Positions 1 to 31,604 of a stretch of 31,604 nt of DNA are shown piece after piece (positions within the stretch are counted from its first letter, which is position 1; each line of letters begins with the position of its first letter). The stretch spans positions 1 through 31,604 of the IMG/VR virus record IMGVR_UViG_3300036770_002247; one strand, 5' to 3'. This stretch comes from a virus. The notes under the pieces were generated by a model, which was given only the letters and a program-made list of their open reading frames with translations, was not told where the DNA came from and searched no databases. The translations under genes and the position numbers were made by a program.

Positions 1-195
1 CTGACGATCCGTTCCGCTAATGTGGATGACGCAGTACTCTTCCGTCTCTAGGCACAAGAGCCTGTCACCTCGGCGGTATTTAGGTTTCTCAAGTGCTTGG
101 CGCAAGGCCGTTGTAACCTTTTCTAGCAAGCCAATCCATTCACGCTTACCGAGTTTGCAAAGGCCGCATATACATTCAACAGGCTCTTGTTTCAT
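1..195 (-). CDS. Partial small phage protein, N-terminal part; runs off the left edge
   Basis: The minus strand reads from an ATG at 195 to the window edge for 65 codons with no stop. The N-terminus carries closely spaced cysteines (CICGLC at residues 8-13), then a basic helical stretch and a YRRGDRLLCLE segment. The ATG overlaps the stop of the upstream 27-aa ORF as ATGA, which argues for coupled translation. I do not recognise a family. If the window is circular, the frame continues without a stop into the gene at 31335-31604, giving one protein of about 154 aa. A plus-strand ORF over the same bases looks like a shadow. Confidence 0.6.
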   Translation of the reverse strand, partial: MKQEPVECICGLCKLGKREWIGLLEKVTTALRQALEKPKYRRGDRLLCLETEEYCVIHISGTDRQ

Positions 196-275
196 AGCAT
201 CCCCCAAACAATCAAGGCATAGACAAGACCGAACAACGCACCACCGGCAATAAGACTAAAGTTTGATGATTTCAT
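192..275 (-). CDS. 27-aa single-span membrane peptide
   Basis: A short minus-strand ORF starts at ATG 275, just 4 nt after the stop of the 280-630 gene, and ends in an ATGA overlap with the next gene. It encodes a polar start (MKSSNFS) followed by a continuous hydrophobic stretch of about 19 residues rich in Leu, Ile, Val, Gly and Ala. That predicts one membrane helix filling the whole peptide. Its tight position between two leftward genes supports translation, although the Shine-Dalgarno is weak. Function unknown; it could be a small membrane effector. Confidence 0.45.
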   Translation of the reverse strand: MKSSNFSLIAGGALFGLVYALIVWGML

Positions 276-279
276 GGCT

Positions 280-630
280 TTACTCGCAACGTAGGACTTG
301 GTAATGGTCACCGGCTGAGCAGCTCTTGTAAGAACCTTTCCCCCAGCGATCAGAGCACCAGGCTGTTACAGCTCCAGAAAGAGCCTTTTTGTCATGAGGC
401 CCAAAAGGAATACAAGCAACATCTCCGATTTTTACGTCTTGCAAAAACGGCACAAAATATTTTGCATAAGTGCCAGGTGGTACGGTGTGATGTCGTTTCT
501 TAGGCTTTGCAGATTCCAGTTGCCCGTACTCAGTACCATCTGGAGAGATGATCTTGTACTGACAACCGGCAGCGGTTAAAAGATTCATCGCTTGATGGAT
601 CGTTTTTGTAATGATTGCTGGCTGTGTCAT
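280..630 (-). CDS. Conserved-type phage hypothetical protein (116 aa), first gene of the leftward operon
   Basis: The minus-strand ORF begins at ATG 630 behind a good Shine-Dalgarno (AGGAGA, about 5 nt upstream). The N-terminal third has a helix followed by a short strand-rich segment; the middle is basic (KPKKRHH), and the C-terminal half contains GDVACIPFG and AVTAWCSDRWGKGSY, a pattern I associate with small unassigned phage proteins. A basic region with an invariant-looking AWCS would suit nucleic-acid binding, but that is inference. It is promoter-proximal in the leftward operon, so an early regulatory role is possible. Confidence 0.75.
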   Translation of the reverse strand: MTQPAIITKTIHQAMNLLTAAGCQYKIISPDGTEYGQLESAKPKKRHHTVPPGTYAKYFVPFLQDVKIGDVACIPFGPHDKKALSGAVTAWCSDRWGKGSYKSCSAGDHYQVLRCE

Positions 631-759
631 AGTTTCTCCTGTGTTTTGGTCTTATTAGCTTAATCCTTTTAGGCTATATGTCTAGCCCTTTTGGACTATA
701 TTTTTGATTCGTAGCATTTGTGCGACACATTCAGAAAAAAGAGCAGATAGACTTTCGGC
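631..759. promoter_or_regulatory. Divergent control region between leftward and rightward operons
   Basis: This is the only gap from which transcription must leave in both directions: leftward from 630 and rightward from 760. It is visibly A/T-rich and holds a 15-bp direct repeat (665-679 and 687-701). A leftward -35-like TAGACA (minus strand, about 684-679) lies upstream of the 630 start, with a poor -10 candidate. No convincing rightward sigma-70 promoter could be fixed by eye. Divergent early promoters with operators between them are usual in phages; the exact start sites are not visible. Confidence 0.55.
665..701. repeat. Direct repeat, 15 bp twice, spaced 22 bp (operator candidate)
   Basis: CCTTTTAGGCTATAT (665-679) is repeated as CCTTTTGGACTATAT (687-701), with 13 of 15 positions identical. 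The start-to-start spacing is 22 bp, about two helical turns, so a protein bound to each copy would sit on the same face of the DNA. The pair lies in the centre of the divergent control region and covers likely promoter elements. A repressor or activator operator is the simplest reading. No cognate regulator is proven. Confidence 0.5.
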
Positions 760-1077
760 ATGGCAAAAACATCACCAACACAGCGATCGCTTCAGCTCAT
801 GCGGGATAGAGGTTGTCTTGCAGAGGTGGTGGAGCGATGGAATCCGCACTCACGCACCAGGCACGATCTCTGGGGGTTTGTAGACATCATCTGCCTGGAT
901 GACAACCAGGTGATCGCTGTGCAATCAACCTCAAGATCCAACATGAGTGCTCGAATTCGCAAGATAGAAGAACACGAGAACCTCGCAGCGGTCCTGAGAG
1001 CTGGCATCCAGATCGTGGTTCACGGTTGGAAGAAGGACAAAGCTGGCAAGTGGCTTGTTGACGAGTTTACTTTTTAG
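760..1077 (+). CDS. Small PD-(D/E)XK nuclease-like protein
   Basis: A 105-aa protein opens the rightward early operon. It resembles a widespread family of short phage proteins starting with MAK..SPTQRSL and carrying a WNPHSRTRHDLWGFVDI segment, then an AVQSTS strand. The D in FVDI (about residue 42) and the following strand fit the core of a PD-(D/E)XK nuclease fold. The usual E-x-K is replaced by Q-x-T/S (VQST), so activity is uncertain. A conserved HGW near residue 88 follows. Likely a nucleic-acid-processing protein acting early, or a structural derivative of such a nuclease. Confidence 0.7.
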   Translation: MAKTSPTQRSLQLMRDRGCLAEVVERWNPHSRTRHDLWGFVDIICLDDNQVIAVQSTSRSNMSARIRKIEEHENLAAVLRAGIQIVVHGWKKDKAGKWLVDEFTF

Positions 1078-1124
1078 GATTATGGTTTGCGGAGTACGGC
1101 TAGGGTAGCTCCCGAAAAGCAGAT

Positions 1125-1161
1125 TCCTTCACCTGCCTGCCAATACTCCCATCGTGAAGGA
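1125..1161. repeat. 8-bp perfect inverted repeat in a short gap
   Basis: TCCTTCAC at 1125-1132 is mirrored by GTGAAGGA at 1154-1161, with 21 bp between. It sits in the 102-bp gap before the DUF1376 gene. There is no T-tract after the right arm, so it is not a standard terminator. In RNA the right arm is close to the ribosome-binding site of the next gene (GAAGGAAAG), so it may be an operator or may affect translation. Chance cannot be excluded. Confidence 0.3.
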
Positions 1162-1179
1162 GACTTTTGAAGGAAAGTT

Positions 1180-1860
1180 ATGCACTACTACCCCCACCAT
1201 ATCGGGGACTTCTTGCGGGATACCGCATCACTTAGTCCAACAGAATCCTACTTTTATTTGAGGCTGATTTGGCTTTACTACGAGTCAGAAAGCCCGTTGC
1301 CAGATGACCCAGAAGTCTTGGCTTTCAAGATAGGAGCAAGAGATCATCTCGAATCTGTTTCGCTTCTGTTGCGGACCTTTTTCAGATATGAATCGGATCT
1401 GAAATCATATCGGCATCAGAGAATTGACCTCGAGATTTCCAAGTATCAGAAGAAGGCAGCTTCTGCAAAGGTTGCGAATCGCAAACGATGGGCATCTGAA
1501 ATGGATCTGAAATCAGATGCGGATCAGATCCCAACCAATAACCAAGAACCAATAACCAATATAAGTAAGCAAAAAAATAGTTTTGCAAAGCCTGATGGTG
1601 TTCCTGATGATCTTTGGCAAGACTTTAAGCAGACAAGAAAAGCCAAACGAGCACCGATAACAAAAGTTGCAATGGATGGCATACAGAGAGAAGCAAAGTT
1701 GGCAGGCATCCATCTTGGTGATGCTTTGAGAATTGTTTGCGAAAGAGGTTGGACTAGTTTTAAAGCAGATTGGTATTTAAACGATAAGGCGAAGCCTGCA
1801 AGCCAAAAAACGGACACAGCACCGCGCCAGCTTGATTCGATCATGAAGGGGGCTTTGTGA
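1180..1860 (+). CDS. DUF1376 (YdaU-type) replication-associated protein
   Basis: The first ~95 residues match the DUF1376 pattern: a start of the MHYYPHHIGDFLRDT type, then an LSPTESYFYLRLIWLYY helix, and a PLPDD loop. Such proteins sit at the start of phage replication modules, next to helicase or helicase-loader genes, and are thought to be replication-initiation factors. A basic, low-complexity linker (about 96-140) leads to a helical C-terminal domain containing LWQDFKQTRKAKRAPIT, a pattern seen in other phage replication proteins. The ATG has a good Shine-Dalgarno (AAGGAAA). The stop overlaps the next start by 4 nt. Confidence 0.8.
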   Translation: MHYYPHHIGDFLRDTASLSPTESYFYLRLIWLYYESESPLPDDPEVLAFKIGARDHLESVSLLLRTFFRYESDLKSYRHQRIDLEISKYQKKAASAKVANRKRWASEMDLKSDADQIPTNNQEPITNISKQKNSFAKPDGVPDDLWQDFKQTRKAKRAPITKVAMDGIQREAKLAGIHLGDALRIVCERGWTSFKADWYLNDKAKPASQKTDTAPRQLDSIMKGAL

Positions 1861-2171
1861 TGGACCCAGACTTGCAAATCATCAGAGACGCTTGCCTGGC
1901 TAATCTTTGCAAATCCATCTGGCTTGACTTCGATGGTGGTCACGAAGATCTGCTCGACATGGACCATCCCAAGGTCGATTGCAAGCAAAGAGACTGGCGG
2001 CGCATCAACTTCGGTTTTCTAAAAGGCCAGCGAGTGCATCTCATCGGAGCTGATGCTGATCGTCTTTTGCTAGCCAGAAAACGCATCGAGCTCTTTCAAC
2101 CATCTCGCATCATTGTCCATTACTGGCAAAACAGACCAGCACTTGTCTGGGATTCGGAGGTAGACGCATGA
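1857..2171 (+). CDS. Hypothetical protein in the replication operon (104 aa)
   Basis: The frame opens at GTG 1857, immediately followed by ATG 1860, overlapping the stop of the DUF1376 gene; either codon could be used. The protein mixes short helices and strands: an N-terminal helix (LQIIRDACLANLCKSIWLDF), an acidic DGGHEDLLDMDHP segment and a C-terminal RIIVHYWQNRPALVW strand. I do not recognise a family. It is locked into the early operon by overlaps at both ends, so a role in DNA metabolism is inferred from context only. Confidence 0.65.
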   Translation: MMDPDLQIIRDACLANLCKSIWLDFDGGHEDLLDMDHPKVDCKQRDWRRINFGFLKGQRVHLIGADADRLLLARKRIELFQPSRIIVHYWQNRPALVWDSEVDA

Positions 2172-2365
2172 ACCAGATAGAGAGGAAGGCTATAAAAGAG
2201 GCAATAGAGGCTCTACAAGCGATTATAGATGCCAAGGCATGCCTAGACCTTCTGCAAGCAGAAAAACGCGTCAGCGAGGCTGTAATCGCTTTAGAGATGC
2301 TATTGCAAGCTGACAGCATGATCCGCAACAAACCATTTATTTCAACTGAAGGAGATCGAGCATGA
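2168..2365 (+). CDS. Small helical hypothetical protein (65 aa)
   Basis: Starts by an ATGA overlap with the preceding gene and ends by another ATGA overlap with ssb. The sequence is almost all predicted helix, with alternating charged and aliphatic residues from residue 3 to about 53 and repeated Ala-rich heptad-like spacing, so a coiled coil is plausible. No family is recognised. Its place directly before ssb suggests a small partner in replication or recombination, but nothing in the sequence proves it. Confidence 0.6.
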   Translation: MNQIERKAIKEAIEALQAIIDAKACLDLLQAEKRVSEAVIALEMLLQADSMIRNKPFISTEGDRA

Positions 2366-2748
2366 ATAAAGTTGTACTGATAGGCAGGGCAGGCAGCGAA
2401 CCAGAGATCAGAAAAGCAGGAGATGTACCTGTTGCTAACTTCTCTTTGGCAACCTCAGAGATCCGAGGTAAAGGAGACGATCGCAAAGAGGAAACAGAGT
2501 GGCATCGGGTCCAAGTCTGGGGCAAGCTCGCTGAAATCTGTGCAAGCTATGTTTACAAGGGTCAGCTGCTTGCGGTGGAAGGCAAGATCAAAACTCGCAA
2601 ATGGAAGGACAAGGAAGGCAACGACAAACAAAGCACTGAGATTGTGGCTGAGCAAGTTCAGATGCTAAGCAAGCAAGACAAGCCTGCAAGCAAAACTCAG
2701 CCTGCCAAGCCTGAGCTCAATAACGACATCGACGACATTCCTTTTTAA
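2362..2748 (+). CDS. ssb: Single-stranded DNA-binding protein
   Basis: A 128-aa SSB. The OB-fold runs from residue 1 to about 105, opening with MNKVVLIGRAGSEPEIR and including NFSLATSE and EWHRVQVWGKLAEI, all typical bacterial or phage SSB blocks. A short Pro/Lys/Gln linker follows, and the protein ends in the acidic tail DIDDIPF, the conserved tip that binds partner enzymes. It coats ssDNA during replication and supports the annealing protein encoded at 30253-30828. A strong Shine-Dalgarno (GGAG) precedes the ATG, which overlaps the previous stop. Confidence 0.95.
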   Translation: MNKVVLIGRAGSEPEIRKAGDVPVANFSLATSEIRGKGDDRKEETEWHRVQVWGKLAEICASYVYKGQLLAVEGKIKTRKWKDKEGNDKQSTEIVAEQVQMLSKQDKPASKTQPAKPELNNDIDDIPF

Positions 2749-2757
2749 GGAGCGATC

Positions 2758-3120
2758 ATGGATCTCACACAGAGGCAGAAAAACTATCTGAGCTATATCG
2801 AGAAAAGAAAAATACCACCAAGCTCACGAGACATCGCATTGCAAAACAAAGATGGACCAGACATCGCGCAGCGTACCCTGATGTCATTGGTCAGACTTGG
2901 ATTGTTAGAGTCTTTCGAGCAACGAGACCAGTGGGGTGCAAAGCGTAGGCATTACAAGGTTGCTGATCCTGATAAACCCAAGGTCGTGCGAGCAGCTCCT
3001 GCAAAGCCACAAAAAAAGGTCGAGATTTCTAGCCCAGCAAGCATTGCACTAAAAGCACAAAAGAATTCAGACGGTCCCTGCTGGCATAACCCGTTTGCAA
3101 TGGGAGCAAGCCATGTATAA
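2758..3120 (+). CDS. Winged-helix DNA-binding protein (LexA N-terminal-like)
   Basis: The N-terminal ~65 residues look like a winged helix: LTQRQKNYLSYIEKRKIPPS resembles the LexA DNA-binding domain start (helix, then PPS-R-DIA), followed by a second helix (RTLMSLVRLGLLE) and a wing with basic residues (WGAKRRHYKV). The C-terminal half is a Lys/Ala/Pro-rich tail without a LexA peptidase domain. It may be a transcription or replication regulator. A Shine-Dalgarno (AAGGAG) precedes ATG 2758, and the end overlaps the next gene, which encodes a second wHTH. Confidence 0.7.
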   Translation: MDLTQRQKNYLSYIEKRKIPPSSRDIALQNKDGPDIAQRTLMSLVRLGLLESFEQRDQWGAKRRHYKVADPDKPKVVRAAPAKPQKKVEISSPASIALKAQKNSDGPCWHNPFAMGASHV

Positions 3121-3493
3121 AAAACGTGGACTCACTGACTTTGGCAGAGATCAGCCATTGACGCACCTGGTGGTCATGGAGCTTGCAAGGAAATCAGGCT
3201 TTGCATCCAAGCTGTATGACAAACCCTTGCAGCAGTTTGCAAAGCTGATTATCACGGCTGCCAACCCAAGACCGATCACCAAAACACAGAAGATCTATTT
3301 GCAAGCCATTGCTCAGCCAAAAACCTTGCAAGACCTTGCAAAGCAATTCGGCTGCACGACTGAAGGAGCAAGAAAGCACCTAAAAGCTCTGATCCAGCGC
3401 GGCCTGGCTGACAAAGAGATCAGGTTTCAGAAGCGATCGGGTCGTGACAAAGGAGCCTGGGCATTTCACTACATAGCAAAGGAAAAACGATGA
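3113..3493 (+). CDS. Winged-helix DNA-binding protein
   Basis: I place the start at ATG 3113, overlapping the previous stop as ATGTATAA and preceded by GGGAG about 6 nt upstream; an in-frame start further upstream at 3095 is possible. The C-terminal ~75 residues contain a clear helix-turn-helix with wing: IYLQAIAQPKTLQDLAKQFG, then TTEGARKHLKALIQRGLADK. This fits an ArsR/MarR-like or replication-protein wHTH. The N-terminal part is unassigned. Two adjacent wHTH genes in the early operon suggest origin recognition or early regulation; I cannot separate these options. Confidence 0.7.
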   Translation: MYKKRGLTDFGRDQPLTHLVVMELARKSGFASKLYDKPLQQFAKLIITAANPRPITKTQKIYLQAIAQPKTLQDLAKQFGCTTEGARKHLKALIQRGLADKEIRFQKRSGRDKGAWAFHYIAKEKR

Positions 3494-3723
3494 GACACGA
3501 TCTTCACTTGCTTTGGATCAAGCATTGCAAAGCGCATGGACTAGACCCTGGCAATCAGCACAATCTAAAACTATTTCGAGCTGGAGCTGAGGCTGAGAAT
3601 GAATGCTGCGATGAGGCTATTGCCAAGCTGCACGACTTCTATCTTGAGACCGACACGGCAGCACTAGACATCATCGAGGAATGCTCAATTGCAATCTGTG
3701 AGAGGTGGTTAGATGGACATTGA
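3490..3723 (+). CDS. Hypothetical protein (77 aa)
   Basis: Joined to the preceding gene by an ATGA overlap and to the following one by an 11-nt overlap. The product is helical, acidic in its second half, and has three cysteines (NECCDEA and ECSIAIC). No family is recognised. Codon use resembles its neighbours, and its place before the helicase gene suggests a role in the replication module. Confidence 0.55.
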   Translation: MRHDLHLLWIKHCKAHGLDPGNQHNLKLFRAGAEAENECCDEAIAKLHDFYLETDTAALDIIEECSIAICERWLDGH

Positions 3724-3895
3724 TCGCATGGCAAGAAAAGCAATCGTGAATGACCTCATCGAGAAAACACCGGCGATGGTCAAGCAAGATATTCAAATGG
3801 AGCTTTTGCTTGAGCAAATCATCGAGCTTGAGAAAACCTCTGAGCTTTTGCTTGCGGAAGCTGAACGGATCGCCAGGAGGTTTGGATGCAGATAA
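3713..3895 (+). CDS. Short coiled-coil-like hypothetical protein (60 aa)
   Basis: Overlaps genes on both sides (11 and 10 nt). The product is nearly all helix, with a run of Leu/Ile at heptad-like spacing from MELLLEQIIELEKTSELLL to the C-terminus, so a coiled coil or dimer is likely. No family is recognised. The arrangement directly before the helicase recalls small helicase-loader or adaptor genes, but that is context only. Confidence 0.5.
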   Translation: MDIDRMARKAIVNDLIEKTPAMVKQDIQMELLLEQIIELEKTSELLLAEAERIARRFGCR

Positions 3896-4800
3896 TTCAT
3901 CCTGGTGAGCTGAGAGAGGTCGAAGAGGCAGAGACGCTAACCAAGTTGCTTACGGCTGCGGACGTGATCGACGAGATGATCGAGCAGCTGCACGAACCTG
4001 AAAAGCGAGAGCAGACCTGGACGCTTCCTTGGCAAAAAACGCATCTTGATTTTAAGTTTCGAGCTGGAGAAGTGACCGTCTGGGCTGGCAGCAATGGATC
4101 AGGCAAGTCACTCATCACAGGTCAAGTGGCTTTGTCGCTGATGGACCAGGGCGCAAAGGTTTGCATCGCCAGTTTCGAGATGAAACCCAGCAGGACCATT
4201 GCTCGCATGATGAGGCAGTTCAGCTCACGCATCGGTTATGGCGAAGATCACCTAAGAAGTTTTGCTGATCGGTACGGCGACAAACTTTATCTTTTCGATC
4301 AGCAAGGCATGTGTCCACCGCACCAGGCAATCAACCTCTGCAAGTTTGTATCTGGCAAGCTACAGATCCAGCATGTCATGATTGATTCGCTGATGAAGGT
4401 TGTCCGAGGCGAAGATGACTACAACGCACAGAAAGACGCAGTGGATGCGCTGACAGCGGTTGCTCGTGATACTGGGCAGCATATCCACCTGGTGCATCAC
4501 ATTCGCAAGCTTAAGACCGAGGATGAGATTCCAGGGAAGTTTGATCTGCGAGGATCGAGCTCGATCACTGACCAGGTTGACAATGTGCTGATCGTCTGGC
4601 GAAACAAACGCAAAGAGAATGACAGAAGAGAAGGCAAGATCTTTGATCCTGCTCATCCTGATGCCATGATTATTTGTGAGAAGCAGCGCAACGGCGAGAC
4701 CGAACCAAGAATCGGATTATTCTTCAGTGGTGAGGGCATGAAGTATTACGAAAACCCAGTAGCAGGTGGAGGTGCATGGCATGACCCAGAGCAATTCTGA
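3886..4800 (+). CDS. DnaB/RecA-like replicative helicase (ATPase domain only)
   Basis: A 304-aa ATPase of the DnaB C-terminal / T7 gp4-Twinkle helicase type. Walker A is GSNGSGKS at residues 68-75; a catalytic Glu lies in IASFEMKP (about 98); Walker B is HVMIDSLMKV with D167. A His motif follows (HLVHHIRK, about 201-208), and the GSSSITDQVDNVLIVWR segment (about 222-238) corresponds to motif 4 with its arginine finger region. The first ~50 residues are a short helical N-terminus, and there is no primase or zinc domain, so a separate primase would have to come from the host. It probably unwinds phage DNA as a ring hexamer. Confidence 0.88.
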   Translation: MQIIHPGELREVEEAETLTKLLTAADVIDEMIEQLHEPEKREQTWTLPWQKTHLDFKFRAGEVTVWAGSNGSGKSLITGQVALSLMDQGAKVCIASFEMKPSRTIARMMRQFSSRIGYGEDHLRSFADRYGDKLYLFDQQGMCPPHQAINLCKFVSGKLQIQHVMIDSLMKVVRGEDDYNAQKDAVDALTAVARDTGQHIHLVHHIRKLKTEDEIPGKFDLRGSSSITDQVDNVLIVWRNKRKENDRREGKIFDPAHPDAMIICEKQRNGETEPRIGLFFSGEGMKYYENPVAGGGAWHDPEQF

Positions 4801-5074
4801 GATCCATTTAGATGATAAGAATCGACCTTGCAGCTGCTGCGGTACGGTTGCCCGATACTTTATGGGTTGCGGTCGTTGTCGCACCAGGGCTGCAAAATCT
4901 GAGCCTTGCAAGTTGCTGCGAGCTGCCTTAGTCGAAAACTTCGAGCGGCACTATGGACCCGTGCAAGATTGGAAAAGCGAACCCTGTTGCGACTGCAAGA
5001 CTTCCTGCAAACGCAAAGCCTATGTTGCTGAGGCTAAAGCGAAGGAGCTTTCCAAAGAGTTTTTCAGGAGGTGA
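4781..5074 (+). CDS. Cysteine-rich, zinc-ribbon-like protein (97 aa)
   Basis: Start chosen at ATG 4781, preceded by GGTGGAGG; an upstream in-frame GTG at 4766 is the alternative. The product has two cysteine clusters: CSCCG with a later CGRC (zinc-ribbon spacing), and CCDCKTSC near the C-terminus, with basic residues around them. That suggests zinc binding and possibly DNA contact. It overlaps the helicase stop by 20 nt. No named family is recognised. Confidence 0.65.
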   Translation: MTQSNSEIHLDDKNRPCSCCGTVARYFMGCGRCRTRAAKSEPCKLLRAALVENFERHYGPVQDWKSEPCCDCKTSCKRKAYVAEAKAKELSKEFFRR

Positions 5075-5075
5075 G

Positions 5076-5324
5076 ATGAGCGACCCAGTAAATCATCCAA
5101 AGCATTACACACAGCACCCTTCTGGCATCGAGTGCATCCAGGTCACCGAGCATTTCAACTTCAATATTGGCAATGCAATAAAGTATCTTTGGCGGCAAGG
5201 GCTTAAGAATGACTCGCTGGAGGATCTCAAGAAAGCTCGATGGTATGTGGACAGAGAGATCAGCAGACTGAGCAAGGATCAGGTTGCAGATGGCAAACAA
5301 TGGATTGAAGGTGTCAGCAAATGA
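5076..5324 (+). CDS. DUF3310 family protein
   Basis: The 82-aa product has the full DUF3310 signature: VNHPKHY at the start, GIECIQVTEHFNFNIGNAIK in the middle, and YLWRQGLKN followed by DLKKARWYVDREI. The family is common in phage early regions; its biochemical role is not firmly established, although it is often annotated beside nucleotide-metabolism genes. ATG 5076 follows a near-perfect Shine-Dalgarno (AGGAGGTGAG). The frame is open upstream, but those codons overlap the cysteine-rich gene and are unlikely to be used. The end overlaps the next gene by ATGA. Confidence 0.88.
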   Translation: MSDPVNHPKHYTQHPSGIECIQVTEHFNFNIGNAIKYLWRQGLKNDSLEDLKKARWYVDREISRLSKDQVADGKQWIEGVSK

Positions 5325-5521
5325 GCAATGAACAAAGAGCAATCGTCCTTGGCGAAGTGACGGTATCGGTCAATCGTCTTAGTCGTGAGCTTACAAAGAC
5401 GCAGGCAGGACTAGTTATCAACAGTCACCTAAGCCTTAGAGATCGGGCAAACATCGCGCAGCTGGCCTGCGATCTTATGACAGAAAGCTCTCGACTGATG
5501 GCTGCGATCGTGTCAGAATGA
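5321..5521 (+). CDS. Small hypothetical protein, last gene of the early operon (66 aa)
   Basis: Starts in an ATGA overlap with the DUF3310 gene and ends 29 nt before a strong terminator. The product is helical and amphipathic, with VNRLSRELTKTQ and LACDLMTESSRLMAAIV segments. No family is recognised. It is clearly part of the early operon by its coupling. Confidence 0.55.
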   Translation: MSNEQRAIVLGEVTVSVNRLSRELTKTQAGLVINSHLSLRDRANIAQLACDLMTESSRLMAAIVSE

Positions 5522-5550
5522 GTTGTCTCCTTTTTCCTCCTGTGTGGGTT

Positions 5551-5578
5551 TTCCCTTCTGTCGAAGGGAATTTTTTTT
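5551..5578 (+). terminator. Strong intrinsic terminator closing the early operon
   Basis: An 8-bp perfect stem (TTCCCTTC at 5551-5558 with GAAGGGAA at 5563-5570) closes a TGTC loop and is followed directly by eight T residues (5571-5578). This is a textbook rho-independent terminator for rightward transcripts. It lies between the early replication genes and the packaging genes, and the ribosome-binding site of the next gene begins within a base of the T-tract, so late transcription must read through it or start nearby. Confidence 0.9.
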
Positions 5579-5587
5579 GGAGGGCTC

Positions 5588-6298
5588 GTGTTTAACATTA
5601 AAGTCGAATCTGACAAGTTCATCAAAGACTTGAAGAGCAAAGAGCAGGCAATCAAAGTCGAGACAGCAAAGGCACTGACCTTTACGGCTGAGGCTGTGCA
5701 GAAGCACCTGGTCGAAGAGATGAAGATCGTTTTTGATCGCCCAACTCCATTCACACTGCGAAGCCTTTATAAGATCTCTGCTCGACCAAACAACTTGCTT
5801 GCTCGTGTGTTCTTCAAAGACTTTGCAGGCAAAGGCACTCCGGCTGCGACCTACCTCATGCCACAGGTCTACGGTGGTCCAAGAAAAGCCAAGCGGTCTG
5901 AGCGAGCATTGCAAGCTGGCGGCCTAATCCTTGGATCTCAGTTCATCGTGCCTGGCAGAGATCAACCACTCAACAAATATGGCAACATCACGCAAGGCAA
6001 GATTACTTCCATTCTCTCTGGCCTGAAAGCATCTCCTGATCCTTATCAGAATGTGACGCAGCGCAGCAGAAAGAGACGGACATCCTCTTACTTTGTGATC
6101 CGAGAAGATGGGACACCGACTGTCATCATGGAGCGCAGAGGGGATGTTCTTAGGCGAGTGCTTGCGGTTACTAAACAGCCAACGTACAAAAAACGCTTTC
6201 GCTTCTGGGAAATCTCCGAAGAGGTCTCACGCCAGGTCTTACCTCAGAAGCTGGAGTCGGCAATCCGGCGGCTAAATGCTCGCAATGCAATGGCATGA
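5588..6298 (+). CDS. Putative virion-associated protein (236 aa), first gene after the terminator
   Basis: Starts at GTG 5588 behind GGAGG. The N-terminal half (DKFIKDLKSKEQAIKVETAK, then TAEAVQKHLVEEM and a PTPFTLRSLYK segment) resembles phage neck or tail-completion proteins of the HK97 gp10 / minor-tail type: a helix that contacts partners, followed by a basic central part. The rest is basic and has a FVIREDGTPTVIMERRG strand pair. I cannot name the family. It is unusual for a neck-like protein to precede the terminase, so its assignment as structural is moderate. Confidence 0.55.
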   Translation: MFNIKVESDKFIKDLKSKEQAIKVETAKALTFTAEAVQKHLVEEMKIVFDRPTPFTLRSLYKISARPNNLLARVFFKDFAGKGTPAATYLMPQVYGGPRKAKRSERALQAGGLILGSQFIVPGRDQPLNKYGNITQGKITSILSGLKASPDPYQNVTQRSRKRRTSSYFVIREDGTPTVIMERRGDVLRRVLAVTKQPTYKKRFRFWEISEEVSRQVLPQKLESAIRRLNARNAMA

Positions 6299-6430
6299 CT
6301 TTGTTGCGCGAAAACAACAATGCAAATATTTTTTGGCTCCCTTCAGAGCAATTCGTTTGCGGGTAATTCGGACCCCGATAAAAAACTAGCGACAGATTCT
6401 ATTCATGGTCTTTCATTACAGGAGCGAGCA

Positions 6431-7609
6431 TTGAAGGTTGATCTCATCCCGATCGAGAAAGTAATCCCCTATGCAAAAAATCCGAGGCGAAACGAGGCGG
6501 CAATTGCAAAAGTTGCAGGCAGCATTAAGGAGTTTGGTTTTCGTCAGCCTATTGTTGTCGACTCCGAAATGGTGGTTATCGCTGGCCACACAAGACTGGA
6601 GGCTGCGCGATCGCTTGGCATTGCGAATGTGCCAGTTCATATTGCCGAAGGTCTGAGCAAGTCACAAATCAAGGCTTATCGCATCGCAGACAATCGAGTT
6701 GCTCAAGAGGCTGAATGGGATTTAGACCTTTTGAAAATCGAGCTGTCGGAATTGCGCGACGAGGAGTTTGATTTAAGCGAGACTGGATTTGATGAAGATG
6801 AGCTGAATGATTTGCTTGCTGAAGCTGTTGCAGAAGGCTTAACCGACGAGGATGCTGTTCCTGAGCCTCCACCGGAGCCTATTACAAAGCTCGGAGACAT
6901 CTGGATACTAGGCAAGCACCGATTGATGTGCGGCGATAGTACGAGCGTGGATGCGGTTGAGAGACTAATGGCTGGCGAACGACCCAGAATGGTTTTCACC
7001 GACCCACCGTATGGCATCGCACACAGCGGAAAGGGAATTACAGCAAACGGTGTGGGCAACGACTTCGGGCAAATACTGGGCGACGAAGATGTTAGCGTCG
7101 CTATTGACACATTCCGCCTCTGCGTTGGTCAGTGGCCAGAGGCGCGAATGGTATTTTGGGGCGCAAACTACTACCCTAGCGCCTTGCCTGACGGCCACGG
7201 CTGGCTGGTGTGGGACAAGCAGCGCGAGGGCGACACATTTTCTGGCGCTGAGTTGGCGTTCATTAATGGTGGCGTGCGAGTTGATGTTTTTCGGCACATG
7301 TGGCATGGCATGGTCAAAGCAAGTGAGCATGGCCAAAAGCGCATACATCCCACCCAAAAGCCGATTGCGTTGGCTGAATGGTGCTTTGCTAAATACGGCG
7401 ACTCAAGCACTGTTCTTGATTTGTTTGGCGGCAGCGGCAGCACTTTGATTGCCTGCGAAAAAACAGGTCGGTCTTGTCGAATGATGGAACTAGACCCAAA
7501 ATACTGCGATGTCATCGTCAAACGATGGGAAGAATTCACCGGCAAGAAAGCGAGATTAGAAAATGGCAGTGGCGACCTACGGACTGGAGACGATCTGCAA
7601 GCTGCTTGA
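6431..7609 (+). CDS. ParB-like nuclease domain fused to a DNA methyltransferase (beta class)
   Basis: I prefer TTG 6431, preceded by AGGAG at 6-nt spacing, because it places the ParB fold at the usual N-terminus; an in-frame ATG at 6320 would add 37 residues of unlikely sequence. Residues about 5-100 form a ParB/sulfiredoxin-like domain (PYAKNPRRNE, GSIKEFGFRQPIVVD, VIAGHTRLEAA). Residues about 155-385 are an amino-methyltransferase with DPPY at 191-194 and the AdoMet site FGGSGS at 332-337. DPPY before FGGSG defines the beta class, acting on adenine N6 or cytosine N4. It may protect phage DNA from restriction. The 130-bp leader before it holds no clear promoter. Confidence 0.85.
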   Translation: MKVDLIPIEKVIPYAKNPRRNEAAIAKVAGSIKEFGFRQPIVVDSEMVVIAGHTRLEAARSLGIANVPVHIAEGLSKSQIKAYRIADNRVAQEAEWDLDLLKIELSELRDEEFDLSETGFDEDELNDLLAEAVAEGLTDEDAVPEPPPEPITKLGDIWILGKHRLMCGDSTSVDAVERLMAGERPRMVFTDPPYGIAHSGKGITANGVGNDFGQILGDEDVSVAIDTFRLCVGQWPEARMVFWGANYYPSALPDGHGWLVWDKQREGDTFSGAELAFINGGVRVDVFRHMWHGMVKASEHGQKRIHPTQKPIALAEWCFAKYGDSSTVLDLFGGSGSTLIACEKTGRSCRMMELDPKYCDVIVKRWEEFTGKKARLENGSGDLRTGDDLQAA

Positions 7610-8162
7610 TCTGACTCCTCAGCGGGTCAATCAACTTGTTAGGTCTGGTGTTATTCCAAAACAAGAGCGCGGTCGATATGAGCTCGTGCCAGTTGTTAAG
7701 GCTTACATAAGATATTTGCGCGATCGTGCAGTCAATAACGATGTCGGTCCTGATTCTCTTAGTAACGAAAGAGCTCGGATGACTAAAGCTCGCGCTGATA
7801 TGTTTGAGATGGAGCGAGATCAGATGCGAGAAACCTTAATCCCATCTGCTGACATTGAGGCGGCTTGGGAAAAGGTTGTGATGAATATGAGGGCAAAGCT
7901 AATAGCCATTCCTGGCAAGGCTGCTGCGAATGTCTATGCTGCGGAATCGCTTGCAGAAACCAAAGCAATACTGAAAGATGAGATCTATGAAGCCCTTGGA
8001 GAATTATCAAGAGTCGAGGTCCGAGTCGATAACCCTGTGCGGTCATCAGAATCTGAAGAAGATCACGGAGTCAGTGCTGAGGAAGTTAGCCCCACCACCG
8101 GAGATAACCGTAAGCGAGTGGGCAGACCAAGAAAGGAAGCTGAGCCCAGAGTCGTCGGCTGA
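7563..8162 (+). CDS. terS: Terminase small subunit (Nu1-like)
   Basis: The 199-aa product starts with a winged-helix of the Nu1 type (GLETICKLLDLTPQRVNQLV followed by a GVIPKQERGRYELVPVV wing), then a long helix (RARMTKARADMFEMERDQMR) and a dimerisation region; the C-terminal tail is charged and may bind the large subunit. It recognises the packaging site and starts packaging. It overlaps the methyltransferase by 47 nt and the large subunit by up to 185 nt. The DNA site it binds is not visible by eye. Confidence 0.83.
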   Translation: MAVATYGLETICKLLDLTPQRVNQLVRSGVIPKQERGRYELVPVVKAYIRYLRDRAVNNDVGPDSLSNERARMTKARADMFEMERDQMRETLIPSADIEAAWEKVVMNMRAKLIAIPGKAAANVYAAESLAETKAILKDEIYEALGELSRVEVRVDNPVRSSESEEDHGVSAEEVSPTTGDNRKRVGRPRKEAEPRVVG

Positions 8163-9846
8163 GCCTGGCCAATGGAGGACTGATCGGGCTGAATATCAGC
8201 GAGGGATCATGGATTCTTTCGCAGATCCGACAATCCGTGAGGTTGTTGTCATGTCATCGGCGCAAGTTGGCAAGACTGAGATTCTTAACAATCTTTGTGG
8301 GTATCACATCGAGCATGATCCAAGCCCGATGCTAGTCGTGCAGCCAACGCTCGACATGGCGCAGACCTGGAGCAAGGACAGGCTCGCTCCAATGCTTAGA
8401 GATACCCCATCACTTGCTGGCCTGGTAAAAGATCCGAGGTCTAGGGATTCTGGCAATACGACACTGCACAAACAATTCCCTGGTGGTCATTTGACTGCCT
8501 GCGGTGCAAATTCACCATCATCGCTTGCAAGTCGTCCTGTCAGAGTCGTGCTTTGTGATGAGGTCGATCGCTATCCAACCAGCGCGGGAAGCGAGGGTGA
8601 TCCTGTCTTACTAGCCAAGAAAAGAGCGTCGACCTTTTGGAATCGAGTGATCGGATTGTTTTCGACACCAACGAATAAGGGCGCATCGCGTATTGAATCT
8701 GCTTTTGATGAATCGGATCAGCGGCGTTATTTTGTGCCTTGTCCACATTGTGAACACAAGCAATGGCTCAGATGGTCGCAAGTGAAATGGACTGAGCCTG
8801 ATGATGTTCGTTATTACTGCGAATCATGCGGAGTTGGCTGGGATGATGCCGAGCGATTTCGAGCGATTAAGAACGGCAAATGGCAAGCTACGCAAGAATT
8901 TACTGGAGTCGCTGGCTTTCATCTTTCAGGGCTTTATTCTCCTTGGCTTATGCTGCGCGATTGCGTGAATGATTTCCTTGAGGCTAAAAAATCACCTGAG
9001 ACGCTACGAGTCTTTGTTAATACCTTTCTAGGCGAAACCTGGGAAGATGCAGGAGATCAGGTCGACGACTACGAGCTTGCAAGCAGAAAAGAAAACTGGG
9101 GCGATGCGCTGCCGAAAGAGGTGCTGCTGCTAACTGCTGGCGTGGATGTCCAAGATGACAGGCTTGAAATCGAGGTCGTTGGTTGGGGCAAAGATGAAGA
9201 ATCCTGGTCTGTGGATTATCGCCAGATTTACGGTGATCCTTCTTCGCCTGGCGTGTGGAATGACCTCGATCAGCTGCTGCAAGGACGATATGACCACGAG
9301 CATGGCGAGATGACGATCAGGGCTGCTTGTATAGACTCAGGGGGGCATCACACTGCAAGCGTTTACAAGTTTGCCAAGACGAGAGAAGGCCGCAGGATCT
9401 ATGCAATCAAGGGTGTCGGTGGAGAAGGCAAGCCCATTGTCGGGAAACCATCGACCAACAACGGGCAGCGGGTCAAGCTCTTCCCTGTTGGCGTGGATAC
9501 GGTCAAGCGCACACTGATGTCACGATTTAGGATTCAAGAACCAGGTGCTGGCTATTGTCATTTCCCAGAAGGCAGGGCAGATGAATATTTCCGGCAGCTG
9601 ACAGCAGAAAAGCTCGTGACCAGGTATCACAAAGGCTTTCCGAGGTTGGAGTTTGTGAAGGTTCGCACCAGAAACGAGGCACTGGATGCTCGTGTTTATG
9701 CGATGGCTGCGCTGTCCATTCTGAATGCAAACCTGACTACAATGCACAATTCGATGATGCAAAGACAATCTATTCCTGTCGAGCAAAAGGCAAAACCACC
9801 TGTCTTTGCAAAAAAACCTTCGTCCTTTGTCAATAGTTGGCGTTAA
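7978..9846 (+). CDS. terL: Terminase large subunit, lambda gpA family
   Basis: Packaging ATPase and nuclease. The GpA block SVSEWAD-like (TVSEWADQERKLSPESSAEP) lies near residues 44-63. Walker A is SSAQVGKT at about 93-100; Walker B is VVLCDEVD with D194/E195. Two CxxC pairs (CPHC and CESC, about 257-285) form a zinc-binding loop typical of gpA. The nuclease domain begins near GVDVQDDRLE (about 388). The start is uncertain: ATG 7978, ATG 7987 and GTG 8074 are all in frame, and family length favours one of the later codons. gpA-type terminases usually cut at cos sites. Confidence 0.93.
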   Translation: MRSMKPLENYQESRSESITLCGHQNLKKITESVLRKLAPPPEITVSEWADQERKLSPESSAEPGQWRTDRAEYQRGIMDSFADPTIREVVVMSSAQVGKTEILNNLCGYHIEHDPSPMLVVQPTLDMAQTWSKDRLAPMLRDTPSLAGLVKDPRSRDSGNTTLHKQFPGGHLTACGANSPSSLASRPVRVVLCDEVDRYPTSAGSEGDPVLLAKKRASTFWNRVIGLFSTPTNKGASRIESAFDESDQRRYFVPCPHCEHKQWLRWSQVKWTEPDDVRYYCESCGVGWDDAERFRAIKNGKWQATQEFTGVAGFHLSGLYSPWLMLRDCVNDFLEAKKSPETLRVFVNTFLGETWEDAGDQVDDYELASRKENWGDALPKEVLLLTAGVDVQDDRLEIEVVGWGKDEESWSVDYRQIYGDPSSPGVWNDLDQLLQGRYDHEHGEMTIRAACIDSGGHHTASVYKFAKTREGRRIYAIKGVGGEGKPIVGKPSTNNGQRVKLFPVGVDTVKRTLMSRFRIQEPGAGYCHFPEGRADEYFRQLTAEKLVTRYHKGFPRLEFVKVRTRNEALDARVYAMAALSILNANLTTMHNSMMQRQSIPVEQKAKPPVFAKKPSSFVNSWR

Positions 9847-9869
9847 AATCGGGGCAATTTGGGGGCAGC

Positions 9870-10463
9870 ATGGCAAATTTGTTCAGTGCGGCGAACGCTC
9901 CGACGATTGAGCCCGACAAGATTGTCGTCGGTGATTTCTTGCAATGGAAGCGAATCGACCTGGGTGTTGACTATCCGAACACGCTACACACAGCAACTTA
10001 TGTGGCTCGGATTACAGGCGGCGGCGCAAATGAGATACAGCTTGCAGGCACGAATAGTGGCAGCGATTATCTGTTTACGGTCAGCTCTGCAACCTCTGCA
10101 AACTTTTCGCCAGGCTACTATCACTGGCAACTTGAGATTGTTGAGACATCTTCTGGCAACCGCATTGTTGTCGATCGCGGTGCATTTGAGGCGATTGTCG
10201 ATCTCGATGTCAATAACTCAGATCCTCGCACTCATGCAGAAATCATGCTCGACAAGATCGAGACGCTTTTGCAAGGAAAGGCAGATGCTGATGTTGCGAA
10301 TTACTCGATTGCAGGCAGAAGTCTGACAAAACTCTCACCTCGTGAGCTGCTGGATTGGCGCAACTATTACAAGGCTGAGGTACAGAAAGAATTAAACCTA
10401 GAGCGCATTCGTCGCGGTCAATCTACTGGCATGACGATCAAAGTGAGGTTTCCTGGGAAATGA
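9870..10463 (+). CDS. Head-completion protein with gpW-like C-terminal domain
   Basis: ATG 9870 follows GGGGGCAGC; an in-frame TTG at 9837 is less likely. The N-terminal ~120 residues are strand-rich, Ig-like, with Gly/Thr/Ser composition. The last ~65 residues fit the lambda gpW pattern: a helix (IETLLQGKADADVANYS), a GRSLTKLSPRELLDWRNYY helix and a basic end (ERIRRGQSTGMTIKVRF). Its place between large terminase and portal is exactly that of gpW in lambda. The extra N-terminal domain is an enlargement over the ~68-aa lambda protein. The stop overlaps the portal start by 4 nt. Confidence 0.72.
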   Translation: MANLFSAANAPTIEPDKIVVGDFLQWKRIDLGVDYPNTLHTATYVARITGGGANEIQLAGTNSGSDYLFTVSSATSANFSPGYYHWQLEIVETSSGNRIVVDRGAFEAIVDLDVNNSDPRTHAEIMLDKIETLLQGKADADVANYSIAGRSLTKLSPRELLDWRNYYKAEVQKELNLERIRRGQSTGMTIKVRFPGK

Positions 10464-11938
10464 AGCTCTTTGATTTTTTCCGTAGAAAGACCGAGCAGAA
10501 GATTGCAAAGCCTCTGTTGCGAAATTACAACGGTGCGGCGGGCGGTCGTTTGCTTTCTGATTTTGTCATCAACAACCAGACTGCTGATTCTGCGCTGCAA
10601 TACAGCCTGCCAACCTTACGCAATCGCTCGCGGGATCTTGAGCGCAACAACGAATATGCTCGAAAGTATCTGACGCTATTGCAGACTAATGTGGTTGGTG
10701 ATGCAGGCTTTAATTTGCAAGTAAAAGCGCGAACCACCAACGGCAGCCTGGACGGTCCTGGCAACACCATGATTGAAAATGCCTGGACTCGTTGGAGTCG
10801 TGTTGGCAATTGCACTGTCGACAAGAAACTGTCCTTTCTCGATTGCCAGCGACTTGCGGTGCGAATGCTTGCTCGTGATGGTGAGTGCTTTGTGCAGCTG
10901 CTCAACGGTCCAAGATACCAGGACGGTTTTGCAATCAAGTTGATGGAAGCTGATTGGATCGACGATCAAAAGAATGAGATTCTCAGCAATGGCAATCAGA
11001 TTCGGATGGGCATCGAGATTGATGAGATGCAGTCGGTGGTTGCTTACTGGGTGCTGACGCAGCATCCTGGTGATACGTCTTTCAGGACCAATGTGGCTCG
11101 AAAGCATATTCGAGTGCCTGCTGACAGGATCTTGCATCTTTATATGCCCAATCGCTTAGGAGTTCGTGGCGAACCTTGGATGGCTCCAGTGATTGACTCG
11201 CTGAAGATGCTCAGAGGTTACAGAGAAGCTGAGCTCGTGGCTGCGAGGGTTGCTGCAAGCAAAATGGGAGTGATTACGACCCCGACAGGCACTGAATACA
11301 CAGGCGATGGCACAGAAAACAGCCACACGCCAATCATGAATGCTGATCCTGGGACATTCCACCAGTTGCCTGCTGGCTGGGACATCAAGATGTTCGACCC
11401 AACGCACCCGACAAGTGCTTTCGGTGATTTTGAGAAAGCAGTGCTGCGAGGCATTGCTAGCGGTCTGAATGTGGCTTATACGAGCCTGTCAAATGATCTG
11501 GAGGCGACAAGCTACTCAAGCATCAGAGCTGGGACGCTTGAAGATCGAGACAATTATCGAGTGCTGCAATCATTCATCATCGAGCACTTTGTCGATCCGA
11601 TCTATCGTCAGTGGCTTGCCTCTGCGATGCTTAACAATTCATTCCCATTGCCTCCAACCAGGTTCGACAAGTTTGCAGATGCAACGGTCTGGCGAGGTCG
11701 CGGCTGGAATTGGGTTGATCCGTTAAAAGAGATCAACGCTGCGGTGGTTGGTCTCAACAATGGCATTTTGTCTATGCAAGACGTGGCAGCTCAATACGGC
11801 AGAGACGTAGAAGAAACCTTCTCGGCTATTCAGCGCGACAAGGAGCTTGCAGCACAATACGGGCTGAGCATGAGTTTTGAGCCCTTTGGTGAGAAGATGC
11901 CTGCTCCTGCAATGGTTGACGAAAATGCCGATTCCTAA
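10460..11938 (+). CDS. Portal protein, lambda gpB family
   Basis: The 492-aa product has the lambda-family portal features: an N-terminal SLPTLRNRSRDLERNNEYAR motif, WTRWSR, RDGECFVQLL, an RVPADRILHLY segment before GVRGEPWMAPVI, and the stem/helix region GLNVAYTSLSNDLEATSYSS with RAGTLEDRDNYRV. The portal forms the twelve-subunit ring through which DNA enters and leaves the head. Length is near the family's usual 500-530. It overlaps the downstream protease-capsid gene by 14 nt. Confidence 0.93.
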   Translation: MKLFDFFRRKTEQKIAKPLLRNYNGAAGGRLLSDFVINNQTADSALQYSLPTLRNRSRDLERNNEYARKYLTLLQTNVVGDAGFNLQVKARTTNGSLDGPGNTMIENAWTRWSRVGNCTVDKKLSFLDCQRLAVRMLARDGECFVQLLNGPRYQDGFAIKLMEADWIDDQKNEILSNGNQIRMGIEIDEMQSVVAYWVLTQHPGDTSFRTNVARKHIRVPADRILHLYMPNRLGVRGEPWMAPVIDSLKMLRGYREAELVAARVAASKMGVITTPTGTEYTGDGTENSHTPIMNADPGTFHQLPAGWDIKMFDPTHPTSAFGDFEKAVLRGIASGLNVAYTSLSNDLEATSYSSIRAGTLEDRDNYRVLQSFIIEHFVDPIYRQWLASAMLNNSFPLPPTRFDKFADATVWRGRGWNWVDPLKEINAAVVGLNNGILSMQDVAAQYGRDVEETFSAIQRDKELAAQYGLSMSFEPFGEKMPAPAMVDENADS

Positions 11939-14384
11939 TGAAAGCATGGTTGAAGAGGCGCAGCGCGGACTGGCCTGGCGGCGAGAATTCGGACGTGGTG
12001 GGACTGCTGTTGGGATTGCTCGCGCTCGCGACATTTCTAATGGTGTTGATCTTCCGATGGCTACTATCCGACGAATGAAGGCTTATTTTGACCGGCACGA
12101 GGTCGACAAAGAGGCTCAAGGATTTAGACCAGGCGAAAATGGATACCCCAGCAATGGGAGAATCGCTTGGGCTCTGTGGGGCGGCGATCCTGGGCAGACC
12201 TGGGCAAATCGTCTTGTCGCGCAAGACAATGAAGAGGAAAGAAGCATGATTGAGGAAAGACCTTATCCAAACGAACATGCAGCCAGGCTGACTGATCCGG
12301 CGCAATACGATGGCTTTGCTCGTGTGAATGACCAGTTCGGACCAGGCATTGATGCGATCTTTGGGATCAAGGACGGTGAGAGCGAATTGCAAGCAATCAG
12401 GTTTGATGCAGATCGTTTCACTGCTGATGAGGCAAGAGAATGGCTTGCAGAGCATGACTATGACCCGATAGAATTCGAGGAGGCGACAGGAGAGGACGCA
12501 AGCGGCGATACTTCTGACGACAATGACGAGGATGAAATGGCTGCTGAAGAGCGCAAAAGCATTGCGAAGCTGAATACCAGGGCGATGACCTGGGAAGCAT
12601 CTATCGACCAAAAAGCTCGCACTGCGCTGATCGCTGTCTCCTCTGAGGCTCCTGTCGAGCGATATTTTGGGACTGAGATTCTCAATCACGAGGCTCGGTC
12701 TATTGATCTGACATTTATGAATTCTGGTCGGGCTCCTCTTTTGCTCGATCATGACGCGACCAAGCAGATTGGGGTCGTGGAGTCTGTGACACTTGATGAG
12801 TCAACCCGTCGACTACGGGCAAAGGTTCGCTTCGGAAGAGGTGAGCTGGCAAGTGAGGTGTTTCAGGATGTTTCTGACGGTATCCGCAGCAACATTTCTG
12901 TCGGTTACGAGATCCGAAAAATGGATGAGGTAACCAAAGGTGAATTCCGAGTCATGGACTGGTCACCTCTTGAAATTTCAATCGTGAGCATTCCTGCTGA
13001 CCAGACAGTCGGCGTGGGTCGGTCGAAAGAAATGGATTCTTCTCAACCTGTCATTTTCCAAAAGGAAGAAATCATGTCTGATGTAAATCTCGATCAGATT
13101 CGTTCCGAAGCAGCAGCAAAAGCTCGTCAGGACGCATCTGCAATTCTCGCTCTTGCAGCTCGCCACAATCGCAGCGATCTCGGTCGCAAAGCTATTGAGG
13201 AAGGCACAAGCATTGAGGCTTTCCGTGGTCAGTTGCTGGATGCAATCGGCAATGACAAACCTCTCGACACTCGTGCGACTGACATTGGTGCATCGCGTCA
13301 TGAGCAAAAGGAATACTCCTTAGCTCGTGCTCTTCGCGCTATGACCACCAATGATTGGAGGCAAGCAGGTTTCGAGCGTGAAGTCAGCGACACCATTGCT
13401 CGCAGTATTGGTCGTGACGCAAAGGGCATCTTTGTTCCTGATTTCGTATGGGGCAAGCGTTCTGGTCCTATGTCGACTGCTGCAACAGGTGGCTCTGCTT
13501 CTGAGAATGTCTCTGACAAGCTCGTGCCAACGATTCAGGCTGGTGACATGTTCATCGAGGCTCTTCGCAATCGCATGGTGATGGCTGATCTCGGTGTCAC
13601 GTTCATGAATGGTCTTGTAGGCAAGATCCAGATCCCCAAGTTCTCTGCTGGTGCTAATGCAGCATTTGTGGAAGAGCTCGCAGCGGTGTCTGACCAGTCT
13701 CCGACCGATGCAGCTGTGACGTTGCAGCCTCGTACGCTTGGTGCTTATGTAGACATTTCGCGTCTGCTTATGATGACCTCGGTTCCTGCTGTCGATCAGA
13801 TCGTTCGCAACGACCTGCTTGCAAGCATGGCAGAGCGCATTGAGTATTACGCAATCAACGGCTCTGGCTCTAGCGGTCAGCCCACTGGCTTGCTGAATCT
13901 GTCGGGTATCAACGATATTGACATCTCTGCTGGCACTGATGTTGATTCGCTGACCTGGGCTGACATCGTTGCGCTCGTGAAGGCTGTGGAAGAGGACAAC
14001 GGCGTGGTGAATCCTGCTGCTCTTGGCTGGCTGACCCATCCTGCTGTTAAGGCAAAGCTCGCATCGACTGCAAAAGTGTCAAGCACTGATTCGGTCATGA
14101 TCTTGGCTGAGCCCTGGAATTCGTTGTATGGCTACAAGTTTGCAGCCACAGCAGCAGTTCCAACCAACCTCGATCCAGGCGATGCAGGCAATGACGCTTC
14201 GGCACTCATCTTCGGTGACTTCTCACAGTTGATGGTTGGAACCTGGGGCGCACCTGAGATCCTCGTCGATCCTTATACTGGCGGCACTGCTGGTACGGTT
14301 CGTATCATCGTGATGCAGGAAGTTGATGTTGCAGCTCGCAACGCAGTCAGCTTCGCGCTAACGAACGAAGTCTCGGTTGCCTGA
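11925..14384 (+). CDS. Prohead protease fused to HK97-type major capsid protein
   Basis: A single frame of about 819 aa. I start it at ATG 11925; ATG 11946 is an alternative. Residues 1-95 are a basic accessory segment (LAWRREFGRGGTAVGIARAR, then WALWGGDPGQTWANR). About 105-160 is a second small module seen in phage head proteins (PYPNEHAARL, then RFTADEAREWLAEHDY). About 200-345 is a U35-type prohead protease, with the probable catalytic His in LLLDHDA (about 275) and Ser in SNISVGYE (about 322-326). From 384 the HK97 fold begins: helical delta domain, then capsid ending in DVAARNAVSFALTNE. An internal start at 13074 could give capsid alone. Confidence 0.9.
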   Translation: MPIPNESMVEEAQRGLAWRREFGRGGTAVGIARARDISNGVDLPMATIRRMKAYFDRHEVDKEAQGFRPGENGYPSNGRIAWALWGGDPGQTWANRLVAQDNEEERSMIEERPYPNEHAARLTDPAQYDGFARVNDQFGPGIDAIFGIKDGESELQAIRFDADRFTADEAREWLAEHDYDPIEFEEATGEDASGDTSDDNDEDEMAAEERKSIAKLNTRAMTWEASIDQKARTALIAVSSEAPVERYFGTEILNHEARSIDLTFMNSGRAPLLLDHDATKQIGVVESVTLDESTRRLRAKVRFGRGELASEVFQDVSDGIRSNISVGYEIRKMDEVTKGEFRVMDWSPLEISIVSIPADQTVGVGRSKEMDSSQPVIFQKEEIMSDVNLDQIRSEAAAKARQDASAILALAARHNRSDLGRKAIEEGTSIEAFRGQLLDAIGNDKPLDTRATDIGASRHEQKEYSLARALRAMTTNDWRQAGFEREVSDTIARSIGRDAKGIFVPDFVWGKRSGPMSTAATGGSASENVSDKLVPTIQAGDMFIEALRNRMVMADLGVTFMNGLVGKIQIPKFSAGANAAFVEELAAVSDQSPTDAAVTLQPRTLGAYVDISRLLMMTSVPAVDQIVRNDLLASMAERIEYYAINGSGSSGQPTGLLNLSGINDIDISAGTDVDSLTWADIVALVKAVEEDNGVVNPAALGWLTHPAVKAKLASTAKVSSTDSVMILAEPWNSLYGYKFAATAAVPTNLDPGDAGNDASALIFGDFSQLMVGTWGAPEILVDPYTGGTAGTVRIIVMQEVDVAARNAVSFALTNEVSVA
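13062..13076 (+). promoter_or_regulatory. Internal ribosome-binding site and ATG for the capsid moiety
   Basis: AAGGAAG at about 13062-13068 lies 6-7 nt before an in-frame ATG at 13074. The residues after it (MSDVNLDQIRSEAAAKAR) look like the natural start of a stand-alone HK97 delta domain and capsid, giving a 436-aa product (13074-14384). A good Shine-Dalgarno at just this domain boundary suggests that free capsid protein is made by internal initiation in addition to the fused form. Confidence 0.6.
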
Positions 14385-14387
14385 TAA

Positions 14388-14609
14388 ATGGACATTCGGA
14401 TCTTGCAGACCTGTTTTGTAGTGGGAGGCAAGCACCGAGCTGGTGACATCATCTCAGTCGTTCCAACGATTGCAGAGCAGCTCATCAAGCGAGGGTTTGC
14501 GGTTCCATTGCATAACGACAGGTCTGTGGGTCTGGAAGTCAGCCAGGTAGATGCGGAAGTTTCAAAGCGCAAAGGCAGGAGGGTAGATCGTGGCAGTCGA
14601 ATCGGCTGA
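14388..14609 (+). CDS. Small hypothetical protein in the head-tail joining region (73 aa)
   Basis: Starts 3 nt after the capsid stop. The first ~45 residues are strand-helix (ILQTCFVVGGKHRAGDIISV, then TIAEQLIKRGFAVPL), a pattern found in small proteins between capsid and gpFII-like genes; the C-terminal end is basic. It could be a head-decoration or neck protein; I cannot assign it. It overlaps the next gene by 20 nt. Confidence 0.6.
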   Translation: MDIRILQTCFVVGGKHRAGDIISVVPTIAEQLIKRGFAVPLHNDRSVGLEVSQVDAEVSKRKGRRVDRGSRIG

Positions 14610-14898
14610 TGATCGTGCGATCTTCCTGGCAGTCAATGACTTTGGGATTTCCGCGACTTTTACACACAGTGCAACGACGACGACAATTTCAGGCATCTTT
14701 GACAACGATTTCATCGAGGTCGATGCAGGAGGTGGGGTCGGTTTTGCACTACAGCAGCCAAAGTTCATCGCAAGGACAGCAGACGTTTCCACAGCGGTCG
14801 AAGATGACACGTTGGTGATTTCTTCAGTGACTTACAAGATCAAGGTTCGGCAGGATGATGGCACAGGCATGACGGTGTTGATCCTGGAGAAACAATAA
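14590..14898 (+). CDS. Head-tail joining protein, lambda gpFII-like
   Basis: GTG 14590 is supported by a strong AGGAGGG 8 nt upstream. The 102-aa product is a beta-rich protein with the gpFII layout: GIFDNDFIEVD (the turn after the first strand), a loop (AGGGVGFALQQP), FIARTADV, then DTLVISSVTYKIK and a closing strand TGMTVLILEK. gpFII completes the head and gives the tail docking site. Location after capsid and before the tail-terminator gene matches lambda. The stop overlaps the next ATG (TAATG). Confidence 0.75.
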   Translation: MAVESADDRAIFLAVNDFGISATFTHSATTTTISGIFDNDFIEVDAGGGVGFALQQPKFIARTADVSTAVEDDTLVISSVTYKIKVRQDDGTGMTVLILEKQ

Positions 14899-15338
14899 TG
14901 GCTCACGGTCGCAAAGCGATTAGAGATCGAGTCGTGACGGTTTGTACAGGTTTGACAACGACAAGCACGAGAGTTCATAAATCGAGGTTGTATCCTCTTG
15001 CAAGTGGCAAGTTGCCAGCCTTAGCGATTTATGCACTTTCTGAGGTAAGCGAAGCGGTCACGATTGGATCGCCAAAGTATCATCGAAATTTAGATATTGC
15101 GATTGATGCGATGGCTGAGGCAAATACCAATGTTGATGACACGCTCGATCTTATCTGCGAGGAAGTAGAAACGGCGATCGGTGCAGATCGGACCCTAAAT
15201 GGTTTATGCAAGGAAGCAACGCTTGTCTCAACAGACATCGAGCTTTCTGGCGAAGGTGAGAAACCCGTTGGGATTGCTCGATTGGTTTATCGAGTGACCT
15301 ATCGGACTGCGGTTACAAACGCGACAGCCACGACATAA
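14898..15338 (+). CDS. Tail terminator protein, gpU-like
   Basis: A 146-aa product with the usual profile of phage tail terminators: an N-terminal helix (RKAIRDRVVTVCTGL), a strand with VHKSRLYPLASGKLPALAIY, then a NLDIAIDAMAEANTNVDDTL helix, a second helix (DLICEEVETAIGAD) and a final strand pair ending in YRVTYRT. gpU caps the tail tube and joins it to the head. Its place between gpFII-like and tube genes agrees. Confidence 0.78.
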   Translation: MAHGRKAIRDRVVTVCTGLTTTSTRVHKSRLYPLASGKLPALAIYALSEVSEAVTIGSPKYHRNLDIAIDAMAEANTNVDDTLDLICEEVETAIGADRTLNGLCKEATLVSTDIELSGEGEKPVGIARLVYRVTYRTAVTNATATT

Positions 15339-15349
15339 GGAGTTTTGAA

Positions 15350-15742
15350 ATGGCTACACATACTGGCTCAGAAGGCACAGTGAAGATCGGGGCGAATGCG
15401 ATTGCTGAGATTCGCTCTTATACGATTGATGAGACGGGCGACACCATCGAGGACACCACGATGGGCGATACTGCTCGGACCTACAAAGCAGGGTTGAAGG
15501 ACTTTACAGGCTCTGTGGACGTTTATTGGGACGAGACTGACACGACAGGTCAAGGTGGTTGCACAGTCGGCAGCTCGATCACTTTGAACGTCTATCCTGA
15601 AGGCGCATCAACTGGTGACGTTTACTACACAGGCACAGCTCTCGTGACTGGCTTTAGCGTGACTGGATCATTTGATGGCATGGTCGAAGCATCAATCACC
15701 TTCCAGGGTACTGGTGGATTGACTAAATCGACTGCGAGCTAA
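15350..15742 (+). CDS. Major tail tube protein
   Basis: The 130-aa product is beta-rich with the tail-tube pattern: GSEGTVKIG, EIRSYTIDETGDTIEDT, the DTARTYKAGLKDFTGSVDVY block and the final SFDGMVEASITFQGTG strand. Such proteins stack as hexameric rings around the tape measure. A strong Shine-Dalgarno (AAGGAG) precedes the ATG, as expected for a high-copy virion protein. Its neighbours are the terminator gene and the tail chaperone pair. Confidence 0.87.
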   Translation: MATHTGSEGTVKIGANAIAEIRSYTIDETGDTIEDTTMGDTARTYKAGLKDFTGSVDVYWDETDTTGQGGCTVGSSITLNVYPEGASTGDVYYTGTALVTGFSVTGSFDGMVEASITFQGTGGLTKSTAS

Positions 15743-15745
15743 GGC

Positions 15746-16075
15746 ATGAAAGCGATCGACAGAGCAGTCGAGCATTTCAAGTCAAAGCCAGTTAAGCGCA
15801 TAGAGGTTCCAGAGTGGGGTGACGATTCTGGACCTCTTGTCATTTTTGCCAATCCGATCACGCTAAGAGAGCAAAGCAAGCTCAGTAAGATCGAAGGTGG
15901 CGATGCGGAGATGCTGATCGAAGTGTTGGTCATGAAGTCTGAGGACGGGCAAGGCAACAAGCTCTTTACGATCGAGGACAAGCCAAAGATCAGATCGTCT
16001 GTTGATCCAACCTTAGTGGCAAAGATCGTCAGCCAGATCATGTCGCAGTCACAGGAGAGCCTCGAAAAAAACTGA
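15746..16075 (+). CDS. Tail assembly chaperone, G-type (0-frame product)
   Basis: This 109-aa protein sits between tube and tape-measure genes, the constant position of the lambda G gene. It starts MKAIDRAVEHFKSKPVKRIE and has LVIFANPITLREQSKLSKI, both typical of short phage tail chaperones. Its last codons run over a slippery heptamer (16066-16072), with the stop directly after. The unshifted form should be the abundant product, which with the extended form holds the tape measure during assembly. Confidence 0.85.
   Translation: MKAIDRAVEHFKSKPVKRIEVPEWGDDSGPLVIFANPITLREQSKLSKIEGGDAEMLIEVLVMKSEDGQGNKLFTIEDKPKIRSSVDPTLVAKIVSQIMSQSQESLEKN
16066..16072 (+). other. -1 ribosomal frameshift site (A AAA AAC)
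   Basis: The heptamer AAAAAAC is in the right phase (A AAA AAC, codons GAA AAA AAC) immediately before the UGA stop of the G gene. A one-base slip back lets reading continue as CTG AGG GAG through an open frame to 16275. A small inverted repeat (GGGA 16076-16079, TCCC 16083-16086) lies just after, but it is weak and close, so the stimulatory structure is not settled. Confidence 0.85.
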
Positions 16076-16275
16076 GGGAGACTCCCGAACGACAGCTCAA
16101 ATTCGTCTTGGCAGAAAAACTTTCCATGACGGTCGATGAGCTTGAAGATAAAATGTCGTTTGAGGAGTTCCTAGAATGGTCGTGCTGGCTCAAGATACAG
16201 TCGGAGAAATCGCAACATGGCAGCAGCCCTAAATTTTCCGATCACAGCAGACGATCAAACAAAGGCGGCATTTGA
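16072..16275 (+). CDS. T-domain extension of the tail assembly chaperone (GT, made by -1 frameshift)
   Basis: Reached only by frameshift, this segment adds 67 codons to the G protein for a fusion of about 176 aa. It reads LRETPERQLKFVLAEKLSMT, then VDELEDKMSFEEFLEWSCWL, the classic T-domain pattern (a helix with MS..EF/L.EW). In the lambda system the T domain recruits tail tube subunits. The segment has no ATG or ribosome site of its own at the boundary, and its end overlaps the tape-measure gene by 59 nt. Confidence 0.85.
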   Translation: MRETPERQLKFVLAEKLSMTVDELEDKMSFEEFLEWSCWLKIQSEKSQHGSSPKFSDHSRRSNKGGI

Positions 16276-18004
16276 GAGTGTTCGTCGCAATCTAGATCAA
16301 ATCCGCAAGTCTGCTGAGGATGTCCAAGGTGGATTTGCTGGATTCAAAGCAGCTGCGGTCGGTGCAATTGCTGCAATTTCCTTCGGTGCAGTCATTAGTG
16401 GCATTCGAGGGCTCATCAACGAATTCGATGATCTACTTGACCAGGCTGAGCAAGTTGGGGTCGCTGCGGAGCGATTTCAGGCTTTAGCGGTTGGGGCAGA
16501 GCTCTCTGGTGCAAAGGCTGAAGATCTAAAGGCAGCTCTCACAAAGGTCGCTCAGAATGCTTTTGATGCGGCATCAGGCAACGAAACGCTTGCAGAGCAA
16601 TTCCGAGCAATGGGAGTCGCGGTTGTTGATTCATCTGGCAAGCTGCGAGACACTGAGTCAATCTTTCTTGATCTTGTCGATCAGATCTCAAGGCTTGATG
16701 ATGGCATTGCCAAGACTGGGATCGGCATTGATCTTATTGGCAAGAGCTTCACAAAATTCACCAACGGTGCTGCGGACATTCGGGCTGCTGCCGACGAAGC
16801 TAATCGGCTGAACCTGGTTGTTTCTGAGGCGACACAGAATGTCTTTGCCAAGTTCAATGACACGCTATTTATTGTTGCCAGGCAGATCAAATCGTTGATC
16901 GCTGAGGCTATTGCTCCTGCTGTCAAATGGTTTACAAGCCTGCTTGAGAAGGTCAAAAACTTTTTCTCGATTGGCAAAGCTGGCGGCGACAAGATCAAAG
17001 AGATGGCAGATGCTAATCGTGACGCTGCTTCAGCTGCTCAAGAACATGCTACAAGCCTGCAAGCAGTAAACAAGGCGACAAGCTCATTGCCTGCACCGAT
17101 CGCCAAGACATCGAGCATGATTGCTGCTCAAAAGAAGGCATCAGAGGAGCTTGCAAAGACCCTTAGAGATGTCGAATCGGTCACTTCTGATGTCGTCTAC
17201 AAGATTGCAGAGCAAACGGAGAAAGCCTTAGATCAAGACGTAAAAGAGGTGCTCAAGCAATTTGGTGAGGATTCCAAAGAGGCTCTCAAGAAATATCAAT
17301 TGGCGCAAGATGCTGCGAGTGAGGAGTTGGCTTATTGGCGCAAAGAGACTGAAGCGGTCCGAACACCAATGGAGCAATTCAACGATCGCATGGAAATCTT
17401 GAATGACGCATTGCAGCGCGGTTTGATTTCTTTCCAGGCTTATGAAGGACTGAGCGGCAAAGCATTTGAGACATTCAGCAAAGCAATCGAAGCACCAAAA
17501 GACGGTCTCGAAGAAATCAGGGCATTGCTAGACAAGACGGGCGAATCTTTTACCCAAACATTTACTGAAATGCTCATGACCGGCAAGGCATCGTTTAAGT
17601 CGTTGGTTGATTCGATCATCAGTGACCTGCTTCGGTTGTATATCAAACAGAAAATCACTGTGCCTTTGTTTGATGCACTTAAAACAATCGACTTTGGATC
17701 TATCTTGCCTGGTCGAGCTGTTGGCGGTCCTGTAAAGGGTGGTCGTCCTTATATGGTTGGCGAAAAAGGACCGGAGCTCTTTGTGCCAGGCGCATCAGGA
17801 TCAATTGTCAGAAACCAAGACGTTTCGGCTGGCAGCGGTGGTGGTGATGTCATCATCAACCAGACTTTGCAAATCACGACTGGGGTGCAATCAACGGTCA
17901 GAGCAGAGATCGCACAGCTCATGCCACAGATCGCCAATGTCACAAAAGCTGCCATTGTTGATGCTCGTGCTCGTGGTGGATCGTTTGCAGCAGCACTGAG
18001 GTAA
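16217..18004 (+). CDS. Tape measure protein
   Basis: At 595 aa it is the long helical ruler of the tail. The N-terminus has an ADDQTKAAFESVRRNLDQIR segment typical of tape measures, then a hydrophobic stretch (AAAVGAIAAISFGAVISGI, about 45-65), and long helices rich in Ala, Lys and Glu. The C-terminal end has the lambda gpH-like GGRPYMVGEKGPELFVPG block followed by VIINQTLQITTG. A known rule of about 0.15 nm per residue would predict a tail near 90 nm, which is inference. A Shine-Dalgarno (GGAGAA) precedes the ATG. Confidence 0.92.
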   Translation: MAAALNFPITADDQTKAAFESVRRNLDQIRKSAEDVQGGFAGFKAAAVGAIAAISFGAVISGIRGLINEFDDLLDQAEQVGVAAERFQALAVGAELSGAKAEDLKAALTKVAQNAFDAASGNETLAEQFRAMGVAVVDSSGKLRDTESIFLDLVDQISRLDDGIAKTGIGIDLIGKSFTKFTNGAADIRAAADEANRLNLVVSEATQNVFAKFNDTLFIVARQIKSLIAEAIAPAVKWFTSLLEKVKNFFSIGKAGGDKIKEMADANRDAASAAQEHATSLQAVNKATSSLPAPIAKTSSMIAAQKKASEELAKTLRDVESVTSDVVYKIAEQTEKALDQDVKEVLKQFGEDSKEALKKYQLAQDAASEELAYWRKETEAVRTPMEQFNDRMEILNDALQRGLISFQAYEGLSGKAFETFSKAIEAPKDGLEEIRALLDKTGESFTQTFTEMLMTGKASFKSLVDSIISDLLRLYIKQKITVPLFDALKTIDFGSILPGRAVGGPVKGGRPYMVGEKGPELFVPGASGSIVRNQDVSAGSGGGDVIINQTLQITTGVQSTVRAEIAQLMPQIANVTKAAIVDARARGGSFAAALR

Positions 18005-18006
18005 TC

Positions 18007-18627
18007 ATGGCAATCACTTACCCTTTAACCTTCCCTGCAAGCCCTGGAATTGCCAGGCTTAGGATTACCCCTAGATCGGTCGTGTCAGTGTCACAAAGCC
18101 CGTTTACAGGCCAGCAGCAGGTCTATAAACATCAGGGCCAATGGTGGGAAGCTGAGGTCACCTTGCCTGCTATGTCTCGTGCTGAAGCTGAAGTCATCAT
18201 CGCTTTTCTTCTTTCTTTGGATGGGCGTTATGGAACATTCATTATGGGTGACCCTATCGGCGCGGCTCCGAGGGGCATTGGAACGGGTACACCATTGGTT
18301 AACGGCGGTTCGCAGACGGGCCAAGATCTTGTTACGGATGGCTGGACGGCGAATCAAACGGGCATTTTAAAGGCTGGCGATTGGGTGCAAATAGGCACAG
18401 GATCGGCAACAAAGTTGCATAAAGTCTTGGTTGATGCAGACAGCAATGGCAGTGGACAATCGACTTTGACTTTATTCCCAAAGCTCAGAAGCTCACCAAC
18501 TGACAACCAGGCAATCTATGTGAACAATACAAAAGGGCTTTGGCGGCTTGCTAGCAACGAAATGCCTTACGACATCGACGAAGCAAGCATTTACGGCATC
18601 ACCTTTGCCTGTGTTGAGGCGATATGA
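18007..18627 (+). CDS. Minor tail protein, distal-tail (Dit/gpM-like position)
   Basis: A 206-aa beta-rich protein directly after the tape measure. It has the pattern seen in distal tail components: an N-terminal YPLTFPASPGIARLRITPRS strand pair, QQVYKHQGQWWEAEVTLP, a helix AEAEVIIAFLLSLDGRYGTF, then FIMGDP. A middle Gly/Thr/Asn-rich insert follows, and the C-terminus returns to strands. By position it corresponds to lambda gpM or gpL. ATGA couples it to the next gene. Confidence 0.7.
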   Translation: MAITYPLTFPASPGIARLRITPRSVVSVSQSPFTGQQQVYKHQGQWWEAEVTLPAMSRAEAEVIIAFLLSLDGRYGTFIMGDPIGAAPRGIGTGTPLVNGGSQTGQDLVTDGWTANQTGILKAGDWVQIGTGSATKLHKVLVDADSNGSGQSTLTLFPKLRSSPTDNQAIYVNNTKGLWRLASNEMPYDIDEASIYGITFACVEAI

Positions 18628-19253
18628 GTCGCGGTCTTACAGCTGGCGCACTTGCTCAGATCGCAGCGACCGAGCTGCAACCGATTCTTTTATTTCAAGC
18701 TGAGTTTCAGTCGGGCACGATTTATATCTGGAATGGTATTGGCGATCTAAGTTGGAATTCGCAGACCTGGACAGGTGTTGGCACTTTTATGAGCTTTTCT
18801 GACATTGAGGAAAGCACAGAAGTGAAGGCAGTTGGTGCGACCATTACGCTCAACGGCATTCCTAGCGATTTAGTGTCAACAGCTTTATCTGATGTCCGAC
18901 AAAACAAGCCTGGCAAGCTCTATCTTGGCTTTTTATCTTCGGGCTCTATCGTTTCTGATCCTTATCTCATCTTCGCTGGCAGGCTGGATGTTGTTCATCT
19001 CGATGAGTCATCAGAAGGATCAACAATCTCTTTGCAATACGAATCGAGGCTGATTGATCTTTCTAGGCCCAGAGTTTTTCGATATACCCCAGAAGATCAA
19101 GAGCGAGAGTTTGCAGGCGATTTAGGCATGGAGTTTGTCCCAGCATTGCAAGACAAAAAGGTGACCTGGGGACGTGTAAGCAATGCTGTTCCATCAGGAG
19201 CTGGGTCAGGTGGCGCACCTCCTGTCGATGAACAACAAACAACAGGGATGTAA
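18624..19253 (+). CDS. Minor tail protein (tail tip component)
   Basis: The 209-aa product starts RGLTAGALAQIAATELQPIL, then LFQAEFQSGTIYIWNGIGDL, and includes GVGTFMSFSDIEESTEVKA, a block common in DUF2163-like and gpL-region tail proteins. FAGRLDVVHLDE and SLQYESRLIDLSRPR follow. These proteins build the cone joining the distal tail ring to the central fibre. The C-terminal GAGSGGAPP stretch is flexible. The stop overlaps the J-like start (TAATG). Confidence 0.7.
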   Translation: MSRGLTAGALAQIAATELQPILLFQAEFQSGTIYIWNGIGDLSWNSQTWTGVGTFMSFSDIEESTEVKAVGATITLNGIPSDLVSTALSDVRQNKPGKLYLGFLSSGSIVSDPYLIFAGRLDVVHLDESSEGSTISLQYESRLIDLSRPRVFRYTPEDQEREFAGDLGMEFVPALQDKKVTWGRVSNAVPSGAGSGGAPPVDEQQTTGM

Positions 19254-22200
19254 TGGGCTTTCTTGAAATCATCTTAGCAATTGCGAGCATGGCTGCTGGA
19301 GAGGCGGCTGTTAGTTATTTCGCGATAACTTCTGCTTGGCAAGCTGCTGCGGTTCGCTTTGCTGTCGCTCTTGCGATCTCGACTGCATCTAGAAACTTAG
19401 TTACTCGCAAATCATTCCAAAGCGAAGCTGAGGGCAGGATCATCACGACTAAGGAGCCTTTGGCGGCCGCTAAAGTGATTTATGGTCGGGTGAGAGTCGG
19501 CGGCACGATTGTCTACATGGAGACCACTAGCAGCTCCAACGAATATTTGCACATGGTGATCGTCCTTGCTGGTCACGAGGTTCACGCGATTGATGACATC
19601 TACTTTGATGATGAGCTCGTTCCTTTAGACGGATCTGGCAATGCAACTGGCACTTTTGCTGATCTTGTAAGAATCAAGAAAGCTCTCGGCACTGATGCAC
19701 AAACAGCCTTTAGCGATCTGGTGTCTGAGTCTGATTCGCTTTGGACAAGCAATCATCGACTGAGAGGTCGCGCTGCAATCTATGTGAGGCTCAAATACAA
19801 CCAGGACAAGTTTCCCAACGGTGTCCCTAATATCACAGCCATTGTCAGAGGCAAGAAGGTTTACGACCCAAGGACCACGACGACTGCTTACAGCACAAAT
19901 CCTGCTCTGATCGTTGCTGATTACCTTTGCAACACCAGATATGGACTTGGCGCGACTTATGCCACAGAGATCGACGAAACAGCTCTGACAGCTGCTGCAA
20001 ACATTTGCGACCAGGATGTCACGCTCGATGCTGGCGGCACTGAAGATCGCTACACAGCAAACGGATCATTTGACACGACTGAAGTGCCAGAGAAGGTGCT
20101 TGCTGAGCTTTGCAGCGCAATGGCAGGTCATGTCACCTATGTTGGCGGCAAATGGTCGATTCTTGCAGGAGCCTATAGATCACCATCAATCACGCTTGAC
20201 GAAGATGACTTGCGAGCAGGCTTTAAGGTGCAAACCTTGGTTTCTCGCAGAGATCAATTCAACTCAGTCAAAGGTGTTTTTAGCTCACCAGACAACCTTT
20301 GGCAGCCAACGGATTTCCCGTCCTATTCTTCTGCTACTTTTGTATCAGAGGACAATAGCGAGACGGTTTACAGAGATATTTCGCTCCCCTATACGACCAG
20401 TGCAGCCACAGCGCAGCGTTTAGCGAAGATTGAGCTTTACAAGGCTCGTGAGCAGCTGTCGATGACTTTGCCTTGCAAGCTCACTGCTTATGGGGTCCAA
20501 GTTGGTGATGTGGTCAATGTAACCAATACCAGGATGGGCTGGTCTGCCAAGGCTTTCGAGGTTGTAGGCACAAAACTTGTTTTTGATCTCGATGCTGGCT
20601 TTGGTGTTGATCTTGATCTTAGAGAAACGAATTCAAGCATCTACTCTTGGGATGAAGCAACCGAAGAGCAAGAGTTTGTGCAGGCTCCGAATACCAACTT
20701 GCCAAACCCAAGATCTGTTCCTGCTCCTACAGCTCTGACGCTCACTGAGGTCAAAGTTCTTCTCAATGATGGAACCCTTGCCAATGGCATTCGAGTTAGT
20801 TGGACAGCTCCGAGCGATTATTTTGTCAAGGAATATGAGGTCCAATACATCAGGACTGGTGGGGCGATCGACTATGGGCTCATCAGCCAGGCTGCAACTT
20901 CCTCACAGTCATTTGGCGACATCACTGCAAGCGCAACCGCTACGTTGAATTATGGGTCGATCTCAGATGTCATCATTTCTGGCGAGCCTGAATTCAACAG
21001 CGGCACGACAACAACAACGCAGCTGACGATCGCTCCAGTCATCCAGGCTGTCGAATATACGGTCAAGGTCCGATCGGTTTCTCATTTGGCAGTGAGATCT
21101 GCCTTTGTGCAAGACACGATCACCACAGGCGGCGATACAACGGCTCCTGCTGCACCATCACTTATCACGGCAACCGGCAAGATCAGGTCAATTGTTTTGA
21201 ATTGGGAAAACCCATCTGATCTTGATTTTGATTCGGTGGAAGTATTTAGAAACACGACCAACAGCGTTAATTCTGCGACCAAGGTTGCTCAGATTGCTGC
21301 TGACAATTGGACCGACACAAATCTTGATAGTGATGTCACGCGCTATTACTGGCTGCGATCGGTCGACATGTCTGGCAATCGCTCGGCATTCAGCTCTTCA
21401 GTCAATGCAACGACTCAAACGATTGTTTCTGCTGATTTCAGTGCTGAGGTGCTTAATCTCTTTGCTGAGGCTGGGGCTTATGGGATTGAGCCTGTCGCAT
21501 CATTGCCAGCAAGTGGAGATTTTGTCGGGCAGATCAAGTTTGATACGACTGCGGTTGCTCTCTATCGTTGGACGGGATCAGCCTGGGACGATGACATTTT
21601 TAGCATCACGACAGGATCTGTTACCGCAAGTGCTTTTGCTGCTGGCATCGAACCTATTTCAGTCGTCAGCTCTTTGCCAAGCGCATCAGGTTACACAGGC
21701 CCGAAGGTTGTTTTTCTGACCACAGATGGCAAGCTCTATCGTTATGCTTCTGGGGCGTGGACAACTGCGGTGCTCACCTCGGATCTTTCTGGGACGCTTG
21801 CATCTTCGCAATTCAGCAACAGCCTGAGGCCTGTCGAGGTTGTTTCGTCATTACCAAGCAGCTCCAACTTCCAGGGGCGCACAGTTTTTCTCACGACCGA
21901 CAACAAGATATATCGGCATGATGGGACAAACTGGACTGCTGCGGTCCCAGCTTCAGATCTATCAGGCACTGTTTCTGATGCACAGATCGCTGGCCTGGCG
22001 GCTGCGAAGATCACCGGCACACTAACCAATTCCCAGATCGCTGATGTCGCAGCTGCAAAGATCACTGGATCTATTGTCGGAACCCAGATCACAGATGGCG
22101 CAATCTCAACAGCAAAGCTCGCAGCAGGATCGGTGACTACTGCCAAAGTTGCAGCTGGAGCAATTTCAGCAGATGAGATTGCAGCCAACGCAATCACAGC

Positions 22201-23896
22201 GGTCAAGATTTCTTCGGGTGCAGTGGAAACGGCAAAGATTGCAGCAGGAGCGATCGAGGCTAGCAAGATTGCATCCAGTGCGATCACGACCGACAAACTT
22301 GCAGCCAATGCGGTGACGACCGAAAAGATTACAAGCAATGCGATCACCACAGGGCTTCTGGCTGCGGGGGCTGTGACTTCGGACATTCTTGCAAGCAACT
22401 CGATCATCGCTGGCAAGATTGCTGCTGGGGCTATCAACTCATCGAGCTTGTTTGTAAGTGGGGTGATTACCTCTTCTCATATCCAGGCAGGCACGATACA
22501 AGGCGACAGGATTGCTGCTAATACGATCACTGGTGGTCTTATTGCTGCAAGCGGGATTATCACCTCGGCTGCACAGATCAATGATGCGGTGGTGACGAAT
22601 GCAAAAGTAACCAGCTTGTATTCGAGCGATTACAACGGACCTATTCCACCATCGAGCAGCAACTTTGGGACTGCTGGTTGGTATCTCGACAAGTCGGGCA
22701 GTTTCTACGGCAATTCGGTCTATCTGCGAGGTCAGCTTGTTAGCGGCACTTCAGGAGCGCAGCGAGTAGAAATCAACAAGACACTCGCAAACAAGCTAGC
22801 GGTCTACAACAGCTCAAACACGCTTATCGGGGCCATAGGTGGCTCTGGAGTCTTTGGCGATGCAGTCATTCAGTCTTATCCGCAAATCGTCAGCGGATCG
22901 TTTCAGGGTGCTTATATCGAGACTCCGAGTTATACGGGCTCGACGAATTATGGGTATGGTCTTTATGCAAGGACAGCCGATGGAGAGGTTGATTCCTATG
23001 TTAATTACTGGGACAGCTCTATCGGTTTAAGAGCTGCGGTTGCAGGCACTATTAGTGTTGGCGCAGCTCTCAGATCTGGAGTGCATGGCTATCGTGACTC
23101 TAGCTATTCCGCTGGTGGTCGTTTTTATGATGGCAGCGCTGGAACCCTTGTCACGCTTGCTGATAGCAGTGGCTATGCCTTAAACATTCGATCTGGGCAA
23201 CTAAGGTATGGATCAACCACCATACAAGCTCCAAGCGGATCATCAGGCGATTTCTTGCGTGGCAATGGTTCTTATAGTGCCTTATCAGCCTCAGACATTC
23301 CGAATATTTCCGGCAATAAGATTACATCTGGTTTGGTTGACTGGGGTTATGTCGCAGGCTTTAAGAACGGATCGAGTCAAGTCAGAGGCATTGCAGGCAC
23401 TGGATCAACAGCGACTTTACAAGCGTTTTTAGGATCAGAGACTACCGACACGACCTCTGGGAACATGGTTTATTACACCGAGGCTGGGGGCTACTTCGGT
23501 GGGGTCTATATAAACCAACGTGGAACAACAGCGACCTGGAGCGCACTTTATTCAGACGCTCGAATGAAGGATGTGCTTGGTCAAATACCGATTGCAGACC
23601 CTTTAGAAACGCTGAAAAAAATTGGCAATCCTGTGATCTGGAAATGGAACCATGAGGCATCTAGCGAGGTCTGGGGCTATACAGCACAGCAGATCGGACA
23701 AGGGCTTCCTGATGCTGTGATAGAGGCTCCAAGAACACCGAGAGGCGACTATCAGCTCGTGCCTGGCACAGAAGAACGGGTGCTGACTTTTGATAACACC
23801 AAGTTTCAGATGCTTAAGGACATGGCTTTGATTTCGCTTATTGAGAAGATCGAGATGCTTGAGGCTAAGATCGCTGCGCTGGAGGCTAGATCATGA
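19253..23896 (+). CDS. J-like central tail fibre/tip protein with C-terminal S74 chaperone
   Basis: At 1547 aa this is the largest gene. Residues 1-480 match the J core (AEGRIITTKEPLAAAKVIYG, then FPNGVPNITAIVRG). About 483-725 holds two fibronectin-III-like domains (SVPAPTALTL, TTAPAAPSLITATG). About 747-912 has three related ~55-aa repeats (VSSLPS, FLTTD, LYR.DG..W). About 913-1063 is an ITxxxIAAGAI-type repeat fibre. The end is an S74 intramolecular chaperone: catalytic pair S1434 and K1439 in SDARMK, then a coiled-coil tail. Self-cleavage before S1434 would release about 114 residues. In lambda, J ends in the receptor-binding tip; here a folded fibre replaces it. Confidence 0.88.
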   Translation: MGFLEIILAIASMAAGEAAVSYFAITSAWQAAAVRFAVALAISTASRNLVTRKSFQSEAEGRIITTKEPLAAAKVIYGRVRVGGTIVYMETTSSSNEYLHMVIVLAGHEVHAIDDIYFDDELVPLDGSGNATGTFADLVRIKKALGTDAQTAFSDLVSESDSLWTSNHRLRGRAAIYVRLKYNQDKFPNGVPNITAIVRGKKVYDPRTTTTAYSTNPALIVADYLCNTRYGLGATYATEIDETALTAAANICDQDVTLDAGGTEDRYTANGSFDTTEVPEKVLAELCSAMAGHVTYVGGKWSILAGAYRSPSITLDEDDLRAGFKVQTLVSRRDQFNSVKGVFSSPDNLWQPTDFPSYSSATFVSEDNSETVYRDISLPYTTSAATAQRLAKIELYKAREQLSMTLPCKLTAYGVQVGDVVNVTNTRMGWSAKAFEVVGTKLVFDLDAGFGVDLDLRETNSSIYSWDEATEEQEFVQAPNTNLPNPRSVPAPTALTLTEVKVLLNDGTLANGIRVSWTAPSDYFVKEYEVQYIRTGGAIDYGLISQAATSSQSFGDITASATATLNYGSISDVIISGEPEFNSGTTTTTQLTIAPVIQAVEYTVKVRSVSHLAVRSAFVQDTITTGGDTTAPAAPSLITATGKIRSIVLNWENPSDLDFDSVEVFRNTTNSVNSATKVAQIAADNWTDTNLDSDVTRYYWLRSVDMSGNRSAFSSSVNATTQTIVSADFSAEVLNLFAEAGAYGIEPVASLPASGDFVGQIKFDTTAVALYRWTGSAWDDDIFSITTGSVTASAFAAGIEPISVVSSLPSASGYTGPKVVFLTTDGKLYRYASGAWTTAVLTSDLSGTLASSQFSNSLRPVEVVSSLPSSSNFQGRTVFLTTDNKIYRHDGTNWTAAVPASDLSGTVSDAQIAGLAAAKITGTLTNSQIADVAAAKITGSIVGTQITDGAISTAKLAAGSVTTAKVAAGAISADEIAANAITAVKISSGAVETAKIAAGAIEASKIASSAITTDKLAANAVTTEKITSNAITTGLLAAGAVTSDILASNSIIAGKIAAGAINSSSLFVSGVITSSHIQAGTIQGDRIAANTITGGLIAASGIITSAAQINDAVVTNAKVTSLYSSDYNGPIPPSSSNFGTAGWYLDKSGSFYGNSVYLRGQLVSGTSGAQRVEINKTLANKLAVYNSSNTLIGAIGGSGVFGDAVIQSYPQIVSGSFQGAYIETPSYTGSTNYGYGLYARTADGEVDSYVNYWDSSIGLRAAVAGTISVGAALRSGVHGYRDSSYSAGGRFYDGSAGTLVTLADSSGYALNIRSGQLRYGSTTIQAPSGSSGDFLRGNGSYSALSASDIPNISGNKITSGLVDWGYVAGFKNGSSQVRGIAGTGSTATLQAFLGSETTDTTSGNMVYYTEAGGYFGGVYINQRGTTATWSALYSDARMKDVLGQIPIADPLETLKKIGNPVIWKWNHEASSEVWGYTAQQIGQGLPDAVIEAPRTPRGDYQLVPGTEERVLTFDNTKFQMLKDMALISLIEKIEMLEAKIAALEARS
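21990..22440 (+). repeat. Short degenerate repeats encoding a fibre stalk
   Basis: Inside the J-like gene about 150 codons repeat a unit of roughly 10-16 residues around the pattern AAGAI-(S/T)-x-x-KI, with variants such as AANAITAVKISSGA and SNAITTGLLAAGA. Such repeats form trimeric beta-helical fibre stalks in many phage tail fibres. The DNA repeats have drifted, so this is a coding repeat and not a CRISPR or satellite array. Confidence 0.6.
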
Positions 23897-24174
23897 GCTG
23901 TACCTGGTCGATCACAAAAATGGTTTCTGATCCAGATGAGCATGATCGTCCTAATGTGATTAGAGAAGTGACGATCTCTTGCACGAGTGACGATGAATCA
24001 TTCTTCACGACTGTGATGTTAGATCCACCATCTCAAAGTTTTGTCGATTTCAATCTGGTCACACAAGCATTGGTCTGGCAATGGGTCTACGCAAAGATTT
24101 CCAAAGAAGATATAGAGGCTATTGTTTTGCAGCGCATTGCAGATCGACAAACTGTTTCACAAATGCCGTGGTAA
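23893..24174 (+). CDS. Small conserved-type protein after the tail fibre (93 aa)
   Basis: Coupled to the J-like gene by an ATGA overlap. It begins with a strand-rich part (CTWSITKMVSDPD, then NVIREVTISCTSDDESFFTT) and ends with a helix-turn of the pattern LVWQWVYAKISKEDIEAIVL, closing in QMPW. Phages often carry proteins of this shape next to fibre genes; function is unknown. It may be a fibre chaperone or virion component, by position only. Confidence 0.6.
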   Translation: MSCTWSITKMVSDPDEHDRPNVIREVTISCTSDDESFFTTVMLDPPSQSFVDFNLVTQALVWQWVYAKISKEDIEAIVLQRIADRQTVSQMPW

Positions 24175-24183
24175 GGAAATGAC

Positions 24184-24912
24184 ATGACACAAGCAGTACA
24201 ACTCAGAAAAGGCACGACCTCCGAACATTCGACCTTTACGGGTTTGCAGGCAGAGGCAACTGTCGACACGACTAAGAAAACCATCGTAGTCCATGATGGG
24301 TCGACTGCTGGCGGCATTCCTTTATCCAGAGAGGATCTGAGCAATGCGAATCCTAGCAATCTGACTACGATTGTTGGGGCTGATACGGCATCTGGCGATC
24401 TCTTTGTTGTTTATGACGTTTCAGCGAGCGCGTTTAAGAAGATCACCAGGGCTGAGCTGAACAATGCAATGGAGCAAGATGCACTAGCTTCTGTTGCGAT
24501 CACTGGCGGCAGCATCAACGGCACGACGATTGGCGCAAGCACTGCAAGCACAGGAGCTTTCACCACCTTATCTGCCTCAAGCACAGTTAGCGGTAATGGA
24601 TTCAGCACTTATCTAGCCAGCCCACCAACTATTGGCGGCACTAGTCCAGGACTTATAACTGGGACAACAATAACAGCGACAAATCAATTTTCTGGGCCAC
24701 ATAATGGATCTGTTGGCGCAACCTCGCCGTCGAGCGGAATATTTACCTCATTGGCATCTTTAAGTGTTTTACAAAATGTCCAAACAATTGCATCATCATC
24801 ATCCATTTCAGCTGGCAACAATGGGCTTTCAGTTGGGCCTGTGACTATTTCTGGTGGGGCTGTTTTTACAGTTCCAAGTGCAAGTATTTGGAAAATTTTA
24901 GAAGGAGTTTGA
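24184..24912 (+). CDS. Fibre protein with Mtd-type N-terminal (beta-prism) domain
   Basis: The first ~52 residues match, from memory, the N-terminal domain of BPP-1 Mtd: AVQLRKGTTSEHSTFTG, then KKTIVVHDGSTAGGIPLSR. In Mtd this domain forms a trimeric beta-prism. After it the protein departs from Mtd and continues with fibre repeats (ITGGSINGTTIGASTASTGA) and a Ser/Gly/Thr-rich C-terminus ending VFTVPSASIWKILEG. The remaining Mtd domains are in the next gene, 1 nt downstream, so the two likely form one tip. A Shine-Dalgarno (AAGGA) precedes the ATG. Confidence 0.8.
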   Translation: MTQAVQLRKGTTSEHSTFTGLQAEATVDTTKKTIVVHDGSTAGGIPLSREDLSNANPSNLTTIVGADTASGDLFVVYDVSASAFKKITRAELNNAMEQDALASVAITGGSINGTTIGASTASTGAFTTLSASSTVSGNGFSTYLASPPTIGGTSPGLITGTTITATNQFSGPHNGSVGATSPSSGIFTSLASLSVLQNVQTIASSSSISAGNNGLSVGPVTISGGAVFTVPSASIWKILEGV

Positions 24913-24913
24913 C

Positions 24914-25924
24914 ATGGCCTATGGCAAAGTGCTCGCAAATGCGACATCTGCAACCGGCGTATTTCGCAAAGCTGATCCCACAATCGTCGCATGGACCAAA
25001 ACTGGCGCATTTACAGCTACAACAGCGACTGAATTAACGATTGAGGTAAATGGTGAATCGCAAATCATTGCGTCTGGAACCTCGATCACGATGCCAGGTT
25101 CGGCCACGACAGGAACAGATTATGCAATCTGGGCAAAAACTGATGGCACATTGCAAGCAACAACCGATCACACATCTGCTCCGGCGACTGGTGCTAGAAA
25201 AGTCGGTGGGTTTCATTACGCGCCAGGCGGCAACGCAACAGGGACATCTGGCGGTAATACCACAGCAGGAATTAACGAATATTCTTTTTGGGACTTGAAA
25301 TTCAGGCCAGCTTGTAAAGATCCTCGCGGCATGACGCTAGTGGCTGGATGTTTTTGGTCTGATATCTATCTTTGCGGGGTCGATCACTATACAAACGGGA
25401 CGAGCAAATATAACGTCACGATCGCAGACGGTTCATCGCTGCCTAAGATTAGTGCAGCTTTTGGGGGCACAGGATCTAACTCTTATGCTGGCGGCACTTG
25501 GTTTGCTTTCAATGAAATTATGCGCGGAGCTGGTAAGCGACTGCCAAGATATACAGAGTTTGCTGCTTTAGCCTATGGCACGACCGAGGCTTCTTCGCTC
25601 GGATCTGATCCGACTACAACAGGGGTCAGCAGCGGCACGTACACAAGCAAATGGGGCGTGATGCAATCCAGTGGAGTTATGTGGCAGTGGTCAGATGACT
25701 TTATTGCAAGTGGCGATGGGACTGGCGGCTGGCAAACTGGACTTACAGAAACCAGAGGCAATATTTATACTTACAATTCCTCGGCACGCGCTGGGCTCTT
25801 GGGCGGCGGCTGGGCCGACGGGTCGGGTTCCGGTTCTCGTTGCTCGAACTGGACCTACGATCCATCGCTCTCGGCCAGCCCCATCGGGGCTCGCGGCGTG
25901 TGTGACCACCTGATTCTTGATTAA
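24914..25924 (+). CDS. mtd: Major tropism determinant (Mtd-like), DGR target with C-type lectin domain
   Basis: The 336-aa product matches Mtd from its second domain onward: an Ig-like part (TGTDYAIW, ARKVGGFHYAPGGNA) and then a C-type-lectin fold (EYSFWDLKFRPA, DPRGMTLVAGCFW, GTSKYNVTIADG, GKRLPRYTEFAALAYGTTEA) ending in the invariant GARGVCDHLIL. The last 130 bp carry the variable repeat. The eleven codons that differ from the template are residues 295, 299, 301, 302, 305, 314, 315, 319, 321, 322 and 323; in Mtd the equivalent positions form the receptor-binding surface. Mtd's N-terminal domain is encoded by the preceding gene. Confidence 0.93.
   Translation: MAYGKVLANATSATGVFRKADPTIVAWTKTGAFTATTATELTIEVNGESQIIASGTSITMPGSATTGTDYAIWAKTDGTLQATTDHTSAPATGARKVGGFHYAPGGNATGTSGGNTTAGINEYSFWDLKFRPACKDPRGMTLVAGCFWSDIYLCGVDHYTNGTSKYNVTIADGSSLPKISAAFGGTGSNSYAGGTWFAFNEIMRGAGKRLPRYTEFAALAYGTTEASSLGSDPTTTGVSSGTYTSKWGVMQSSGVMWQWSDDFIASGDGTGGWQTGLTETRGNIYTYNSSARAGLLGGGWADGSGSGSRCSNWTYDPSLSASPIGARGVCDHLILD
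25789..25906 (+). repeat. DGR variable repeat (VR)
   Basis: 118 bp at the 3' end of the Mtd-like gene align without a gap to 26323-26440 (constant offset 534). They differ at 16 positions: 25796, 25808, 25809, 25814, 25815, 25817, 25827, 25854, 25856, 25868, 25869, 25874, 25875, 25878, 25880 and 25881. Every one faces an adenine in the template; none of the 92 other template bases differs. The last 25 bp (25882-25906, G/C-rich) are identical and should contain the initiation-of-mutagenic-homing site. 16 of 26 template adenines are changed, so retrohoming has been active. Confidence 0.97.
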
Positions 25925-25941
25925 GTGGCGAAAGCCACGTT
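25923..25941 (+). other. GAAA-tetraloop DNA hairpin after the VR
   Basis: GTGGC (25925-25929), GAAA loop (25930-25933), GCCAC (25934-25938); two further A-T pairs form if G25939 is bulged. It sits on the stop codon of the Mtd-like gene, just after the VR. In BPP-1 a hairpin or cruciform with a GRNA tetraloop in this position is needed for efficient target recognition, and GAAA fits GRNA. No T-tract follows, so it is not a terminator. Confidence 0.8.
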
Positions 25942-25944
25942 GTC

Positions 25945-26319
25945 ATGGAACCAATCTCAGAGGCGACACAATGTTACGATCAGATGGCTATTATCGAAAA
26001 GTACGAAAGGGTCATAGCCTATCTATATCCAATTGCTCAATCGATGCCTCGTCGACATGGGATAGCCAGAGACAAGTTTTTGAATTGTCTTTTTTCGGTT
26101 CCAGATCTTTTATATCAAGCGGGGAAATCAAATCAGATAAGCAAGATATATGCTGCAGATGCTGGATTGGCTCATCTGCGGTTTTGGATGCGATTTCTTT
26201 TTACGATCAAAAGCATGACGCAACATCAGCTGCAAACGGCTCAGGCTGTTTTGGCAGAAGTTGGGGCGATGCTTGGAGGTTGGATCAAAAGAAGAAGAGC
26301 GCAGGGGCATACTGGGTAA
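25945..26319 (+). CDS. avd: DGR accessory variability protein Avd
   Basis: The 124-aa product is close, from memory, to BPP-1 Avd along its whole length: a start of the MEPISEATQCYDQM type, then YERVIAYLYPIAQSMPRRHG, AGKSNQISKIYAADAG, LRFWMRFL and TAQAVLAEVGAMLGGWI. Avd is a four-helix-bundle pentamer with a basic outer surface that binds the reverse transcriptase and the template RNA and is needed for mutagenic cDNA synthesis. The start at 25945 is set by this match, as the ribosome site is weak. It lies between VR and TR as in BPP-1, and its stop is 3 nt before the TR. Confidence 0.93.
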   Translation: MEPISEATQCYDQMAIIEKYERVIAYLYPIAQSMPRRHGIARDKFLNCLFSVPDLLYQAGKSNQISKIYAADAGLAHLRFWMRFLFTIKSMTQHQLQTAQAVLAEVGAMLGGWIKRRRAQGHTG

Positions 26320-26322
26320 AAA

Positions 26323-26440
26323 CGCTGGGATCTTGGGCGGCAACTGGAACAACGGGTCGGATTCCGGTTCTCGTTGCTCGAACTGGAACAACGATCCATC
26401 GAACTCGAACAACAACATCGGGGCTCGCGGCGTGTGTGAC
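26323..26440 (+). repeat. DGR template repeat (TR)
   Basis: The 118-bp non-coding master copy of the VR. In the Mtd frame it would read ten AAC codons, at exactly the sites that vary (nine of ten are altered in the VR, plus ATC and GAT). AAC at variable sites is the hallmark of DGR templates, because adenine mutagenesis of AAC can reach many amino acids but never a stop. Beyond 26440 the match ends: the next base is G here and C in the VR, so template and target are told apart by their 3' flanks. Confidence 0.97.
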
Positions 26441-26585
26441 GACATCGATTTATCGCTTCGTAAAGGCTTACGCATTACGAGCAGGCCTGTCAAAATGTGG
26501 TCAGCCAGCAGTGTCCTCCTTCGGGGAATACATCAAGAGGTCTGGCATAACGTCAAGTAGGCAATCCAAAGACGGGGCTAGCACA
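26441..26585 (+). ncRNA. Putative spacer part of the DGR template RNA
   Basis: 145 nt between TR and reverse transcriptase with no convincing gene. In BPP-1 the template RNA continues through a spacer of about this size, which the RT-Avd complex binds and from which cDNA is self-primed. Some short inverted segments are present (for example CGTAAAGGCTTACG near 26459-26472), but I cannot fold it. The RT frame happens to be open through the spacer and TR, but those residues have no family match. Confidence 0.55.
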
Positions 26586-27578
26586 ATGCCAAAACGACAC
26601 AGGCATTTGATTGAAAAAATTGCGGACATCCAGAATTTGAGATCTGCATATATCAATACGGCACGATCCAAACGAATGACTCATGGATATTTAGAGTTTA
26701 AGGAATACGCCGAATCAAATTTATCATTGATTCAATCAGAGCTTTTGGATGGTGGCTATAAGATTGGTCCTTATAGAGAGTTTATTATTTATGAGCCTAA
26801 GGCGCGATTGATTTCTGCTCTTGATTTCAAAGACAGGTTGGTGCAACACGCACTTTGTAATGTTATTGGACCGATCTTCGAAAAAGCAATGCTTCCGCAA
26901 ACCTTTGCATGTCGTGTTGGACTTGGCACACATGCAGGAGTCAAATATTTGCAAGCGGAAATGCGTCGAATTGATGCAACGCACTTTTTGAAAACTGATT
27001 TCTCAAAATATTTCCCATCCATAGATCATAAAATCTTGCATGAGATGATTGATCGTAAAATTGACTGCGAAAAGACCCTGAAGATTCTAAGAGAGATTAT
27101 TCCAATCAATGGAAAGGGCATCCCGATTGGAAGTTTAACTTCGCAGCTTTTTGCAAATGTTTATGGCGGTTCTGTTGATCGTTATATTCACTTTGAATTA
27201 AAACATCGAGCATGGGCAAGATACATGGATGATATTGTGATTCTTGGGCATGACGAAAAAGAGCTGAGAAGTTCGTTTTCTAAGATACAAATCTTTTCAA
27301 AAGAAAAGTTACTATTAGCAATAAGCAAGTGGCAATCTGGGCCTATCAGCAGAGGCATCAACTTTCTTGGGTATCGTATCTGGCCCACGCACAAGCTCTT
27401 GAGGAAAGATTCTGTAATAAGAGCAAAACAAAAGATTTCAAAGTTTGTTCGTCTTGGCGATCAAGACTCATTAAGAAAATTCATTGCTTCATGGTCTGGT
27501 CATGCTCGTTGGGCAGACACGCACAACCTTTTTAATTGGATGGAGAATCGACATGGCATCGTTTGTCATCAACAGTAG
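26586..27578 (+). CDS. brt: DGR reverse transcriptase
   Basis: 330 aa from ATG 26586, chosen because MPKRHRHLIEKI corresponds to the BPP-1 RT start. RT blocks in order: YEPKARLISALDFKDRLVQH (68-87), FLKTDFSKYFPSID with D138, GIPIGSLTSQLFANVYGG (178-195), RYMDDIVIL with the catalytic YMDD at 213-216, then FLGYRIWPTHKLLRK. The SQ at 186-187 replaces the usual SP of other RTs and marks the DGR clade, linked to low fidelity at adenines. The gene is visibly A/T-richer than the tail genes (about 37-40% G+C in two lines counted by hand, against 48% in one tail line), consistent with cassette transfer. Confidence 0.96.
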   Translation: MPKRHRHLIEKIADIQNLRSAYINTARSKRMTHGYLEFKEYAESNLSLIQSELLDGGYKIGPYREFIIYEPKARLISALDFKDRLVQHALCNVIGPIFEKAMLPQTFACRVGLGTHAGVKYLQAEMRRIDATHFLKTDFSKYFPSIDHKILHEMIDRKIDCEKTLKILREIIPINGKGIPIGSLTSQLFANVYGGSVDRYIHFELKHRAWARYMDDIVILGHDEKELRSSFSKIQIFSKEKLLLAISKWQSGPISRGINFLGYRIWPTHKLLRKDSVIRAKQKISKFVRLGDQDSLRKFIASWSGHARWADTHNLFNWMENRHGIVCHQQ

Positions 27579-27792
27579 GGCTGATCTTGATGCAATTGCA
27601 GGGACGGTAGAACATCAACGATTTATGCAGGCTTTGCGCGGGTCAATGATTCGCAAGATCAATGTTCAGACGTATCCTGATGGATACAACCAGCCTGGCT
27701 ATAGTGGACCGACATTGGAACCAGTTTGGCAAGATCAGGAAGATCTATCTACGATCGAGCAATTTGGTTTTACCAAAGAAGATTTTGAGTGA
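27553..27792 (+). CDS. Small phage protein after the RT (79 aa)
   Basis: ATG 27553 has GGAGA upstream and overlaps the RT end by 26 nt. The product is acidic: VINSRADLDAIAGTVEHQRF, then MQALRGSMIRKINVQTYPDG, and a C-terminal EDLSTIEQFGFTKEDFE. I recall similar short proteins after fibre genes in many phages, without a known function. Its first part could hold a helix, its second part a Pro/Tyr-rich loop. Probably not part of the DGR machinery. Confidence 0.7.
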   Translation: MASFVINSRADLDAIAGTVEHQRFMQALRGSMIRKINVQTYPDGYNQPGYSGPTLEPVWQDQEDLSTIEQFGFTKEDFE

Positions 27793-27799
27793 GGATGAA

Positions 27800-27964
27800 A
27801 TGTCACGCGATGAGGCTTTAGCAGCAATCGAAAAGCACGAGGCTTTATGTGCCTTGCAATATGCTCAGATAAACGCTCGACTAAAACGCTTGGAGCAGAT
27901 TCTGCTTGGTGCTGGCGGTGCAATTATCCTGCTGCTGGTCAACCTGGTGCTAAAGCTGCATTGA
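27800..27964 (+). CDS. Small membrane protein, XhlA-like architecture (lysis region)
   Basis: 54 aa from ATG 27800, preceded by GAGG. An N-terminal charged helix or coiled coil (RDEALAAIEKHEALCALQYA, then QINARLKRLEQIL) is followed by one membrane segment (GAGGAIILLLVNLVL) at the C-terminus. This layout is that of XhlA-type lysis accessory proteins. It heads the lysis cluster with a second single-span protein and a holin-like gene. Confidence 0.6.
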   Translation: MSRDEALAAIEKHEALCALQYAQINARLKRLEQILLGAGGAIILLLVNLVLKLH

Positions 27965-27965
27965 C

Positions 27966-28148
27966 GTGGAAGCGATCACCGAAGCTGTCTCGAAATTGTG
28001 GTACTTAGGGGCGGCAGTGGTCGGCATTGCTGCTTATGCAGTGACCTTAAAAGTCAGGCTCGATTACTTAGAAAAGGGCTATGACAAGCAGATCACAGCT
28101 CTCTGGGAAAAGGTCAACGAGCTGACTGAAAAACTAGGAATGCGATGA
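27966..28148 (+). CDS. Single-span membrane protein with coiled-coil end (60 aa)
   Basis: Starts at GTG 27966, right after the previous stop. A membrane helix (WYLGAAVVGIAAYAVTL, about 12-28) is followed by a charged coiled coil (RLDYLEKGYDKQITALWEKV, then NELTEKLG). It might be a holin partner or an inner-membrane spanin; no outer-membrane lipoprotein partner is seen. ATGA-type overlap links it to the next gene. Confidence 0.55.
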   Translation: MEAITEAVSKLWYLGAAVVGIAAYAVTLKVRLDYLEKGYDKQITALWEKVNELTEKLGMR

Positions 28149-28630
28149 TGTTTGATTTGCTCAGCGGCGGTCTGCTTGGCAGTATCTTTGGCGGTCTTTT
28201 TAGACTTGCTCCAGAAGTGCTCAAGTATTTTGACAAGAAGAACGAGCGAAGCCACGAGCTGCAAATGTTCACGCTCCAGACGGACCTAGAAAAGATGCGT
28301 GGTCAGTTTCGGATGGAAGAGCGATATGTCGATCACAGCATTGCTCAGATGGATGCCATAAAGGAGGCTTTTAAGGAGCAAGCTGAGACTGCCAAGGCTG
28401 CGGGATGGTTCGTCGCTGCGATCTCTGCTCTTGTTAGACCTGGAATCACTTGGGTCGCTTTTGGCATGTATATGACAGTCAAGATTGTTGGTCTCATGAT
28501 GGCTTTAGATGCTTCAGCTGATTGGCGAGAAGTGATCGTGAAAAGCTGGGATGAAGATGACTTTGCCATGCTGAACATGATGCTCACTTTTTGGTTTATT
28601 GGTCGCTCCATCGAGAAATATCAAAAGTGA
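28145..28630 (+). CDS. Holin-like membrane protein (three-segment type)
   Basis: 161 aa, start at ATG 28145 or ATG 28148. The N-terminus is hydrophobic (LLSGGLLGSIFGGLFRLAPE), then KYFDKKNERSHELQMFTLQ, a pattern shared with the GTA-type 3TM holins. After a charged helix come two further hydrophobic segments (WFVAAISALVRPGITWVAFG and MYMTVKIVGLMMAL) and a final one (MLNMMLTFWFIG). Placed directly before the endolysin, it is the best holin candidate. The stop overlaps the endolysin GTG. Confidence 0.7.
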   Translation: MMFDLLSGGLLGSIFGGLFRLAPEVLKYFDKKNERSHELQMFTLQTDLEKMRGQFRMEERYVDHSIAQMDAIKEAFKEQAETAKAAGWFVAAISALVRPGITWVAFGMYMTVKIVGLMMALDASADWREVIVKSWDEDDFAMLNMMLTFWFIGRSIEKYQK

Positions 28631-29094
28631 ATCCAGAGGCAATCAAGATAGCGATTGCAATCATCAAGCAGTTTGAAGGGTACGCAAAGCGATTGCCTGA
28701 TGGCGGCTGCACTGCTTATCCAGATCCTGGCACTGGAGCAGATCCTTGGACTATTGGGTATGGTTGCACAGGAGCAAACATCAAAAAAGGCACTGTGTGG
28801 ACTAAAGAGCAAGCAGAGCGAGCCCTGGAAAATGAGGTGATCCACTTCATGAAAGCAGTGCTGCAACATTCGCCAGGCTTGGCAGAAGATGCTCCGAGAA
28901 GGCTTGCAGCGATTACCTCCTTTGCCTTCAATTGCGGTGTTGGCAATTACAGGATCAGCACACTAAAACGCAGAGTGAATGAACGTGACTGGGCAGCTGC
29001 TGCTCAAGAGATAAAACGCTGGAACAGAGCTGCTGGCAGGATCATGCCTGGTCTTAGTAGGCGCAGGGAGGCTGAGTCTCTTTTACTGCAATAG
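28627..29094 (+). CDS. Endolysin, GH24 (T4-type) lysozyme
   Basis: I place the start at GTG 28627, overlapping the holin-like stop (GTGA), because it sets the family start just before the catalytic region; an upstream in-frame codon at 28591 lies inside the holin gene. The E-D-T triad of GH24 is visible: E17 in KQFEGY, D33 in AYPDPGTG and T42 in WTIGYG. The rest (EQAERALENEV, AITSFAFNCGVGNY, RRREAESLL) is standard. It cleaves peptidoglycan glycan strands. No signal peptide or SAR anchor is visible, so release depends on a holin. The gene's end overlaps the leftward LuxR-type gene. Confidence 0.93.
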   Translation: MNPEAIKIAIAIIKQFEGYAKRLPDGGCTAYPDPGTGADPWTIGYGCTGANIKKGTVWTKEQAERALENEVIHFMKAVLQHSPGLAEDAPRRLAAITSFAFNCGVGNYRISTLKRRVNERDWAAAAQEIKRWNRAAGRIMPGLSRRREAESLLLQ

Positions 29095-29305
29095 TCACGA
29101 TGTGAGCTCGGTTCCTGGCTCCAATCTTCAGCTTTATAAGCGCAATGTGAGCTTTCACTGTATTGATTGAGATCTCCAGTTGCTCAGCAATCTCGGCATT
29201 GTTCAGACCTATTCGGATGCACTGGACGATTTCTCGCTGTCTTGCTGTGAGATCCTTTCCTCGTAGTGCAAGATTCGGTGGCAGTTGGCGCAAAGGGCTA
29301 TGCAC
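29054..29305 (-). CDS. Stand-alone LuxR/GerE-type HTH regulator (83 aa)
   Basis: The product is a LuxR-type DNA-binding domain and little else: LTARQREIVQCIRIGLNNAE, then IAEQLEISINTVKAHIALIK and KIGARNRAHIVTIAV. No receiver or ligand domain is present. Start GTG 29305 is supported by AGGAG at 8-nt spacing. The first 97 nt overlap the HNH gene in another frame, and the last 41 nt lie opposite the endolysin end. As the last gene of the leftward operon, it could activate late transcription or hold the early one; no target is known. Confidence 0.82.
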   Translation of the reverse strand: MHSPLRQLPPNLALRGKDLTARQREIVQCIRIGLNNAEIAEQLEISINTVKAHIALIKLKIGARNRAHIVTIAVKETQPPCAY

Positions 29306-29589
29306 TTTTTAAGCTCCTCTCTAATTTTTTTATAGGAGTAATTCTTAAAAAGCTGGTTGACTGTTTTATCTTTTTCGCTTGGATCGAGATGATGAAAGTC
29401 AATAATCGCAGGGTGACTTGCACCACACTTGGCGCATTGCAAAGTGCTTTTGAATCGCTGCCATTCCTCTCTGTGCTTAGCTTTATTCGCTGCAACCACA
29501 GCTTTATGCTTTGCTGAGTTTTTCTTGTACCAGACCGAGTTATAAGCACGACTCCTGATTTTTCGGATCTCAGGATCTTTGTAAGGCAT
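29209..29589 (-). CDS. HNH endonuclease-like protein
   Basis: 126 aa, start ATG 29589 (weak ribosome site, 38 nt after the exonuclease stop). The N-terminus is basic (MPYKDPEIRKIRSRAYNSVW). The zinc/HNH core reads CAKC at 52-55, IDFHH at 63-67 and CANCHRILH at 100-108, which fits HNH with two CxxC zinc pairs. The C-terminus (ISQQDSEKSSSASE) is outside the domain and is the part that overlaps the LuxR gene. Might be a packaging nuclease or a homing endonuclease; position in the recombination operon suits DNA processing. Confidence 0.83.
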   Translation of the reverse strand: MPYKDPEIRKIRSRAYNSVWYKKNSAKHKAVVAANKAKHREEWQRFKSTLQCAKCGASHPAIIDFHHLDPSEKDKTVNQLFKNYSYKKIREELKKCIALCANCHRILHYEERISQQDSEKSSSASE

Positions 29590-29626
29590 TCAGGGCGAGA
29601 TTCTAACCATCGCTCTAAGATTTGTC

Positions 29627-30256
29627 TCATGATTTTTTACCTTCTTTTAGTGCCAGCAAATCCTCGATCACAGCATCGCATTCAATCAAGAATTGCACTG
29701 CAAGCTCCTCGACGTTGGCGATCTCTTCATCGGTTGGCTGAAATCGCACGACAAACAAATCAAGCCCTTTTGGGAACCTCGGATCGTAAGAAACAAAGTC
29801 ACACCATTTGCGCCTGGTGCAAGCAAGCTGAGCAAGCATTTGCGGTTTGTGCTCGGCAGGAACGACCTTGCTTGTCAGCCAGGTGAGGTGATTCAGAGAC
29901 TCTGGGCATTTGATTTCGACAAGCCCTTCGCTGCCAATCAGACCATCTGGTGATGCGCCAAAGCCTGTGATGCTCGGATGATCGACGAACCCAGCTTGGT
30001 CGACCATCTCTTGCGCTGCGAGCTCGTAGGCAATCCTGGCATCGTTTTCTTGCTCGACTCCCCATTGCATCGCACGATTCACAAAGACTGGTGATGGATT
30101 GCCTGTCAGCCTCTCACAGATGAGCTGCATTCGATATTTAGCTCGCTCGGCAGATTCGGTCTTGTCCTTCTTAAACGACATAGCATCTGACATGCGCGAT
30201 GCAGTTAATTTGCCAAGCCTTACTGCAAACCATTCTGGTGATCGTTGTTCCATCAC
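29627..30256 (-). CDS. YqaJ-type viral recombinase (lambda exonuclease family)
   Basis: 209 aa. The start is GTG 30256 or ATG 30253, overlapping the stop of the annealing-protein gene. Motifs of lambda-exonuclease-like PD-(D/E)XK enzymes: QRSPEWFAVRLGKLTASR (4-21), WGVEQENDARIAYE, and the active site D104 in ASPDGL with E114 and K116 in VEIKCPES. QMLAQLACTRRKWCDFVSYD follows. It degrades one strand from dsDNA ends so that the annealing protein can pair the exposed strand. Confidence 0.93.
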   Translation of the reverse strand: MMEQRSPEWFAVRLGKLTASRMSDAMSFKKDKTESAERAKYRMQLICERLTGNPSPVFVNRAMQWGVEQENDARIAYELAAQEMVDQAGFVDHPSITGFGASPDGLIGSEGLVEIKCPESLNHLTWLTSKVVPAEHKPQMLAQLACTRRKWCDFVSYDPRFPKGLDLFVVRFQPTDEEIANVEELAVQFLIECDAVIEDLLALKEGKKS

Positions 30257-30828
30257 TTGACTCCTAATTCGGTTTTGCGTAGATCCTTGGCTTTTACAAT
30301 ATCAAGCCTTCTTGGGTCACCTTTTGGTAATGCCTGCTGTGCCTGCACATAAGCGGCCTGGAGCGATTCTTTGTCGGCTGCCTTAGTGATGTTGTCTAGC
30401 AGTGATTCGTAGTCCACAGCGACCGATTCTGAGCCATCCTGAGTCTTTGCTTCGATATTTGTTTCGACTTTAGGATCTGGCAGCGACTCGTCCTCATAGA
30501 CATAGAGACCAAGGCCAAAGAGCGCACAGGCTTTCACCAGGCAACGCTGCATGGCTTTGTTGATGTCCATTGCATTCGGATTCACGATCGCTTTGTTCTT
30601 GAAATCCATCACAGGCAGGTGGGCGGTCCTGGTTACTCCTTGGACGGTTAGCGAGCAATAGACCATGACGGTTTCTGCAAACCATTTTTCTTCTTCAAAC
30701 TTGAAGGTTGCAGTCGGGTCTATCCGCATGATCTGATCCCAAGCGCGAGCCCAAGGCAGATATTTCATGCCTTGCTTGGTCTTGAGGTCTTTTTCTAGAT
30801 TGATTTGTGCGATGTCTTGGTAGTTCAT
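30253..30828 (-). CDS. DUF1071 single-strand annealing protein
   Basis: 191 aa with the DUF1071 (Sak-like) layout: KYLPWARAWDQIMRIDPTAT, ETVMVYCSLTVQGVTR, HLPVMDFKNKAIVNPNAMD and INKAMQRCLVKACALFGLGL. The C-terminal third is a charged, variable tail. Such proteins anneal complementary ssDNA and pair with a 5'-3' exonuclease, here the next gene. Together with the SSB (2362-2748) they form a two-step recombination system. The start overlaps the upstream gene. Confidence 0.88.
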   Translation of the reverse strand: MNYQDIAQINLEKDLKTKQGMKYLPWARAWDQIMRIDPTATFKFEEEKWFAETVMVYCSLTVQGVTRTAHLPVMDFKNKAIVNPNAMDINKAMQRCLVKACALFGLGLYVYEDESLPDPKVETNIEAKTQDGSESVAVDYESLLDNITKAADKESLQAAYVQAQQALPKGDPRRLDIVKAKDLRKTELGVK

Positions 30829-31082
30829 AGCAAATGCCTTCCGATAGTATTCATGACTGCGACGATAGATCCCCAGAGGACAAAATAAAGCAAGCCCTTT
30901 TCGACTCGATACTTGATTGCCTCTCTGGGAAGTTTGCGAAGGAAAAAGATGTCTTGCAGCCAGAGCTGATCGCTGCTGATATGGTTTGCAAGCGGTTTGC
31001 GGTAGTTAGACGAGATTTTCACTCGATGACCTAGCGGCACTGCCACAGGGATGATCTCCCCATCTCTTATATAGAAAGCCAT
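30825..31082 (-). CDS. Small membrane-associated hypothetical protein (85 aa)
   Basis: ATG 31082 is chosen because GGGA precedes it and it lies just after the previous stop; ATGs at 31097 and 31094 are in frame but overlap the upstream gene. The product starts with a strand (AFYIRDGEIIPVAVPLGHRV) and ends with a hydrophobic segment (GLLYFVLWGSIVAVMNTIG) that may be a membrane helix. Function not recognised. The stop overlaps the annealing-protein gene by ATGA. Confidence 0.6.
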   Translation of the reverse strand: MAFYIRDGEIIPVAVPLGHRVKISSNYRKPLANHISSDQLWLQDIFFLRKLPREAIKYRVEKGLLYFVLWGSIVAVMNTIGRHLL

Positions 31083-31083
31083 G

Positions 31084-31338
31084 TTATTTCCCATCATTTT
31101 TGTGTTGATCTAAGTAGTCGATCAGTGCTTTTATGGTCGTCATCAGCAGGGCAACCTGATGCGCGAAATAAGAGTCAATAGGCTTCATGTCGCAGAAGAT
31201 CCTGCCTCCAAAGCTATCCTGAAGCATCTCGTTGCCTTCATTAAGATTGCGGCGAATCTCTGCAAGCGAAGGTGGCTTTCTAGCTGGGCAGCGTCTGCCT
31301 TGATCGCAGTCTTGATTGCAAGGTGGACAGGTTTTCAC
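31084..31338 (-). CDS. Small hypothetical protein with cysteine-rich start (84 aa)
   Basis: Starts in an ATGA overlap with the edge-spanning gene. The N-terminus holds four cysteines in CPPCNQDCDQGRRC, which may bind zinc; the rest is helical, with a hydrophobic stretch (FAHQVALLMTTIKALIDYL). No family recognised. Position in the leftward operon suggests early expression. Confidence 0.6.
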   Translation of the reverse strand: MKTCPPCNQDCDQGRRCPARKPPSLAEIRRNLNEGNEMLQDSFGGRIFCDMKPIDSYFAHQVALLMTTIKALIDYLDQHKNDGK

Positions 31339-31604
31339 TGCTCACCCCTTGCTCTGATTGCGTCTGCGTATTGCCTGCCCATGTAGAACTCGTCATCCGC
31401 AGCTTGCTCACACACCTTCGCACACGCCTCGCGCTCGCGCTCCCTGATCTGCCACTCCAACTCTTTCAGCAGGTCTTCCACGGTGTCGCCGTGTCCTGTG
31501 GCATAGCCTTGTCGCATCATCCATGCAGCCACTTTCTCACGTTCAGTTTCAATCGCTTTGTTCCAAATCGCCATAGCCAATGCTGTGTAAGCGTTGTGTG
31601 GGCC
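31335..31604 (-). CDS. Partial hypothetical protein, C-terminal part; open to the right edge
   Basis: The minus-strand frame is open from the right edge (31604) to a stop at 31335. Without circular joining, possible starts are TTG 31580 and ATG 31574. The product is helical and charged: WNKAIETEREKVAAWMMRQG, EWQIREREREACAKVCEQAA, ending YADAIRARGEQ, a tail common to many small phage proteins. Joined to the left edge gene (1-195), it would form one protein of about 154 aa without a stop or frame change. Function unknown. Confidence 0.7.
   Translation of the reverse strand, partial: GPHNAYTALAMAIWNKAIETEREKVAAWMMRQGYATGHGDTVEDLLKELEWQIREREREACAKVCEQAADDEFYMGRQYADAIRARGEQ

Follow-up and report, generated by a model that had tools for sequence, protein, structure and literature searches.

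The window analysed here is the whole of a 31,604-nucleotide stretch of viral DNA (IMG/VR record IMGVR_UViG_3300036770_002247, positions 1 to 31,604), which profile searches identify as a 31.6 kb bacterial virus of lambda-like siphophage organisation, with genes for terminase, portal, major head protein, tape measure, distal tail protein, J-like fibre and endolysin. On the 3′ side of the J gene lie, in order, a DUF7936 gene, two genes referred to here as gene 1 and gene 2, and then the avd gene, template repeat (TR) and reverse transcriptase (RT) of a diversity-generating retroelement (DGR). The features of this region are as follows.

19253..23896, + strand: central tail fibre or J-like host-specificity protein, 1547 aa (PHROG central tail fiber J, 4e-87; Pfam Phage-tail_3, 9e-7)
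23893..24174, + strand: small DUF7936 protein, 93 aa, in the interval between J and gene 1 (Pfam PF25590, 7e-9)
24184..24912, + strand: gene 1, fibre segment, 242 aa (Pfam Mtd_N, AlphaFold2 confidence, cap HMM)
24184..24333, + strand: part of gene 1 coding for the Mtd_N prism (Pfam Mtd_N; alignment with BPP-1 Mtd)
24796..24900, + strand: C-terminal cap motif of gene 1, SSSISAGNNGLSVGPVTISGGAVFTVPSASIWKIL (cap HMM; common to the fibre genes 5′ of other free-standing Mtd tips)
24898..24906, + strand: Shine-Dalgarno sequence of gene 2, AGAAGGAG, within the 3′ end of gene 1 (sequence 5′ of the ATG)
24914..25924, + strand: gene 2, prism-less Mtd and DGR target, 336 aa (Pfam, PHROG, BPP-1 Mtd alignment, structure match)
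25789..25911, + strand: variable repeat (VR) at the 3′ end of gene 2 (TR/VR alignment)
25925..25938, + strand: hairpin GTGGC-GAAA-GCCAC, just after the gene 2 stop (sequence; PMC3240598)
25945..26319, + strand: avd, DGR accessory protein (Pfam bAvd, 3e-28; PHROG Avd, 1e-23)
26323..26445, + strand: TR (TR/VR alignment)
26586..27578, + strand: DGR reverse transcriptase, 330 aa (PHROG reverse transcriptase, 3e-115; Pfam RVT_1, 5e-15)
24861..28090, + strand: block near-identical to contig L004 except in the VR, an apparent unit of tip and DGR exchange (flanks diverged)

Genes 1 and 2 are read in different frames, and a single base separates the TGA stop of the first from the ATG of the second. The Shine-Dalgarno sequence of gene 2 is strong, belongs to gene 2 itself and stands at a distance from the ATG that is normal for initiation. 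Further upstream, the C-terminus of the J-like protein is possibly a degenerate S74 chaperone-like domain (Peptidase_S74, 8e-4, under the Pfam cut-off).

Residues 12-336 of gene 2 align with residues 52-381 of the major tropism determinant (Mtd) of phage BPP-1 (2e-99), and the protein is 53% identical over its whole length to the Mtd structure 1yu4. Pfam places the Ig-like second domain of Mtd (mtd_2nd) at residues 27-127 (64 bits; cut-off 24.6), and the C-terminus has the C-type-lectin fold that bears the VR at codons about 294-333. When an AlphaFold2 model of the protein (mean pLDDT 67) was compared with the PDB by Foldseek, the best matches were five Mtd crystal structures, which were also the sole strong ones (E about 1e-30, TM 0.75). 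Pfam finds no Mtd_N domain in gene 2, and just about 10 residues precede the Ig domain. Gene 2 is presumed to encode a receptor-binding tip of the Mtd family, composed of an Ig-like and a C-type-lectin domain. Its closest relative, in an Akkermansiaceae MAG (L145), is 78% identical, and the N-terminus to which the unit is fused there is an unrelated fibre without a prism; an avd and an RT accompany it (L145:5617-6970), and its reading frame is broken near the VR by error or decay.

The VR of gene 2 differs from the TR at 18 of 123 positions, and 17 of these 18 mismatches fall at TR adenines (binomial p 2e-10, with 28 A in 123 nt); read in the frame of gene 2, the TR has many AAC codons (NWNNGSDSGSRCSNWNNDPSNSNNN). 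It has been reported that BPP-1 needs a GRNA-loop hairpin 3′ of its VR, and that the stems of a published set of phage DGR hairpins are 7-10 bp long (PMC3240598). The hairpin in the window matches the GRNA-loop type, but its stem of 5 bp is below that published range. Taken together, the adenine signature of TR and VR, the Avd, the RT and the hairpin mark gene 2 as the target of a canonical DGR. Among the window and contigs L003 and L004, the VR shows many changes and the preceding 800 nt or so of gene 2 are identical; such VR differences between near-identical phages point, if indirectly, to DGR activity.

Gene 1 is made up of modules: an Mtd_N prism (aa 1-50), a hairpin and helix (about 64-102), degenerate fibre repeats (about 103-193) in two or three copies (ITGGSINGTTIGASTASTGAFTTLSAS ... 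HNGSVGATSPSSGIFTSLAS), and a C-terminal cap (about 205-239). The prism is recognised at residues 5-41 by Pfam Mtd_N (PF18454; E 2e-14; 53 bits, cut-off 26), and the start of BPP-1 Mtd aligns with residues 1-55 (5.6e-14). The initial annotation had proposed that the prism and the variable domain are carried by separate proteins, and the profile searches bear this out, with Mtd_N at the N-terminus of gene 1 and mtd_2nd and the lectin in gene 2; the fibre repeats that it described are also present, and the cap had escaped it. Because the cap motif ends the gene, gene 1 looks complete in itself. Proteins that end in the cap match PHROG profiles of tail-fibre C-ends, which put the motif at the very end of further tail-fibre proteins; a tblastn search of phage records with the motif gave no match. 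The AlphaFold2 model of gene 1, built from an alignment from which the BPP-1 row had been left out, is poor overall (pTM 0.26), as would be expected for a single chain of an intertwined trimer, with confidence of 78-89 for regions 70-100 and 200-240.

Judged by where it occurs, Mtd_N is a generic phage-fibre domain and no hallmark of Mtd. Among 52 loci fetched with gene 1, Mtd is present only in the window’s own kin (L082-L084), and the other 48 gene 1-related contigs, those that encode a prism by itself among them, have neither Mtd nor a DGR RT in the stretch examined. The domain is found in named phages as well, for example Synechococcus phages S-TIP37 and S-SSM7. In a sister phage, L085, which has no Mtd, the counterpart of gene 1 residues 1-139 is 84% identical and belongs to a fibre of 685 aa; that fibre is long and has its own distal domain, whereas gene 1 in the window family is short and ends in the cap where a tip follows. 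The prism of gene 1 shares 92% identity with its L085 counterpart and 71-77% with those of several other non-Mtd fibres, and its identity to Mtd-fused prisms (60-67%) is lower than to these nearest non-Mtd fibres. Single modules are also encountered: several phages (L093-L097, L111-L113) have the prism alone as a protein of 67-68 aa, and a protein of 42 aa (L014:660-788) consists of the cap alone, each of which looks like a free building block. At L105 (346-731 and following), Mtd_N ORFs occur in tandem, one of 67 aa and then a fibre of 722 aa.

The Ig+lectin unit was surveyed by four scans of viral contigs with gene 2-type queries, to which named phages were added, and 120 lineages with a complete start were compared. 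Between 8 and 835 aa (median 122) precede the Ig domain in these lineages. Only five of these lineages (L020, L076, L290, L024 and BPP-1) carry prism and unit on one ORF, a rarity which indicates that the prism does not define the Mtd family, and one lineage, the window’s, has it on the upstream gene. Free-standing tips, defined as those with 20 aa or less before the Ig domain, are found in 12 of the 120 lineages, and on a tree of the Ig+lectin part this state requires at least nine changes, which implies repeated gains or losses. The other free-standing units (L074, L146, L014, L040, L060, L038, L044, L067, L081, L159 and L315) resemble gene 2 in having about 8-18 aa before the Ig+lectin part; unlike the window lineage (window, L002-L005), none of them follows a fibre gene with Mtd_N. 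Arrays of Mtd genes were also noticed: one phage (L048, L049, L051 and in part L050) has three Mtd-like genes in tandem, each full-length at 385-387 aa, with the DGR RT absent within the fetched stretch, and another locus (L060:4993-6960) has a tandem pair whose first member lies in several broken frames and whose second is intact and followed by avd, TR and RT.

For the cap, the nine free-standing lineages whose sequence extends 2 kb or more ahead of the tip were compared with 91 lineages with longer N-termini. A cap-ended fibre gene was found within 3 kb upstream in seven of the nine, the window’s included, and in four of the 91. Fisher’s test gives a p of 7e-7 for this association if kinship is ignored, but a kinship-aware test is not significant, its six independent pairs comprising three for, none against and three undecided. 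The cap gene lies 1-17 nt upstream of the tip in the window, L003 and L074, but in four of the seven cap lineages it is separated from the tip by more than 1 kb and by other genes; the free-standing tips of L038 and L044 have no recognisable cap gene. The pattern is consistent with tips that dock on cap-ended fibre segments, a link that we regard as tentative. At one locus (L315:1749-3124), two successive cap-ended fibre genes precede a free-standing Mtd tip, as if segments were chained.

We lean, with a confidence somewhat above even, towards the reading that gene 1 encodes a modular fibre segment with its own cap and gene 2 a prism-less DGR tip that is probably mounted on it. Gene 1 would then be a complete, separately folded fibre segment, which most likely trimerises. 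Its N-terminal prism, of a kind that would be a common attachment domain of phage fibres, would join the virion or a preceding piece of fibre, a role drawn from the one presumed for the BPP-1 prism (PMC10743442), and its shaft would end in its own trimeric cap, which would carry the gene 2 trimer distally. Gene 2 is by its sequence the tip, an Mtd-family unit of Ig-like and C-type-lectin domains that would form a trimer; its 3′ VR is hypermutated by the adjacent avd-TR-RT, and its lectin face would be diversified accordingly by the DGR. The contact that we infer would be made between the gene 1 cap and the ten or so residues at the start of gene 2, and would replace the direct contact of prism and fibre proposed for BPP-1. 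A bolder version, possible but doubtful in our judgement, has gene 1 as a dedicated adaptor, its cap as a general socket, and the tip and DGR as a drop-in cassette, with crossovers at the boundary of socket and tip; any phage with a cap-ended fibre could then take up a self-mutating tip, and hypervariable tips would circulate between phages whose fibres differ.

Genes 1 and 2 may instead encode independent neighbouring tail proteins, gene 1 a side fibre held by its prism and gene 2 a protein on J or the baseplate, a reading that we think unlikely, if by no means negligible. It accommodates the sister phage L085, in which a gene 1-type fibre occurs with no Mtd, the free-standing tips whose cap gene is absent or distant, and the usual clustering of tail genes regardless of contacts. 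It accounts less well for the 1-nt gap with coupled translation, which is retained in L003, a different phage (its J protein is 73% identical to the window’s) in which the N-terminal part of gene 1 (residues 1-113) is about 62% identical, the sequence of the junction differs and the stop is TAA, and yet the gap is again 1 nt. It also leaves unexplained that gene 1 of the window family is short and ends in the cap exactly where the tip follows, and that the short N-terminus of gene 2 holds no recognisable attachment domain.

The initial annotation had described the locus as one Mtd split over two genes. Mtd domains do lie on neighbouring genes, with the prism and the Ig+lectin unit in the same order as in BPP-1 Mtd, which is the arrangement that a true fission would leave if fibre repeats and a stop had been inserted between the prism and the Ig domain of a one-piece protein; the further step, that a single Mtd was divided in two, we consider improbable. 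The gene 1 prism is 71-92% identical to its nearest counterparts in non-Mtd fibres and clearly less so to the Mtd-fused ones, the start of gene 1 is kept in L085, where there is no Mtd, the stretches examined of the 48 gene 1-related contigs outside the window’s kin lack Mtd as well, the closest kin of gene 2 (L145) is fused to an N-terminus that is not a prism, and a same-ORF prism is confined to the five Mtd lineages named above.

Programmed +1 frameshifting at GTT TGA C, which would yield some fused protein, is more improbable still. Gene 2 is in the +1 frame, this frame is open just before the gene 2 ATG, and the TGA-C stop context stands behind a Shine-Dalgarno-like AAGGAG, which we take to be loosely similar to the prfB frameshift site. 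The site is not conserved, however, since the corresponding end in L003 reads GGG GAT TAA T ATG; the Shine-Dalgarno spacing is that of ordinary initiation at the gene 2 ATG; and a complete cap motif already ends gene 1. That a sequencing or assembly error split a single gene can be dismissed, given that the break is kept in L002, L004 and L005, which are contigs of other metagenomes, and with another stop codon in L003, and that restoring the frame at one point would not remove the cap and the fibre repeats from between the prism and the Ig domain. The break between genes 1 and 2 is no artefact and, to judge by these relatives, is not recent; a scan for relatives by the DUF7936 gene returned the same three contigs only.

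The segment from gene 2 onward also has a history that differs from that of its surroundings. Between the window and L004 there are no mismatches from 24861 to the VR and about five outside the VR up to about 28090, whereas the left flank is about 2.5% and the right flank about 20% different. The window and L003 are near-totally identical outside the VR from 24974 into avd, and gene 1 of L003 is largely unrelated to the window’s except at the gene 1 ends. Both left breakpoints, against L004 and against L003, lie no more than about 60 bp from the point where gene 1 gives way to gene 2. A near-identical block of tip and DGR between diverged flanks suggests a recent cassette exchange or sweep, and the cassette appears to be exchanged between phages by crossovers near the boundary of the two genes, although a chimeric assembly could account for the recombinant L003. 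Since tip and DGR are contiguous from the gene boundary, the cassette could pass between phages with different fibres without the remaking of a protein fusion, an idea that the recombination patterns support, if short of proof. The interchangeable tip put forward in the initial annotation thus finds support, as a unit of evolution, in the lineage census and in these recombination patterns. In L003 (7400-7563), gene 2 and avd are kept, while the TR and most of the RT, all but about the last 50 residues, are lost, so the diversifier appears to have been disabled recently with the tip left intact.

The likeness to BPP-1 is extensive. In both systems an Ig-like and C-lectin target is followed by avd, TR and RT (mtd-avd-TR-brt in BPP-1), the VR at the 3′ end of the target carries adenine-specific changes, and a GRNA-loop hairpin comes after it. 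BPP-1 also has a fibre-like gene, bbp9, just upstream of mtd, so that tip and fibre are already separate proteins there. The systems differ in that the BPP-1 prism, presumed to be an attachment domain (PMC10743442), is on the tip protein (381 aa), whereas in the window a prism opens the fibre gene that precedes the tip; bbp9 differs at its N-terminus, and its C-end is ANIGLADLGGIA and not the cap. The proteins annotated in GenBank as ‘mtd’ in Synechococcus phages S-CBS1 and S-CBS3 are like gene 2 in matching mtd_2nd and not Mtd_N (that of S-CBS1 has only 353 aa), but they are 45% or less identical to gene 2 and lie after the head genes, and the annotation of the 4 kb that flank them on each side includes no RT. 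Fibres headed by Mtd_N, such as STIP37_40 of Synechococcus phage S-TIP37 and the L085 fibre, share the prism type of gene 1 at varied length; unlike gene 1, they are not followed by an Mtd tip gene.

The initial annotation knew of no description of such a design. DGR targets are known to be modular, with the C-lectin domain fused to many others (PMC8144416), and the DGR-diversified lectin targets nd4_tgt2 and nd12_tgt2 have been reported without the N-terminal prism of BPP-1 Mtd; these also lack the beta-sandwich domain, unlike gene 2, and the available text makes no mention of a prism-bearing neighbour gene (PMC10743442). Modular and prism-less targets are thus not new in themselves. A literature search found no relevant description of split or adaptor Mtd designs, and as far as our tools reach, what appears to be new is a prism-headed, cap-ended fibre directly 5′ of a prism-less DGR tip, together with free-standing tips that recur across lineages and are tentatively linked to the cap, and the breakpoints near the gene boundary.

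The arrangement in the window is one among many phage ways of mounting the same exchangeable tip. The Ig+lectin unit of Mtd emerges as a tip module that is mounted variously, fused to very different N-termini or made as a separate protein, and the prism known from BPP-1 as a generic attachment domain. Should the cap prove to be a genuine socket, it would provide a testable rule for the movement of DGR tips between phages, and a natural precedent for swaps of receptor-binding tips without fusions.

Follow-up and report, generated by a model that had tools for sequence, protein, structure and literature searches.

Gene content and layout of the locus

The 31.6-kb virus record (the window) encodes a GpA terminase, a lambda-family portal, a lambda-type tape measure and a J-like tip protein, and also an endolysin, an SSB, a DnaB-like helicase and a YqaJ recombinase; judged by these genes, the uncultivated window phage is a lambda-like siphophage and not a podophage. 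The locus under study comprises the following features:

24184-24912, plus strand: 242-aa tail protein with N-terminal Mtd_N domain (Pfam Mtd_N, E=2.4e-14, residues 5-41; phrog_9648 tail protein)
24914-25924, plus strand: target gene, 336-aa Mtd homologue without Mtd_N (PDB, Pfam and phrog matches)
25789-25906, plus strand: variable repeat (VR), aligned to the TR gap-free over 118/118 positions, with 16 mismatches, each at a TR adenine; the alleles of two related contigs, L003 and L004, differ
25885-25898, plus strand: GC-rich element, equivalent of the BPP-1 (GC)14 element (13/14 bases G/C; VR and TR identical; compared with AY029185)
25899-25919, plus strand: IMH, 21 bp (20/21 bases as in the BPP-1 IMH; the TR counterpart, 26433-26453, differs)
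25925-25938, plus strand: hairpin GTGGC-GAAA-GCCAC, directly after the target stop codon, with a 5-bp stem
25945-26319, plus strand: avd, accessory variability determinant, 124 aa (Pfam bAvd, E=2.8e-28; NCBIfam DivGenRetAVD above cut-off; PDB 4dwl Bbp7, E=2.9e-50)
26323-26440, plus strand: template repeat (TR), 118 bp, with 26 adenines and 10 AAC codons in the frame of the target
26455-26582, plus strand: spacer part of the DGR RNA, Rfam RF03022 Phage_DGR (89.7 bits, E=1.9e-14; gathering score 50)
26586-27578, plus strand: reverse transcriptase (RT) of a diversity-generating retroelement (DGR), Brt homologue, 330 aa (IGSLTSQ at 27126, YMDD at 27222; RVT_1 above cut-off)

The order is therefore Mtd_N tail protein, target with VR, GC-rich element and IMH, then hairpin, avd, TR, DGR RNA and RT; the open reading frames of target, avd and RT are intact and free of internal stops. 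The target matched the PDB Mtd chains 1yu0-1yu4 (E down to 2e-99, residues 12-336), Pfam mtd_2nd (E=1.5e-17) and phrog_11262 (E=3.7e-110), shared 53% identity with the Mtd of the Bordetella phage, and aligned gap-free to solved Mtd across the VR region; these matches and the mapped variable positions identify it as an Mtd homologue that carries the VR in its C-terminal lectin-like domain. A first-pass annotation of this DNA had described the target as Mtd-like, which is correct as to homology; the target corresponds to the C-terminal ~336 residues of Mtd and not to full-length Mtd. In the window, Mtd_N is not fused to the target and resides on the preceding open reading frame, the stop codon of which sits 1 nt ahead of the target ATG; the same placement on the gene immediately before the target recurs in the other contigs of the window's group. 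Among the relatives compared, fusion of Mtd_N to the target is seen in BPP-1 and in five further loci, all distinct; the remaining relatives mostly show no recognisable Mtd_N near the target, and many have a different or shorter N terminus. The product of 24184-24912 is probably a neighbour or a putative anchor of the diversified protein.

The RT was most similar to the solved Brt (PDB 8ub7_A, the closest solved structure; E=4.5e-147 over 328 residues), with 64.3% identity to the Brt of BPP-1; its IGSLTSQ motif, together with the intact YMDD, places it in the DGR clade of reverse transcriptases, for which the motif (I/V/L)GxxxSQ has been defined (PMC3521204). Each part of the full DGR that had been named in the first-pass annotation, including avd and an SQ-motif RT, was thus detected by profile, structure-sequence and motif matches. 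The span originally given, 25789-26440, places the VR and TR correctly and is too narrow for the element as a whole, which extends from the start of the target gene at ~24914 to the RT stop codon at 27578.

The repeat pair and its accessory elements

Realignment reproduced the repeat pair as first described: VR (25789-25906) and TR (26323-26440) are both 118 bp long and align without gaps at an offset of 534. All 16 mismatches fall on TR adenines, so that 16 of the 26 adenines and 0 of the 92 other bases are changed (hypergeometric P = 2.3e-13 for all 16 on adenines); the changes are A>C (7), A>G (7) and A>T (2). Differences at non-adenine positions, named beforehand in the first-pass annotation as evidence that would speak against its reading, are absent from the realigned pair (0/92). 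Eleven codons differ between VR and TR, nine of them AAC in the template, again as annotated, and none of the template codons can be converted to a stop by A>N substitution. The repeat as found mechanically is 121 nt long (25789-25909). An A-tolerant extension of the VR by 3 nt upstream (25786-25788) was rejected, since those bases are invariant in the window and in contigs L003, L004 and L005, which are public virus contigs from IMG metagenomes other than that of the window. A search of both strands of the window found no second VR or other TR-like site; the next best candidate had mismatches at 50 of the 92 non-adenine positions.

DGRs of the BPP-1 type have a 14-bp element of G/C only at the 3′ end of the VR (PMC3240598); in the window counterpart, a single T interrupts the G/C run. 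The IMH at the VR (TGTGTGACCACCTGATTCTTG) differs from its TR counterpart (TGTGTGACGACATCGATTTAT), which provides the directional cue. The hairpin shares its position and GAAA loop with BPP-1 and most related loci, and its stem consists of 5 perfect base pairs, not strongly better than shuffled sequences (z=-1.6). In a survey of 85 related target sites (BPP-1 included; loop length fixed at four), most carried this hairpin with GRNA as the loop and with more base pairs in the stem, commonly 6. Phage DGR hairpins downstream of the VR have been described with GC-rich stems of 7-10 bp and GRNA loops, and the activity of BPP-1 falls when the stem is shortened (Guo et al. 2011; PMC3240598); by analogy, the short 5-bp stem in the window may entail a low homing efficiency.

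Natural alleles of the variable repeat

The first-pass annotation had called the element active-looking and proposed that related genomes be compared at the two repeats; the public contigs L004 and L003 indeed carry different VRs. The region 24914-27914 of the window is identical in L004 except for the VR and 3 further sites, whereas the flanking sequence diverges by ~2% upstream and ~20% downstream. The VRs of the two differ at 20 of 118 positions, as opposed to 3 of 2,547 bp in the remaining cassette (Fisher P=2.6e-25), and 19 of the 20 differences are at template adenines. The TR of L004 has a single change, to T at the adenine of TR position 59, and the L004 VR likewise has T there, as expected if the VR is copied from the TR. 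Between the window and L003, 17 of 118 VR positions differ, 16 of them at template adenines, with 1 difference in 1,210 positions of the flanks. Relative to the TR, the sister VRs contain one non-adenine change each, G38A in L003 and C97G in L004, which were counted against the pattern. Since near-identical cassettes carry three natural VR alleles (window, L004 and L003) that differ almost only at template-adenine positions, the sequence comparison indicates that the VR has been diversified recently in nature, and the description as active-looking is borne out to that extent. The divergence of the VR in otherwise identical cassettes of different metagenomes amounts to a clean natural test of DGR activity (17% vs. 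0.1%), obtained without cultivation.

Other contigs could not serve as independent alleles or lineages. L002 and L082 are identical to the window over 11 kb and probably represent the same strain; L005 is 99.955% identical to L004 over 15.7 kb and has the same VR start, and the contig ends in the VR. Contig ends are clustered in the VR among the relatives: RT loci have 8 of their 40 left ends inside the VR, and target loci 6 of their 42 right ends, although only ~1 each would be expected within ~118 bp; only one left end falls within the TR. This clustering is compatible with the sampled populations containing a mixture of VR alleles; as a caveat, the count was made post hoc, and a repeat by itself can also break assemblies.

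It could be argued that the DGR was once active and is now frozen in the lineage of the window, with the adenine-biased VR as a relic of homing that has ceased. The short hairpin stem would agree with such a history, as would the close relative L003, which is without nearly all of the TR and most of the RT, so that loss seems to occur, and the VR shared by the window and L002 across 11 kb of identical sequence. The identity with L002 is uninformative, however, as L002 is probably from the same strain or study as the window; moreover, TR, avd and RT are intact in the window cassette, and the window and L004, 99.9% identical in the remaining cassette, differ almost only in the VR, which implies homing after the last common cassette. 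A frozen element is accordingly very improbable.

The adenine pattern extends to the wider family. In 83 distinct VR/TR pairs of the relatives, 1,149 of 2,185 template adenines are mismatched, compared with 58 of 7,571 other bases; 43 of the 83 pairs have no non-adenine mismatch. This pooled count leaves out the automatic pairs in L006/L007, L048-L051, L060 and L068, which were rejected as DGR pairs for their many non-adenine mismatches; those of L048-L051 are tandem gene copies. The commonest replacements of AAC codons across the 83 pairs are Ser, Asp, Tyr, Gly and Ala, and the three commonest outcomes of the BPP-1 RT on AAC in E. coli are Tyr, Ser and Asp (PMC12875486); this likeness is only a consistency check, as the natural counts include natural selection.

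The family comparison also bears on a possible assembly artefact in which repeats were collapsed or joined into a chimera. The window is a metagenome-derived virus contig, and the contigs of relatives often break inside the VR; nevertheless, the same arrangement recurs in BPP-1, in L004, which comes from a different metagenome, and in 83 loci with a spacing of 522-562 nt (789 nt in one of them), and this recurrence refutes the explanation and leaves it a negligible probability. A duplicated 3′ end of the tail gene that has decayed through ordinary mutation and positive selection would be compatible with a gene-end repeat adjoining its gene, and can likewise be dismissed in view of the A-specificity (0/92 non-adenine bases against 16/26 adenines changed), the conservation of offset and A-specificity in 83 loci (1149 vs. 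58 mismatches), and the presence of Avd, RT and DGR RNA. One locus in the family, L038:5826, has a VR/TR offset of 789, which exceeds that of every other relative by ~250 nt.

Relation to known elements and probable movement of the cassette

The window almost certainly carries a complete DGR of the BPP-1 type. It adds a well-supported new member to a known system, in which the host-binding protein of a phage is altered at its tip by error-prone reverse transcription, and is no new kind of system: this type of DGR is familiar, and metagenomes have yielded a catalogue of more than 30,000 DGRs, with broad activity (PMC8144416). The understanding of how DGRs work is unchanged by it. The BPP-1 element (mtd-avd-TR-brt; AY029185) agrees in gene order, in the VR at the 3′ end of mtd, in the spacer RNA and the AAC-rich TR, in 20 of 21 IMH bases and the GAAA hairpin after the stop codon, and in protein sequence (RT 64%, target 53% identical). 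In Mtd numbering, template codons with A at position 1 or 2 are 340, 344, 346, 347, 350, 357, 359, 360, 361, 364, 366, 367, 368, 369 and 376 in the window, and 344, 346, 347, 348, 350, 357, 359, 360, 364, 366, 368 and 369 in BPP-1, plus 377 and 378 in the IMH counterpart; variable positions common to both are 344, 346, 347, 350, 357, 359, 360, 364, 366, 368 and 369. Unlike BPP-1, the window TR has no ACG at 348 and has an extra AAC at 367 and ATC at 340; its hairpin stem is shorter, and its TR-side IMH counterpart diverges more from the IMH of the VR. Mtd_N forms the N terminus of Mtd in BPP-1 and belongs to a separate preceding gene in the window, and the window backbone is lambda-like whereas BPP-1 is a podophage. 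The classic tropism-switching cassette of the Bordetella phage is thereby extended to lambda-like phages, and the locus offers a close natural homologue (64% RT identity, almost the same IMH) for testing which BPP-1 parts can be interchanged.

By analogy with BPP-1, the TR-spacer RNA (~26323-26582) would be copied into cDNA by an RT-Avd complex, with random bases incorporated opposite template adenines; the IMH and the GAAA hairpin beside the stop codon would then direct this cDNA to the 3′-terminal part of the Mtd-like gene, where it takes the place of the VR, so that the TR would stay unchanged while the ligand-binding surface of the protein is rewritten. A role of the window DGR in receptor binding and host switching may be presumed on the same grounds as these biochemical steps.

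Four contigs (L004, L003, L002 and L005) carry the cassette with 99.9% identity outside the VR and with the same split between Mtd_N and target as the window. In L003, the cassette lies on a backbone that is only ~75% identical, and the junction is found in the first ~60 nt of the target. A near-identical cassette on diverged flanks (L004) and on a ~75% identical backbone (L003) looks like a ~3-kb cassette exchanged between phages as a module, for which the kappa prophage of V. cholerae HE-09 provides a precedent: there, recombination within the target gene is reported to have transferred 2.9 kb comprising RT, avd (atd), TR, VR and part of mtd from one phage to another (PMC3521204). The window block (~24914-27900) has the same extent; it differs from HE-09 in that its neighbours are uncultivated lambda-like phages, that the junction is within ~60 nt of the start of the target gene, and that there is no fusion to another tail gene. 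At L003:6416-6417, a segment equal to window positions 26330-27428 is missing, that is, nearly all of the TR and most of the RT, while target and avd are kept; a natural DGR loss that left a frozen VR and an assembly join are both possible.

A two-protein fibre tip would be compatible with these arrangements, a reading that we consider rather doubtful. The separate anchor (24184-24912) would contain the virion-binding Mtd_N, and the diversified protein would consist of the sandwich and lectin-like domains only; phages with different tail genes could then exchange the ~3-kb target-avd-TR-RT cassette without creating a fusion, and some recipients, such as L003, might retain a frozen VR after losing TR and RT.

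Mtd-like genes also occur in other settings among the relatives. L048:2553-6070 (also L049, L050 and L051) contains two or three Mtd-like genes in tandem, with no RT found in the stretch examined. L006, L007, L023, L043, L047, L054, L056, L057 and L069 have Mtd-like genes with no RT within the flanks examined; the DGR has possibly been lost there, or these genes are possibly served from elsewhere.

Three further observations concern the window outside the cassette. An int-alpA RNA (Rfam RF02996, 42.2 bits) was detected at 1094-1160, near the left end of the record. The 429-aa protein encoded at 6320-7609 is ParB-like in its N-terminal part and DNA adenine-methyltransferase-like in its C-terminal part. 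Finally, a single 835-aa open reading frame at 11877-14384 matches head maturation protease families as well as major head protein families, and represents a fused protease-capsid gene.
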